Part shown: piece by piece, positions 1 to 64,000 of the stretch | Position numbering within the stretch: the stretch's first letter is position 1 | How the letters are laid out: the number at the start of each line of letters is the position of its first letter | Source of the DNA: Coleofasciculus sp. FACHB-1120 | GTDB taxonomy: Bacteria; Cyanobacteriota; Cyanobacteriia; Cyanobacteriales; FACHB-T130 | Direction: 5' to 3' | DNA: 64,000 nt | Assembly: GCF_014698845.1 (NCBI RefSeq) | Contig: NZ_JACJTV010000012.1 | Span: forward strand, 1-64,000 | Position numbers and translations under genes: made by a program | Notes under the pieces: generated by a model | What the model was told of the DNA's origin: nothing | The model's database searches: none | The model's input: the letters and a program-made list of their open reading frames with translations, nothing else

Positions 1-232
1 CTATAAAATGATGTAATGATTGAGCTGAGTTTATACTTACAGCTTTCGCTATCTCTGGTAATGATTTTCTTTTGATTGGTGACATTATCCCTAAATGTAA
101 ATATTTGAAGCATTCATAATTTCTTACTTCCTTAAACAGGTCTTTATACTCTGCACAATATTCATCTATGAGCGTCACTGTTCGGTGAGCATCTCTTGGC
201 AAATGCTTGAGGATTTGTAATTTTACATCCAT
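1..232 (-). CDS. IS701-family-like transposase, N-terminal part (runs off the window)
   Basis: Read on the minus strand from the ATG at 232-230, an open frame of 77 codons runs off the left edge. It begins MDVKLQILKHLPRDAHRT and contains EYKDLFKEVRNYECFKYLHLG and SLPEIAKAVSINSAQSLHHF. I recognise this as the N-terminal region of cyanobacterial IS701/IS4-type (DDE) transposases. The catalytic region would lie outside the window, so intactness cannot be judged. The element end should lie somewhere in 233-340, but I could not define its terminal inverted repeat. Confidence 0.7.
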   Translation of the reverse strand, partial: MDVKLQILKHLPRDAHRTVTLIDEYCAEYKDLFKEVRNYECFKYLHLGIMSPIKRKSLPEIAKAVSINSAQSLHHFI

Positions 233-347
233 TGCCCTACTTACCTTTCAGGTTTTTCTCTGTTCATTCTTTTATTTAGAATACTCGGAGAGTGACAGAA
301 AAGGGATATATAACAATCCTATTTGACTTATCAAGTGTCAACAGTTA

Positions 348-380
348 AAATCCCCGATTTCTAAGAGAAGTCGGGGATTT
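348..380. terminator. Hairpin between the transposase and the helicase gene
   Basis: AAATCCCCGA (348-357) is perfectly complementary to TCGGGGATTT (371-380), giving a 10-bp stem with a 13-nt loop. It lies just beyond the 3' end of the minus-strand helicase gene, so it may end that transcript. Read leftwards it ends in an AT-rich tract rather than a clean U run, so the terminator role is tentative. Confidence 0.45.
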
Positions 381-426
381 CGCTTTCACTAGGAGGAGAT
401 CGCAGGGCGCTTAAGAAGTGTGCCGC

Positions 427-1719
427 TTAAGCAGTATGCAGCCTTTTCTGAGCGCGACCTGGTGCAGTGGGCTTTTGGCTTGGGCTGCGAGTCGGTGTGG
501 ATGGCGTTTGTGGCTTGGCGCGGTTACTACGACCTTGATTTGAGCGCTGACGCTTCGGTTGGTCTGCCCCGCTCTTGGCTGACGAGGTTGGCTCGTAGCC
601 TGGAATCACGTCTTTAACAAGGGTTTGATTGAGCAATCGCTCGATGTCTTTGAGAAATGGATATTCATCTTGGCTAACAAGAGAAACCGCTCTTCCCTCG
701 TTGCCAGCGCGACCTGTGCGACCAATGCGATGCACGTAGTCTTCTGGTACATTAGGGAGTTCAAAATTGACCACATGGGGGAGCTGATCGATATCTAGAC
801 CCCGTGATGCTACGTCGGTAGCGACTAATACCCGCACTTTTCCTTGCTTAAAGTCTTGCAGGGCACGGGTGCGAGCCGCCTGACTTTTGTTGCCATGAAT
901 GGCAGCGCTTTTCAGACCATCTTGAGCAAGTTGCTCAGCGAGACGGTTGGCTCCGTGTTTCGTGCGGGTGAAAACTAGCACTTGTTGCCAATTGTGGAAC
1001 CCAATCATATGAGAAAGCAGTTCTCGCTTGCGATCGCGATCGACCGGATGAACCACCTGCTCTACCTGCTGTGCAGCAGTATTTCGGGGAGCCACTTCGA
1101 TCTGGGTCGGAGACTTTAGCAGGGTGCTGGCAAGCTGCTGAATCGGTTTAGAGAACGTGGCAGAAAACATTAATGTTTGCCGCGATGGAGGTAGCACTGC
1201 CAAAATTCTGCGGATGTCGCGGATGAAGCCCATGTCTAACATGCGATCGCATTCATCCAGCACCAGTATCTCTATCTTCGAGAGATCGACTGTCTTTTGC
1301 CCAAGGTGGTCAAGCAAGCGACCGGGCGTAGCGACTACAATATCAACTCCTCGATGCAGCGTTTGAACTTGCGGCTTAATTCCCACGCCGCCATAGATCG
1401 CTGCGGATCTTAGCGACAGGTATTTGCCATAAGTTTTGACGCTATCTTTGACCTGATCTGCCAGTTCGCGCGTTGGGGTGAGGATGAGGGCGCGAGGCGT
1501 GCGATGCACCTGGTTGGCGTTGCTGGTACCCAGAAGTTGCAGTAAAGGTAGGGTAAAGCCAGCAGTCTTGCCCGTTCCAGTTTGGGCGCTGGCGAAAATG
1601 TCTTGTCCTTTCAGGATGGCGGGAATTGCTTGCTGCTGAATGGGGGTTGGCTCAGTGTAGCCAGAGTCAGCAACAGCACGAAGCAGGTCGGTCGAAAGAC
1701 CGAGATTACGAAATGTCAT
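427..1719 (-). CDS. DEAD-box ATP-dependent RNA helicase, RhlE-like
   Basis: This is a 430-residue cytoplasmic RNA helicase that unwinds short RNA duplexes with ATP. The motifs are in the usual order: Q motif ([10 protein letters not shown], residues 24-33), Walker A AQTGTGKT (45-52), PTRELA (82-87), TPGR (131-134), motif II DECD (155-158), SAT (186-188), [12 protein letters not shown], and [10 protein letters not shown]. Motif II reads DECD instead of DEAD. The last 55 residues are a basic, Ser/Pro/Thr-rich tail, as in RhlE-type helicases. Cold-inducible cyanobacterial helicases (CrhC/CrhB) belong to this subfamily, but nothing in this sequence shows cold regulation. It is transcribed alone; thrS lies upstream on the same strand, 318 bp away. 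Confidence 0.93.
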
Positions 1720-2037
1720 GGATGCGATCGCTCCTAGTGGTGCCCCTATCCCAAATCAAATGCCTGGGGCCAGTCTAAGAGCAGGAAATTTGTAGTTCAG
1801 TTGGATGGCTTAAAATGAGCTTTTTCCAATGCGCTAGTAACAGACCGGAATGTACTAGCAGAAACTCATCTTAACAGAAATTATGACAAAACACCTGGAC
1901 GAAGGCTCGGTAAACCACACTCATCACAAGGGAGTATCCCAGTTTTGCCTTAACCCGAACTCGGGTTATTGTGATGCACCCAATTGAAAAAGGGCACCCT
2001 TTTTGAGCGCCCCTACCCTAGATGAACTGGCAACTTC
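1720..2037. other. Spacer between helicase and thrS with two small hairpins
   Basis: No gene is visible. The spacer holds a perfect palindromic stem TAACCCGA/TCGGGTTA (1951-1958/1961-1968), flanked by CATCAC...GTGATG. Next to the thrS end is AAAAAGGG/CCCTTTTT (1987-1994/1997-2004). Read on the minus strand the latter is followed by A/T-rich sequence and may end thrS transcription. Confidence 0.4.
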
Positions 2038-3876
2038 TTAAAAATTGTCGAAGTTAGCGATCGCGTTTTTCATCTTCTCCAACACTTCTTCTACAGGAAT
2101 TACCCCCACATCGCCAGCAGCGCGGGTGCGAATACTCAGGCTATTTGATTCCACCTCTTTCGCTCCTACCACCGCCATGACGGGGATTTTTTCCTTTTCG
2201 GCATTGCGAATCATTTTGCCCATGCGATCGCCACTGGTATCGACTTCTACGCGAATACCGAGCGATCGCATCTTCTGCGCCACTTCCTGAGCAAAAGGTA
2301 ACTGGGCATCGCTCACCGTCAGCAATCGCGCTTGGACTGGTGCTAACCACAGGGGGAAATCCCCCGTATACTCTTCAATCAAGATCCCGATCAGCCGTTC
2401 CAGAGAGCCGAAGGGGGCACGGTGAATCATTACCGGACGCTTCCGGGAACCATCCTCCGCCACATATTCCAAATCAAACCGTTCTGGCAGGTTGTAATCT
2501 ACCTGGACAGTACCCAATTGCCACTCGCGGTCTAGGGCATCGCTGAAGATAAAATCCAGTTTGGGGCCATAAAATGCTGCTTCGCCAATGCCTTCAAAGT
2601 AGTTCATCCCCAGGGTTTCCACGGCGCGGCGAATCGCACCTTGAGACTTCTCCCACGCTTCATCAGAGCCAATGTACTTATCTGAAGCCGGATCGCGGAA
2701 ACTGAGCCGCGCCTTGAAGTTTTTCAGTTGCAGACTCTTGAACACCGACAGAATCAAATCCACCACTTTCAGGAATTCGCTGTCTAGCTGTTCTGGCGTC
2801 ACGAATAAGTGGGAATCATCCACCGTGAAACCGCGCACCCGCGTTAAGCCGCCCAATTCCCCAGATTGCTCGTAACGGTAGACGGTGCCAAATTCTGCCA
2901 AACGCATCGGTAGTTCCCGATAAGAACGCAACTCGCTCTTATAGATTTGGATATGGAAGGGGCAATTCATCGGCTTCAGGACGAATCCCTGTTCCAACGC
3001 CGCCGCCTGCTCATCTTCCGCCATCAGCGGAAACATATCCTCTTGGTATTTCTGCCAGTGTCCGGAAGTTTTGAATAAATCGACTCTGGCAATGTGAGGC
3101 GTCACCACCTGCTGGTATCCCCGTTTCATCTGTTCCTGCTTCAGGAAGTCTTCCAGAACAGTCCGCAACACCGTTCCCTTCGGCGTCCACAGAGGTAATC
3201 CCGGTCCCACCGGATCTGAGAAAATAAAGAGTCCCAGTTCTTTACCGAGTTTGCGGTGATCGCGGCGCAGCGCTTCTTCCTTGCGGCGCTTATATTCAGC
3301 CAGCTGTTCTGGGGTCTCCCAAGCCGTGGCATAAATGCGCTGGAGTTGAGCTTTCGTTTCATCGCCGCGCCAATAAGCACCGGCAACGCTTTCGAGTTCA
3401 ATTGCCTTCGGATTTAACTCACTGGTATTTTCCAAATGAGGGCCTGCACACAAATCCCACCATTGATCCCCCAAGTGGTAGATGGTAATTGGTTCCTCAA
3501 TGTCTTCTAATATTTCTAGCTTGTAAGGCTCATTAATTGCCTTGATCCGACCTTCAGCTTCCTGGCGGCTGACTTCTTCCCGAATCACCGGCAATTTCCG
3601 ATTGATGATTTTGACCATCTCTTTCTGGATGGCCTTCAAATCCTTTTCGGTAAATGGCTCTGGATTATCAAAGTCATAGTAAAAGCCGTTCTCAATCCAA
3701 GGGCCGATAGTCACCTGCGCTTTGGGAAACAGCTTTTGCACCGCCATTGCCATAACGTGGGAAGCGGTGTGACGGATTTTCTTCAACGATTCAGATTCGC
3801 TGGGACGGGGCAAATACATTTTTTCTGGCTGTTCTTGAGACGCTGGAGATTCTGAGACGCTCATCGGCGGTTCCAT
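2038..3876 (-). CDS. thrS: Threonine--tRNA ligase
   Basis: This enzyme charges tRNA-Thr with threonine in the cytoplasm. At 612 residues it is shorter than E. coli ThrRS (642) because the N-terminal TGS domain is missing; the protein starts almost directly with the editing domain (HTASH, residues 36-40, and CAGPHLE near 142). The class II catalytic core follows, with motif 2 (FGTVYRYE) and motif 3 (APFGSLERLIGILIEEY). The zinc ligands are visible: Cys in MNCPFH, His in DDSHLF and His in IHRAPFG. The C-terminal anticodon-binding domain contains VEVDTSGDRMGKMIRNAE. A TGS-less ThrRS is, as I recall, normal for one class of cyanobacterial enzyme. An upstream in-frame Met (residue 1) and Met5 are both possible starts. 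Confidence 0.97.
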   Translation of the reverse strand: MEPPMSVSESPASQEQPEKMYLPRPSESESLKKIRHTASHVMAMAVQKLFPKAQVTIGPWIENGFYYDFDNPEPFTEKDLKAIQKEMVKIINRKLPVIREEVSRQEAEGRIKAINEPYKLEILEDIEEPITIYHLGDQWWDLCAGPHLENTSELNPKAIELESVAGAYWRGDETKAQLQRIYATAWETPEQLAEYKRRKEEALRRDHRKLGKELGLFIFSDPVGPGLPLWTPKGTVLRTVLEDFLKQEQMKRGYQQVVTPHIARVDLFKTSGHWQKYQEDMFPLMAEDEQAAALEQGFVLKPMNCPFHIQIYKSELRSYRELPMRLAEFGTVYRYEQSGELGGLTRVRGFTVDDSHLFVTPEQLDSEFLKVVDLILSVFKSLQLKNFKARLSFRDPASDKYIGSDEAWEKSQGAIRRAVETLGMNYFEGIGEAAFYGPKLDFIFSDALDREWQLGTVQVDYNLPERFDLEYVAEDGSRKRPVMIHRAPFGSLERLIGILIEEYTGDFPLWLAPVQARLLTVSDAQLPFAQEVAQKMRSLGIRVEVDTSGDRMGKMIRNAEKEKIPVMAVVGAKEVESNSLSIRTRAAGDVGVIPVEEVLEKMKNAIANFDNF

Positions 3877-4036
3877 AAGGACGAAGAAACGGGCAATTAA
3901 TCGAGTGCTACTGCCTCTATCATACCGAGGTTGTTTTTACCTGGCGATGCGGTTGCTGTTTAAGAGAATCTAAAAATATTATTACGAATTGTAAACTACG
4001 TTAAGATTAAATTAGATAGTATTCGGTTTTTGATTC

Positions 4037-4366
4037 ATGGCTCCTTCCAACTTGCCTGAAAATGAATTGCTGAAAACGGTATTACAACCGCTCTTAGAAG
4101 ATTTTCAGTATTGGTTTGCGCGATCGCGCGCTCTATTAGAAACTGAAGAAATTACTTTTTTAAGTGCCCAACAGCAATCCGACTTGCTGGATCGAGTCAA
4201 GCTTGCTCATGCTGAAGTCAGCACGGCTCAGATGCTCTTCCAAGCGACTGATGCCCAAGTTGGCATTGAAACGTCAGTTCTGATGCCGTGGCACCAGTTG
4301 GTTACTGAGTGTTGGCAGGTGTCGATGCGCTTCCACGCTGAGCAATCCACTTCCACGAACAAGTAA
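4037..4366 (+). CDS. DUF2605 domain protein
   Basis: This is a 109-residue, mostly helical soluble protein of a family found in cyanobacteria (recognised as DUF2605) with no known function. The central part LLEDFQYWFARSRALLETE and the C-terminal MPWHQLVTECW are the conserved blocks I recognise. It lies 121 bp upstream of the DUF2973 gene on the same strand. The two families are often neighbours in cyanobacteria, so they probably form a small operon. It is divergent from thrS, with a 160-bp shared upstream region. Confidence 0.8.
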   Translation: MAPSNLPENELLKTVLQPLLEDFQYWFARSRALLETEEITFLSAQQQSDLLDRVKLAHAEVSTAQMLFQATDAQVGIETSVLMPWHQLVTECWQVSMRFHAEQSTSTNK

Positions 4367-4487
4367 ATCTAAGGGCGAAACATTTTTACGGAAAATCTGG
4401 GGGCAAGCATTACCGTTTCGCCACGAATGCGAAAGCCCCTATTGACGAACATCCCATTAGACTGTGTGCGGCTTGGAGGAAAATTGT

Positions 4488-4805
4488 ATGTTACATCTGC
4501 TTTATCTAATTGCCTTTACTGTTCTGGCGTTTCTTGCCATTGGAAATATGCTCCGCAACTTGTTAACCATCAGTAGTATGGATTCTCAACGGCGCTACCC
4601 GCCAGGGATGCAGTCCCAATTTAGAAATTCTCGCTCTCCTTATGGCTCGATCCCGCACCCGGAACTATTAGATGATGCGGGAAACCCGATTAATGAACCG
4701 CTTCTGGTGATGCGTTCCATGACCGTAGAAGACGCCCGCGAACAATTGGACGCCCTCTACAAATCTTCTCCCGGTATCAATGGGGAAACGTCTGAGGAAG
4801 CATGA
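4488..4805 (+). CDS. DUF2973 domain membrane protein
   Basis: The start is set at the ATG at 4488 because TTGGAGGA (4473-4480) lies 7 nt upstream; an in-frame ATG at 4464 would add only MCGLEENC and has no such site. The 105-residue product begins with one hydrophobic segment (MLHLLYLIAFTVLAFLAIGN, residues 1-20), followed by a hydrophilic domain with SPYGSIPHPELLDDAGNP and the closing VEDAREQLDALYKSSP. This is the DUF2973 pattern. Its function is unknown. It is probably membrane-anchored with the C-terminal part in the cytoplasm and co-transcribed with the DUF2605 gene. Confidence 0.8.
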   Translation: MLHLLYLIAFTVLAFLAIGNMLRNLLTISSMDSQRRYPPGMQSQFRNSRSPYGSIPHPELLDDAGNPINEPLLVMRSMTVEDAREQLDALYKSSPGINGETSEEA

Positions 4806-4880
4806 AGTAGCAGCATTTCAAAAGTAAAATCGGATAATTTACTCGAAAAATTAGCAAGGTTTATTAAAGACTGGTAATTA

Positions 4881-4925
4881 GCTTAATAGAGCTGGGTGGG
4901 CATTCCCCACCCAGCTCTATTAAGC
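4881..4925. terminator. 20-bp perfect hairpin, bidirectional terminator
   Basis: 4881-4900 is perfectly complementary to 4906-4925 with a 5-nt loop. It sits between the convergent DUF2973 (+) and glucosidase (-) genes. Its right arm contains the glucosidase stop codon (4920-4922), so the terminator overlaps the end of that gene. Confidence 0.8.
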
Positions 4926-7217
4926 TTCAATCACAATCCGTAAATTGCCGCGTTTTTTGGCAACCCGACAGGCAGTGGTATTGCCGGAACGCTCAAATTC
5001 TAAATCCAGCAAAGTCTGCCCGACTCTCAAGTTCTGTAGCGCTAGACGATTAATCGATTCTGGTAAAGCGGGGTGAATAATCCGCAAGCAGTTATTGGGA
5101 GCATCGGGCACCAAATTTACCATCATTTGCAGCAACTGGAAGATACTGCCAGTTGCCCAAGCTTGAGGAGAACAAGCGACGGGATATTTGACCGTGGTGT
5201 TATCTTCTGTGCGTTCGTAGCCGCAGAAAAGTTCTGGCGGTCGTTGATAGGGTTGCTGTAAAGTCATATCAATTAAAGCTTTGGCAAGTTCCAGCGCTTG
5301 ATCGATTAGACCGAGCGATCGCACTCCCATCGCAATCATTGCATTGTCGTGAGGCCATACAGAACCGACATGATAGCCCATCGGATTATAAGCCGGAGAC
5401 AAACTACTGAGGGTGCGAATCCCCCAGCCGTTGAACATATCCGGTGCCCGTAACCGTTCCGCGACGCTATAAGCTTTTTCTGGCGTCAGGATGTCCAAAT
5501 ACAGACAGTGACCGGGGTTAGAAGTAATACTATCAACCTGATTGCCATCGCCATCCAAAGCCAAGGCACAAAAGTCTTCCGCTGCTATCCAAAAATCTCG
5601 ATTAAAGCGATTCTTCAAATCTCTCGCCTCATCTTGCCACCTGTCCGCTAAATCAAGGCGCTTCTTCATTCGGGCAATTTCTGCCAGACGGATTTTAGCA
5701 GCATAAACATAAGCTTGAACTTCACAAAGAGCGATCGCGCCCATCGCCATCTGCCCTTTCCGATTCACAATACAGTCGCCAGAGTCTTTCCACCCCTGAT
5801 TCGCCAGACCCCGCTTCGATTGACGTTGGTAGATGAGATAACCCGTTTCCTTTGAGTTGCGGTCAATCCAATCCATTGCTGCCAAAGCATTCGGCCACAA
5901 TAGCTCCAGGGTTTCCCGATCTGCTGTCCAGGCAAAGTGTTCCGCGTACAGCATTAACCACAGCGGTGTCGCATCGACGGTGCCGTAATACGGCGTATGG
6001 GGAATTTCTTCACAACGCGCCATTTCACCCAAACGCAGCTCGTGCAAAATCTTCCCAGGCTGCTCATCGCGCCACTCATTATCCGTTTTCCCTTGGTATT
6101 CAGCCAAGATCGTTAGGGTTTCGCGGGCAATTGTCGGATCGAGCATCAGCGTTTGCGACGCCGCGATAATCGAGTCGCGCCCAAACAACGTCGAAAACCA
6201 AGGCACTCCAGCGGAGAGTACCTTCCCTTTGCCGAAAGACTGGCGCAGTAAATAAGTATCCTGCTCGGCTCGCTCAATGACTCGATTAAACGTGTTTTTG
6301 TCTGAGCGAATCCCGGTTACGTGTTGACGCCACTCTTGCTGCTCCGATAACTCTGCGGCTCTAGCCTGTACTAGCGTGATTGGGGCAGATACCCTAGACG
6401 TGGGACGGTTATTGGTACGCATTTGCAGCCGATAGCCCAGTTTTTGGGTTTCGTGGGAATCCATCTCTAGCTGCCAAACCGCCGTATAACCGCTGAGAGT
6501 GTCTGGCTGACGATGAATAAACTCGATGTGAGATTCCATTACAGAGCCATCCAACCCTTGATAAGCAAGCGTCATTTCTTGCTTTTCGGGTTCTGCGGCT
6601 TGAGTTTTAGGCACGGCTCGTAACAGCTGCCCCTTGTGTTTTCGACCATATCCCCGGACTACAAATAAGTCCACAAAATCCGCATCAAAGCTGAGACTCA
6701 GTTGAAAGCGGATAGAACTGGTGCTGTAGTTGGAAACGGTTAATTCTTCAAAGAGCGCTCCATTTAGGACAATTTCCCGGTTAATTCCAATGGTGTCGGC
6801 TCTCAAGGGAGCAAAGTCAAAAATTGCCCCGCCGTCAATTTGCTCATTTGGCTCTAATTTATCCCCTCCTTCTAATCGCGCTCCTCCGTCCATGCTGGGA
6901 TTGGTACACAGAACTGAAAGGGCAAATCCTTTGTCAGAGGTGCTACTGAGCAAGACGGGGGGGCGTCCGTTAATTTGCAGTTCCAGGCGACTGAGAAACC
7001 GCGTATCGGCGCAGAACAGCCCCATACTGCTATTCATGTCATCGCCTAAACACCCGGCAATGTTGCCTAGGGTATCAGTGACTAAAAACAGGTCATTGTC
7101 TTTAATCGTGAGAGTCGGTTGGGGGCGATCGCCAAGAACGCAAGGCCACTCTGGAATGGGCAGCTCTTGTGCGGGAACAAAGGTTTTTCCGTCCAGTTCA
7201 AGAATATCCGGTGCCAT
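4920..7217 (-). CDS. Amylo-alpha-1,6-glucosidase / glycogen debranching-type glycoside hydrolase
   Basis: This 765-residue protein has an N-terminal beta-rich domain (about 30-280; DTLGNIAGCLGDDMNSSMGLFCADTRFLSRLEL) of the bacterial GDE N-terminal type. It is followed by an (alpha/alpha)6-barrel catalytic domain (about 300-750) with GVPWFSTLFGRDSIIAASQ, GTVDATPLWLMLYAEHF, and GYHVGSVWPHDNAMIAMG. These blocks are typical of amylo-alpha-1,6-glucosidase family proteins in cyanobacteria. The expected activity is hydrolysis of alpha-glucosidic bonds, possibly of glycogen branches or sucrose-related sugars; the true substrate is unproven. It is divergent from the neutral invertase, and together with the following glycosyltransferase suggests a sucrose/alpha-glucan locus. 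No signal peptide is seen. Confidence 0.85.
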   Translation of the reverse strand: MAPDILELDGKTFVPAQELPIPEWPCVLGDRPQPTLTIKDNDLFLVTDTLGNIAGCLGDDMNSSMGLFCADTRFLSRLELQINGRPPVLLSSTSDKGFALSVLCTNPSMDGGARLEGGDKLEPNEQIDGGAIFDFAPLRADTIGINREIVLNGALFEELTVSNYSTSSIRFQLSLSFDADFVDLFVVRGYGRKHKGQLLRAVPKTQAAEPEKQEMTLAYQGLDGSVMESHIEFIHRQPDTLSGYTAVWQLEMDSHETQKLGYRLQMRTNNRPTSRVSAPITLVQARAAELSEQQEWRQHVTGIRSDKNTFNRVIERAEQDTYLLRQSFGKGKVLSAGVPWFSTLFGRDSIIAASQTLMLDPTIARETLTILAEYQGKTDNEWRDEQPGKILHELRLGEMARCEEIPHTPYYGTVDATPLWLMLYAEHFAWTADRETLELLWPNALAAMDWIDRNSKETGYLIYQRQSKRGLANQGWKDSGDCIVNRKGQMAMGAIALCEVQAYVYAAKIRLAEIARMKKRLDLADRWQDEARDLKNRFNRDFWIAAEDFCALALDGDGNQVDSITSNPGHCLYLDILTPEKAYSVAERLRAPDMFNGWGIRTLSSLSPAYNPMGYHVGSVWPHDNAMIAMGVRSLGLIDQALELAKALIDMTLQQPYQRPPELFCGYERTEDNTTVKYPVACSPQAWATGSIFQLLQMMVNLVPDAPNNCLRIIHPALPESINRLALQNLRVGQTLLDLEFERSGNTTACRVAKKRGNLRIVIEA

Positions 7218-7650
7218 GAATCAAGTTTCTGCTCAAGAGTACAGGGTCTTTGTGAGACTTGGATGGGGTTCACACAATCTAATTTAAAATCTTACCCATC
7301 GCATCGCTACTGATATTCAGTAGGGGATCGAGGTTCCGCCAAATGTGACCTTATTGATACTTCTACAAATCTAATCAACGATCCGCTCTATCGTTCGCAG
7401 AGAACAAAATTTCCAATTTTTTTCCAGCTCTCCTGCTACGGACGGATTTTTTCTTCGCTTAACCTGGTCAATCATACCCTTGGCGGGAATGACGGTGTTA
7501 AAAGGAAATTCGATAATACACTACACCCTGCATTCTATAGTACGCTCTACTTAAAGGATTATGTTGCCCAATTTCTTGGCTTTAAAGTGTCTGTGATGAA
7601 GCAGCATCTCGTATAATAGGTTGCTCTGAAAATTAAGGAGTTTGCATCTG
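7218..7650. other. Divergent promoter region between glucosidase and invertase
   Basis: This 430-bp spacer must hold promoters for both flanking genes. It is AT-rich near 7500-7620; TATAGT (around 7536-7541) is a possible -10 box for the invertase. No convincing -35, repeat or small gene is seen. Confidence 0.35.
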
Positions 7651-9147
7651 ATGGGAGTAGAGGCGCTGGAAATAGAAGCATTACAAATACTGGTGGAGTC
7701 GCTTATCTCTTATAAAGGACGGCTGGTTGGAACTCCAGCTGCTCATACTTATATCAGAGATAAAAATGAAATAAATATTCCCAAAAAAGCTAATAAAGAT
7801 CCGCTGAATTATGACCAAGTTTTTATTCGCGATTTTGTTCCGGTAGCACTTTTATTTTTAGTGAAAGGTGAATTTACTATTCAAAATGGCAAAAAAGAGG
7901 TAGCAATCAACGGCAAGGAAATTGTCAAAAATTTTCTAGAAGTAACCTTAGAACTCCACCAGCAAGAAAGATCCGAAACTTTTTTGAATACGGGTCGAGT
8001 TTTAATGCCAGCCAGCTTCAAAATTCTTAAGAATAAGAAAGGAAAAGAACACCTAGAACCCGATTTTGGTCAGCACGCGATCGCTAGAGTCACGCCGGTT
8101 GATTCCAGCCTTTGGTGGATTATCCTGTTGAGGGCTTATTGGAAAGCGACAGGAAACACCGCTTTAGTCCATCAAGCCGACTTCCAAGAAGGGATCAGGT
8201 TAATTCTGGAACTTTGTTTTAGCGATCGCTTCGATCGAGAACCCACGCTTTTAGTGCCTGATGGAGCTTGTATGATTGACCGTCGGATGGGCATCTATGG
8301 ATACCCTCTAGAAATCCAAGTTCTCTTCTACGCTGCCTTGCGTGCTGCTGATGAGCTACTCGATCGCAAAAATCACAACAATAAAGATATTCTCTCAGCA
8401 ATACAGAAACGATTGGGTTCTCTAGCGAACCATATTCGGACTGAGTATTGGATGGATATGGATCGCCTAAATCAGACCTATCAGTACAATGTTGAAGAAT
8501 ATGGCGCAACCGCTATCAACAAATATAATATCTATGCCGCATCCATTCCTTATGCAAATTTAGACGAGTGGCTACCAGAAGACGGGGGTTATTTAGTCGG
8601 AAATATTGGCCCATCACAGATGGATTTCCGATTCTTTTCGGTGGGTAACTTGATGGCGATTGTTTGTTCTTTAGTGACCAACGATCAGTCCGAGAAAATC
8701 ATGAATCTCATCGAAAGACGGCATAAAGAGCTACTTGGACAAATGCCGTTCAAAATCTGTTATCCAGCCATAGAAGACGAAGATTGGAGAATTTTGACGG
8801 GTTGCGATCCTAAAAATAGCCCTTGGTCGTATCACAATGGGGGCAGTTGGCCTGTTTTGATGTGGATGTGGGCAGCCGCCGCTCGAAAATTGGGTCAAGA
8901 TGCAAAAGAAGAAGAATATATGCAGTTTGCAAAAGCAGCAATTGAAAAAGCTGGAAAACGTTTGCAAAAAGAAGAGTGGCCTGAATATTATGACGGGAAA
9001 AGCGGTCACTTAATTGGCAGAGAAGCCAGAAGGCATCAAACCTGGACTTGTGCCGGGTATTTATTAGCAAAAGAATTGATGACACCCTCTGGTTTAGATC
9101 CCCTAGAATTAATCAAATTCAAGGAAAAAACTTATGCCAAAAATTAG
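7651..9147 (+). CDS. Neutral/alkaline invertase, GH100 family
   Basis: The protein hydrolyses sucrose to glucose and fructose in the cytoplasm. The start is the ATG at 7651: AAGGAG (7635-7640) lies 10 nt upstream, while the in-frame TTG at 7642 is too close to it. The 498-residue product shows the GH100 signatures: YDQVFIRDFVPVALLFL near residue 50, GRVLMPASFK, FGQHAIARVTPVDSSLWWI, YGATAINKYNIY, PWSYHNGGSWPVLMWM, and the C-terminal REARRHQTWTCAGYLLAKE. Family length is about 460-500 residues, so it is complete. It is convergent with a glycosyltransferase gene only 8 bp away. Confidence 0.92.
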   Translation: MGVEALEIEALQILVESLISYKGRLVGTPAAHTYIRDKNEINIPKKANKDPLNYDQVFIRDFVPVALLFLVKGEFTIQNGKKEVAINGKEIVKNFLEVTLELHQQERSETFLNTGRVLMPASFKILKNKKGKEHLEPDFGQHAIARVTPVDSSLWWIILLRAYWKATGNTALVHQADFQEGIRLILELCFSDRFDREPTLLVPDGACMIDRRMGIYGYPLEIQVLFYAALRAADELLDRKNHNNKDILSAIQKRLGSLANHIRTEYWMDMDRLNQTYQYNVEEYGATAINKYNIYAASIPYANLDEWLPEDGGYLVGNIGPSQMDFRFFSVGNLMAIVCSLVTNDQSEKIMNLIERRHKELLGQMPFKICYPAIEDEDWRILTGCDPKNSPWSYHNGGSWPVLMWMWAAAARKLGQDAKEEEYMQFAKAAIEKAGKRLQKEEWPEYYDGKSGHLIGREARRHQTWTCAGYLLAKELMTPSGLDPLELIKFKEKTYAKN

Positions 9148-9154
9148 TAATTCC

Positions 9155-10204
9155 CTAGTTTTTTCCTCCTTCCGGATTCCCCACCAATGTCATTTGATAA
9201 GCTCGTTCATACTCATCCACCATCGTCTTGATGCTAAAACGACTTAAAACGTAGTCTCGGCACGTCTGGCGGTTTAAGGTCATTGCCTGTGGGATTGCGT
9301 CAATCATTTCTTGTAGAGAATGGCAAACAAATCCACTCTTGCCATGCGCGATGACTTCTGGCACCGAACCCATCGCCATTCCAATCACTGGCGTCCCCGT
9401 TGCCATCGATTCAATCATTACCAAGCCAAATGGTTCGCGCCAGGTAATCGGGAACAGCGTCACGGTTGCCTCTCCTAGTAACTGCGCTTTTTCTTCGTGA
9501 GAAACTTCACCTAGATACTGGATTTGTTCGCCATCAATCAGCGGTTTTATCTGTTCTTGAAAATAAACTTTGTCTACCGGGTCAACCTTACCTGCCATTT
9601 TCAAAGGATAGCCGCTGGCCCGAGCAATTTGTATCGCTCCTTCCGGACCTTTTTCTGGGGAAATACGCCCCACAAAGGCTAGATAGGGCGGTTCAATTGC
9701 TTTTTCCTGGAAGGGATATACTGCTGGGTCAATGCCGTTGTAGACCGTATGGATGTAATTTAAACCAAGTCGGGGTTCTCTCTGAGCTTCACTGATACTG
9801 ATATAAGGCTCCCAAGCAAATTGCCGGAATATTTTCTCATTATCTGGCGTGAAAATACCGTGTGTGGTGTGTACGGTTGGGGTCTTCACAAAAGGGGTAT
9901 AAGGCAGAGCAGCATAGCCGACGTGGGAGTGAATAATATCAAAGTGATGCGCCTGTTGATAAACTTGCGAAAGCATCATTAGCTCATAAACTCCAGGCTC
10001 TTTAATCTTTGGATCTAAGCGCAGCGCCTGCTTATGTACCGACTTTAGCTGAGCTTTTGTAATCGAGTCCCCAGAGGCGAATAATGTTACTTGATGACCG
10101 CGCCGAACTAATTCATCAGTCAGTAAACTGACAATTAGTTCAATCCCACCGTAACGAAAAGGTGGCACTCGTTCCCACAACGGTGCAATTTGGGCAATTC
10201 TCAT
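9155..10204 (-). CDS. Glycosyltransferase family 4 protein
   Basis: This 349-residue GT-B fold enzyme transfers a sugar from an activated donor. The N-terminal Rossmann half has the glycine-rich acceptor loop (PPFRYGGIELIVSLLTDEL, near 14-32). The C-terminal half has FVGRISPEKGPEGAIQIA (near 178) and the donor-site block EPFGLVMIESMATGTPVIG (near 257) with the EX7E motif. Acceptor and donor cannot be read from sequence; family members build polysaccharide, glycolipid or sucrose-type products. It is on the minus strand, facing the invertase. Confidence 0.9.
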   Translation of the reverse strand: MRIAQIAPLWERVPPFRYGGIELIVSLLTDELVRRGHQVTLFASGDSITKAQLKSVHKQALRLDPKIKEPGVYELMMLSQVYQQAHHFDIIHSHVGYAALPYTPFVKTPTVHTTHGIFTPDNEKIFRQFAWEPYISISEAQREPRLGLNYIHTVYNGIDPAVYPFQEKAIEPPYLAFVGRISPEKGPEGAIQIARASGYPLKMAGKVDPVDKVYFQEQIKPLIDGEQIQYLGEVSHEEKAQLLGEATVTLFPITWREPFGLVMIESMATGTPVIGMAMGSVPEVIAHGKSGFVCHSLQEMIDAIPQAMTLNRQTCRDYVLSRFSIKTMVDEYERAYQMTLVGNPEGGKN

Positions 10205-10279
10205 AGAAAAAATTGGAAGATGATAATCTTCAAAATCTTAGCTTAGTTTGCTCTGTTTAGAAACTAGATGTTTTTACCC

Positions 10280-10642
10280 TTAACGATATTTGTTGCGAAT
10301 CACATTACGGATACTCCAGTAAAAGTTACCCCACTCTTCCACAAAAGTTTTCAGCATGAGAAAAGCGAAGGCTATAATTCCTACTGTTATCGCAGCAGTT
10401 TTCAATAGGCTTATGTGGGCACCCGCTATTTTAAATATTCCAGCACAGACTAAAGCAATGAGTCCTCCAATGATTAGGGATTTTGCAGTTTTAAAAAGAA
10501 CGACGATAATCACCATTAATATAGATTCTAATCCGGAAATTAAGACACTCAGTGCTTTAAATAATTCATTTCCATAATTTAAAAGGAACCAAATACTAAT
10601 ACCTAAAGCTGCACAAATTAGAATAACATTAAGTATTACCAT
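10280..10642 (-). CDS. Small hypothetical membrane protein
   Basis: This 120-residue, very hydrophobic protein has about four candidate membrane segments: near 2-22 (VILNVILICAALGISIWFLL), 28-52, 56-72 and 80-100. It ends in a basic tail (RNVIRNKYR) that would face the cytoplasm. I do not recognise the family. It lies 75 bp upstream of the glycosyltransferase on the same strand and could be co-transcribed with it. Codon use looks ordinary, and the hydrophobic pattern makes a chance ORF unlikely. Confidence 0.55.
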   Translation of the reverse strand: MVILNVILICAALGISIWFLLNYGNELFKALSVLISGLESILMVIIVVLFKTAKSLIIGGLIALVCAGIFKIAGAHISLLKTAAITVGIIAFAFLMLKTFVEEWGNFYWSIRNVIRNKYR

Positions 10643-11203
10643 TACCTTGCCCTAGATTACTTCTTAACTAAAGATACTCTGCTTTGAATAAGGCTGAGAA
10701 TGAAGAAAATACCTAAAAGTTCCGGTTCTGACTAAGATTTAGCTAAAAACACATAGAAATTGAGCATTCACCTCACTATCTTTACAATATCTACACAATA
10801 TCTGCGGTTTTCTCGATTTAAAACCAGAGGCGATCGCTATCTGGGTAGCGATCGCCTCTAAAATTTGTCCTGACTTTAAAAAGTGCTGAAAGCGGTAGGA
10901 TTGGCTTTTTCTACCCATGTTGAGGAGTGGAAGAGGAAATGAGAAAAAAAGATTTGGCACCACCCAAAATTCGTGTGCTTTAAGCCCATGACCGTCTCCC
11001 AGAACAATAGGGAGGAAGACAAAAGGGAATGATAAAAGCGAGGGCTGAGTAGATTCGCCAGAGATTTTCACGAGCGATTTTTGCCGGGTATAGACTCTTT
11101 TGGCATATCTTCAGTAGTAACTGTTAATTTTCTGAGCTTTTCTTGCCAATCCTAACAGGTTTCGCGAAAAGTTAAGACGCATAGCTATTGAGCTAGCAGT
11201 CAT
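10643..11203. other. 560-bp spacer without a convincing gene
   Basis: The only notable structure is the HIP1-based hairpin at 10826-10859. A 110-codon minus-strand frame across it (10739-11071) has no family resemblance and no ribosome site, and is treated as chance. Confidence 0.4.
10826..10859. repeat. Inverted repeat made of two HIP1 octamers
   Basis: AGAGGCGATCGCTA (10826-10839) pairs with TAGCGATCGCCTCT (10846-10859), a 14-bp perfect stem with a 6-nt loop. Each arm contains GCGATCGC. It may be a terminator or a structural repeat; a nearly identical design follows minE at 46207-46254. Confidence 0.6.
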
Positions 11204-12586
11204 TTATGCAGAAGTAGACAGGGGCTGATATGATTGAGTATTCTGGGAACGCTGACTGGTTATAAGCATCCGCATCGTTGCCGGGGGGGCTAAGGTAACG
11301 CCACGACGGACAGGTTTAACGGGACGTTTATCCGTGAGAGCCAGTTGATAACACGAGAACATCTTCGCCAGTACCAACTTCATTTCAAACAAGGCAAATG
11401 CCATGCCGATACAACGACGATTGCTACCACCAAAGGGCAAATATTCATAGGGAGAAAATTGCCGTTCTAAAAAGCGCTCAGGTTTGAAACAATTTGCTTG
11501 CGGGTAAATATCCTCCCGGTGATGAACTAGATAAATACAGGCAGCAAGCACTGTACCGGCATCAAATTGATAGTCCATCAGCTGCACTGGCGATCGCGTA
11601 ATTCGACCAAAAGTAAATATCGCCACTGGGTAAATTCGCAACGTCTCCGAGCAAACAGCGTTTAGATAGGGCAGTTTAGAAATGGCGCTGACATCTGAAA
11701 CATCCCCAACACTATCCAGCTCCTGGAGAAGCTTGTCATGTACCTCTGGTTGATGGTGTATCCAATACAACGCCCAGGCGATCGCAGAAGCCGTGGTTTC
11801 GTGACCCGCGAACAGGAGAGTCATTAATTCATCGCGCAATTCCTCATCCGTCATCGGTTGTCCGTCCGCATCCCGCGCAGACATCAGCAGCGTCAGGATA
11901 TCTGTGCGATCCGGATCGAATTTCTCCCGGCGTTGCTGAATCTCGGCGTAAATGAGTTGGTCAATTTGCTGTCGTTGGCGAAGAAAAATTCCCCAAGGAC
12001 TCCAAGAACCAAAATCTCGTTGGAGTGATGGAAAAAAGAGGACGGCGGACGAAAGAGGAGAACTCACAGCATCCAGCATCGAAGTGAGGAGTTCCTTGAG
12101 TTGCTGGAAACGCTGACCCTCATTAATGCCAAAGACAGCCGCTAAGATGGTTTCCAGAGAAATTTCTTGCATGGTAGCCCGGACTGGGAAGGGTTTGCCA
12201 ATCGTCAGGCGACTCATGACTTCTTCGGTAATGTCACAAATCAACTTGCCGTAAGCTCGCATTCGTTCCCCGTGAAAGGGGGGAGTCAGTAGCTGTCGCT
12301 GGCGCTGGTGGCGCTCGCCATCCAGTAGTATCAGAGATTGGTCGCCCAGAAAAGGTTGTAAAATCTTATTCCCACTACCGCTGTTAAACTGTCTAGGATC
12401 TGTCGTTAACAGCTCCTGAATTCCTTGCGGGTGAGAGATGAGTACATACGGGGGAAAGCCACCCCAGCGGGCTGTGAAGCAGTCACCATAAGCTTTCACA
12501 GACGTTTCTAGGTACTGCACGGGCTGGGAAATCCATTGGAGTAGTTGCAGGAATTGCGGTGTCTGCGGTCCATCAGGCAGTGTCAT
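11204..12586 (-). CDS. Cytochrome P450, CYP110-like
   Basis: This 460-residue haem monooxygenase carries the full P450 signature set: I-helix oxygen-binding AGHETTASAIAW (near 255), ExxR in ETLR (near 313), PERF, and the haem-binding loop FGGSNRRCIG (near 396) with its thiolate Cys. The N-terminus (LPDGPQTPQFLQLLQWISQP) and SGNKILQPFLGDQSLILLDG match cyanobacterial CYP110 proteins. Members oxidise fatty acids or terpenes, but the substrate here is not readable. There is no membrane anchor. It appears to be transcribed alone, ending near the spacer at 11203. Confidence 0.9.
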   Translation of the reverse strand: MTLPDGPQTPQFLQLLQWISQPVQYLETSVKAYGDCFTARWGGFPPYVLISHPQGIQELLTTDPRQFNSGSGNKILQPFLGDQSLILLDGERHQRQRQLLTPPFHGERMRAYGKLICDITEEVMSRLTIGKPFPVRATMQEISLETILAAVFGINEGQRFQQLKELLTSMLDAVSSPLSSAVLFFPSLQRDFGSWSPWGIFLRQRQQIDQLIYAEIQQRREKFDPDRTDILTLLMSARDADGQPMTDEELRDELMTLLFAGHETTASAIAWALYWIHHQPEVHDKLLQELDSVGDVSDVSAISKLPYLNAVCSETLRIYPVAIFTFGRITRSPVQLMDYQFDAGTVLAACIYLVHHREDIYPQANCFKPERFLERQFSPYEYLPFGGSNRRCIGMAFALFEMKLVLAKMFSCYQLALTDKRPVKPVRRGVTLAPPATMRMLITSQRSQNTQSYQPLSTSA

Positions 12587-12855
12587 GGCGTGCTTTTCTC
12601 CTTTTATTTATCAATCGCAAAACTAAGCTAGCAGAGGCAGCGATGCGATCGCTGTAATCTAAAGCAAAAACCTTCCACGAGAGGATAATTTGACATCAGC
12701 GTTTAGAGGACTTCAAAAAGTGTCATCCTCAGCCTTCAGTGGTAAAAGTGGATCGCTCGCATTTTGTCTAAAATCTAGCCCGGTGATGATTTGGGGTTTT
12801 CGGCAAGTCAGTAGAGTTCAGAGGGTACTGTTTTCAACTATGCGATCGCTAAGTC

Positions 12856-14136
12856 ATGCTCCAAGTCCTATTCCCTCCTGTATCTATTTATATTCTTGAC
12901 CTGCTGGTGATTGGTCTACTCCTGCTGATGGTTACTTTGGGATCGGGCTGGATTAAAAGATTACCTCTCTCGTATGCCATTATTTACCTGCTCGTGGGTA
13001 TCTGTTTGGGGCAATACGGGCTTAAGTTAGTGCAGGTACGACCAGATGCTGAGTTTCTGGAACGACTAACGGAATTTGTGGTGATTGTCTCCGTCTTTAG
13101 CTGCGGTCTAAAGATGAATCGCCCACTCACATTAAGATCGTGGAACACAACGGTGCGGTTGATTGGATTTCTGATGCCAATTTCAATTTTTGCGATCGCT
13201 GCCGTCGGTCATTGGCTTTTAAAAATGGATTGGGGACCAGCGATTTTACTGGGTGCAATTCTCGCCCCAACCGATCCCGTCTTGGCTTCAGAAGTGCAGA
13301 TGGGAGATTTACAAGATAAAGATGAGCTGCGCTTTGGTTTAACTTCGGAAGGCGGTTTAAACGATGCGCTCGCTTTTCCGTTTGTTTATTTCGGGATTCA
13401 TGCCTTAAAAGATAGCAACTGGGACAACTGGTTTAAACAATGGGTGGCGGTTGATTTACTTTGGGCGATCGCAGCTGGCATTGTCATGGGAATTATCGCG
13501 GCAAAAATGGTTGTTTTGGTTGACCAGCAACTGCAACGTTTCCGACAGGTCGATGAATTGATGGAGGATTTTGTTGCTCTTAGTACAATTTTAATTACCT
13601 ATGCTTTGACAGAAATTGTCAACGGCTACGGCTTTTTGGCAGTTTTTGTCGCTGGAGTCGTCGTTCAGCGGAGTTACAACGATCCAGAAAAGAAAATTTC
13701 TCAATTTGAATTCACCGAACAAATTGAGAAACTACTGGAAGTCGCAACAATTTTGCTCTTAGGAACGCTATTGCGGTATGAGCCGATTCGCCAATTTGGT
13801 GGTCAGGGTCTCTTGGTAGCAGTCTTGTTGATTTTCTTGATTCGACCTTTGGGAGTTTGGATTAGCCTGCTTGGTCGTCGCTATCCCTCTGAAACCCGCT
13901 TTTTGTTTGGCTGGTTTGGCATTCGTGGCGTTGGTTCTTTATATTACCTTTCCTATGCATTTGGCGAAGGTTTAAAAGATACTGGGGGCGAACAAATTGC
14001 CTGGATTACTTACATCGTTATCGTGATTTCTGTATTTTTGCATGGGATTAGTGCTACTCCTTTGATGAATTGGTACGAACACAATATCAAGAAAGGAGGG
14101 AGGAAACAAAAACAAAAGATTCCTGCTGATTCTTAA
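12856..14136 (+). CDS. Cation:proton antiporter, CPA1/NhaP type
   Basis: This 426-residue inner-membrane protein has 12-13 hydrophobic segments and exchanges Na+ or K+ for H+. The ion-binding region is clear: GAILAPTDPVLASEVQ (near 133-148), with the ND-type pair in EGGLNDALAFPFVY (near 166-179). GWFGIRGVGSLYYLSYAFGEG (near 352) is the conserved Arg-containing helix of CPA1 antiporters. The start ATG at 12856 immediately follows a HIP1 octamer and has no strong ribosome site. It is convergent with mutL; the two genes share the terminator at 14135-14181. Confidence 0.9.
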   Translation: MLQVLFPPVSIYILDLLVIGLLLLMVTLGSGWIKRLPLSYAIIYLLVGICLGQYGLKLVQVRPDAEFLERLTEFVVIVSVFSCGLKMNRPLTLRSWNTTVRLIGFLMPISIFAIAAVGHWLLKMDWGPAILLGAILAPTDPVLASEVQMGDLQDKDELRFGLTSEGGLNDALAFPFVYFGIHALKDSNWDNWFKQWVAVDLLWAIAAGIVMGIIAAKMVVLVDQQLQRFRQVDELMEDFVALSTILITYALTEIVNGYGFLAVFVAGVVVQRSYNDPEKKISQFEFTEQIEKLLEVATILLLGTLLRYEPIRQFGGQGLLVAVLLIFLIRPLGVWISLLGRRYPSETRFLFGWFGIRGVGSLYYLSYAFGEGLKDTGGEQIAWITYIVIVISVFLHGISATPLMNWYEHNIKKGGRKQKQKIPADS

Positions 14137-14181
14137 TAATTCAGTAGAGACACGCCAAAGCCGTGTCTCTACTGAATTATT
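14135..14181. terminator. 20-bp hairpin between antiporter and mutL
   Basis: 14135-14154 pairs perfectly with 14162-14181 around a 7-nt loop. The left arm begins inside the antiporter stop codon, and the right arm ends 1 bp from the mutL stop. The core AGTAGAGACACG resembles the GTAGAGACG hairpin at 20064-20103, a common cyanobacterial repeat type. Confidence 0.8.
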
Positions 14182-14182
14182 T

Positions 14183-15934
14183 CTAGATCCCATGACTTTT
14201 GCCAATTACCCAATGACGGCGGAAGAAACGTGAAAGCGATGATTCTTCGAGGGACAAATAAATTGGCCGACCGTGGGGACAAGTGCGAGGATGACGAGTT
14301 CGCTGCCATTGCTCTAAGAGAGTTTGCATCTGGAGTAATCCCAGAGGAGTCCCGTTGCGGATAGCGGTGCGGCAGGCGATCGCTACTTGAGCGGTTTGCA
14401 AATCTCCACCCAAGCTGAGTTCCACTAGGGCGTCTGCACAATCTTCTCGTTCTCGTAAGGGTGCGGGTGCCGTGCGAATCGCCCAGAGTTGTTCGCCAAA
14501 AGGTTCTATATCTAGGTTGATCTGTTCGAGTTGCTGGATCTGAGCAGGAGAAAGATGATTCAAGATGACGGGGGGTTCTAGGGGGACGAGTTGCCAAGCT
14601 TGGCACAACTGCTCGTACAAAACCCGTTCGTGGGCAATGTGCTGCTCCACCAACCACACCCCAGCCGGATGCTCTGCCACAATGTAGGTGTTGTGAACTT
14701 GGGCAACGGCTCGGAGTTCCATCAATCCGATCTCATCCGTTTTCTTTGCCTGAGTATCCGTTGGCTGCGATTGAAGGGAACGATTGACGCTGTAGGCACT
14801 TTTCGCTTCCGCTGCTTTGATCAGGCGGCTAACTCGCTCTGGGGTTTTTTCCAGAATTGTCCCCACATTCAGACGCAAGGCTTGCTCAATCGCTGATGTT
14901 ACCTGTTCTTGCCAGTAATTGAGCTGGTTTAAGTAAATTTCGGCTTTGGCGGGATGGCGGTTCCAGTCTATTTGACTGGCACAGATGAAAAGATGCAGAA
15001 AACAGATCGGATAGCGATCGCGCGGGAGAGTTCGCATTAAAGCCCCTAAAATCGTTTGCTCCAGTTCCGGCGACTTTACGTGCCGTCCATTCATCGCCAC
15101 TCGTACCCAATCGGGACGGCGGCGATGGCATCTATCTGGCAAGCCGAGTACCACTGTCAGGGTTGAGTTTAGAGTGGAGTTGGATTCTCCGCCGCTTCCC
15201 GGCGTGTCTGTTCCTGTTTTTTCTGGGATTTTTTCTGGGAATGTTGGCACTTCCACTGTCAGATGCTGCAAATCACTCGGTCGGATTTCCCGGAGAATTT
15301 GAGGCAAAATCTGTTGCGCTGTCTTCCCAGGACTAATGGTGAACCATTGGCGGTCATTTTGCTGAACCTGCCAGGTGACATGAGGATGACAAAGGGCGAT
15401 TTGCTGAATTGTGGCTTGCACTGCTCTGAGTTGTTGAGCGACGGAAGGCATTCCCTGACGCCGCGCCAACCAATTGCCAAACAGATTAGAGACGGTGACA
15501 ACAGTACCGGGCGCGATCGCTACAGTTTCTACCTGCACGGATTCCCCGACAGAGTTATAAACCACTCTCCAACCCTCACAACTTCCCGCAGAACGACTAA
15601 AAATCTCTAATTCTGCTAAAGCTGCCAAACTGTGCAACGCCTCTCCCCGAAATCCCAGACTGCTAATTTTCCACAAGTCTTCCAAGTCGCGGATTTTGCT
15701 AGTGCTGTGGGCAGTTGCAGCTTCTTTCAGGTCTACCAAGTCCATACCACAGCCATTATCTGCGACTCGCACCCGCCACTGTTGTGGCGATAGGGAGATG
15801 CTGATGCGGGTTGCACCGGCGTCAAGGGCGTTTTCCGCTAATTCCCGCACTACAGCAGCCAAAGAGTCAATAACCTCTCCAGCGGCAATTAGATTGACTA
15901 CCTCTGTCGGTAGAGTTTGAATACTAGACACCAT
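14183..15934 (-). CDS. mutL: DNA mismatch repair protein MutL
   Basis: MutL links mismatch recognition by MutS to strand removal. This 583-residue protein has the GHKL ATPase motifs at the N-terminus (IAAGEVIDS near 17, ELAENALDAGAT near 32, DNGCGMD near 59, GFRGEALHS near 94). It also has the C-terminal endonuclease-type motifs absent from E. coli MutL: EQHIAHERVLYE (a variant of the metal-binding DQHAxHE motif), ACRTAIRNG and CPHGRP. It should therefore be a nicking MutL, as in most bacteria without MutH. The linker (about 335-400) is Ser/Gln-rich. Confidence 0.94.
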   Translation of the reverse strand: MVSSIQTLPTEVVNLIAAGEVIDSLAAVVRELAENALDAGATRISISLSPQQWRVRVADNGCGMDLVDLKEAATAHSTSKIRDLEDLWKISSLGFRGEALHSLAALAELEIFSRSAGSCEGWRVVYNSVGESVQVETVAIAPGTVVTVSNLFGNWLARRQGMPSVAQQLRAVQATIQQIALCHPHVTWQVQQNDRQWFTISPGKTAQQILPQILREIRPSDLQHLTVEVPTFPEKIPEKTGTDTPGSGGESNSTLNSTLTVVLGLPDRCHRRRPDWVRVAMNGRHVKSPELEQTILGALMRTLPRDRYPICFLHLFICASQIDWNRHPAKAEIYLNQLNYWQEQVTSAIEQALRLNVGTILEKTPERVSRLIKAAEAKSAYSVNRSLQSQPTDTQAKKTDEIGLMELRAVAQVHNTYIVAEHPAGVWLVEQHIAHERVLYEQLCQAWQLVPLEPPVILNHLSPAQIQQLEQINLDIEPFGEQLWAIRTAPAPLREREDCADALVELSLGGDLQTAQVAIACRTAIRNGTPLGLLQMQTLLEQWQRTRHPRTCPHGRPIYLSLEESSLSRFFRRHWVIGKSHGI

Positions 15935-16135
15935 GAGATCCAGTTTAAGTTAGGCGAGAGTCGCTGTTTATTTGCAGGAATTTTGCCGAAAATATTTGTC
16001 GATTGGGATAGGAATTCTAACACTTTACTCTGCCTAAAGAAGGATCATTTAAATGTTCTTTCTGGAGAAGGAGAAGTTAAATATCAATTTTTGATTAAAT
16101 TTCCTAAGAACAGATCAATTACTTAGAGTTTTTTT

Positions 16136-16669
16136 ATGAGTGACATTCAAAACAACATTGAAGGCGCTAAAGACAAAGCCGTAAGCAGCGTTGAAAGCGC
16201 TAGCGGCAAGGTTCAAGACACCATTTCTAAGGCAAAAGATGCCCTTCCAGACATTACTCCCACCCCACCGGGAATGAAAGCGCAGTCCAGCGTGAATGAC
16301 TTGAAATCCCGTCTGGAATGGGGCGAACCAGCTTTAACAATTCTCGATGTGCGCGATCGCGGTGCCTTCAATGAAGGTCACATCATGGGAGCCATGTCCA
16401 TGCCGATGGATGAATTAGTAGAGCGTGCGAAAACTAGCCTTCGCCCCGCTCGCGATATCTACGTCTATGGCGACAGCGACACCGAAACCTCTCGCGCAGC
16501 TTCCGAACTTCGCTCGGCTGGATTCCAGTCCGTGGCTGAACTCAAAGGCGGTTTTCCGGCATGGAAAGCGATCGCCGGTCCTACAGAAGGGGCTGCTGAA
16601 TCCCAAAATCCTCCAGGCGCACCGGGATACAATCCTGTCTCTGCAACAAAGAGTCAGGTACAAAAGTAG
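16136..16669 (+). CDS. Rhodanese-like domain protein lacking the catalytic cysteine
   Basis: The product has 177 residues. The first 50 form a charged helix (NNIEGAKDKAVSSVESASGK), like LEA/CsbD-type stress proteins. A rhodanese domain follows (about 60-145): LTILDVRDRGAFNEGHIMGAMSMP and AELKGGFPAWKAI. In active rhodaneses the loop reads VYCxxGxRS; here it is VYGDSDTETS, with no cysteine, so sulfur transfer is unlikely and a binding role is more plausible. The C-terminal tail is Pro/Ser-rich. It is convergent with the methyltransferase gene. Confidence 0.85.
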   Translation: MSDIQNNIEGAKDKAVSSVESASGKVQDTISKAKDALPDITPTPPGMKAQSSVNDLKSRLEWGEPALTILDVRDRGAFNEGHIMGAMSMPMDELVERAKTSLRPARDIYVYGDSDTETSRAASELRSAGFQSVAELKGGFPAWKAIAGPTEGAAESQNPPGAPGYNPVSATKSQVQK

Positions 16670-16681
16670 ATTTAGCGATTG

Positions 16682-16731
16682 GTCAGTCGTCAGTTCTCAG
16701 TAGAGGGTTGCAATCAACCCTGACGATTGAC
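16682..16731. terminator. Nested inverted repeat between convergent genes
   Basis: AGGGTTG (16704-16710) pairs with CAACCCT (16715-16721). An outer pair TCGTCAG/CTGACGA brackets it. It lies between the ends of the rhodanese-like (+) and methyltransferase (-) genes and overlaps the latter's stop codon. Confidence 0.55.
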
Positions 16732-18150
16732 GCTTATCCAATAGTGAGCCGCGTCCCACGGGTTAAACCTCACTAGCTTGATATCACCCAAATTTATCGG
16801 CTGTTGTGGCATGGGTGGTCTGATCCCTAGGGCGGCAATCACTTGATAGCCTACGGCTCTTGCCAGTTTTGGCGGCACGGCGTTTCCGATTTGTCGAAAC
16901 CCGTGCCATTTTGTTGTGTGGAAGCGGAACCAGTCAGGAAAAGAGTGCAGTCGCGCCGCCTCGCGGACTGAAATCACTCTGGGATAATCGGGATGAATCG
17001 GGCGGGGAGAAGTGTAACGACCGCCTCCAGAACCCGTACCGGCTCTTAAGGTATGAGACAGGGTATCCCAATTCAACCGTCGAAAGCGACTCACCGATTC
17101 TAGCTGTCCGGGCACTGTTTTCTCGAACCGTTCAATCGAAGCTGCTGTGTGTTGGGTTCGCAGAGAGCTAGTCAACAGATGAGGATTGACTAGCCGGGGA
17201 TAGGCGAAATTATTCGGTTCGGGTGCAATCCCCATTAAGTGCTGTGCATAGATGCTGGCTAATGTCTCCATCTGCTCTAGTTGTCGCTGCTGTAGCAAGA
17301 CTTCATCGGTTGTCAGGAGTTCGGGAAAATCATCGAGGTTGGGGAGATCGGCGATCGCATCCTTTACGGTGACTCGAAAGGATAAAGAGTGAAGAATCAA
17401 AGGATTCTTCTTGCCTCTTTTCTTTGGCAAGGAAGTATTTGGTAAGGAAGTATTTGGCAAGGAAATATCGGGGAATGAAGTATCGGGGAAGGTTGCCTTA
17501 ACGCCCTTACCTGCAACAAAACCTGCGACAACAGGATAAGACAAAGGCACCTCCCCGGCACGAGTTCCTAATAAAAATAGCCTTTTCCGATTCTGCGGTA
17601 CCCCAAAATCTGCCGCATTCAATACCTGCACGGGTTCGGTGATGTGGTACTCAACCGATTTAAACGCACTCTTGAGTTGCTCCAGATAAATCGCGTGTTC
17701 TTTCTGAGCAATGCCGGGTACGTTCTCCATGAGAAAGTAACGGGGTTGCAGTTCAATGACTAATCGACAGAAATGCAACACCAAATCGTTGCGCTCATCG
17801 TCGAGACGCCGCTTGCCCATTAAAGAGAACCCTTGGCAAGGGGGTCCCCCAATTGCTAAATCGATTTCACCATTCCAAGCGGGTGCGACTGGGGAAACCC
17901 CACTGCAACCCTTGTGCAATGCCCATCTCTGTAACGCTTTTCTAATCGCCTCCCCGGATAACGTTCTCGCATCTGCACACAAAACCTCGGTATGGGGAAA
18001 GTTAAAGGCGTGAACGGCTGCGTGAACGGGGTCAACTTCAACTGCCACCGCTACATCAAACCCAGCCTGCTCAATCCCCAAAGAAAATCCACCCGCACCC
18101 GCAAATAAATCGACCGCAACCGGACGGCGATAGAAATGAACCATCCCCAT
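16714..18150 (-). CDS. DNA (cytosine-5-)-methyltransferase, solitary
   Basis: This 478-residue m5C methyltransferase transfers methyl from AdoMet to cytosine. Visible motifs: I VDLFAGAGGFSLG (near 14), IV GGPPCQGFSLMGKR with the catalytic Cys (near 105), VI MENVPG, VIII QNRKRLFLLG, and X GNAVPPKLARAVGYQVI. No restriction endonuclease gene is adjacent, so it is probably solitary. The overall pattern resembles, from memory, the Synechocystis enzyme that methylates CGATCG, the core of HIP1. Residues about 222-245 are a four-unit repeat (F/L-P-D/N-T/I-S) encoded by 15-bp tandem units at 17426-17485, an insertion not needed for catalysis. Confidence 0.9.
   Translation of the reverse strand: MGMVHFYRRPVAVDLFAGAGGFSLGIEQAGFDVAVAVEVDPVHAAVHAFNFPHTEVLCADARTLSGEAIRKALQRWALHKGCSGVSPVAPAWNGEIDLAIGGPPCQGFSLMGKRRLDDERNDLVLHFCRLVIELQPRYFLMENVPGIAQKEHAIYLEQLKSAFKSVEYHITEPVQVLNAADFGVPQNRKRLFLLGTRAGEVPLSYPVVAGFVAGKGVKATFPDTSFPDISLPNTSLPNTSLPKKRGKKNPLILHSLSFRVTVKDAIADLPNLDDFPELLTTDEVLLQQRQLEQMETLASIYAQHLMGIAPEPNNFAYPRLVNPHLLTSSLRTQHTAASIERFEKTVPGQLESVSRFRRLNWDTLSHTLRAGTGSGGGRYTSPRPIHPDYPRVISVREAARLHSFPDWFRFHTTKWHGFRQIGNAVPPKLARAVGYQVIAALGIRPPMPQQPINLGDIKLVRFNPWDAAHYWISVNRQG
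17426..17485 (-). repeat. 15-bp tandem repeat inside the methyltransferase gene
   Basis: There are four consecutive 15-bp units (plus strand GGCAAGGAAGTATTT and variants), keeping frame and encoding a five-residue repeat. Units 1 and 2 differ at one base, and units 3 and 4 are more diverged. Copy number could vary between strains without breaking the frame. Confidence 0.85.
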
Positions 18151-18351
18151 ACAGGTGTTCTGACTTGGTAGGGAATTTGTATTCTATCGTCAGTCTCGAA
18201 AGCGAAAAAACTTTTTCCAGTCTCTTGACGATTCTGTATTATATTTGTAGTATATAGAAGTATCTAATTTTGAAGCCATCTGCCAGTAGCCGTGGAAGCG
18301 CGACCTACGCTTTTAGGCGACCTGATTTTATCTCAAAAAGCAGACGGCGCT

Positions 18352-18357
18352 TATAAT
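18352..18357 (+). promoter_or_regulatory. -10 box of the Y-RNA-like gene
   Basis: TATAAT lies 5 nt before the first base of the closing helix of the RNA (18363), the distance expected between a -10 box and the start of transcription. No clear -35 is seen. The same 11-mer GCTTATAATTT recurs at 18502-18512 just after the RNA, where it could serve the Ro-like gene. Confidence 0.55.
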
Positions 18358-18362
18358 TTTCT

Positions 18363-20061
<1,699 letters not shown>

Positions 20062-20063
20062 CA

Positions 20064-20103
20064 GGCTGTGTAGAGACGTAGCATACTACGTCTCTACACA
20101 GCC
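20064..20103 (+). terminator. 18-bp hairpin after the Ro-like gene
   Basis: 20064-20081 pairs perfectly with 20086-20103 around CATA. It lies between the Ro-like gene and the DIP1984-like gene and may attenuate rather than fully stop transcription, since no U tract follows. Confidence 0.6.
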
Positions 20104-20141
20104 CCGCTCAAATTTAATTAAATTTAAAGTGGGAAAGCATC

Positions 20142-20600
20142 ATGAAATTAGCAGAAGCTCTAATTCTGAGAGCAGATTGTCAGAAAAGAATTGAGCAATT
20201 AAGGCAAAGATTAATCAGAAGTGCCAAAGTTCAAGAGGGAGAACAACCGCCTGAAAATCCCCAAGCATTGATTGCTGAGTTAGAAGCAACATTAAATGAA
20301 CTAGCAGACTTGATTAAGAGAATCAACAAGACCAATTCATTGACAAATTTGTCAGACGAAATGACCATATCTGATGCTTTAGCACAGAGAGATACACTTT
20401 TGTTAAAAAGGAGTATATATGATTCTCTAGTTAATGCAGCCGCTCTTACCGCAAATCGGTACAGTCAAGCTGAAATTAAATCTTTCAGCACGGTTAATAT
20501 TGCAGAGCTACAAACGCAAATGGATCAACTATCTAGACGAATTCGTGAGTTAGATACGAGAATCCAATCAGCCAACTGGAATATTGACTTAATGAATTGA
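20142..20600 (+). CDS. DIP1984-like coiled-coil protein
   Basis: This 152-residue, nearly all-helical protein begins MKLAEALILRADCQKRIEQL, then EGEQPPENPQALIAELEATL and LIKRINKTN near 66, the hallmark blocks of the DIP1984 family (also labelled septicolysin-like). The family's function is unknown. Heptad-like patterns near 5-30 and 118-150 suggest coiled coils. It lies 80 bp downstream of the Ro-like gene and directly upstream of the two tandem RNAs, which suggests a role in the same RNA-linked system; that link is inferred from position only. Confidence 0.75.
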   Translation: MKLAEALILRADCQKRIEQLRQRLIRSAKVQEGEQPPENPQALIAELEATLNELADLIKRINKTNSLTNLSDEMTISDALAQRDTLLLKRSIYDSLVNAAALTANRYSQAEIKSFSTVNIAELQTQMDQLSRRIRELDTRIQSANWNIDLMN

Positions 20601-20602
20601 GC

Positions 20603-20821
20603 ATGTTGGTAGCCCGATCAATAGAAGCGAGTACAACCCGCTAACTGGGTTAAGTTGGGTTTAGTGGCTACAAATAGTCGCTATTTGGTGGCATGAGGGG
20701 CCATGCTATGGGTTCAAATCCCACTGCACAAGTTAAGCCCAGTATTGTTACAAATGTACAGGGCATTGTGAAAGTTACTACCGTGTACTGGTCTATTGAT
20801 TTTGGTGAGGGTGGGTTAGGG
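20603..20821 (+). ncRNA. Structured RNA, tandem copy 1, with a T-arm-like hairpin
   Basis: This region and 20861-21056 are diverged copies. Shared structure: outer helix AGTACA (20630-20635) with TGTACT (20784-20789); long helix ACTGGG-TTAA-TTG (20644-20657) with CAA-TTAA-CCCAGT (20729-20743); hairpin GCATG/CATGC (20691-20706). Copy 1 also has TGGG-TTCAAAT-CCCA (20709-20723), a textbook tRNA T arm, and AAATAG-TCG-CTATTT before it. Helices are kept by paired changes in copy 2. I do not recognise the family. Position after the Ro-like operon suggests a Y-RNA-related or other Ro-bound RNA. Ends are approximate. Confidence 0.6.
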
Positions 20822-20860
20822 GTTTCATGCTCAAATAACTAATTGATTAATTGAAAATTA

Positions 20861-21056
20861 AGTTGGTAGCCAATTCAGCAGAAGCGAGTACGAAACCCTG
20901 CCAATTGGGTTAAGTTGGCAACAGCCTTTTAAGCTGGCATGATGGGCCATGCCAATACCTAACAAGTTAAGCCCAGTATTGTCACAAGCGTACAGGGTAT
21001 TGTGAAAGTTACTACCGCGTACTGGTCTGTTGCATTTGGTGAGGGTGGGTTAGGGG
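20861..21056 (+). ncRNA. Structured RNA, tandem copy 2, without the T-arm hairpin
   Basis: The outer helix is AGTACG (20887-20892) with CGTACT (21018-21023); relative to copy 1 the closing A-T pair has become G-C on both strands. The long helix is ATTGGG-TTAA-TTG (20904-20917) with CAA-TTAA-CCCAGT (20963-20977), one pair now G-U. The hairpin is extended to GGCATG/CATGCC (20936-20953). The T-arm-like hairpin of copy 1 is missing. Both copies start GTTGGTAGCC and end GGTGAGGGTGGGTTAGGGG. Ends are approximate. Confidence 0.58.
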
Positions 21057-21112
21057 ATTTAAAATTCAATTAGTCATGTTTGCATCTGCCGCAAATGTTT
21101 TGAATTGTATAA

Positions 21113-21149
21113 ATGCGATCGCTAGATCCAAAATTAGTACGGAACGGCG
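21113..21149 (+). repeat. Direct repeat, left copy
   Basis: ATGCGATCGCTAGATCCAAA and the following AATTAGTACGGAACGGCG recur with few changes at 21967-22004 in the same orientation. The two copies bracket the DUF4262 gene and the Ro-like remnant. Confidence 0.7.
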
Positions 21150-21173
21150 TCCCAATTTTGAAGAGAGACAAGG

Positions 21174-21221
21174 CTAATGGAAATTTTGGAGATACCTTTG
21201 CCTGTTCGGGATGATAAGTAG
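21174..21221 (+). pseudogene. Remnant: last 15 codons of a second Ro-like gene
   Basis: Reads [15 protein letters not shown]-stop, nearly identical to the end of the Ro-like protein ([15 protein letters not shown]), with several silent differences at the DNA level. No other part of that gene is present upstream, so this is a leftover of a duplication of the locus. Confidence 0.75.
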
Positions 21222-21270
21222 GACTATGTTTGTAAGGTGCATTACGGCTATGCTTAGCGCACCCTACAAC

Positions 21271-21924
21271 TTAGGTTAGCAAGGGTTGAGCTTGAATCGG
21301 GTGAAACCCTTCTTCCCAAGGCCAGCGGTATTCTTTGTCTTGCCAAATCATCTGGACAACGGGATAGTCGATACCTCCGTTAAACCAGGAAGCCCAGCAG
21401 GTGTATTCTGTTTTTGCCTTGTTACTACAGAGTTTAAATTGGAGCTGATAACCATCGGCAACTACGTCATTCAAAGGAGTATCCAGAGGTGGGGCATTAC
21501 CATCGGCAATTTCCCTAGCGAATTCGTTTATCAGTCCCCCTGAAACGCGGTTAGGAAGCCCCAGGCATAGGATTTCTGGGTGTTGAAAGTTATACCAAAG
21601 TCCAATTGAGTATGTGAACTCTGGTTCGTCATCTTCTTCATCTGGATAAACGCCCATCAAATGGCAATTATCCGGACTGTACAAAACATTATCGATTACA
21701 CACCCTTCGGAGGTATCCTTTATTGTTGTTATTGCCGACATCCAAACATCAGGGGCAATCTCGTTCCCTTGAGCATCGTCAAACAAGGCAGCGGCTTGGA
21801 CAAATCCGTTCTTAATCAAGACATTCGCCAGTAATGATGTGGCGTTGAGCCGATCTCCAGCGACCAGATATGTTTGTAAAGTTAAGAGTGCTTGCTCTCT
21901 ACCGGGTGTCATGTCTGCTAACAA
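21271..21924 (-). CDS. DUF4262 domain protein
   Basis: This 217-residue soluble protein has a C-terminal DUF4262-like domain (about 95-200): FTYSIGLWYNFQHPEILCLGLP, VSGGLINEFAREI, and the end WPWEEGFHPIQAQPLL. The N-terminal 60 residues are helical and unassigned. Function is unknown; DUF4262 proteins are often found near toxin-immunity and conflict loci. It is on the strand opposite its neighbours and is bracketed by direct repeats, so it may be a later insertion into the island. Confidence 0.7.
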   Translation of the reverse strand: MLADMTPGREQALLTLQTYLVAGDRLNATSLLANVLIKNGFVQAAALFDDAQGNEIAPDVWMSAITTIKDTSEGCVIDNVLYSPDNCHLMGVYPDEEDDEPEFTYSIGLWYNFQHPEILCLGLPNRVSGGLINEFAREIADGNAPPLDTPLNDVVADGYQLQFKLCSNKAKTEYTCWASWFNGGIDYPVVQMIWQDKEYRWPWEEGFHPIQAQPLLT

Positions 21925-21966
21925 ATAACAACTATCTTACGAAGAAATTGCTTGACGGATGCCCCT

Positions 21967-22004
21967 ATGCGTGATCGCTAGATCCAAAATTGGTACAGAA
22001 CAGC
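21967..22004 (+). repeat. Direct repeat, right copy
   Basis: Same 37-38-bp element as 21113-21149 with about five differences (TGGTACAGAACAGCG in place of TAGTACGGAACGGCG, and two extra bases inside the HIP1 part). Confidence 0.7.
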
Positions 22005-22188
22005 GATCGCGTCTTGTCTCTGTTCAAAACTGCGATCGCTACCTCCTCCGCAAAGACGGTACTGAGTTGCACTAGCTAATTTCAAACTCATTGCACGGTA
22101 TAGAGCTTTAGAGACAGACGCCTGTGTGCCCTTACCATTCGGAAAATAGAAACGATCGGGAATCTGCCACAAGCATCCTGTAGTACCT

Positions 22189-22194
22189 TATAAT
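22189..22194 (+). promoter_or_regulatory. Candidate -10 box for the DUF6939-kptA-AAA genes
   Basis: TATAAT within CCTTATAATACAAG, about 85 bp before the start codon at 22279. No matching -35 was found, so it is only a candidate. Confidence 0.3.
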
Positions 22195-22278
22195 ACAAGT
22201 ATTCGCCTTCCCTTGCTTCTTTCCTATTCAAAGCTCAAGACGCGATTCATTGCGTCTCTACACTTTCAGCACTTTTTA

Positions 22279-22826
22279 ATGCCGATTTTTGTAAAAAGTC
22301 GCCGTACATCCCTGGATACTTTACGTAAACGCTATGATGCAGCAACAATTCTCGACGTAACTTCTCGCAGTACCGAACCTTGGATTCGCTTTAGCCCTTT
22401 TTATCCACATGGTGGAATTCCCGTTCCTTTTTCGCCTGGACACTTCAGCTATACCGTTGAAGGAATTTGGCAAGGATTAAAGGTTTTTGAGTCTGCGGAT
22501 GTAGATCCGGGCAAACTAGCGATCGCTAATATGAGAGGGATAAAGCGCACGACACGAACTTATGGCAAGGTTCTAGGGCATCGTGCAGGCTTAACCGGAG
22601 ACAAATTATTGTCCTATAAGCCCGTCGTACCATCTACCTACCATCGTATAAATGGGTACTAGAGAACCGCCTTCAGAACCTACTTGCGGAACTCAAACAG
22701 CTAAGTGCAGACAAAACTGTGTTGTTATTAGATTATGAAACAAACTGCAATTTAGACGATTTATCCAGTCCTTTATCCCACGCAGAGTTGGTCAAGCGAT
22801 ATTTAGAAGATGACTGGTATTGTTAA
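22279..22826 (+). pseudogene. DUF6939-like gene with a single-base frameshift
   Basis: Frame 1 from the ATG at 22279 reads MPIFVKSRRTSLDTLRKRYD, RFSPFYPHGGIPVPFSPGHF, VEGIWQGLKVFESADVDPGK and GDKLLSYK, then turns to nonsense and stops at 22662. From 22623 another frame continues RRTIYLPSYKWVLENRLQ, LLLDYETNCNLDDLSSPLSH and ELVKRYLEDDW to a stop at 22824-22826. The two pieces together make one protein of about 182 residues of a family I associate with DUF6939 (function unknown). One base is missing near 22621. This may be a true inactivation or a sequencing or assembly error. It is 18 bp upstream of kptA. Confidence 0.7.
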
Positions 22827-22844
22827 GCTAAAAAGAGCGATTTA

Positions 22845-23390
22845 ATGAATAATTCTCGCTTAGTTAAAATTAGCAAATATCTCAGTAAGCATCTTCGGCA
22901 TACTCCTGAAGCTATTGGTATTGAACTTGCACCTGGTGGCTGGGTTGCTGTCGATGAACTTCTAAAAGCGTGTGCAGAGCGTTCTTTTATTCTTACTCGT
23001 GCTGAACTTGATGAAGTTGTTGCTAAAAATGACAAAAAGCGCTTTTCTTTTGACTCAACAGGCACCTTAATTCGGGCGAATCAAGGACATAGTACAGAAG
23101 TTGATTTGCAGCTAGAAGCCGTTGTTCCTCCAGATGTATTATACCACGGTACAGGAAACGGTACAGTCGAATCAATTTTAAGTACAGGACTGTGTAAAAT
23201 GTCGCGCCACCACGTCCATTTATCGAAGGATATTCCTACCGCAAAAACTGTAGGCGCACGGCATGGTCGTCCAGTAGTTTTTGCTGTAGATGCGGCGGCG
23301 ATGCACAAAGCAGGATATGAATTTTACTGTTCTGAAAATGGGGTTTGGCTAGTGGATTGCGTTCCAGTCGAATACTTGCAACAAATTTAA
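22845..23390 (+). CDS. kptA: RNA 2'-phosphotransferase, KptA/Tpt1 family
   Basis: This enzyme moves an internal RNA 2'-phosphate to NAD+, making ADP-ribose 1''-2'' cyclic phosphate. In eukaryotes it finishes tRNA splicing; in bacteria its natural substrate is uncertain, and RNA repair is a leading idea. The 181-residue protein is full length. The N-terminal winged domain has SKYLSKHLRH with the conserved Arg-His, GGWVAVDELL and RFSFD. The NAD-binding domain has YHGT (near 101), SRHHVHLS (near 122), ARHGRPVVFAVDA (near 138) and NGVWLVDCVPVEYL. Active-site Arg/His residues are present. It lies 18 bp after the DUF6939-like gene. Confidence 0.92.
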   Translation: MNNSRLVKISKYLSKHLRHTPEAIGIELAPGGWVAVDELLKACAERSFILTRAELDEVVAKNDKKRFSFDSTGTLIRANQGHSTEVDLQLEAVVPPDVLYHGTGNGTVESILSTGLCKMSRHHVHLSKDIPTAKTVGARHGRPVVFAVDAAAMHKAGYEFYCSENGVWLVDCVPVEYLQQI

Positions 23391-23461
23391 TGGCAACTTG
23401 AAAAAATAACTGAACGCATTACTTTCTCATTATTACAATTAAAACAAGAAGAACTGAAACT

Positions 23462-24670
23462 ATGGGATCGGGATATTTTGGAAACGACGAAAGCAATCCA
23501 GGTAACAAAAACCCGCAAGCTAAAGGCTTATTGGGTGCAGGTTGGCGTCCCTTAACCCGACAGATAGACTGGGGATTTCTTTGGCATTTAGTATTTAACG
23601 ATTCTAAAGAGCTAAGTCAGAAAGCTTTGGGTTTAGCAAGCGATGTTGCTGATGCAATAGGTCGGAACGAATATACTTGGTGGGCAAATATTTTAAATGT
23701 ATTTTCTGAAAGTACGCGATATGAAGTTGATGAGTTTTGGAATTACATTACCCCAGATCCTCCAACTCCAGATTATCGCTTTCAAGACGTTTTAAGTGTT
23801 GATTCGCCGGTGATTCAATTTGTCAGCCGTAACAGCATTCCCATTGAACACGTTCTCAACCGCCTACAGGAAATAACCATTTTCAAAATTCTGGAATTAT
23901 TGGGTCGTCCAGATATGATTACCCAGTATTATCTAGATCGATATTTTTATTTTCCGGTAGATCGATTTGTTAACTGGGAGCGTCTCGATATCATTAACAC
24001 GGTTTATGCCTATTGGCCTCAACAGCAAGCTTGGCTAGAAATTGAAAATTTAGATCGGGGACGGCGACGTTATACCCTAATGGCGAAGGAACTAGCGCCA
24101 CTGATTAATAAAGCAACTTTCAATCTTGCCGTCATGCTGAGTGGCTACCAAAGTCGTGTAGGAAAAATTCACGGCGAATTTCCAATTCGGTCGTTTCCCG
24201 CTGACATTCAAAGTTTTACCGATATGGTACAGCAGGCAATTCTCGACCAAAGTCAGTTAGCGGTTCTCGTCCACGGAGATCCGGGTACGGGAAAAACTGC
24301 TTGGACGCAAGCTGTAGCACAAGAAATTCTTGCGCCTCTCGGATATGTGATTTTTATTCTGGATCACGATGCGGTTGAGAATTTTGTACCGCCAAGTTAC
24401 TTAGAACGAATTTGTCTAATTATTAACGAAGCGGATAATTTAGCCAAAAATCGCGCTTCAGAAGCTGCTCAAAATAATAATAAGACTGAGCATATTTTGA
24501 GCTTACTGGATGGAACCCTATATCAAAGTGTGATTGATGATTCTGGGATTCATACTAAGCAAAAGTTAGTAGTTTTGATGACTTGCAATACAACTGAAAG
24601 AATCGATCCAGCCGTTTTACGCAAGGGAAGAGTTGATTTCACCTATGAATTTGCTCACCGATTTGTCTAA
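23462..24670 (+). CDS. AAA-family ATPase with a large unassigned N-terminal domain
   Basis: The product has 402 residues. The ATPase core is in the C-terminal third: Walker A HGDPGTGKT (near 271-279), Walker B ICLIINEADN (near 317) where the usual Asp before Glu is Asn, sensor 1 VVLMTCNT, and PAVLRKGRVD with a likely arginine finger. The N-terminal 230 residues (Trp-rich; GWRPLTRQIDWGFLWHLVFN, YYLDRYFYFPVDRFV) match no domain I know. It could remodel RNA-protein or protein complexes for the KptA / Ro-like system. Spacing to kptA (71 bp) allows one operon. Confidence 0.8.
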   Translation: MGSGYFGNDESNPGNKNPQAKGLLGAGWRPLTRQIDWGFLWHLVFNDSKELSQKALGLASDVADAIGRNEYTWWANILNVFSESTRYEVDEFWNYITPDPPTPDYRFQDVLSVDSPVIQFVSRNSIPIEHVLNRLQEITIFKILELLGRPDMITQYYLDRYFYFPVDRFVNWERLDIINTVYAYWPQQQAWLEIENLDRGRRRYTLMAKELAPLINKATFNLAVMLSGYQSRVGKIHGEFPIRSFPADIQSFTDMVQQAILDQSQLAVLVHGDPGTGKTAWTQAVAQEILAPLGYVIFILDHDAVENFVPPSYLERICLIINEADNLAKNRASEAAQNNNKTEHILSLLDGTLYQSVIDDSGIHTKQKLVVLMTCNTTERIDPAVLRKGRVDFTYEFAHRFV

Positions 24671-25017
24671 AGTTAGGGTAAATCAGGATGCAAGGTTGTT
24701 ATTTAACAGCGAAAGTGCAAAAAAAACACAAAAAAAGAGTAAAAAATAAATATATCCAATCTATTTAATTTGTGAAATAAGCTTTGTTGAACGAACAGCA
24801 TAGGAGGCTCTATAAAGAGCAAAAATACTAATTCAAACCGCCATTTTGTAGGCCGGGTTTGATTAACTAAACTCAGTATCATCCTTAGAATGTTGGTTTC
24901 GCTATTGTACCGCTACGCGAAGCAAGCTACAACCCAACCTATAGGTTCCTGAAGTTACTGCCATTAATATTAACCAGAAAATTTAGCTAAGCCAAACATC
25001 ATAATCAAGGCAATATC
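24671..25017. other. AT-rich spacer inside the RNA island
   Basis: No gene is visible. 24700-24770 is very A-rich. Near 24905-24930, CGCTACGCGAAGCAAGC belongs to a repeat type common in cyanobacterial spacers. No terminator or promoter could be assigned with confidence. Confidence 0.4.
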
Positions 25018-25986
25018 ATGACAGATATTCGCAACCTCCTTAACCAAATTGCTGCACAGGAAGTGCAATTGCGCGATACTAAATTTCTCGCACCGTGCGT
25101 GGGTGGGGGAAAAGTACGCGCGTCTGTAGCGGGGATGGTTTACACGTTTAAACCGCAGCCACAAGACTTTGAAGGATGGGGCATTTTTCAGCCGATAAAT
25201 GAGAAAAAGGCTGAGATGGTAGAGGAAGCAAACTTGCCGCAGGTGGCGGAATATCTGCGACTGTTGAAGCCGTTGCGCTTGCGTCTGGCTTATGTTTTGC
25301 AAGGACAGACGTGGCTGGCGTACCCTGTCAATGAATCTGATATGCAGCAGCGCTTGGGTGTTGCTAAGCCGGTGCCGGTGTATTTAGTTACCGAGGGGGC
25401 AGCATTTGAGCCTGCGATCGCGCGTTGGGATGGCAGCGCTTGGTGGTTTGATGAACTGGATCGACGTGCCGATCCCCTGGTGGCGGAACAACTTAGAGAA
25501 CAATTGAGGAATGGGACGGAAACAGAAAATCTTCGTTTTGCGGGGATGACGCCAGAGATGCGTACCGTCTATGACTTGGCGTTGCAGCAGACAGAAGAAT
25601 ATCAACGTAGAAGACAGCAACAACTTGAGGAAGAACGCTTGCGCCAGCGGCGACGGGATACAAGACGCCAGCAGCAGGCACAGCGCCCATACAGACACTA
25701 TCAAGAGGCAAGGCAAGATCCGTATCGGCGGGCGATGTCAGGTGATGAAAGGCGCGTGCGCGATGCCTTGGGGATGGGTGGTGGCGAACTCGAAGATGTG
25801 CGCGATCGCGGTGACTTTTGGCAAGTGGAGTGGATGACTCGCAGCGGTGAACGTCACATCTCTGCCATTGACAAGCGCGATCTGACAGTAATAAGTTCTG
25901 GCATTTGCCTAAGCGGACGCGATCGCGATTTTGACTTGCAATCCCTCGTTGGCGTAATCGAAGCGAGAGATACCTGGGACTTTTGA
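25018..25986 (+). CDS. Unrecognised protein with a basic coiled-coil segment
   Basis: The 322-residue protein has no family I recognise. Residues 1-160 look globular (APCVGGGKVRASVAGMVYTF, YVLQGQTWLAYPVN). Residues about 190-240 are an Arg/Gln-rich helix (YQRRRQQQLEEERLRQRRRD) likely to bind nucleic acid or form a coiled coil. The C-terminal 70 residues form a small beta-rich domain (WQVEWMTRSGERHISAIDK). It is followed after 24 bp by the ThiF-like gene, so the two probably form one operon. Confidence 0.8.
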   Translation: MTDIRNLLNQIAAQEVQLRDTKFLAPCVGGGKVRASVAGMVYTFKPQPQDFEGWGIFQPINEKKAEMVEEANLPQVAEYLRLLKPLRLRLAYVLQGQTWLAYPVNESDMQQRLGVAKPVPVYLVTEGAAFEPAIARWDGSAWWFDELDRRADPLVAEQLREQLRNGTETENLRFAGMTPEMRTVYDLALQQTEEYQRRRQQQLEEERLRQRRRDTRRQQQAQRPYRHYQEARQDPYRRAMSGDERRVRDALGMGGGELEDVRDRGDFWQVEWMTRSGERHISAIDKRDLTVISSGICLSGRDRDFDLQSLVGVIEARDTWDF

Positions 25987-26010
25987 ATTAGTTATTAGCC
26001 ATTAGCAAAA

Positions 26011-26652
26011 ATGTCTATCTTTTTTCACGAACAACTCCACAGAACATCTGCACTGATGGCGAAGCTGAAAGACTTCCCAGTGACGGTGTGCGGTGCGGGG
26101 GCGCTGGGGGCAAATATTACCGAAAATCTGGCGCGTTCTGGCTTCGGTAAGCTGGTGGTTATTGATCGCGATCGCATTGAGGAACGCAATCTCTCCACCC
26201 AGCCTTATTACCGCTCAGATGTTGGCGCTTACAAAGCTAAAATTCTTACTAATACTCTTTACCGCGCCTTGGGTGTTGCCGTTGATGGGCGTCCAAAAGA
26301 ATTAACATCAGCAAACGCCGCCCAATTGCTCAGCGGTAGTACGCTTGTTATTGATACTTTTGATAACAGCACCAGCCGTCAAGCTGTAAAAGATTATTGC
26401 ACGGCGGCAAATATTCCTTGCCTGCATGTTGGCTTAGCTTCCGATTATGCCGAGATAATCTGGAATGAAATTTACCGCGTTCCTTCACCTGTAAACGATG
26501 ACGTTTGCGACTACCCGTTAGCGCGGAATCTAGTAATGTTGGCTGTTGCCATAGCGAGTGAAGTAATTATTAATTTTGTCGCCACTGGTAATCCGGAAAG
26601 TTTTACAGTGACATTAGGAGATTTTGCTGTCAAACCATTTGATAAATTTTAA
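26011..26652 (+). CDS. ThiF/E1-like adenylyltransferase
   Basis: The E1-like fold activates a C-terminal carboxylate, or another acid, as an adenylate. This 213-residue protein has the nucleotide-binding GAGALGANITENLARSGFG (near 29-47), VIDRDRIEERNLSTQPYY (near 50-67) and DVGAYKAKIL, all typical. It has no CxxC zinc pairs and no obvious catalytic Cys loop, so sulfur transfer or E1-E2 thioester chemistry is not evident. No ubiquitin-like partner is visible nearby; the upstream 322-residue protein is the natural candidate partner or substrate. Confidence 0.87.
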   Translation: MSIFFHEQLHRTSALMAKLKDFPVTVCGAGALGANITENLARSGFGKLVVIDRDRIEERNLSTQPYYRSDVGAYKAKILTNTLYRALGVAVDGRPKELTSANAAQLLSGSTLVIDTFDNSTSRQAVKDYCTAANIPCLHVGLASDYAEIIWNEIYRVPSPVNDDVCDYPLARNLVMLAVAIASEVIINFVATGNPESFTVTLGDFAVKPFDKF

Positions 26653-26720
26653 ATAGTGATTTTCACAGCTCAATTCTTGCACTTATTTAAGAAGTGGCAG
26701 AAAAAGCATGAAGCCCAGCA

Positions 26721-26957
26721 TTAATTTCTGTTAATCAGAGAAAGTGCAGCCTTTCTAATGCGGTGCGTTACTAACTTTTCAGCTCCCAAAGCGATTAGGA
26801 AACCACCGCCCAGACAAGCCGCTTTTGAGAGATCCCCACTTTCAAGAACAAATCCAGAAATTGCTGCCACCACTCCTAAAACTACATATAACTGAAGTAG
26901 CCAAAATGGTTGAAGTTTTAGATCCTTCAGTAACAACTCATCATGCTTGTTCAGCAT
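26721..26957 (-). CDS. Small hypothetical membrane protein
   Basis: This 78-residue protein has two hydrophobic segments (near 18-38, WLLQLYVVLGVVAAISGFVL, and 46-60, AACLGGGFLIALGA) and charged ends, typical of a helical hairpin in the membrane. No family is recognised. It is on the minus strand, after the island and convergent with the ThiF-like gene. Confidence 0.5.
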   Translation of the reverse strand: MLNKHDELLLKDLKLQPFWLLQLYVVLGVVAAISGFVLESGDLSKAACLGGGFLIALGAEKLVTHRIRKAALSLINRN

Positions 26958-27028
26958 AGCTTTTACAAATACCTGAATTTCCGAAAATACCTAATATTAA
27001 TATTAAGTTTGATTAATCGCTTAATAAA

Positions 27029-27108
27029 ATAACCCCACCCCGTCATCGCCTACGACTCCGGCTCCGGTACCCCTCTCCGCTTGCGGGGAGGGGCTGGGGG
27101 TGGGGTTC
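27029..27108. repeat. Large imperfect inverted repeat, probable terminator
   Basis: AACCCCACCCC at the left end and GGGGTGGGGTT at the right end are complementary, with an inner hairpin CCCCTCTCCGC/GCGGGGAGGGG. It follows the 3' end of the DUF1206 gene (minus strand). The type is common in cyanobacterial spacers. Confidence 0.6.
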
Positions 27109-27131
27109 CGGGTTCTGAGGAATTATATTTA

Positions 27132-27962
27132 CTACCTCGCCGCAAAATGGCGGTATCGAGCTTCTACAAAATTATAAATCCCATAAGCGACTAAACCAAG
27201 CGCCACAGTTCCTAACAACCAAGGGCCAAAAGGTTGTTGTGCCAGCGCTGCTAGCGCCCCACCTAGCCCTTGAACTTGGTTAGCGTCAGACTGACGCCCC
27301 GCTTGAAGCAGAAATAAGCCAGTAATGGAAAAGACAACACCACGGGCAGCAATCCCAAACCTGCCAGCAAAAGTCGCCCATTTTTCCTCTTTTTCGCTCA
27401 TCTGGTTAACTTTCCACTTTTTGCGGAATTTGGCTTTGTAGGCTCTATAAAATTGATAGAAGCCCATGCCAACGATTCCGGCTCCCACAAGCCCAACCAG
27501 GAATTGACCGAAGGGCTGCGCTAACAAGCGTGCTGTCCAATCTTGTGAAGAATTACTATTGCCGCCGCCTCCCGAACCCAGGATCAGCTTAATCGCACTC
27601 CAAGCTAAACCAGCATAGATTAAGCCGCTGCCAACCGCTCCCAGGCGTGATGCAAGCCCTTTGGCATCGGTGCCTTTATTTTCCGGATCGGCGATCGCTT
27701 CCACAAAACGCCACAACACGTAACCAATCAAACCCAAAGCAACGATTGCCAGCAAGAATTTCCCGAAAGGCTGTGTCACAATCGTCACCAGCGCACCCTC
27801 TGTATCGGTGGTTCTGCCGCCTGCACCAAATGCCGCCTGCGCTGCCAGCACTCCCACCGTAGCGTAAACGACTCCTCGCGCCCCAAAACCCAAACGTGCC
27901 AGTCTTTCCACCCATGTAGATGCATCTTCTGGTGTCATCGGTTGGTTTGGTCTAGTCTGCAT
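27132..27962 (-). CDS. DUF1206 domain membrane protein
   Basis: The start is placed at the ATG 27962-27960 (MQTRPNQPMTPEDAS); the longer frame adds 42 residues with no family resemblance. The 276-residue product is three tandem units, each of two membrane helices opening with a motif like ARLGFGARGVVYATVG or GRFGIAARGVVFSITG, and each holding QPFG(K/Q/P)(F/W)LL. This is the DUF1206 pattern. The function is unknown; six membrane segments are expected. Confidence 0.85.
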   Translation of the reverse strand: MQTRPNQPMTPEDASTWVERLARLGFGARGVVYATVGVLAAQAAFGAGGRTTDTEGALVTIVTQPFGKFLLAIVALGLIGYVLWRFVEAIADPENKGTDAKGLASRLGAVGSGLIYAGLAWSAIKLILGSGGGGNSNSSQDWTARLLAQPFGQFLVGLVGAGIVGMGFYQFYRAYKAKFRKKWKVNQMSEKEEKWATFAGRFGIAARGVVFSITGLFLLQAGRQSDANQVQGLGGALAALAQQPFGPWLLGTVALGLVAYGIYNFVEARYRHFAAR

Positions 27963-28167
27963 TTTGATGTCTTCTGCGTGAGAGCAGGTAAATTGTGGTT
28001 TGCTACCAATTTTGTAGCAATATTTACTTCTATCTACATCTACCAAAGTGCTGAAAATACTGTTGTAGAGGCGGAGTTCCCTTGCCATTCCCTTGCTCCT
28101 ACACAGTGCTACCTTGCTGATGTGACATTAGGGCTGATATGTAACAAATGGAGGGAAAAAGGGGATT

Positions 28168-28311
28168 ATGCGGGTTCTCCTAGTTGAAGATGAGCCAGAT
28201 TTAGGGGCGGCAATTAAGCGATCGCTAAGTCAAGAAGCGTATGTGGTTGGCTGGGTTGTGGATGGCACTCAGGCATGGGAGTTTTTAGAAACCCAGTGGA
28301 AGCAATTCTAG
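28168..28311 (+). pseudogene. Truncated response-regulator receiver domain
   Basis: The frame MRVLLVEDEPDLGAAIKRSL...DGTQAWEFLETQWKQF-stop has 47 residues. It carries the start of an OmpR-type receiver domain (acidic EDE pocket), but the phospho-acceptor Asp, the rest of the domain and the DNA-binding domain are gone. Full-length relatives are about 220-240 residues. Sequence after the stop is a repeat hairpin (28323-28359), so the 3' part was lost rather than frameshifted. A GGAGGGAA ribosome site lies just upstream, so the stub may still be translated. Confidence 0.75.
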
Positions 28312-28322
28312 GGGGACGAAGT

Positions 28323-28359
28323 TTGTAGGTTGGGTTTCGTTCCTCAATCCAACCTACAA
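28323..28359. terminator. 11-bp hairpin after the truncated regulator
   Basis: TTGTAGGTTGG (28323-28333) pairs with CCAACCTACAA (28349-28359), loop 15 nt. It is a type of dispersed hairpin common in cyanobacterial spacers. Confidence 0.5.
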
Positions 28360-28412
28360 CTAGACTGACTACAACTAACAATCCCGTAGCGTTAGAATGC
28401 TAAAGATTGGAT

Positions 28413-28772
28413 TTAGTCGTTGCCTGTCACTTTTTGAATCAAGTCTTGTGCTTTTTCTATTAAATTAGAGTCGTTATTGTTTTCTTTGGAATTGAGTACA
28501 GTCTTTTCGTTTGCCTTTTCGCTATAGTCAAAGGGTTCATTGGGGGTTGCTGATTTTTGCTGCTTATCCTCTTCAAGAAAGCCTGTTGCTTCGCTATATT
28601 GATAGGCGCGGTCAACTCGGTCGTCCGATGTCAGCTTATCTCTTGAATGTAACACTGCATAACTAGGCTGTGCGGCGATGAATAAACTTGCCACACTGAT
28701 TAAAGTCATCAAACTTAAAACAAAGATGTTTTTATGGAGTTTTTGTTTTAAAGTCACTAAAATCTGTTGCAT
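28413..28772 (-). CDS. Hypothetical secreted protein
   Basis: The 119-residue protein has an N-terminal signal peptide: basic start (KQKLHK), hydrophobic core FVLSLMTLISVASLFIAA, and likely cleavage after PSYA (near 39). The mature 80 residues are hydrophilic, charged and probably disordered (SKENNNDSNLIEKAQDLIQK). No family is recognised. It is expected in the periplasm or thylakoid lumen. Confidence 0.65.
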   Translation of the reverse strand: MQQILVTLKQKLHKNIFVLSLMTLISVASLFIAAQPSYAVLHSRDKLTSDDRVDRAYQYSEATGFLEEDKQQKSATPNEPFDYSEKANEKTVLNSKENNNDSNLIEKAQDLIQKVTGND

Positions 28773-28905
28773 GGAAATTCCCTCCCAATTGCTTTTTGTG
28801 AAAATTGATGATGTGCGAGTATGACTACTAACACAATTTATTAAGTACGAAATGAATCGTACTTATCTAGTTACATCTATGCCGTCTACCGCAGGATACA
28901 TTCGT

Positions 28906-30033
28906 TTATTTCTTTAGCCATTCATGATGAATTTTCAGTCCTCGGCTCTGCATAGTTTGTTCAAATAAATCGGTAGAAAGTGCCTGTTCTACAGGCCAGA
29001 CGCCTGGTTTTTTGAGTTTGCCTGCTAGTAATAACTCGGCAAGCGTGCCGGTGCCATAACCAGCTGCCACGGCTGTATTTTCATGCACTAAAGTTGAGCA
29101 ATAACTTGCTGGTTGACCATCTTTATGACCGTTGACTTCAGACCGAATTGCTACACCGATGCCAGTGAAGCGATCGCTAACATCTGTCATTCGGTGGCTG
29201 ACGCGAGCTAAAAATTCGATGACTTTTGGATTGTTGAGCCAGCTAGAGGGCCACCAGTGGGCAACGCTCCAAGTTAGATAATTGTAAAAATCGGGAACTG
29301 TACCAAATTTGGTGATGACGGTTTTAACAGGAAAAGTGTCGGGTAGCGTGAAGGCTTCTGGCATATCAAACCAGTAAACGCCGATACGACCATAGGGAGC
29401 GGGAAATTCAATGGTTTCGCGATCGCTATACGGCTTGATTATCTGCCACTGACTATTTATCCAAGCTTTAAAAGGGCTTTGTAGCCCTAAAAATGTTGTT
29501 CGCATCACCGTAATGCCAGCGCCACCCGACCCCGATACTAGATAGCTCAGATGAATGCGTTCTGTCTCATCTAGTTGCTCGACGCCCTGGCGTACCATGC
29601 TATTAGAAATACCGGGGAAAATACCCGTATTAATAATTGCCGTAACTCCAGCAGCAGCAGCTTCGTCCCGGAAATCCAATGCTTTGCGAGTAAAAGATGG
29701 GTGATCGCTGACATCCAGGTAGTTGACACCCGCTTCTATACAGGTTTTTAGCACTTGGGCATCTCGGTAGTGAAATGGCCCCGCACAGTGGATTACCAGA
29801 TCGGAAGAGGCGATCGCATCCCTTAACGCTTCTCGATCCGCTAAATCTAAAGCCTGGAATTGCACTTGCGATCCCAGCTTTTCACTGACCAACGTTGGCA
29901 AGGTTGTAACATCGTGCGCCCCGATTGGTTTTCTGCCGGTAACGGTAATTTGCGCCTGTGTGTGAGCGACGATATCCGCTGCCACACTGCTACCAATCCG
30001 TCCGCTTCCTCCCAGAATTAAAACCCGTGTCAT
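28906..30033 (-). CDS. Saccharopine dehydrogenase-like NAD(P)-binding oxidoreductase
   Basis: This 375-residue protein has an N-terminal Rossmann domain (VLILGGSGRIGSSVA, residues 4-18; LVIHCAGPFHY near 80) and the saccharopine-dehydrogenase-type sequence GVNYLDVSDHPSFTRKALDF. The rest (TGIFPGISNSMVRQGVE, VSGSGGAGITVMRTTFLG) matches the broad saccharopine dehydrogenase family. The bacterial members have uncertain substrates, and lysine metabolism should not be assumed. It stands alone, with a 424-bp spacer before the kinase gene. Confidence 0.85.
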   Translation of the reverse strand: MTRVLILGGSGRIGSSVAADIVAHTQAQITVTGRKPIGAHDVTTLPTLVSEKLGSQVQFQALDLADREALRDAIASSDLVIHCAGPFHYRDAQVLKTCIEAGVNYLDVSDHPSFTRKALDFRDEAAAAGVTAIINTGIFPGISNSMVRQGVEQLDETERIHLSYLVSGSGGAGITVMRTTFLGLQSPFKAWINSQWQIIKPYSDRETIEFPAPYGRIGVYWFDMPEAFTLPDTFPVKTVITKFGTVPDFYNYLTWSVAHWWPSSWLNNPKVIEFLARVSHRMTDVSDRFTGIGVAIRSEVNGHKDGQPASYCSTLVHENTAVAAGYGTGTLAELLLAGKLKKPGVWPVEQALSTDLFEQTMQSRGLKIHHEWLKK

Positions 30034-30457
30034 TAATCAATTTGTTAACGCTGTCTTCAGTTCATCAGGTTTGCCTGCTTCTCTCCATCGGTACCAAGGC
30101 AGACTTTTCCTGAGTAGTACAGACAAGTTTTATCGAAAGCTGCAAAGATGAATTTTTCGAGCGGCTGACCTACAGCAGATGACTTTCACACCCAGCTCTG
30201 GTGAGTCGCCTCTACCCGAAAAATTCACTTTCCTTCATTATACTTAAGAAAGATACATAAAAAAACCTTCTATGATATACAAACAAATACCCATAAAGCT
30301 AGTGTCAATCCTTCATAAATAGAAGGAAAATAAAATCTCTTTATCAATTGCTAATAACTCTTTAATTTAAAAGCAACTATTAGGTTGGCATCGTCTGAGT
30401 TGCGAATGAAGGGAGTAATTAGCTGGATTTGGTATAACTTCTCAATGGAAGTGCCCA
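30034..30457. other. Divergent spacer upstream of the sensor kinase
   Basis: There is no gene. GAATTTTTCG (30150-30159) is complementary to CGAAAAATTC (30217-30226), a possible hairpin with a long loop. Promoters for both flanking genes must lie here, but I could not pick convincing boxes. Confidence 0.35.
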
Positions 30458-32995
30458 GTGGTGAAAATGGAAATTTTCGAGCAGCAGATTGAGGCTACCT
30501 TACGACGCCGGAAAGAGCTTTGGAGACGAACTGAGGAATTTCCCACCCAAGACAAGCCACTGCTGGTGGAAAGCTGGAAAGAACACGACAAAACTCTAGA
30601 ACAATTGCAGGTAGCCTTAGAGGAACTGCGATCGCAGAATGAAGAGCTAATCGCCAGCCATCAGACGTTGGAAATACAGCGACAGCGCTACCAAGATTTA
30701 TTCAATCTGGCCCCAGATGGGTACTTAGTGACGAATTCTGATGCCGTGATTCTAGAAGCTAACCAAGCGGCAGCGAACTTGCTGAAGATTTCGCAGGAAC
30801 ACTTGCTGGGCAAACCGTTAGTTATTTTTGTGACGGGTAAAGCTCTGGGAAACTTTTATACAAACTTAAGCCAATTCCTCGAAACTGACCAAGTAAGCAG
30901 ATGGGAGGTTGAGATTCAGCCTCGGCAGAGTACGCACTTTCCTGCCGCCTTTAGAGTTAGAGCAGTGCGCGACTCAAGTGGGCAGGTGGTAGAACTGCAT
31001 TGGTTGTTACAAGATATCACCGAGCGCAAGCAGCAAGAAGTTGCTTTTGGAAGCGATCGCCATCTTCTAGAAACCCAGGTACTAGAAACCCAGATTGAAC
31101 AACGAACCGCTGAACTTCGGGAAACCAACGAGCAACTCAAACAGGAGATTGCTAAACGTCAACGGGCTGAAAAAGCGCTGTGGCAGCGGGCGGAAGGGGA
31201 ATGGGCGATCCGGGTGATTACCGAACACATCCGCCAGTCGCTCAACCTAGAGGAAATTCTCAACACGACGGTGGCAGAAATTCGCCAAGTTCTAGGGAGC
31301 GATCGCGTACTGATTTTCCGCATAGAGCCGAATGGTGATGGCGTCGTGGTGGCTGAATCAGTGGATGCAGATTGGTTCTCGTTCTTAGGCAATACCGTAC
31401 CCTCGCCCCTGTTTAGAGAATGTATGCCCCTCTATCGACAGGGGAACGCCAGAGTGATTGATGAGATTCAACAAGTAGGGTTTCCCGTAGATATCACTGA
31501 GTTTTTCCATTCGTCGCAAGTCAAAGCTGCCTTAGGCGTTCCCATCATGCATGGCGATCGCTTTTGGGGGTTGCTCGCGGCTCATCAATGTTCGGCACCC
31601 CGTCAGTGGGAACCGCTGGAGATCGATCTGCTCAAGCAATTGGCAATCCAGGTATCTATTGGCATTCAGCAATCGGAACTGTATCGGCAAGTGCAGCAAC
31701 TGAATACGAACTTGGAGCGCCAGGTACGCGATCGCACTGCCCAATTGCAACAAGCGCTCGACTTTGAAGCGCTGCTCAAACGCATCACCGACGATGTCCG
31801 CGATCGCCTCGACGAAAACCAGATTTTACAAATTGCCGTCTGGGAATTAGGCGTCGGGTTGAATATTGATGGCTGCGATACAGGTTTGTACGATACCGAC
31901 CATACCACGTCTACCATCAAGTACGAATACAACTTAGGAATCCCTTCCTTCCAGGGGCAGGTGGTGCAGATGGCAGACTTCCGGGAGGGTTATTCTCAGC
32001 TACTGCAAGGTGAATATTTCCAATTTTGTCAACGGGTGCCCGATAGTCGCGGTGCGCTGACCAGACTCGCTTGCCCGATTGTTGATGACCAAGGGGTATT
32101 AGGAGATTTGTGGTTATTTAAGCCGCAGCAAGAAGCCTTCAGCGAGTTAGAAATTCGACTGGTGCAACAGGTCGCGAATCAGTGCGCGATCGCCCTTCGG
32201 CAAGCCCGACTTTATCAAGCATCGCGATCGCAAGTCGAGGAACTGGAAAAACTCAATCGCCTCAAAGATGACTTTCTCAATACCGTTCCCCACGAGTTAC
32301 GCACACCAGTCTCTAACATGAAAATGGCGATTCAGATGTTGTCTATTGCCCTGAATCGTGACTATGCCTTATTTGCCGAGATGGGCAAGCCGAGGGAACA
32401 ACAAAGCAAAGTCGCTCGCTACTTTCAGATTTTGCAGAACGAGTGCGAACGAGAAATTCGCCTGATTGATGACCTGCTGGATTTACAAAAACTCTATGCA
32501 GGCGCTCACCCTTTATTACTGAGTGCGATTCAGCTCCAGGAATGGCTGCCGCCCATTGTAGAACCTTTTCAAGAGCGAGCCAGAAACCACCAGCAAACCT
32601 TGCTCCTTGACCTCCCTGCCGACCTCCCTCGCTTCATCTGCGACCCCACGACGCTAGGCAGGATTTTGAGCGAGTTACTAGACAACGCCTGCAAGTACAC
32701 CCCCGCATCAGAAACGATCGCATTCAAAGTCCAGAGTCAGCCAGGGAGCGTTCAGTTTAGCGTCAGCAATTCCGGCGTGGAGATTCCGGAACGCGAACTT
32801 CCGCATATCTTTGACAAGTTTTACCGCATTCCCAGTAATGACCCGTGGAAACAAGGAGGAACCGGATTAGGGTTGACGATCGTGAAACGATTAATTGCCC
32901 ATTTGAAAGGGACTCTGCGAGTGGAAAGTAAGGATCGTCAGACCTGCTTTATCCTCGATTTACCGAGCGATCGCTCAGCTCAAATTATCTCCTAA
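30458..32995 (+). CDS. Multidomain sensor histidine kinase (PAS-GAF-GAF-HisKA-HATPase)
   Basis: The product has 845 residues. Order: helical N-terminus; PAS (about 72-190, FNLAPDGYLVTNSDAVILEANQ); coiled coil (200-245); GAF 1 (about 255-405); coiled coil; GAF 2 (about 430-585); HisKA with PHELRTP as H box (near 612); HATPase with LLDNACKYTP (N box) and GGTGLGLTIVKRL (G2). GAF 1 has the bilin-family block WGLLAAHQCSAPRQW but lacks a Cys-His pair where cyanobacteriochromes bind bilin (reads DITEFFHSSQVKA), so light sensing is unlikely. There is no membrane segment, so it is cytoplasmic. No response regulator is adjacent. Confidence 0.92.
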   Translation: MVKMEIFEQQIEATLRRRKELWRRTEEFPTQDKPLLVESWKEHDKTLEQLQVALEELRSQNEELIASHQTLEIQRQRYQDLFNLAPDGYLVTNSDAVILEANQAAANLLKISQEHLLGKPLVIFVTGKALGNFYTNLSQFLETDQVSRWEVEIQPRQSTHFPAAFRVRAVRDSSGQVVELHWLLQDITERKQQEVAFGSDRHLLETQVLETQIEQRTAELRETNEQLKQEIAKRQRAEKALWQRAEGEWAIRVITEHIRQSLNLEEILNTTVAEIRQVLGSDRVLIFRIEPNGDGVVVAESVDADWFSFLGNTVPSPLFRECMPLYRQGNARVIDEIQQVGFPVDITEFFHSSQVKAALGVPIMHGDRFWGLLAAHQCSAPRQWEPLEIDLLKQLAIQVSIGIQQSELYRQVQQLNTNLERQVRDRTAQLQQALDFEALLKRITDDVRDRLDENQILQIAVWELGVGLNIDGCDTGLYDTDHTTSTIKYEYNLGIPSFQGQVVQMADFREGYSQLLQGEYFQFCQRVPDSRGALTRLACPIVDDQGVLGDLWLFKPQQEAFSELEIRLVQQVANQCAIALRQARLYQASRSQVEELEKLNRLKDDFLNTVPHELRTPVSNMKMAIQMLSIALNRDYALFAEMGKPREQQSKVARYFQILQNECEREIRLIDDLLDLQKLYAGAHPLLLSAIQLQEWLPPIVEPFQERARNHQQTLLLDLPADLPRFICDPTTLGRILSELLDNACKYTPASETIAFKVQSQPGSVQFSVSNSGVEIPERELPHIFDKFYRIPSNDPWKQGGTGLGLTIVKRLIAHLKGTLRVESKDRQTCFILDLPSDRSAQIIS

Positions 32996-33009
32996 TCCTT
33001 CCATTCGTA

Positions 33010-33034
33010 CGGGCACGGGCAATGCCGTGCCCCG
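33010..33034. terminator. Hairpin between convergent kinase and crtO
   Basis: GGGCACGG (33011-33018) pairs with CCGTGCCC (33025-33032) around a 6-nt loop, in the 47-bp gap between the two gene ends. Confidence 0.55.
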
Positions 33035-33042
33035 ATTTATCG

Positions 33043-34737
33043 CTACGAAATTTTAAACACAGACTCAACCGTAGATTTGAGAGAATTTCCCGCATCCTTC
33101 AGCTTTTGGGCAATTGGCTGCTGAGTATGCAGGAACACACGAGCGCAGTTGCGTCCCGGCATCCCGGAAATAGAACCGCCTGGATGAGTACCCGCACCGC
33201 TGAGAAATAACCCTTCAATCGGAGTTTTGTAGTTCGCCAATTCCGGCAACGGACGGAAAAAGACCATTTGGTCGAGGGTCATATCAACGTGGTAGTAGTT
33301 CCCCTTATAAGCACCCAAGCGATCGCCGAGTTCCGCTGGACTTTCCACGGCACGAGCGATAATGGAGTGCTTGAGATTCGGTGAATAGTCGGCTAGCTTA
33401 TCTAACACGCGGTCTGCGACTTTGTTTTTCAGTTCATCTGTCCAACCAGTGCCATGCAAACCCGTACCCTCTGCACCGGCAATCTGATAAGGCGCGAAAA
33501 ACTCGATCCAGAGCGTATGCTTACCTTCTGGAGCCATCGACGGATCGAGTACCGTGGGTACGACCACATACATTGAGGGATCGGCATCGGGAATGTTGCC
33601 GATAGAAGCCTCGCTGTGAGCAATTTCCACATGGCGCACCGAGTCAGCAATCAAAACTGAGCCAATCAGGTACTCATCCTGGTGGTTGTGGTGTTCAAAG
33701 CGCAAAGGCTCTGATAGGGCGCAATCGATCTTGAGAATCGTTTCGTTGTTGTTGACAATTCTGCGCTCTAAGCGCTCCCTTAAATTCGGGTCGGCTGAAT
33801 CAACATCGCTCTCATCCATGTGGCGTAGGAACAAGCGCTTGGCATCAATGTTGGAGATCACGCCAGTTTTAGCGCGGTATTCGGTGCCACCTGCCACCCG
33901 CACGCCTACCGCACGACCGTCATCAATTAATACTTTTTCAACGGTCTGGTCGCACAGGACAACACCGCCTTTACTTTTCACCAACTTCAGCAAGGCATCA
34001 ACCAGTGCGCCGCTACCACCTTTAGGTCGCGCCATTCCGGGGTCATGGCGCATCGCCATCATAATTGAACCGACAGAAATGGTTTTTTGGGACGGAGGTG
34101 CGCCAAGTTCTGCGGAGAGTCGAGCCAAGGGCGCTTTCAGAAACTCGGAATCAAACCACTCGTTTAGGATATCTTCCGGGCTGGTGAGCATGGTACGAAT
34201 CAGATCCAACGTCTTATTTGGCCCACCCAAGACGGAGAATAAATCTTGCAGCTTTTTGAGGTCGTAATTGCCAGCAATGTCAATAACAGATTTTGGCGGT
34301 GCGTTGAACACCGGGATCATTGCACCCAGTACGCGCTGCCAGTACTCGGTATATTCGGCATATTTTTTGGCATCTCTGGGGCTATAACGTGCAATCTCTG
34401 CACAAGTTTTTTCAACGGATTTGTGACCTAAAAAGTATTTGCCATCCGGATGGGGACAAAACGCGACTGGGTCGCAATATAAATATTCCAAGCCATATTT
34501 AGTGAGTTCTAACTCTTCGACGACCGGCCCTAAGTGAATGAACTCGTGGTCAATCGAGCAGAGGTTGAACTTAAAACCCGGAGCCTCTTTCGGTAAGATT
34601 TCTTCAGTTGTTGCACCGCCGCCTGGAATGGAACGCTTTTCTAGTAACAGAACGCTATAGCCTGCTTTGAGCAGATATGCGGCACAGACAAGTCCGTTGT
34701 GACCGGCACCAATAATGACAACATCGTACTCTTGCAT
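33043..34737 (-). CDS. crtO: CrtO-type beta-carotene ketolase / carotenoid FAD oxidoreductase
   Basis: CrtO inserts keto groups on beta-carotene, giving echinenone and canthaxanthin in membranes. The start is placed at ATG 34737-34735 (MQEYDVVIIGAGHNGLVCAA), which begins just before the FAD-binding motif; the longer frame adds 36 unrelated residues. The 564-residue protein has the dinucleotide fold (GAGHNGLVCAAYLLKAGYSV), the phytoene-dehydrogenase-like region PPSQKTISVGSIMMAMRHDP and MARPKGGSGALVDALLKL, and the C-terminal FAD block LFLSGAGTHPGGSISGMPGRN. Length and pattern fit CrtO (about 540-560). Another CrtI-type oxidoreductase cannot be wholly excluded. Confidence 0.82.
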   Translation of the reverse strand: MQEYDVVIIGAGHNGLVCAAYLLKAGYSVLLLEKRSIPGGGATTEEILPKEAPGFKFNLCSIDHEFIHLGPVVEELELTKYGLEYLYCDPVAFCPHPDGKYFLGHKSVEKTCAEIARYSPRDAKKYAEYTEYWQRVLGAMIPVFNAPPKSVIDIAGNYDLKKLQDLFSVLGGPNKTLDLIRTMLTSPEDILNEWFDSEFLKAPLARLSAELGAPPSQKTISVGSIMMAMRHDPGMARPKGGSGALVDALLKLVKSKGGVVLCDQTVEKVLIDDGRAVGVRVAGGTEYRAKTGVISNIDAKRLFLRHMDESDVDSADPNLRERLERRIVNNNETILKIDCALSEPLRFEHHNHQDEYLIGSVLIADSVRHVEIAHSEASIGNIPDADPSMYVVVPTVLDPSMAPEGKHTLWIEFFAPYQIAGAEGTGLHGTGWTDELKNKVADRVLDKLADYSPNLKHSIIARAVESPAELGDRLGAYKGNYYHVDMTLDQMVFFRPLPELANYKTPIEGLFLSGAGTHPGGSISGMPGRNCARVFLHTQQPIAQKLKDAGNSLKSTVESVFKIS

Positions 34738-35130
34738 GGACAATACTCTCAGACCCGTGTATATCCCCGATTCTAAGAAAGTTAAGAACTTTAAAGTGTC
34801 TATCACTCGAAGGATATCCTTCGCCCGCCCCAGCCAGCTTGACACGCCAGGAAACGGCTTTAGGACTGTTGGTGGAAGATGCAGGGCGAGTAATTAGGGT
34901 TCAGCCGCTAAGGGCATGGCATCACCCGGAGGGACCTAGGGCAAGTGAGGGGATCGTGAGAGGCGGGAAGAGGTGCGATCGCGTTAGCGAAGCGAGGAGT
35001 TAGCCTCGTGCTGAAAGAGTCAGTTCGCTGATTTTCTTCGTTAACGGCGGCTAAACTCTAGCCCAATGCCATTCTCGCAGTTATACTGGCTAGGTCTACA
35101 TCGTCTTGGAACGGGTCAGCACTACAGAAT
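34738..35130. other. Spacer between crtO and STAS gene with repeat remnants
   Basis: There is no gene. 34976-35035 (GCGATCGCGTTAGCGAAGCG ... GTGCTGAAAGAGTCAGTTCG) is a diverged member of the repeat family seen near 52771, 54715, 54775, 56722 and 58418. Confidence 0.45.
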
Positions 35131-35451
35131 ATGAATCCTGTTGTCAAAATTGTTCAACCCTCTGGCATTTTAGACGGTATGAAGGCAACTCAGTTTCGTC
35201 AAGAAATTAGCGATATTGTCGAAAACGGAGGCAATATAGTGTTAATTGACTTTAAGGACGTTACCTTTATGGATAGTTCTGGGTTGGGGGCGCTAGTGCT
35301 TGCACTCAAAACTGTTCGCGCCGCTGGTGGTAAACTCTTTATTTGCTCGATTAATGAGCAAGTAAGAATGCTGTTTGAACTGACCAGTATGGATCGCGTC
35401 TTTGAAATCTTCCCCAATCGAGAAGAATTTAATAACGCGATTAGTCCATAG
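35131..35451 (+). CDS. STAS-domain anti-sigma factor antagonist
   Basis: This 106-residue single STAS domain is of the SpoIIAA/RsbV type. The phosphorylation loop is FMDSSGLGALV (near 48-58), with the switch Ser, following the strand NIVLIDFKDV. When dephosphorylated such proteins capture an anti-sigma kinase. The window also has a PP2C phosphatase (35515-36654) and an RsbW-like kinase (37144-37578), so a complete partner-switching set is present. It is convergent with the phosphatase. Confidence 0.9.
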   Translation: MNPVVKIVQPSGILDGMKATQFRQEISDIVENGGNIVLIDFKDVTFMDSSGLGALVLALKTVRAAGGKLFICSINEQVRMLFELTSMDRVFEIFPNREEFNNAISP

Positions 35452-35514
35452 CTAATGGCTAATCGCTAATCGCTAATCGTCATTCACAATTAGCAATTAG
35501 CAATTAGCACTTGC
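35452..35514. repeat. Heptamer tandem repeats in inverted arrangement
   Basis: Several GCTAATC-type heptamers are followed by several CAATTAG(C)-type units, which can fold into an imperfect long hairpin. It lies between the convergent STAS and PP2C genes. It belongs to the short tandemly repeated heptamers typical of filamentous cyanobacteria. Confidence 0.65.
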
Positions 35515-36654
35515 CTAATCAAAGTTGATTTGCAGCAACGACAAATCATCGTCAAAATAGTCGTCTGGGTTTCTATCTTGAACAGAATTCACTATCTGGT
35601 CTAGATTGTTCTGGCTATTCTTCGGAAATTCGGCAAGCAGATTGATGAACGCATCAAGACCCCAAATCGTGCCGTCCGGTTGGTTAATCTCATAGATTCC
35701 ATCACTGAAAATGTAGAGGATACTGGATTTTTCCACCTCGCAGCTATCATCGATAAATTCAGCATCAGGGAACATCCCAACCGGCAAACCTGGGGTTTTC
35801 AGGCGTTTGACCTGGGTGATTAAATTCGAGGTTCTGGAGACTAAAACTGCTGGTGGATGCCCAGCACTAGCGTAAACTAGGGTGCGCTTAACTCGGTTAT
35901 AGACACCGTACCAGATGGTGAAATATTTATCATTTCGGTCAGTCATCTGGAAGGTTTCATTTAACGCCTTGAGGACATCGCTAGGCTCATAGTAATTAAT
36001 TTTAGGAAGGGCTTGGCTTTTGAGTAGGTTCATGACCGAAAGAGACGGTAAAGCAGCCCGCAATCCATGTCCGGCGACATCCAATAGATAAATAGCTAAA
36101 TGATCTGGATCTAGCCAGTAATAATCAAAGCCATCCCCTCCTAACTGGCGGGAAGGAACAAAGCGCGAATTGATAGTTACAGGAGGCGAGGTCAACGGAG
36201 AAGGGAGGATGGAACAGACATACTCGGCTGCTTCGGCTAATTCCGCCTCCAGTAGCAGTTTTTGGTGCTGCAAGTCGTGGCTGAGTTGGTGCTGCCTTAA
36301 GCCTGCCCGCACTCGCGCCTTCAACTCATACATATCGATGGGCTTGCACAAAAAATCATCTGCCCCGGCATCCAGCCCTTTCACCCGATCCTCAACGGAA
36401 CCCATTGATGTCAGCAAAATAAAGAAGGTCGTTGAAAGTTCTGGCGTTGCCTTGACCTGACTGCACACGTCCAGCCCGTTCATGCGCGGCATGATCCAAT
36501 CGCAAATCACCAGTGCGGGTCGTAAGTCTCGCGCTAGGGTCAACCCGGCTTCGCCATCGCTAGCGACGGTTAACTCATAACCCTCGGTTTTTAGCGTTCT
36601 TTTCAGCAATAGCTGAATCGCAGGGTCATCATCAATAATCAGAACTTGAAGCAT
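35515..36654 (-). CDS. Response regulator with PP2C/SpoIIE-type phosphatase output
   Basis: The product has 379 residues. The receiver domain (1-120) has DDD at 8-10, the phospho-acceptor Asp in VICDWIMP (near 51), Thr/Ser in LLTSMG and the Lys in CKPID. A short coiled linker (125-150) leads to a SpoIIE/RsbU-like PP2C domain (about 165-379) with QLGGDGFDYYW, LLDVAGHGLRAALPS (metal Asp-Gly) and ILYIFSDGIYE. The predicted role is to dephosphorylate an STAS antagonist when its receiver is phosphorylated. The neighbouring STAS protein is the obvious substrate. Confidence 0.93.
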   Translation of the reverse strand: MLQVLIIDDDPAIQLLLKRTLKTEGYELTVASDGEAGLTLARDLRPALVICDWIMPRMNGLDVCSQVKATPELSTTFFILLTSMGSVEDRVKGLDAGADDFLCKPIDMYELKARVRAGLRQHQLSHDLQHQKLLLEAELAEAAEYVCSILPSPLTSPPVTINSRFVPSRQLGGDGFDYYWLDPDHLAIYLLDVAGHGLRAALPSLSVMNLLKSQALPKINYYEPSDVLKALNETFQMTDRNDKYFTIWYGVYNRVKRTLVYASAGHPPAVLVSRTSNLITQVKRLKTPGLPVGMFPDAEFIDDSCEVEKSSILYIFSDGIYEINQPDGTIWGLDAFINLLAEFPKNSQNNLDQIVNSVQDRNPDDYFDDDLSLLQINFD

Positions 36655-37143
36655 GAGATAGAGGGACTACAGGTCGCTTAAAATAGAAGGCAGTTAAAAC
36701 TGAAGGATGACACCTGAGGCAAGTGTGAAGATCGCTAAACTTCACCGAAAATATGAACATTCATAAACAAGTATAGTCATCGGTTGCTCGAAGTTCTCCA
36801 GACTTTCCACCCGTTACTGACTCGCATTATGATGATCAACATTGCTACTGCTTTTCAAAAATGCTCCTGTAGATATTTTGAGATCCGTCATTACCAAATC
36901 TAGCAAGCGCTACGCCCAAAGCCATGAACTCTATTTCAGTCTAAGCACTTCCGACTTCTTCCCTCATACCACGCATTCATGAGGTTAATCAGAAAGTAGT
37001 ACGCTGCCCATTAACCAAAAAATTCCTCGCGATCGCAATAATTATCTATAGGCTAGACTGCATTCTCTCTGATTTGTGCCGGTGTTTAATCCCAAGCTTT
37101 AATCCAAAGCTTCAGTGTCGTTGATTAAAAAGGCTTTGAACAG
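36655..37143. other. Divergent spacer between phosphatase and anti-sigma genes
   Basis: It spans 489 bp with no gene and one HIP1 (GCGATCGC near 37030). No clear repeats or hairpins are seen; promoters for both flanking genes are expected but not identifiable. Confidence 0.35.
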
Positions 37144-37578
37144 TTGAAACTCATCAAAAAAATCTCTGTACAAGTTTCCAGCGACCTCAAGGCGTTAGAC
37201 GGTCTTTTGTCATGGTTTGAAAATCTAAATCAACCAGATATTCCTAAAAAAGTTTGGCTACAGTGCCAATTAGCTCTAGCAGAAGGATTTACGAACGCGG
37301 TTCGTCATGCCCACAAAGGCAAAACTTCCGAGGTTCCTATTGATATTGAAGTTAACTTGTTTTCGGAATGTTTAGAAATCCGAATTTGGGATCAAGGGCC
37401 GCCTTTTGATTTAGAAGCCCGCCTCCAAAAACCAGAGGAGATCAGTAAAAATGCTACAGGGGGGCGGGGTATCGCCATTTTACAAAAAATTGCAGACTAT
37501 TTGAGTTATACCCGCACTGACAAGCGGAATTGTTTGTTAGTTGTGAAACATTATTCTAATTTATTAGCGCTCGATTGA
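37144..37578 (+). CDS. Anti-sigma regulatory factor, RsbW-like serine kinase
   Basis: This 144-residue single GHKL ATPase domain has the N box LALAEGFTNAVRHAH (near 45-59), G1 WDQGPPFDLE and G2 GGRGIAIL. It would phosphorylate the STAS antagonist and bind a sigma factor or other partner. The start is a TTG at 37144 with AAGG about 11 nt upstream; no ATG fits. No sigma factor gene is in the window, so the final target is unknown. Confidence 0.88.
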   Translation: MKLIKKISVQVSSDLKALDGLLSWFENLNQPDIPKKVWLQCQLALAEGFTNAVRHAHKGKTSEVPIDIEVNLFSECLEIRIWDQGPPFDLEARLQKPEEISKNATGGRGIAILQKIADYLSYTRTDKRNCLLVVKHYSNLLALD

Positions 37579-37955
37579 ATTTCACCCAGAGATAAGGAGA
37601 AGTTTAATTTCTAATAAGATTTTAATCTTCAAAACTGGAGGAAGAAAAGAGATTTATAGACCGAGAAGGCTGTAGGATCGAGGGTTAAGAGGCTAGGAGT
37701 TGGCTGAAGGACGGACTTCTTAGCGTCTGGAGTCCAACGTCTTCAGGAAAACGGTTTTTGGGTTGATGAGCGCCTACCGGCTGAAATAACCATACAACAG
37801 AGCAAGCAAGGGGAAGGGTGCGAGTAGCGATCGCGCTCATACACTTGGCGATCGCACAATCCTAGCACTGCTGACAAACCTACCCTACGGGAAGCCAATG
37901 CCATTTTACGTTTTTAGCTTCTCGCGCACTTAATTTACAAGAGGAATCTGAGACT
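37579..37955. other. Spacer upstream of the thiamine-diphosphate enzyme
   Basis: There is no gene. Two HIP1-like sites lie near 37827 and 37847. AAGAGGAA (37939-37946) serves as the ribosome site for the next gene. Nothing else is recognisable. Confidence 0.35.
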
Positions 37956-40169
37956 ATGACCGCACCGACTCAAGAGGCGATGTTAGCGACGCCTGCTTTT
38001 TCCGATGGAATTCAATATTTTGGCGAGAATTTGCCAGGATTTGAGACGGCTGGAAAATCTCCTGCCATAGAAGAAGGTAAGCCAAGCATCGCCTCTCCCA
38101 CCGATCCGGCTGCTGTCTTCCAAACTTTATTGTATGCAGATGCTTTACGCTATTTGACCCTGCAAGTCACTGGAAGTAAAGCATCCGGACACCCCGGCGG
38201 TTTTGCGTCTCAAGCAGAAGCCTATGCGGCTTTGGTTATGCTCGGTTACAAGAATATCATCACCGAAGTCGGGCATCACGCCCCCGGATTTTATAGTGCG
38301 ATGTTCTTGGATCGGTCGCTAGAGGACATGGGAATCACGACTGTGCAGCAATTGCGCGATCGCTTCCGGGAAAAGCACGGACTCTTAGGACACCTCTCCG
38401 GCTACATTCCGGGCATTCTCGCACCCGCTGGCCCCTTGGGACAAGGGCAACATTTCGCAATGGCAGCAGCAAAGCTGCACCGCGACAAGCTTTTCCCCTT
38501 CACTCTCGGTGACGGAGGTTTAGGCGAACCCTACATTATGAGTGGGATGGGACACTTCCACACCGCCTATCCCGAAGTCACAAATTTCTTGCCCGTTCTA
38601 GTTTGGAACGGCTACAGCCAGGAACACCATAGCATGGTGTCCACCAAATCCAACGAGCAGATGATCGGTTACTGGCGCGGCAATGGGTTTGAAGAAGTTA
38701 TCCTAATTAATGCTAAAGATTACGACGATCAAAACCAACCAGGAGATTACGTTGATAGCACAGCCTTTTCCTTCGAGAAGCGGCTGGAATTCACCAAAGC
38801 GGTGCTACTGGCAGCAGATAAAGCAGCGAAATCTGCACTCGGCGGCAAACTCACCGTACTGATTATTAAACAGCTCAAGGGTGCGGGTGTCCACGCCAAA
38901 GGTGCAAAATCCCACAACCTCTATCCTAAAGACACCCTGGACAGTGCCCACATCTCCACCGCTTTGAAAACACGCGCCTTATCATCTGCGGCGTGGGAAT
39001 TGGTGCGGACGAATTGCGAACGCGCTGGTGGTGGTCCTGCTTCTAAGACCGTTGTGACAGAATTTGAGTTACCGTTGCCAGACTTGGGTGAATTGCCCTT
39101 GGAAGAATATCCTGTGGGTGGCGAGGCAAAGGTGTCAACGACAGCAATGGGGCGTTTGGTAGGGAAAGTGGGAGAAAGCGATCGCAATTTCCTCGTTACC
39201 AACGCTGACGGCAACGAAGCTTCTGGGATTGCCAATATTAACCAAGCCCTCAAGATTATCCACCCTACAGTGGACGATCTCTACAATCAAACACCCCAAG
39301 GACAAGTTTACGAACCCCTCAGTGAAGACGCTTGTGCCGGGTTAGCGGTTGGCTTATCCCTGATGGGTGCTAGAACTCTCTGGTGTTCCTACGAATCCTT
39401 TGCCATCAACGGCTTACCGATTTGGCAAACGGTAACGCAAGCGATGGCAGAATTGCGCCGTCCCACTCCCTCTACGATTACCTTATACACTGCTGGAGCC
39501 TTGGAACAAGGGCGCAATGGTTGGACGCACCAACGTCCGGAAATCGAAGCGTATTTCGCCGCCATGATGCGGAATGGCAACGTTTTCCCCCTATTCCCCC
39601 CTGATGCGAATAGTATCCAAGTCTGCTACGACTGGGCGCTGACAACAAAAAATAAGGGAATTGTGATTACTGCGAGCAAATCGCCCCTACCGATTCGCAC
39701 GACTTTTGAACAAACTCGCCAAGGGTTGCGCGACGGTGCCATTGTGCTGCATGAAATCCCCGGTGACAAAATGGTGGTGTTTGCCGTGATTGGCGATATG
39801 ACGCTGATGCCAGTCTTTGAAGCCGCCGCGTTTTTAGAAACCGAAGGCATTGGGGCGCGGATTGTCTCGATTATCAATCCCCGCCGCTTGTATCGTCCTC
39901 ACGATGTCTCCTGGGATACCTGTTCCGAATCCGATGGCGGCTTTTTGGATGATGCTGGCTTTGCCAAGCTATTTGATGGTGATGCTTTAGTTGGTGTCAC
40001 AGGTGGCGCTTCTGGGATGCTGGAACCCATCATGCTGCGGAGTAACTGCAAGCGCGATACTTTCTCCTGGAAGCGTGGCGAAACGACAGCGAGTGCAGGT
40101 GAATTGATGGCATTTAATGGATTAACTGCCGAAGCGTTAACAAAACGCGCGATTGAGTTAGTGCATTAA
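37956..40169 (+). CDS. Transketolase/phosphoketolase-like thiamine-diphosphate enzyme
   Basis: The 737-residue protein has the transketolase-superfamily layout. TGSKASGHPGGFASQAEAYA (near 73) and the ThDP/metal motif GDGGLGEP (near 189) are followed about 28 residues later by WNGYS, as in phosphoketolases (LNGYK). The second half has the pyrimidine-domain ETLWCSYE-type region (RTLWCSYESFAINGLPIWQ), GWTHQRPEIEAYFAAMM and a C-terminal domain. It differs from classical phosphoketolases (about 800 residues) in many positions. Databases, as I recall, label such cyanobacterial proteins xylulose 5-phosphate 3-epimerase, which I would not trust. Expected substrates are sugar phosphates. Confidence 0.8.
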   Translation: MTAPTQEAMLATPAFSDGIQYFGENLPGFETAGKSPAIEEGKPSIASPTDPAAVFQTLLYADALRYLTLQVTGSKASGHPGGFASQAEAYAALVMLGYKNIITEVGHHAPGFYSAMFLDRSLEDMGITTVQQLRDRFREKHGLLGHLSGYIPGILAPAGPLGQGQHFAMAAAKLHRDKLFPFTLGDGGLGEPYIMSGMGHFHTAYPEVTNFLPVLVWNGYSQEHHSMVSTKSNEQMIGYWRGNGFEEVILINAKDYDDQNQPGDYVDSTAFSFEKRLEFTKAVLLAADKAAKSALGGKLTVLIIKQLKGAGVHAKGAKSHNLYPKDTLDSAHISTALKTRALSSAAWELVRTNCERAGGGPASKTVVTEFELPLPDLGELPLEEYPVGGEAKVSTTAMGRLVGKVGESDRNFLVTNADGNEASGIANINQALKIIHPTVDDLYNQTPQGQVYEPLSEDACAGLAVGLSLMGARTLWCSYESFAINGLPIWQTVTQAMAELRRPTPSTITLYTAGALEQGRNGWTHQRPEIEAYFAAMMRNGNVFPLFPPDANSIQVCYDWALTTKNKGIVITASKSPLPIRTTFEQTRQGLRDGAIVLHEIPGDKMVVFAVIGDMTLMPVFEAAAFLETEGIGARIVSIINPRRLYRPHDVSWDTCSESDGGFLDDAGFAKLFDGDALVGVTGGASGMLEPIMLRSNCKRDTFSWKRGETTASAGELMAFNGLTAEALTKRAIELVH

Positions 40170-40192
40170 GTTTAGTTAGCTCATAAAGTTTT

Positions 40193-40222
40193 ATCGCTCT
40201 CTTGTTTCTTCAGGAGAGCGAT
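40193..40222 (+). terminator. 9-bp hairpin after the ThDP enzyme
   Basis: ATCGCTCTC (40193-40201) pairs with GAGAGCGAT (40214-40222), loop 12 nt. It lies 24 bp after the stop and separates the gene from the AT-rich restriction-modification pair. Confidence 0.6.
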
Positions 40223-40273
40223 ATCACTCCTTGTTGTATTATTTAAAGATGGTAACAGCTACACCTCAAATTT

Positions 40274-41125
40274 ATGACTAATATTTTGAAGGCAATAAAA
40301 ACAATTATTGCTCATCCTATTTCAAATTTAATTAGTCATTACGAAGGGAGAAATAGAATTAATCAGATTGGAGATGCGTTAGAGTCTTTCGTTAAGGATG
40401 TATTTGCTGACACTGTTAATGAGACAGACCAGGGAAGAAGATTAGCGAAATATTCTGAAGTGTTTTCTTATAGTGGAAATGCTAACAACCCACCGGATTT
40501 AATATTGAAAAATGGTGATGCTATAGAAGTTAAAAAGATAGAGTCGTTGGGAGCAGCTATCGCCTTAAACAGCTCTTACCCTAAGTCTAAGTTATTTTCT
40601 GATAGTCCGCTGATTACAAGTCATTGCCGTAACTGTGAAAATTGGCATGAAAAAGATATTATTTATGCGATTGGAGTTGCAGAAAATAAAAGAATAAAAC
40701 TACTTTGGCTTATCTATGGTGACTGCTATGCCGCAGACAGAGAAATTTATGAAAGGATTATAGATACAATGGCAAGAGGAATTAATCAAATACCGGGCGT
40801 TAATTTTTCAAAAACAAAAGAACTAGGTAGAATCAATAAAGTAGATCCTCTGAATATAACTTATTTGAGGATTAGAGGAATGTGGGGAATAGAAAATCCA
40901 CTATCAGTTTTTGACTATGTAAACTTGGATTATCAGAAAAATAACCAGTTTCAAATGATTGCTATAATGAAAGAAAGTAAGTATCTATCATTTCCTGCAC
41001 CAGACCGGAATGAAATCGAATCCTTGGTTAATAATGAGCTGAAAATTATTGATGTGAATATAAAATCTCCAAATAATCCGGTTCAGCTTATTCCTGCTAA
41101 AGTCATAGCTTATAAACTATTGTAA
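40274..41125 (+). CDS. Type II restriction endonuclease, NgoPII-like (predicted GGCC)
   Basis: This 283-residue protein begins MTNILKAIKTIIAHPISNLI and has INQIGDALESFVKDVFADT, matching my recollection of NgoPII-family endonucleases, which cut GGCC. The PD-(D/E)xK nuclease site is visible as NNPPDLILKNGDAIEVKKIE (near 75-94). The specificity is predicted from the paired methyltransferase. The gene is AT-rich with many AAA/ATA codons and no HIP1, unlike its neighbours, suggesting transfer. It lies 24 bp upstream of its methyltransferase. Confidence 0.82.
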   Translation: MTNILKAIKTIIAHPISNLISHYEGRNRINQIGDALESFVKDVFADTVNETDQGRRLAKYSEVFSYSGNANNPPDLILKNGDAIEVKKIESLGAAIALNSSYPKSKLFSDSPLITSHCRNCENWHEKDIIYAIGVAENKRIKLLWLIYGDCYAADREIYERIIDTMARGINQIPGVNFSKTKELGRINKVDPLNITYLRIRGMWGIENPLSVFDYVNLDYQKNNQFQMIAIMKESKYLSFPAPDRNEIESLVNNELKIIDVNIKSPNNPVQLIPAKVIAYKLL

Positions 41126-41149
41126 TATAATAATTGACAGCAAAAATCA

Positions 41150-42238
41150 ATGGATGTTTTATCTTTATTTTCTGGTTGTGGTGGTTTAGACTTAGGTTTT
41201 CGTCAAGCCGGATTTAATGTCGTCTGGTCAAATGAATATGATAAGACAATTTGGGAAACTTACGAATTAAACCATCCAGAAACAAAGCTAGATAGAAGAG
41301 ATATTAGAACAATCAGTTCTCATGAAATTCCTGATGCCATAGGTATCATTGGTGGACCTCCCTGTCAAAGTTGGAGTGAAGCTGGTGCTGGGCGAGGAAT
41401 AAATGATACTAGAGGTCAGTTATTTTATGATTATATTAGGATTATTAAGGAAAAAAAGCCACTTTTTTTTCTAGCTGAAAATGTCAGCGGAATTTTAGCA
41501 GAAAAGCATACTCAAGCCTTTACAAACATTTTGTACCAATTTAAGGATGCTGGTTATGATGTGACTTACAAACTGCTGAATGCTAGTAATTTTAGAGTAC
41601 CTCAAGATAGAAAACGGGTAATTATTATAGGATATCGAGAAGACCTGGGAGGAACTTTTGAGTTCCCGAAGGGTAGCGCTGAAGTTTTAAATTTAAGAGA
41701 CGCTATCTATGATCTGAATCAAATACAACCTATCCCAATAGTAAGCGAGGTATATAAACGTCACTCATTTGTACCTAATCATGAATATATGGAAGGGGGC
41801 TTTTCCAGCATTTATATGTCAAGAAATAGAGTAAGAAGCTGGGATGAGCCATCTTTTACGATTCAGGCTGGTGGTAGACACGCTCCTATACATCCTCAGG
41901 CAAAAAAAATGGTTTGGGTTGGAAAAGATAAATGGATATTTGACCCTAATTCATTAAATTCATATCGGAGATTATCTGTTAGAGAATGTGCAAGAATACA
42001 AACTTTTCCAGACAATTTTATTTTTAAATACAAGCATATTTCAGACGGTTATAAAATGGTCGGAAATGCCGTTCCTGTTAGCTTGGCAAAAATGCTTGCA
42101 AACAAAATTCTTGTAGATATAAAACAGTATCTAGATTTAGGTGTTTGTACGAGTTTGCGTAGTCACAGCTATGCGACAGAACTGACATTATTTGAACCCA
42201 GCTTTTTGACACCAACAAAAGTAAGCTACGCCGATTAA
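41150..42238 (+). CDS. DNA (cytosine-5-)-methyltransferase, NgoPII/HaeIII-like (predicted GGCC)
   Basis: This 362-residue m5C methyltransferase protects the host from the adjacent nuclease. Motifs: I MDVLSLFSGCGGLDLGFRQA, IV GGPPCQSWSEAGAGRG with the catalytic Cys (near 72), VI AENVSGIL, VIII QDRKRVIIIGYRED, and X GNAVPVSLAKMLANKI. The target-recognition part (SSIYMSRNRVRSWDEPSFTI, GGRHAPIHPQAKKM) closely recalls M.HaeIII and M.NgoPII, which methylate GGCC. The last 25 residues extend beyond the family core. It has the same AT-rich composition as the endonuclease. Confidence 0.9.
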   Translation: MDVLSLFSGCGGLDLGFRQAGFNVVWSNEYDKTIWETYELNHPETKLDRRDIRTISSHEIPDAIGIIGGPPCQSWSEAGAGRGINDTRGQLFYDYIRIIKEKKPLFFLAENVSGILAEKHTQAFTNILYQFKDAGYDVTYKLLNASNFRVPQDRKRVIIIGYREDLGGTFEFPKGSAEVLNLRDAIYDLNQIQPIPIVSEVYKRHSFVPNHEYMEGGFSSIYMSRNRVRSWDEPSFTIQAGGRHAPIHPQAKKMVWVGKDKWIFDPNSLNSYRRLSVRECARIQTFPDNFIFKYKHISDGYKMVGNAVPVSLAKMLANKILVDIKQYLDLGVCTSLRSHSYATELTLFEPSFLTPTKVSYAD

Positions 42239-42546
42239 TGGCATCTGGCTCGTCAAGCAGAGTAAATTTAAGGAAAATTTGAAGGGAATAGATTTTTAAG
42301 AGAATTTTTTGCTGTTTTTCAATTGGCGATTCCTATTGTCATTCTCTCTGTCTAATACATGAATGGAAGGGGTTGGAAAAGAGCGATCGCATCCTTGTAT
42401 CCAAACTAATTATTGCAACAAATTATTGCAGGCAATCGCCTATACTAATAAATTGAAACTTTCTGTCACGAATTTGAAGCGTTGGAGATTGGAGTCAGCG
42501 TGCAGAAAGAGATGAGAAAATTATAGGGGCAGCGTTCGGATTTAAG
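42239..42546. other. Spacer after the restriction-modification pair
   Basis: There is no gene. HIP1 reappears at 42383, marking the end of the HIP1-free, AT-rich block. The repeated AACAAATTATTGCA near 42416-42430 is minor. No terminator with a clear stem was found. Confidence 0.35.
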
Positions 42547-43872
42547 ATGACAACCAAACCAAAAATTATTGTCCTCGATGATGATCCTACTGGTTCTCAG
42601 ACCGTTCACGGCTGCCTGCTGCTGACGCGCTGGGATGTAAATACCTTGCGGTTAGGGTTGGCGGATGAGTCGCCGATTTTCTTTGTGCTGACGAATACGA
42701 GGGCGCTGACTCCAGAGGAAGCGGCAAAGGTTACTAGAGAAGCTTGCCGTAACTTGAAGGAAGCCATTACCCAATCAAACATTCATGATTTTCTAATTGT
42801 TAGTCGTTCTGACTCCACCCTGCGCGGACATTACCCAGTCGAAACGGATGTTATTGCAGAAGAATTGGGTTCCTTTGATGCCCATTTTCTAGTTCCTGCC
42901 TTCTTCGAGGGGGGACGAGTGACCCGCGACAGCGTACATTATTTGATAATTGACGGCGTTCCTACACCCGTTCATGAAACTGAGTTTGCCCGCGATTCAG
43001 TCTTTGGCTACCACCATAGTTATTTGCCTGATTATGTGGAAGAGAAGACAAAAGGTAGAATTCCAGCTAACAAGGTAGAACGCTTTTTACTAACAGATAT
43101 TCGCGCTGGGAGTTTGGAACGACTGATGAACCTCAGTGGCAATCGGTGCGGCGTCGTAGATGGAGAAAATCAGGCAGATTTAAACCGCTTTGCAGAGGAT
43201 ATTCTAGCAGCAGCCAGTCAGGGAAAACGCTTCCTATTTCGCAGTGCTGCCAGTATCTTAACCGCCTTAGCTGCTTTGCCTCCACAACCCGTAGCGGCAG
43301 AAGATATGGCGCAATATGTGCGGGAAGGCAAACTGGGTGCAGTGATTGTCGGTTCTCATGTCAAAAAGACGACACAACAGCTAGAACAACTGCTAAAAGA
43401 ACCGGGGACAGTTGGCATTGAAGTAGAGATTGAACGTTTACTTGATGATTCTGTTACTGCGTTAGGAAGTCTCCTCAATGAAACACTGGAAAAGGTTCAT
43501 GCAGCGTACAATTCCGGGAAAACGCCTGTAGTTTACACTAGCCGCAAAGAACTTACTTTTAAGGATGTGCAAACGCGGTTACTGTTTGGGGAAGATGTTT
43601 CTGCTTTGTTGATGGATATCGTACAGGGTTTACCTGCAAATATTGGTTTTCTCATCAGCAAAGGCGGCATTACTTCTAATGATGTGCTGAGTACAGGGTT
43701 GGCGTTAACCTCAGCGTGGTTACTCGGTCAGATTTTGCCCGGATGTTCGATGGTACGGACTCCAGAGAATCATCCCCAATTTCCAAATTTGCCCGTGGTG
43801 CTGTTTCCTGGCAATGTGGGGGATGCGGATGGGTTAGCAACGGTTTATCGGCGTCTGAGTCAGCATCGTTAG
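42547..43872 (+). CDS. Four-carbon acid sugar kinase family protein (DUF1537/OtnK-like)
   Basis: This 441-residue protein starts with the N-terminal family signature IVLDDDPTGSQTVHG (residues 8-22). It continues with VLTNTRALTPEEA, VSRSDSTLRGHYPVE (near 86-100) and LVPAFFEGGRVT. The C-terminal nucleotide-binding domain has GAVIVGSHVKKTTQQ, GFLISKGGITSNDVL and LPVVLFPGNVGDADGL. Family members phosphorylate four-carbon sugar acids such as threonate or erythronate. No partner aldolase or isomerase genes are nearby, so the substrate is unassigned. Confidence 0.88.
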   Translation: MTTKPKIIVLDDDPTGSQTVHGCLLLTRWDVNTLRLGLADESPIFFVLTNTRALTPEEAAKVTREACRNLKEAITQSNIHDFLIVSRSDSTLRGHYPVETDVIAEELGSFDAHFLVPAFFEGGRVTRDSVHYLIIDGVPTPVHETEFARDSVFGYHHSYLPDYVEEKTKGRIPANKVERFLLTDIRAGSLERLMNLSGNRCGVVDGENQADLNRFAEDILAAASQGKRFLFRSAASILTALAALPPQPVAAEDMAQYVREGKLGAVIVGSHVKKTTQQLEQLLKEPGTVGIEVEIERLLDDSVTALGSLLNETLEKVHAAYNSGKTPVVYTSRKELTFKDVQTRLLFGEDVSALLMDIVQGLPANIGFLISKGGITSNDVLSTGLALTSAWLLGQILPGCSMVRTPENHPQFPNLPVVLFPGNVGDADGLATVYRRLSQHR

Positions 43873-43996
43873 CCAACGGAAGGTTCAAGGTTGAGGGATA
43901 AGAAGTTCTCCGGTTGCCCTCTTGTCTCCTTGCCCTGATGCCGCTTGCCTATATCATGGATAATTAGTCAATCCGCCCAGGTCAGGCTTTTCGTCC

Positions 43997-44797
43997 ATGA
44001 CTTCTGATTCGTCCGTTCCGATAGCTGTTTCAGTTGTTCCCGAAAATACAGGGGAAGTAAATTGCCACGAACAAGTTCGCATCAAAAGCGACCAAAGGTG
44101 GCTGACATTAATTTTGCCCCCAGAAGCGGAGACACCCGCCACGGCTAGCTGGTCTGACCTTTGGCAACAGCTGAAGCAGCGCCTCAATGCCGGTGAACGC
44201 TTCTGGCAGCCGAATACAGAGGTGCATTTGGTGGCAAAAGATCGCTTATTAGATGGACGCCAACTACAAGCGATCGCAGATGCCCTTGCCGAAGATCGGC
44301 TACAACTCAAGCGTGTCTACACCAGTCGCCGTCAAACCGCTGTTGCTGCGGCGGCTGCCGGTTACTCGGTGGAACAAGCACCCCCAGTTTCGCCCCTCAA
44401 TCAACCGCCTTCGCCGCCAACGACTGTATTAGCTGAACCCCTCTATGTGCAAACGACCGTGCGTTCGGGGGTGGAAATTCGTCATCCCGGTACTGTCATT
44501 ATCCTGGGAGAAGTAAATCCGGGCGGCAGTATCATCGCATCGGGCGACATTATAGTGTGGGGGCGTCTGCGCGGGATTGCTCATGCTGGTGCTGAGGGCA
44601 ATCAAGAGTGTTTAATTATGGCGCTACAGATGGAACCCACCCAACTGCGAATCGCTGATTATCTGGCGAGGGCACCGGAAAATCCACCGGCTCAATTTTA
44701 TCCGGAGGTTGCCTACGTAACGCCGGAAGGAATTCGGATCGCAAGAACAACTGAGTTTTCTAAAACTCAGTCTTTATCGATGGGGGTTGGACGTTAA
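43997..44797 (+). CDS. minC: Septum site-determining protein MinC
   Basis: MinC blocks FtsZ polymerisation away from midcell, carried to the membrane by MinD. The 266-residue protein has an N-terminal domain (about 25-115; LRLKRVYT-like strand LQLKRVYTSRRQTA) and a linker rich in Ala/Pro. The C-terminal beta-helix domain (about 152-240) carries TVRSGVEIRHPGTVIILGEV, NPGGSIIASGDIIVWGRLRG and AHAGAEGN, the MinD-binding face. minD and minE follow on the same strand, though a 298-bp gap separates minC from minD. Confidence 0.95.
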   Translation: MTSDSSVPIAVSVVPENTGEVNCHEQVRIKSDQRWLTLILPPEAETPATASWSDLWQQLKQRLNAGERFWQPNTEVHLVAKDRLLDGRQLQAIADALAEDRLQLKRVYTSRRQTAVAAAAAGYSVEQAPPVSPLNQPPSPPTTVLAEPLYVQTTVRSGVEIRHPGTVIILGEVNPGGSIIASGDIIVWGRLRGIAHAGAEGNQECLIMALQMEPTQLRIADYLARAPENPPAQFYPEVAYVTPEGIRIARTTEFSKTQSLSMGVGR

Positions 44798-45095
44798 AAA
44801 GGCAATCTAGGGGGAGTGATAAGTTCTGTAGGGGTTGTAGGGGCGATGTCTACTCTCTGTCTGCCCTAAGTTTTGCCTTAGCTTTCATTGAAGGACTTAT
44901 TATTTTTGAGTAGTAAGTATATACTGAACTCAAAACTAAAAAACTCAAAAATAATTGATTGACCTAATTGAAAACGGGAAAATCCAAACTCTCTCAAGGG
45001 CGAATTTACTAGGTATAGCTGTGGGAGAATAGACAATTCGATTAAACTCGCCCCTATACTTTCACGCACTAAAACGAAGCTAAGAACTTTTCAAC
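44798..45095. other. Gap between minC and minD
   Basis: There is no gene. It is AT-rich around 44890-44960 (TAAGTATATACTGAAC). Its length suggests minDE may have its own promoter, but no boxes are clear. Confidence 0.35.
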
Positions 45096-45902
45096 ATGAG
45101 TCGCATTATTGTGATTTCCTCCGGCAAAGGAGGGGTGGGGAAAACCACCGTAACGGCAAATTTAGGCATGGCTTTAGCTAGGGCGGGGCGTCAAGTTGCT
45201 CTAGTTGATGCGGATTTTGGCTTGAGAAATTTGGATTTGCTGCTGGGGCTAGAAAATCGGATTGTCTATACAGCGGTTGAAGTCCTGGCAGGCGAATGTC
45301 GGTTAGATCAAGCATTGGTGAAAGATAAGCGGCAGCCGGGACTGGTGTTATTACCCGCTGCCCAAACCCGAACCAAGGAGTCAATCAGCCCCGATCAGAT
45401 GAAACAGCTGGTTAATGAATTAGCTGCCAAGTACGAATATGTCTTGATTGACAGTCCAGCGGGGATTGAGATGGGCTTCAAGAATGCGATCGCTGCCGCC
45501 CAGGAAGCCTTGATTGTGACAACGCCAGAAATTGCCTCTGTGCGCGATGCTGACCGGGTTGTCGGCTTACTGGAAGCACAAAACATTAAGCGTGCCCACC
45601 TGATCGTCAACCGCATTCGACCGGCAATGGTGCAAGCCAATGACATGATGTCGGTAGAAGATGTGCAGGAACTTCTCGCCATTCCCTTAATTGGTGTGAT
45701 TCCTGATGATGAGCGGGTTATTGTCTCCACCAATCGGGGCGAACCTCTGGTACTGGCTGAAAATCCTACCCTACCGGGAACGGCATTTTTCAACATTGCT
45801 CGCCGTCTAGAAGGGGAGCCGATTGAGTTTCTGAATTTGGATGCTGGTAATGACGGCTTCTTTTCTCGCATCCGAAAATTATTGTGGTCTAAGATTATCT
45901 AA
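45096..45902 (+). CDS. minD: Septum site-determining protein MinD (ATPase)
   Basis: MinD is a ParA-type ATPase that binds the membrane as an ATP dimer and recruits MinC. The 268-residue protein has the deviant Walker [10 protein letters not shown] (residues 9-17) with the signature Lys, [19 protein letters not shown] (switch I), and [10 protein letters not shown] (Walker B). It ends in an amphipathic helix, [14 protein letters not shown], the membrane-targeting sequence. minE starts 20 bp downstream. Confidence 0.97.
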
Positions 45903-45922
45903 CCTTCACATCTGCCCGATCC

Positions 45923-46213
45923 ATGATTAGCGAACTTTTAGAACGACTTTTTCCTCGCATTAATGTTGACAACAGCCGCGCGGAAGTCAAGCGCCGCTTG
46001 CAATTGGTCATTGCCCACGATCGAGCTGATTTAACACCAGAGATGGTGGAGTCAATGCGGAAGGAAATCCTGGAAGTCGTCTCTCGCTATGTCGAAATCG
46101 AGGCAGAGGGGTTGGAGTTTTCTCTCGAAAGTAGCCAACGGGCAACGGCATTAATCGCCAATTTGCCTATCCGGCGAGTCAAAACAGAGGCGGAGCCAGA
46201 GGATAAAGAGTAG
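45923..46213 (+). CDS. minE: Cell division topological specificity factor MinE
   Basis: This 96-residue MinE stimulates MinD ATPase and drives Min oscillation. The anti-MinCD helix region is [18 protein letters not shown] (near 19-36), followed by the dimerisation beta domain [21 protein letters not shown]. Complete. Its stop codon lies in the left arm of the HIP1 hairpin at 46207. Confidence 0.95.
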
Positions 46214-46254
46214 CGATCGCATTCAGGAGCGTACTGATGAGCGATCGCTACTCT
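46207..46254 (+). terminator. HIP1-containing hairpin after minE
   Basis: AGAGTAGCGATCGC (46207-46220) pairs perfectly with GCGATCGCTACTCT (46241-46254), loop 20 nt. Each arm ends in a HIP1 octamer and the left arm overlaps the minE stop codon. Confidence 0.65.
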
Positions 46255-46672
46255 ATGCGTTCCTGACATCTGCTGGAGGGCGGCACCCATCCTATCAAAG
46301 CCGTCACAAAATTTTTAATCCTATTTTTATTTCTTAAAATTAAAATAAATGGGATTCTAAATCTCAAGCTTTTATGCTTTCCTATCTCCTCAGAGCGAAC
46401 TTAGTTTTCATGCAAATTTAGGGCGAATGAGTCTAATTTGCCATGAAACTTACTCCTCTGGCTAAAGTTAAACATAAACGGATTGGCTGTTTTTACTGCT
46501 GTGGGTGGATAGGCAATTTATCGGTTGTCATTAACAATAAAAAGAGAATCACTCCAGTATTTAAAACTCTTTTCCCACAAAAAAAAGAGCTTTTCAGGAG
46601 TCGATTGATTAGGGGCATCGAGAAAACCCGTTGCAGCATTAAAATATCTACTCTTGAGGATGAGCCGGTGTA
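46255..46672. other. Spacer upstream of the polyproline PEP-CTERM gene
   Basis: AT-rich. A 76-codon plus frame (46443-46673) ends on the base where the next gene starts, but it has no family, no ribosome site and unusual composition, so I do not call it a gene. No clear promoter. Confidence 0.35.
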
Positions 46673-48253
<1,581 letters not shown>

Positions 48254-49801
48254 AAAATTAGCTTGCTTCTTAGGCAGGTTGGCATAGCCCAACCTGTCAA
48301 TTTCACCTATCTAGATAAAAAATAAAAGTTTTGTCAAAAAGCGATCGCTTTTGCATAGCTCCAATCCAATTGGGAGCGAGACAACTTAACACGCTTAAAC
48401 GCCTTGAGCGTAAGGGAAGGAGAAGCCGGACGCCCTTAGATTGGGCTGGAATCTTCCGAAAAAGCGATCGCTTCTATCCAATTTATAAACCGGAAATGCC
48501 ACCTAAGTTTATGTAGAACTAAAAACGGTGAAAATTACAGTTATAAATCGTACAGTAGCTTTGGAAATGGCTAGCTAGTAATGATGTGAGGAAGTCATCA
48601 ATTTGGTTCAGCCCTTGTATGGGTTAAATCTTTGAAACTACCTATTTATCAGGATTTCAAAACCAAAAATCCCAAATTTAAACAGCCAACTGGGATCACG
48701 GGGAATCCACCGCTCTAGGAAGTGCCAGGAGAACCAGATTCTGCATCCAGGGAATGGGTGATTAGTGCTAATAATCACTCTGAAATGCTGATACAAAAAG
48801 GGGAATAGAAAGCCAGAGACAAACATCCTTAACTAATGGCGAGAAAAAATTGGAAATTTCCGGATCTTCCTTAGAAAGGATAGCAATTGGTGTCAGAGAG
48901 GAGAGATGTATTGGGCAATACTATTTCCTACTTCACGTTACATCCAACACGCGATCGCATTATCACAGCAGCTTTGCAGCTAGCGTATACCGCGATGATT
49001 TTGTTGCTCTCCCAAGCCTCTTTTTTAAGGGAAAAAATCGATTCTAAGCCTCTTTGTTAAGGGAGTTGGGGATGTCCAATCACCTCTTTGCAAACCGTTT
49101 TGACGGATTGGGGAGTGTCTGCACGGCGTGAGCCGACAAAGCCCCAACTACCCTCCCAGCATAACTAACACCAGATGCGATCGCCTCTAGACAGGGAGCT
49201 GACAGAGCGATCGCCCTTAACGGCTGTTAAAGTAGCATTCCAAAGATTAATCCTTTATTGAAAGTTTATGAACTCTCTGTATAATTTTTTACAACCTAGC
49301 ATTAACTTAGCAATAGAAATTCTGTCTAAAGGCTGATTTAGGATTTCAAGTTTTCTTGACTTTAGCTATTTAAATATATTGTTTCGATAAAGATTACGGG
49401 AAGGGGCTGGTAATTGATTCAATAAATGTGCCACACTTTCCACAGAAATGACTACAAAAAAAGTTTTATTTTTTAAAGTACACAAAGTCAAGAGGAGATT
49501 TGTAGATTTGTTTGAAACAACAAAGGCACTCATACGTCAGAGACTATACAGTTATTAACATTTAACTGGATAGGCACGGAATTGTAGAAAGTTCTATCTA
49601 TCTGGAGCAGCTTTTACCAACAACTGACACGAAACCTTGAAAATTCATCTGTAGAGATTGATTCTATCTGCGATTACCTGAAATCCTGATTCGTCATCTT
49701 TACAGTGCTTTGGCTTGCGAACGCCACAAACTTTTCACAGTTCCCTCCAGCGGAGCGGGCAACCCATATAGTCAAGATTCACTTTTTTAGAAAAAAGTTT
49801 T
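48254..49801. other. 1.5-kb spacer, no convincing gene
   Basis: It contains a hairpin CAGGTTGG/CCAACCTG (48275-48282/48289-48296) that may end the preceding gene, two AAAAAGCGATCGCTT palindromes near 48337 and 48461, and HIP1 sites near 48950, 49180 and 49210. Small frames (48331-48516, 48638-48826, 48850-49047) look like chance. 49250-49700 is AT-rich and probably holds the promoter and long leader of the next gene. Confidence 0.4.
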
Positions 49802-50524
49802 ATGAGTGCCTTAAGTCTTATGAAAAAACTATCTATGACAGCCGCTGGAGTAGCCTGTATCTCAGCAGGAGGGATGTGCGCCAATGTCCCCCCCCTCAAA
49901 GCGGCAATTCTGGCAGTAGATAATTCAGGGTCATGGGCAACTGGATCAGATACCCTATCTAAGCTAGGTTTCAACATGGTTCAGGTAACAAATAGTTCCG
50001 AACCAGAGTTTTCGATTATTTCTACTCTCTCATCGCCTTTGGGTAATTTGACCTTCAGCCCTGAGGTTCAAAAAATGGAAATTAATTCCGGCTGGACAAC
50101 GTGGAGTCATGGCTACATGGGCGAGGTATATTTTAGCGGCTGGAATGTCTTAACCACGACGATTACACTGCCAACTGGGATTAGTGCATTTGATTTATAT
50201 GTAGAGCCAAACCTCTTTGGCTTATTCGATATCGCAGTAACGGGTATCAATGGTACCTCGACAACCCTGTTGCAGAAAGTTAATGGTATTTCAGGTGCTA
50301 AGTATTTTGGGTTTTATGCCACTGAGGGGGATTTGCTTTCCAGCATCAAAATCACCGATCTCTCAAACGGTGCTTCTCTTGGCTTTGGCATGGCTGAGTT
50401 TCGCCTCGCATCCCGTACAGTTGTTGCTGTTGCTGTTCCTGAATCCTCTTTTGGGTTGGGTGTATTAGCGCTTGGTGCGTTAGGTTCTATTTCGCGGCTG
50501 TTGGGGAAACGGCAACACAAATAG
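49802..50524 (+). CDS. PEP-CTERM sorting domain protein
   Basis: This 240-residue exported protein has a signal peptide (MKKLSMTAAGVACISAGG from the second Met at 49820; the first Met at 49802 is also possible, and neither has a clear ribosome site). The mature part is beta-rich (VYFSGWNVLTTTITLPTGIS, AFDLYVEPNLFGLFDIAV). The C-terminus is VAVPESSFGLGVLALGALGS then RLLGKRQHK, a PEP-CTERM signal with VPES in place of VPEP. Function unknown. Confidence 0.82.
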   Translation: MSALSLMKKLSMTAAGVACISAGGMCANVPPLKAAILAVDNSGSWATGSDTLSKLGFNMVQVTNSSEPEFSIISTLSSPLGNLTFSPEVQKMEINSGWTTWSHGYMGEVYFSGWNVLTTTITLPTGISAFDLYVEPNLFGLFDIAVTGINGTSTTLLQKVNGISGAKYFGFYATEGDLLSSIKITDLSNGASLGFGMAEFRLASRTVVAVAVPESSFGLGVLALGALGSISRLLGKRQHK

Positions 50525-50561
50525 GAAGATAGTCCCAAGTGAATGCAAAATCAATATTGAG

Positions 50562-50603
50562 AACTGCTGTATCTTCCATCCCAGAAGCACAGCAGTTTTT
50601 TTT
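50562..50603 (+). terminator. Rho-independent terminator
   Basis: AACTGCTGT (50562-50570) pairs with ACAGCAGTT (50589-50597), followed by an unbroken T run to 50603. It ends the 49802-50524 gene. Confidence 0.85.
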
Positions 50604-51484
50604 GATAAGGGATGTTGAATTCGCGTGTCCCTACCAGAGCGATCGCATCTTGCCTAATGGGACTTAGCCAAAAACTAAGGCAAAAATCGCTTCAAACCTA
50701 GACAGAGAAGTATTTTCAGCTCGAATATGCATAAATCTAGTATCCACAAGGGTTTCAGGCGTTTTTAGGTCATCAATCTCTTTTCCTTACCCAGAGAGCT
50801 TTTCAGCCCCTTTAGAGCCTTTAAATTTGTTTAAGTCCCGCAAAGAATGCTCTCTAAGCGATCGCCCAACGATGAAGCCAAGCTCTGGCAGGCAGATTGT
50901 GGACAATTAGCACCCTTCTCCTACGTAATAACCCTTCCGTGTTTTCACGAGATTAGTAATTTAAAGGCTTTATAAAATCTTCATTAAAGTTTTAGTTGGA
51001 AATCAGTTTGAAAGCTTTACTGGATAATCCATTTGGTAAATATTTTTCTTTCCGCTTGATTCTACCATTGTAAGTTTTCTGTAAAGCTGCGAATAGATAT
51101 TGAACGGTCATTGCTATATTTGACAACAGTTTCGCTTCTTACAGACTGATAAACCAAAGTAATAGGACATCCTAAGTAGTTTCTCTAGGTCATCTCTTTT
51201 CCAATTTCATGGAAATTTACTTGTTGACATTTGGAGCAAACAAATGCATATCTTTTTTCTAAAAAATTATCAGAATCAAGAACTAGCCTTTCCGTAATAC
51301 CCAGGCTTTGACCCGTAGTAAAAATAAGCCCAACGAGCAAAGTTTTTAAGTATTTACCGCTACTGGAAATCGAAAAACTGCGATCGCACTGTCTGAGTAT
51401 TCATAGACCCAGCAGAGATTTTGCATGTTCGCACTGGCTGGGTATTCAGACCGCAACATTCACCTTTTTGGAGTCAAAAGTTTA
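50604..51484 (+). other. Long conserved leader upstream of a PEP-CTERM gene
   Basis: From about 50830 to 51400 this region aligns with the leaders of the choice-of-anchor-L genes at 54830-55600 and 56755-57350. For example TTTATAAAATCTTCATT is at 50969 and 54952 (one variant at 56889), and ATTGTAAGTTTTCTGTAAAG is at 51067 and 55050 (variant at 56987). Similarity stops about 85 bp before the start codon. It may be a promoter plus long 5' untranslated region. Confidence 0.7.
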
Positions 51485-52339
51485 ATGGCTATTTCTACCC
51501 TGGTTAAGAAATTTATTCCTCATGCCGTCATAGTAGCAACCGCAGCCCTCGCAACAATTGCCGCTGTTGCTCCAGCCCAAGCTTTAACCTTCTACTCGGA
51601 TCGTGCAGCCTTCAATGCTGGATCAAAAAATCTCCAGAATATTGACTTTGAAGATTTACACACAGCCGAGAACGACCCCGACAGCAGTGGATATACATAC
51701 TACGGAGGCAGCACCACCACGCTTACGGAGAAAGGTGTCCAATTTAAAGGTGGTGATTCCAAGGCGGTGGTTGGGGGTTTTCCTTACGGCTACGACTATA
51801 GCGACTCAGTCCCCATTTTAGGTTCAGGTGATGCGCTATATACCTACGGCTTTAGCTACTCGGAGTCAAGCTCATACGGTGGCGAATCCTCTTCCGATTC
51901 CGTTAGCAAGCACCTCACTATTCTTCTCCCATCGAATACGACATCGATCGCATTCGATTTCAAGAGCTTGCTCGACCTAAGTACTGACGACTTTAAGATC
52001 AGTATCGATGACCAGATATTTGATTTCAATCCCTCAATTAATTTTGTTGGATTCACATCTGATACGGCAATCAGCTCAATCAAGTTGCTGGGAGTTCCCC
52101 GCCACTTCTCCTGGAACCAGGACGGTCTTAGAGACACCAACAACGATGGCGTCATCGACAGCAACGACACCGACTCCTTCTCCCAAACTGGCTTCGAGTC
52201 CCGTGCAACTCTCGATAACTTCACTTTCGGGCAAGTGGCTAAGTCAGTGCCCGAACCCGCTTCAGTGCTTGGTTTGCTAGCGGTAGGTGCTTTTGGGGCA
52301 ACTTCACAGATCAAGCGTAAACAGCAAGGCAAAGCTTAA
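51485..52339 (+). CDS. PEP-CTERM sorting domain protein
   Basis: The start is placed at ATG 51485 (MAISTLVKKFIPHAVIVATA), giving a proper signal peptide with cleavage after AQA; the longer frame adds 20 residues. The mature protein (about 250 residues) is Ser/Asp/Gly-rich: NIDFEDLHTAENDPDSSGYT, ITILLPSNTTSIAFDFK-type strand and DNTNDGVID-like acidic turn (NNDGVIDSNDTDS) that may bind Ca2+. It ends VPEPASVLGLLAVGAFGA then KRKQQGKA (PEP-CTERM). Its coding part is unrelated to the three paralogues downstream, although its leader matches theirs. Confidence 0.85.
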   Translation: MAISTLVKKFIPHAVIVATAALATIAAVAPAQALTFYSDRAAFNAGSKNLQNIDFEDLHTAENDPDSSGYTYYGGSTTTLTEKGVQFKGGDSKAVVGGFPYGYDYSDSVPILGSGDALYTYGFSYSESSSYGGESSSDSVSKHLTILLPSNTTSIAFDFKSLLDLSTDDFKISIDDQIFDFNPSINFVGFTSDTAISSIKLLGVPRHFSWNQDGLRDTNNDGVIDSNDTDSFSQTGFESRATLDNFTFGQVAKSVPEPASVLGLLAVGAFGATSQIKRKQQGKA

Positions 52340-52378
52340 GCTAATAGCCGATGCGCCTCGCGCCAGCTTAACTGCGTG

Positions 52379-52417
52379 ACTGCTATGTCTTTTTTTAAAA
52401 GGCATGGTAGTTTTTTT
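52379..52417 (+). terminator. Rho-independent terminator
   Basis: ACTGCTATG (52379-52387) pairs with CATGGTAGT (52403-52411, two G-U pairs), followed by TTTTTT. It resembles the terminators of the downstream paralogues in position and layout. Confidence 0.65.
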
Positions 52418-52499
52418 GCGGAATGATTCAGGAGAGGTTTTCCCTAAATGAGATCGCATCCATCTCTGCATGAAGGATAGCGATCGCAGCGTGTATTGC

Positions 52500-52596
52500 C
52501 TTCCACTGTATTAAGGGGAAGTCTCTGGCAGTCGTACAGCCTCCGAAGGATGTTCCTGAACTCAGCTTAATGCTTGGCTTGTTGAGCGTTGAAGGC
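52500..52596 (+). pseudogene. Remnant of a choice-of-anchor-L PEP-CTERM gene end
   Basis: 52531-52596 reads VVQPPKDVPELSLMLGLLSVEG, matching the end VVAPPKDVPEPSLMLGLLSVGG of the intact paralogues. The match extends upstream to about 52500 with a small deletion. After GG the sequence jumps straight into the GGCACAGC-T-run terminator region, so the end of the gene and half of the terminator were deleted, probably through the short GGCACA repeat. Confidence 0.8.
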
Positions 52597-53578
52597 ACAG
52601 CGATTTTTTTATGGCTACTAACTTGCTCTTGGTGCCGTCATCTCCTTACTGATTTAACGATTAGGGCAATATCCGCCACTGGCAGAAACCCAAAGATAAT
52701 ACGGCACTCTCACTGGATTGAGGACACAAAAGAGCGATCGCTCTGATATTCACTTGCCTCACCCAAAGGTGCGATAGCGAAGCGCTGACTTGTCAGTTCG
52801 CGTCTTGCCTAAGAATGCCCTATAAGCGATCGCCCGACGATGAAGGGAATGTATTTCGGGCAAATTCCTGGCAATAGAAATCTTACTTACTTAATTTCAC
52901 TTAAAAGCAAAGCTAAATTTTCATATTAATGTTCTCTAGTATTTAAGCTTTCAATTTGCCTCAAAGCTTTATTGAGTAACGCACGCGACAAATAATTCCT
53001 TATAGCTATATGGCTATTAGCTTGCCATACGTATTTTTTTGAATAAAACTACCAAGAAAAATTATTTTTTTGCCCGTAATACGTAAGTGAGTTTCATGTC
53101 TGGACACCTCAAAAAACATAAAAACTTAATTATTGTAATTTTATACAACGTGTTTTTACTGAAATACCCGAAAATCTACGCTGTTGAATTTTAATAAAAT
53201 CAAACATTATTCTGAAAAGTGAAGAGTTGTTTAATAAAAGAATTTTACTTTACTGGAATTTTGTATGCGTTTGCTTGGAAAAACAAGCTTTTCTATGGAC
53301 AAAAAGCTTACTCTATAAGCAATTTGGCGTAAAAATGCTAGTTAATTAATCCGCGATTGCACTACTTACGTACATATTGTTTTGATGAATTTTAGATAAA
53401 TGGTCTAGTAATTCCTTTTTAAGGATGCCAAAGTAGGTACAGAAAAGAAATCACAGGAACCAAAGGTTAATTAACTACTATAAGTTCCTAATTATTCGCA
53501 GCTTAGATTTATAGAAAAGCTGCCATCTTCACCCCAGAGTATTTTCACTGCCAACATCTAACTTGTGTGAGACAAACT
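52597..53578. other. Repeat-rich spacer and leader of paralogue 1
   Basis: No gene. 52603-52820 repeats the sequence that follows each paralogue (TATGGCTACTAACTTGCTCTTG, then GAGCGATCGCTC, then the CGCTGACTTGTCAGTTCGCG element at about 52786). Only the last 150 bp before the start (AGTATTTTCACTGCCAACAT etc.) match the leaders of paralogues 2 and 3; the distal part is different here. Confidence 0.55.
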
Positions 53579-54427
53579 ATGAATCTTCTTGCTAAAATCG
53601 CTGCCTCAACTGCCGTTAGTGTCACTGCTGCTCTCGCTCTACTTGGGAATTCAGCAATGGCGTTCACAGTGACTCAAAACAGCAATACGAATAGTTTGCT
53701 GAATGCCTTGTTGGGCGATACAACGGGACTAAGTAACTTTTCGATCAATGCCACAGGCAATGCTGCTGCTTTTGGTCTTTTTAGTGACGACCCCTTCGGT
53801 TTGAGTAATGGCATTGTCTTGAGTACGGGTAAAGTCACCGATGTAGTCGGTCCCAATAATTCTTCAAGTAAGAGTACAAGTTTCGGAACGTCCGGTGATA
53901 CGGCTGGTTCCTATGACTTGGCTAAGCTCGACATTAGTTTTGACGCTGGCGCTACCGTAGATAAGCTGTTCTTCCAATATGTCTTCGGCTCGGAAGAGTT
54001 TGTAGAGTACGGTGGTTCCTCTTTCAACGACTCTTTTGAACTTCTGCTCAATGGTGTCAACCTAGCTAAGTTGAACGACGGCAAAACCGTCACAATCAAC
54101 AACCTCGTTCCCAATCCTAATGGTCCTTATCACGCCGACTACATTAACAATCCCCAAGGGAGTGCGACTACTCAGTTAGATGGTTACACCAAAAACTTGA
54201 CTTTTGAGGGTTTAGTGAACAAAAACGCCAAGAACACTCTCAGCATCAAGATTAAAGATGTAGGTGATTCTTCATGGGATTCCGCTGTGTTCATTAAAGG
54301 GAAATCTGTGGGAGTTGTAGCGCCTCCGAAAGATGTTCCAGAACCCAGCTTAATGCTCGGCTTGCTGAGTGTTGGTGGGATGACCTTGATCGGTCGTCGC
54401 CACAAGCAAAAAGCATTGAAGGCTTAA
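53579..54427 (+). CDS. Choice-of-anchor L PEP-CTERM protein, paralogue 1
   Basis: The start is ATG 53579 (MNLLAKIAASTAVSVTAALA); a GTG at 53567 would add MRQT. The 282-residue exported protein has a signal peptide cleaved near AMA. The choice-of-anchor L domain has GLFSDDPFGLSNGIVLSTGK, then LFFQYVFGSEEFVEYGGSSF (the family hallmark GSEEF) and NDSFELLLNGVN. The C-terminus is PEP-CTERM: VPEPSLMLGLLSVGGMTLIG then RRHKQKALKA. It would be anchored or secreted through an exosortase. Its role is unknown, probably surface or matrix. Confidence 0.9.
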   Translation: MNLLAKIAASTAVSVTAALALLGNSAMAFTVTQNSNTNSLLNALLGDTTGLSNFSINATGNAAAFGLFSDDPFGLSNGIVLSTGKVTDVVGPNNSSSKSTSFGTSGDTAGSYDLAKLDISFDAGATVDKLFFQYVFGSEEFVEYGGSSFNDSFELLLNGVNLAKLNDGKTVTINNLVPNPNGPYHADYINNPQGSATTQLDGYTKNLTFEGLVNKNAKNTLSIKIKDVGDSSWDSAVFIKGKSVGVVAPPKDVPEPSLMLGLLSVGGMTLIGRRHKQKALKA

Positions 54428-54524
54428 TTCGGCTGGGATGGCAAAGATAGTTTAGCTGGTTGAGTGCCTATCCCAGGCATAAGAGTAAGACCTTTAGCGC
54501 AAAACCCAATTTTGACTGCTAGCT

Positions 54525-54556
54525 AGCTGTGTCTTTTAGGAGGCACAGCTTTTTTT
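54525..54556 (+). terminator. Rho-independent terminator of paralogue 1
   Basis: AGCTGTG (54525-54531) pairs with CACAGCT (54544-54550), followed by TTTTTT. Confidence 0.85.
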
Positions 54557-55600
54557 ATGGCTACTCACTGGCTCTTGGTGCCGTCATCTCGCTACTGATT
54601 CAACAATTAGGGCGATCGCTGCCGCTGGTAGGAACCCAAAGATGATATGACACTTGAAGTGAGAGTGTCTATTATCAAGCGATCGCTCTGAATTCACTTG
54701 CGTCACCCAAAGGTGCGATAGCAAAGCGCTGACTTGTCAGTTCGCGTCTTGCCTCATTCACCTGCGCGATAGCGTTAGCGAAGCGAGGCGTTAGCCTAGC
54801 GCTGACTTGTCAGTTCGCGTCTTGCCTCAGAATGCCCTACAAGAGATCGCCCGAAGATGAAGCAAAGTCTTGTAAGCAGATTTTAGACAATTAGTACCCC
54901 GGCTCTAAGTAATAATGCTTAAGTATTTTCACGCAATTATTCATTTAAACCTTTATAAAATCTTCATTGAGTTTCTAGTGAAAAATTAGCTTTAAAGCCT
55001 GATTAACTAAGCCATTCGGCAAATATTTTTTCTTCTGCTTGATTTTATCATTGTAAGTTTTCTGTAAAGCTGTGAATAGATATTGATAACTCGCTGCTAT
55101 ATGTAAAGCAGGTTTCACCCCTTGATGACTGAAAAATGAAAGCAAGATTAAAGCCTCAGTAATTTCTACAGAGTCTTTTTTCTCATTTTTAAGGGAATTT
55201 ACTTTTGACATCCAAAAGCAAATAAAAATTTTTCTTAGTACTGAGAAAAATCCCAGGCTTAAGGGCTAGCCTTTACGAAAAATTCATACTTTTAGCTGTA
55301 GCAAAGGTAAGCCTTAGGACAGATGAAATAGTTATAGAGTCAGCAATTCGTCTGTCTTACACTATTAATCGTCTAAAATTCTACGAGCTAAGGATATATT
55401 TTTTTAATGAAGTTTAGGAAATCCTACTGACAAGGCTCTCTGCAGAATGCCACAGTAGATACAGAAATAAATTGGAACTGGAACTCAAGGTCAATTGGAT
55501 ACTGAAGTTCCTAAGTACTTACAGCTTCTGTAAATCGAAAAGCTGCGATCGCACACCAGGGTATTTTCACTGTCAACTTCTAACTTGTGTGAGACGGACT
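54557..55600. other. Spacer with dispersed repeats and the conserved leader of paralogue 2
   Basis: 54560-54850 holds two copies of the CGCTGACTTGTCAGTTCGCG element (about 54729 and 54811). 54840-55600 is the conserved leader, shared with 50830-51400 and 56755-57350. A 78-codon minus frame (54975-55211) inside it is not conserved as protein in the other copies and is not called. Confidence 0.6.
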
Positions 55601-56446
55601 ATGAATCTTTTTGCTAAAATCTCTGCTTCAGCCGCCATTGGTGTTACTGCTGCCCTGACCATGTTTGGGAATTCAGCAATGGCATTCACAGTAACTCAAA
55701 ATAACAATACAAATGCTTTGCTGAATTCCCTGTTGGGTGATACGACGGGACTGAGTAACTTTTCAATCACCACCACAGGTGATGCTGCGGCTTTTGGTCT
55801 TTTCAGTGACGACCCCTTCGGTTTAAAAGACGGCATTGTCTTGAGTACGGGTAAAGTCACCGATGTAGTTGGTCCCAATAATTCTCCAAGTCAGAGTACA
55901 GGTTTCGGACCCGGTGGCTCCGATGGTGACTTGGCTCAACTGGATATCAGCTTTGACGCTGGCGCGACCGTAGATAAGCTGTTCTTCCAATATGTCTTCG
56001 GCTCGGAAGAGTTCCTAGAGTTCGGTGGTTCCTCTTTCAACGACTCTTTTGAGCTATTGCTCAATGGCGTCAATCTAGCTAAGTTAAACGACGGCAAAAC
56101 CGTCACGATCAACAACCTCGTTCCCGTTCAGGACGATCTATCTTCTGCGAACCCCGACTACATTAACAATCCCGCAGGGAGTCCTGGTACTCAGTTAGAT
56201 GGTTACACCAAAACCTTGACCTTTGAAGGTTTACTCAACAAAAACGCCAAGAACACTCTGAGCATCAAGATTCAGGATGTAGGAGATGGTTCATACGATT
56301 CCGCTGTGTTCATTAAAGGGAATTCTGTGGGAGTCGTAGCGCCTCCGAAGGATGTTCCTGAACCCAGCTTAATGCTCGGCTTGCTGAGTGTTGGTGGTAT
56401 GACCTTGATCAGCCGTCGCAACAAGCAAAAAGCACTAAAAGCGTAA
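55601..56446 (+). CDS. Choice-of-anchor L PEP-CTERM protein, paralogue 2
   Basis: The start is ATG 55601 (MNLFAKISASAAIGVTAALT), aligned with the other two; the longer frame adds 43 residues that lie in the conserved leader. It has 281 residues with signal peptide, DDPFGLKDGIVLSTGKVTDV, FFQYVFGSEEFLEFGGSSFN, and the same C-terminal VPEPSLMLGLLSVGG PEP-CTERM tail with RRNKQKALKA. It differs from paralogue 1 mainly in the segment after VVGPNNS (about 85-105) and after NNLVP (about 175-195). Confidence 0.9.
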   Translation: MNLFAKISASAAIGVTAALTMFGNSAMAFTVTQNNNTNALLNSLLGDTTGLSNFSITTTGDAAAFGLFSDDPFGLKDGIVLSTGKVTDVVGPNNSPSQSTGFGPGGSDGDLAQLDISFDAGATVDKLFFQYVFGSEEFLEFGGSSFNDSFELLLNGVNLAKLNDGKTVTINNLVPVQDDLSSANPDYINNPAGSPGTQLDGYTKTLTFEGLLNKNAKNTLSIKIQDVGDGSYDSAVFIKGNSVGVVAPPKDVPEPSLMLGLLSVGGMTLISRRNKQKALKA

Positions 56447-56534
56447 TTTGGCTGGAATTGCAAAGATTGATGCTTGAGTGCCTATCTTAGGCGCAATAGT
56501 ATGAGTTTTAACTCATACGCATAATTTTTGACAG

Positions 56535-56566
56535 AGCTGTGTCTTTACAGAAGGCACAGCTTTTTT
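56535..56566 (+). terminator. Rho-independent terminator of paralogue 2
   Basis: AGCTGTG pairs with CACAGCT, followed by TTTTTT, as after paralogue 1. Confidence 0.85.
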
Positions 56567-57352
56567 ATGGCTACTAACTTGCTCTTGCTACTGTTATCTC
56601 GTTACTGATTCAACGATTAAGGTAATTTCCGCCGCTAGCTGGAACCCAAAAGTAATACGGCACTCTCTCAAGTGAGGAAACATAGGAGCGATCGCTCTGA
56701 ATTCACTTGCCTCATTCAAAGGTGCGATAGCGAAGCGCTGACTTGTCAGTTCGCGTCTTGCCTCAGAATGCCCTACGAGCGATCGCCCAAGAATGGAGCT
56801 AAGGTCTTGCAGGCAGATTGCGGGTAATAGAAACTTACTTTCTACGTAGTATTACTTAAGCAATTCCCTGTTACAACCAATTCAAAGCTTCATAGAATCT
56901 TCATTTAGTTTTTAGCTGAAAATTAGTATTAAAGCTTGATTGGATAAGACACTTGGCAATTTTTTTCCCTTACCACTGATTTTCTGATTGTATATTTTCT
57001 GTAAAGCTGCGGATAAATCTTGATGAGTCACCGCTATACGGAAAGCTGCTTTCAAGCCTTGATACCTAAAAATTGGCAGCAAGGTTAAAACCTAAGTAAT
57101 TTCTACAATTCATCTTATTTCCAATTTTATGGAAATTCACTTGTTGAGATTTCTGAGCGAATACATACTTGTATTGGTCTGAAGAATGATCAGAATTAAC
57201 GACAAGCTTTTCCGAAATACTCACATTCTTCCTTGTATTCAAAGTAAGCCTAAGGAACGAACTTTCTAAGTATTTACAGCTTCTGTTAATAGAAAAGCTG
57301 CGAACACCTGGGTATTTTTACTATCAACATCTAATCTTGTGTGAGACGGACT
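56567..57352. other. Spacer with dispersed repeat and the conserved leader of paralogue 3
   Basis: One CGCTGACTTGTCAGTTCGCG element lies near 56736. 56755-57350 is the conserved leader (ATTGTATATTTTCTGTAAAG at 56987). No gene. Confidence 0.6.
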
Positions 57353-58171
57353 ATGAATCTTTTTGCTAAAATCTCTGCTTCAGCTGCCATTGGTGTTACT
57401 GCTGCCCTGACCATGTTTGGGAATTCAGCAATGGCTTTCACGGTGACTCCAAACAACAATACGAATGCTTTGCTGAATGCCCTGTTGGGCGATACGACTG
57501 GACTGAGTAACTTTTCTGTCAATGCCACAGGCAATGCTGATGCTTTTGGTCTTTTCAATGACGACCCCTTCGGTTTAAAAGACGGCATCGTCTTGAGTAC
57601 TGGGAATGTCACCGATGTAGTCGGTCCTAATGATTCTGAAGGTACTTCAGGTGCCGGAACCTTGGCTCAGCTCGATATTAGCTTTGATGCTGGCGCTTCA
57701 GTAGAGAAGCTGTTCTTCCAATATGTCTTCGGCTCGGAAGAGTTCGTAGAGTGGGGTGGTTCCCAGTTCAACGACTCGTTTGAACTGTTGCTCAATGGCG
57801 TCAACCTAGCGAAGTTGACCGATGGCAAAACCGTCACGATTAACAACCTTGTTCCCAATGCGGCTGGTCCTTATCACGCCGACTACATTAACAATCCCCT
57901 AGGGAGTCTTGGTACTGAGTTAGATGGTTACACCAAAACCTTGACCTTTGAGGGTTTAGTGAACAAAAACGCCAAGAACACTCTCAGCATCAAGATTAAG
58001 GATATAGGTGATTCTTCATTCGATTCTGCTGTGTTCATCAAAGGGAATTCTGTGGGAGTCGTAGAGCCTCCGAAGGATGTCCCAGAACCCAGCTTAATGC
58101 TCGGCTTGCTGAGTGTTGGTGGGATGACCTTGATCGGTCGTCGCCACAAACAAAAAGCATTGAAGGCTTAA
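57353..58171 (+). CDS. Choice-of-anchor L PEP-CTERM protein, paralogue 3
   Basis: The start is ATG 57353 (MNLFAKISASAAIGVTAALT), with the first 33 residues nearly identical to paralogue 2. It has 272 residues; shorter than the others because the Ser/Thr/Gly-rich segment after VVGPN is reduced (DSEGTSGAGT). The hallmark is FFQYVFGSEEFVEWGGSQFN. The C-terminus from VPEPSLMLGLLSVGG to RRHKQKALKA is identical to paralogue 1, which suggests recent duplication or gene conversion. Confidence 0.9.
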   Translation: MNLFAKISASAAIGVTAALTMFGNSAMAFTVTPNNNTNALLNALLGDTTGLSNFSVNATGNADAFGLFNDDPFGLKDGIVLSTGNVTDVVGPNDSEGTSGAGTLAQLDISFDAGASVEKLFFQYVFGSEEFVEWGGSQFNDSFELLLNGVNLAKLTDGKTVTINNLVPNAAGPYHADYINNPLGSLGTELDGYTKTLTFEGLVNKNAKNTLSIKIKDIGDSSFDSAVFIKGNSVGVVEPPKDVPEPSLMLGLLSVGGMTLIGRRHKQKALKA

Positions 58172-58260
58172 TTCGGCTGGGATGGCAAAGATAATTTCGG
58201 TGGTTTGCCTATCTTAGGCGCAAGAGTCCGACCTTTACCTCAGAACGCATAATTTTTGAA

Positions 58261-58295
58261 AAGGCTGTGTCTTTACAGAAGGCACAGCCTTTTTT
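58261..58295 (+). terminator. Rho-independent terminator of paralogue 3
   Basis: AAGGCTGTG (58261-58269) pairs with CACAGCCTT (58283-58291), then T run. The extra G-C pair relative to the other two terminators is changed on both arms. Confidence 0.85.
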
Positions 58296-60054
<1,759 letters not shown>

Positions 60055-60069
60055 TCCATAGGCATTCGC

Positions 60070-60116
60070 CATTAGTCATTAGTCTTTTTTCACTGGCTAA
60101 TGACTAATGACTAATG
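60070..60116. repeat. Heptamer repeats forming a 15-bp hairpin between atpD and atpC
   Basis: CATTAGTCATTAGTC (60070-60084) pairs with GACTAATGACTAATG (60102-60116), both arms being tandem CATTAGT/TAATGAC heptamers. The T run after the left arm lies in the loop, so this is a processing or stability element rather than a full terminator. Confidence 0.7.
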
Positions 60117-60152
60117 ACCAATGACCAACTAACCACTGACAACTCACAAATT

Positions 60153-64000: not shown

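Follow-up and report, generated by a model that had tools for sequence, protein, structure and literature searches.

Which gene do two similar, structured elements belong to that lie in tandem between a DIP1984 gene and the rest of a gene island in Coleofasciculus sp. FACHB-1120, and what kind of RNA would they encode? We analyzed a stretch of 64,000 nucleotides from this cyanobacterium (the window), for which the original prediction had described two diverged copies of one structured RNA at 20603-21056, considered them a possible new RNA family tied to Ro-like proteins. In our best reading the two are copies of one free-standing structured RNA with DIP1984 as its dedicated partner, and we are practically certain that a real structured RNA family tied to DIP1984 exists.

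Two RNA copies and the fold of the family

Both copies are present and show 75% identity by BLAST, copy 2 being found with copy 1 as blastn query at E 1e-36. The base changes noted between them proved to be genuine: the A-T pair closing AGTACA/TGTACT in copy 1 is replaced by G-C in AGTACG/CGTACT of copy 2, and the long helix CAATAGA/TCTATTG reads CAGCAGA/TCTGTTG in copy 2, which corresponds to one compensatory change from T-A to C-G and one change from A-T to G-T. The last pair of the hairpin GGCATG/CATGCT, a G-T in copy 1, is a G-C in copy 2, and a T-arm hairpin with a canonical 7-nt T-loop (TGGG-TTCAAAT-CCCA) is found in copy 1 but not in copy 2. In minimum free energy the copies are indistinguishable from their shuffled versions (z -0.47, +0.07, -0.59 and +0.61), so that two copies alone are weak evidence and it is the homologues that make the case conclusive. 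The RNA also extends further than described before, as copy 1 possesses an additional outer helix P0; copy 2 probably has an A/T-rich outer helix as well. Behind copy 2, at 21178-21221, the Ro-like gene's 3' end is repeated over a short stretch (ATGGAAATTTTGGAGATACC...CGGGATGATAAGTAG), which looks as though a part of this gene had been duplicated together with the RNA. The positions of all elements are listed in Table 1.

Table 1. Features of the DIP1984 RNA locus and its surroundings in the window.
Feature	Position	Strand	Evidence or remark
YrlA-like Y RNA of the Ro-like gene	18363..18503	+	tRNA-like part 18404-18469
Divergent Ro60/TROVE homologue with vWA domain, facultative neighbour	18493..20061	+	fold search
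DIP1984 family protein (DUF6847/PF20935; old name 'septicolysin'), 152 aa	20142..20600	+	Pfam 1.7e-55; NCBIfam NF038048 2.8e-57
P0 outer helix, 5' strand GAGCATG, overlaps DIP1984 stop codon	20599..20605	+	pairs with 20826-20832
RNA copy 1 core, P1 to conserved 3' loop	20605..20822	+	covariance model R1 182.9 bits, E 1.3e-53 (sequence among the 30 used to build R1)
P1, 5' arm (GCC...CAATAGA)	20612..20625	+	3' arm 20792-20806; pairing test, double changes
P2, 5' arm AGTACA	20630..20635	+	3' arm TGTACT 20784-20789; core pairs 99.5% paired
PK1, H-type pseudoknot	20636..20658	+	ACCC (20636-39)/GGGT (20647-50), CTAAC (20641-45)/GTTGG (20654-58)
P3 hairpin, AGGGGC loop	20690..20707	+	90% paired
PK2, P3 loop GGGC with GCCC	20698-20701 with 20737-20740	+	95.7% paired
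tRNA T-arm-like hairpin TGGG-TTCAAAT-CCCA	20709..20723	+	T-loop motif; not in copy 2
Conserved 3' loop strand GAGGGTGGGTTAGGGG	20807..20822	+	nearly invariant across phyla
P0 outer helix, 3' strand CATGCTC	20826..20832	+	sequence
RNA copy 2 core, without own DIP1984 gene	20862..21056	+	R1 163.8 bits, E 8.4e-48 (also in the R1 training set)
KptA/Tpt1 RNA 2'-phosphotransferase, recurrent island neighbour	22845..23390	+	Pfam PF01885 7.9e-55

The family fold consists, in this order, of P0, a conserved internal loop, P1, a bulge, P2, an H-type pseudoknot (PK1), an optional hairpin, a hairpin whose loop pairs downstream (P3 with the second pseudoknot PK2) and an optional tRNA T-arm, and it comprises about 200 nt in the core and about 230 nt with the outer helix. 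In 85 distinct RNAs 90.4% of the cells are paired compared to 67.1% after shuffling and 30-39% with the partners slid, and 721 double-change cells stand against 193 in shuffled alignments, with none of 500 shuffles reaching as high. Compensatory double changes occur in 38 of the 39 base pairs, both pseudoknots included. While the counts for P1, P2, P3 and the T-arm in this alignment are biased towards the model by construction, an unfitted MAFFT alignment agrees with 85.1% paired cells and 222 double-change cells versus 75. In the unfitted alignment P1 shows double changes in 13 of its 14 pairs, and its arms pair better with their own partner than with swapped ones (mean -14.8 versus -5.5 kcal/mol, 0/5000 permutations). 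The same holds across the family for P0 (-9.6 versus -4.7 kcal/mol, 0/5000), which in some species is a perfect helix of 8-14 bp with unrelated letters. All five pairs of the P2 core carry double changes, as do all five of the second PK1 helix (CTAAC/GTTGG, 83% paired), and PK2 shows 14 double-change cells although its pairing was not imposed on the model; the first PK1 helix (ACCC/GGGT), likewise not imposed, is paired to 42-84% depending on the position. The selection for RNA structure postulated from the two copies is thus strongly supported by covariation across the homologues.

By contrast, the claim that the loops outside the stems vary freely turned out to be wrong, since conservation in the family is highest at unpaired positions, namely the 5' UUGGUA, the RGCG bulge and the 3' GAGGGUGGGUNNGGGG. 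P1 and P2 are separated by the conserved bulges AGCG and GG, and UUGGUAG at the 5' end of the RNA resembles a D-loop in sequence. The T-loop motif is found in 41-43 of 87 RNAs, which is about half of the family.

Distribution of the RNA and its linkage to DIP1984

With copy 1 as blastn query, matches were found in 34 of 388 genomes of the same order, the clear ones being alignable from end to end. Leaving the window aside, each of the 28 clear loci has the RNA immediately after a DIP1984 (DUF6847) gene and in the same orientation, irrespective of a nearby Ro-like gene, and this shifted our focus from the Ro-like protein to DIP1984. A covariance model (R1) built from 30 sequences of cyanobacteria and other phyla identified the RNA with at least 101 bits in 34 of the 388 genomes, all of which belong to the 37 genomes with PF20935 (34/37 with the gene, 0/351 without; Fisher p 1e-45). 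From the three DIP1984 genomes without the RNA two have only a partial gene. One cyanobacterial genome (G030) seemed to carry the RNA only, but this 46-nt match of 23 bits was taken as chance. In another one (G140) the gene and the RNA are on separate contigs, each at a contig end, which is probably explained by a contig break.

The linkage extends far beyond the cyanobacteria. Of 80 DIP1984 loci from GTDB, which cover Cyanobacteria, Chloroflexi, Acidobacteria, Firmicutes, Gammaproteobacteria, Planctomycetes, Bacteroidetes, Fusobacteria and others, 78 carry the RNA just after the gene, and in the remaining two the sequence stops 8 and 223 nt past it. The only other R1 matches on both strands of 904 kb are the second copies in the window and in a phage contig and one match at E 0.99. 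Plasmids of Streptomyces, Enterococcus and Acinetobacter and phage contigs likewise have the RNA behind DIP1984; in the phage contigs the DIP1984 proteins accompanied by the RNA are just 29-46% identical. The Acinetobacter RNAs score only 16-24 bits with R1, yet the P2 motifs and a 10-bp P1 are visible in their sequence. A blastn search with the RNA against plasmid and phage collections gave no match because the letters are too diverged, and a strict DNA pattern gave none in viral contigs. In an independent clostridial order the RNA is present in 10 of 11 genomes with a clear DIP1984 gene, with G398 having a clear gene and no detectable RNA. Four further clostridial genomes have the RNA but no DIP1984 gene. 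Two of them are weak relics and the other two, both Clostridium (loci L254 and L255 in G468 and G441), have lost all but the last ~13 codons of DIP1984 while the RNA is kept (122 and 133 bits), so that they offer a natural test of the RNA working alone. The covariance-model search with inspection of the neighbours, as originally suggested, therefore revealed homologues in many phyla with DIP1984 as the constant neighbour.

DIP1984 from the window scores above the cut-off for both of its families, and its AlphaFold2 model (pLDDT 93) shows four long helices. The closest solved structure, and the sole clear structural match, is 3KDQ, the DIP1984 of Corynebacterium diphtheriae, which has the same family and fold (Z 16.5 over 151 residues) and was solved without RNA and without a known function. 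Next comes the arm with which seryl-tRNA synthetase binds tRNA (Z 8.1), a likeness that may serve as a lead only, as any coiled coil may reach this value by chance. Upstream of the gene, at 20063-20104 between the Ro-like and DIP1984 genes, there is a 19-bp palindrome GGCTGTGTAGAGACGTAG..., and a comparable repeat is found behind DIP1984 in L128/L145.

A position right behind the gene would also fit a cis-acting 3' UTR element to which DIP1984 or another factor binds in order to control stability or translation of its own mRNA, and this fit counts against a trans-acting RNA. In 48 of 73 loci no more than about 25 nt separate the RNA from the last aligned codon (median gap to the start of the R1 model 17 nt), P0 of copy 1 overlaps the stop codon, and no constant downstream gene was found among the neighbours surveyed. 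Nevertheless we consider such an element unlikely, as second copies without a gene of their own exist in the window and in a phage contig, some RNAs are displaced by 72-529 nt from the gene, and the RNA has outlived DIP1984 in the two Clostridium genomes. These are also the reasons why we favour an action in trans. Moreover, two pseudoknots and highly conserved loops exceed by far what autoregulation needs. The phage contig mentioned (L220/L236, 178 kb, from IMG/VR) encodes DIP1984 followed by two RNA copies 0.5 and 1.3 kb downstream.

Another explanation would be a mobile protein-RNA module for addiction or defence, for example a toxin with an RNA antitoxin. DIP1984 is indeed patchy, occurring in 37 of the 388 genomes and not in the one congener searched, and it is frequent on plasmids of Acinetobacter and Enterococcus (371 plasmid records for the family) besides its presence in phage contigs. 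We regard this explanation as rather improbable, since PADLOC gave no noteworthy match and G398 keeps a clear DIP1984 without a detectable RNA, which is unexpected for a toxin without its antitoxin. In addition, the RNAs of known type III pairs change fast, unlike the DIP1984 RNA, whose letters are conserved across phyla. A type III system is recognized by a tandem-repeat RNA upstream of an endoribonuclease gene; here the RNA is downstream, usually single and non-repetitive, and DIP1984 is an all-helical bundle with 3KDQ as its only clear structural match.

The Ro-like protein and known RNA families

The label 'Ro-like' for the vWA protein next to DIP1984 is right as judged from the fold of its predicted model (pLDDT 77). 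In a Foldseek search the top 13 PDB matches were all Ro60, Rsr or TROVE proteins (E 8e-11), and the comparison with 1YVP (Z 20.9, rmsd 4.0 over 432 residues) revealed both the HEAT-repeat ring and the vWA fold. As there is no Pfam TROVE match in the protein, it is a divergent Ro60 homologue, whose gene probably starts at ~18616. Such homologues, again without a Pfam match, are found in 134 of the 388 genomes. They are enriched in genomes bearing the RNA (21/34 versus 113/354 of the others, Fisher p = 0.001), and to this extent the proposed tie to Ro-like proteins stands; as a constant partner the protein fails, because it is absent from 13 of the 34 RNA-bearing genomes, all of which have DIP1984, and it has a YrlA-like RNA of its own.

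This RNA is located just upstream of the Ro-like gene with its T-arm preceding the D-arm. Its tRNA-like part matches the Rfam family RF02553 (YrlA) with 35.6 bits (E 4e-6), under the gathering score of 69, and is enclosed by a 9-bp stem of GCTCCGCGC (18363-18371) with GCGCGGAGC (18495-18503). YrlA- or tRNA-like RNAs were also found beside 8 of 14 other Ro-like genes tested. From its sequence the part at 18404-18469 thus seems to be the Y RNA of the Ro-like protein, and with a separate YrlA-like RNA at this gene the RNAs at 20605-21056 seem to belong to DIP1984. A Ro-like paralogue in the same genome (G000:C10:95322-96764) has three tRNA-like RNAs beside it.

That both copies might instead be Y RNAs of the adjacent Ro-like protein is suggested by the fold of this neighbour, by its position next to the RNA in the window and 13 other loci, by the enrichment mentioned above and by a long stem, conserved bulges and a T-arm reminiscent of YrlA. 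We consider it very improbable, since besides the separate YrlA-like RNA and the missing Ro-like proteins a canonical TROVE protein is found in only 5 of the 34 genomes, and the YrlA model gives no match on 20550-21120 up to E 10, though it detects 18404-18469. YrlA with Rsr (Ro60) and the DIP1984 RNA have in common that a structured RNA adjoins a dedicated protein gene, that the T-arm is optional, that a long closing stem carries conserved bulges and that both are found next to rtcB/rtcA, as in the Salmonella locus rsr-yrlBA-rtcBA, where the Y RNA genes adjoin rtcBA (PMC7790460). However, YrlA RNAs are 90-150 nt long scaffold RNAs with a tRNA-like part (PMC8394870), in contrast to a DIP1984 RNA core of 180-220 nt with two pseudoknots, a T-arm missing in half of the members and DIP1984 instead of Ro60 as the constant partner. 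By the tests made here the DIP1984 RNA is therefore not a Y RNA.

No Rfam 15 family was found at the gathering threshold over the RNA in the window or in 12 homologous loci, the only match in these loci being one ordinary tRNA gene outside the RNA, and with the cut-off relaxed to E 10 the RNA gave nothing better than chance-level hits to unrelated families. Together with the homologues in many phyla this strongly supports the predicted new family. That it might be a remnant of a known element (group II intron, tmRNA, tRNA array or transposon-linked RNA) or a coding stretch, as the T-arm-like hairpin and the mobile contexts might suggest, is hardly credible given the silent Rfam models, including those for group II introns in the window and homologous loci, the absence of any tRNA or tmRNA in the RNA according to ARAGORN and Rfam at gathering threshold, and motif spacings that keep no frame. 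A coding origin had been hinted at by a GTN-ACA-NNN-GTA rhythm near the 3' half and was rejected, as the spacings between the invariant motifs vary by 1, 2 and 4 nt. With tmRNA the DIP1984 RNA shares a T-arm and several pseudoknots within one RNA, but no mRNA-like tag was identified in it and it is not universal. OLE, raiA and other large bacterial noncoding RNAs are likewise large, well conserved and free-standing, some of them with a dedicated protein neighbour, but the DIP1984 RNA differs from them in its conserved sequences, in its partner and in having no Rfam match.

RNA-repair neighbours and a possible function

In Acinetobacter the gene order is rtcB-X-DIP1984-RNA-rtcA, X being a protein of 166 aa without a Pfam match (L136 1981-2481). 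RtcB is encoded within about 6 kb in 8 of 85 loci and ties with GNAT acetyltransferases for the first place among the Pfam families of the nearest genes (5/122 neighbours each), the latter being ubiquitous. Cyanobacterial loci repeatedly contain genes for an AAA protein, a ThiF protein and KptA, the last of which follows the RNA in 6 of 28 loci. As most loci have no RNA-repair gene beside the RNA, the unit is the pair of DIP1984 and RNA and the link to RNA repair is a tendency. A 322-aa protein without a Pfam or NCBIfam match (25018-25986) recurs together with ThiF downstream of the RNA in several cyanobacteria.

Returning to the RNA as dedicated partner of DIP1984, we propose that it acts in trans and forms a ribonucleoprotein (RNP) with DIP1984 for RNA repair or quality control, an assignment from sequences that we regard as evenly balanced between right and wrong. 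The RNA would arise together with the 3' end of the DIP1984 mRNA or be released from it by cleavage, and might then be bound by DIP1984 as a bundle of long helices. The conserved loops and the tRNA-like arm could contact the machinery of tRNA processing and RNA repair such as RtcB, RtcA, KptA or the Ro60-type protein, and the particle might serve as a scaffold or tRNA mimic, parallel to Rsr with its Y RNA, which by analogy would be the closest functional parallel. The role in RNA repair is suggested by the Acinetobacter gene order, by RtcB near 8 of the 85 loci and by KptA and the Ro-like protein in cyanobacteria; the many loci without an adjacent RNA-repair gene count against it. The family can do without tRNA mimicry, since about half of the RNAs have no T-arm. 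The internal loop GUUGGUA/GAGGGUGGGUNNGGGG together with the two pseudoknots could, from its conservation, be an active or ribosome-binding centre.

Tentatively, and a little short of an even balance, we suggest a bacteria-wide undescribed class of noncoding RNA that would form an RNP with DIP1984 for the repair or surveillance of RNA, probably tRNA, as a third arrangement beside Ro/Y RNA and tmRNA/SmpB and as a mobile protein-RNA cassette. Among the open-access papers listed for DIP1984, DUF6847 and septicolysin, nearly all of them plasmid or genome reports, none concerned an RNA as judged from title and abstract, and a search for related terms within two papers on new bacterial RNAs revealed nothing similar. 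RNA-repair systems with a link to SPFH/Band-7 proteins are reported to include a 'novel tRNA-like molecule' (Burroughs and Aravind, 2016), which may have been an earlier glimpse of the DIP1984 RNA. With the present findings a protein family that has a solved structure but no assigned function, and that has long been mis-named 'septicolysin' on Acinetobacter plasmids, gains an RNA partner, and the few large bacterial RNAs of this kind are joined by one that has two pseudoknots and is conserved in many phyla. The recurrence beside RtcB, RtcA, KptA and a Ro60 homologue is a concrete and testable link to RNA repair, and as at least 469 stretches in species-representative genomes encode DIP1984 relatives, laboratory-friendly hosts should exist. 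With respect to RtcB we observed in six genomes (G020, G023, G138, G139, G206 and G276) frames of 717-777 aa with split family matches, which are probably due to inteins.
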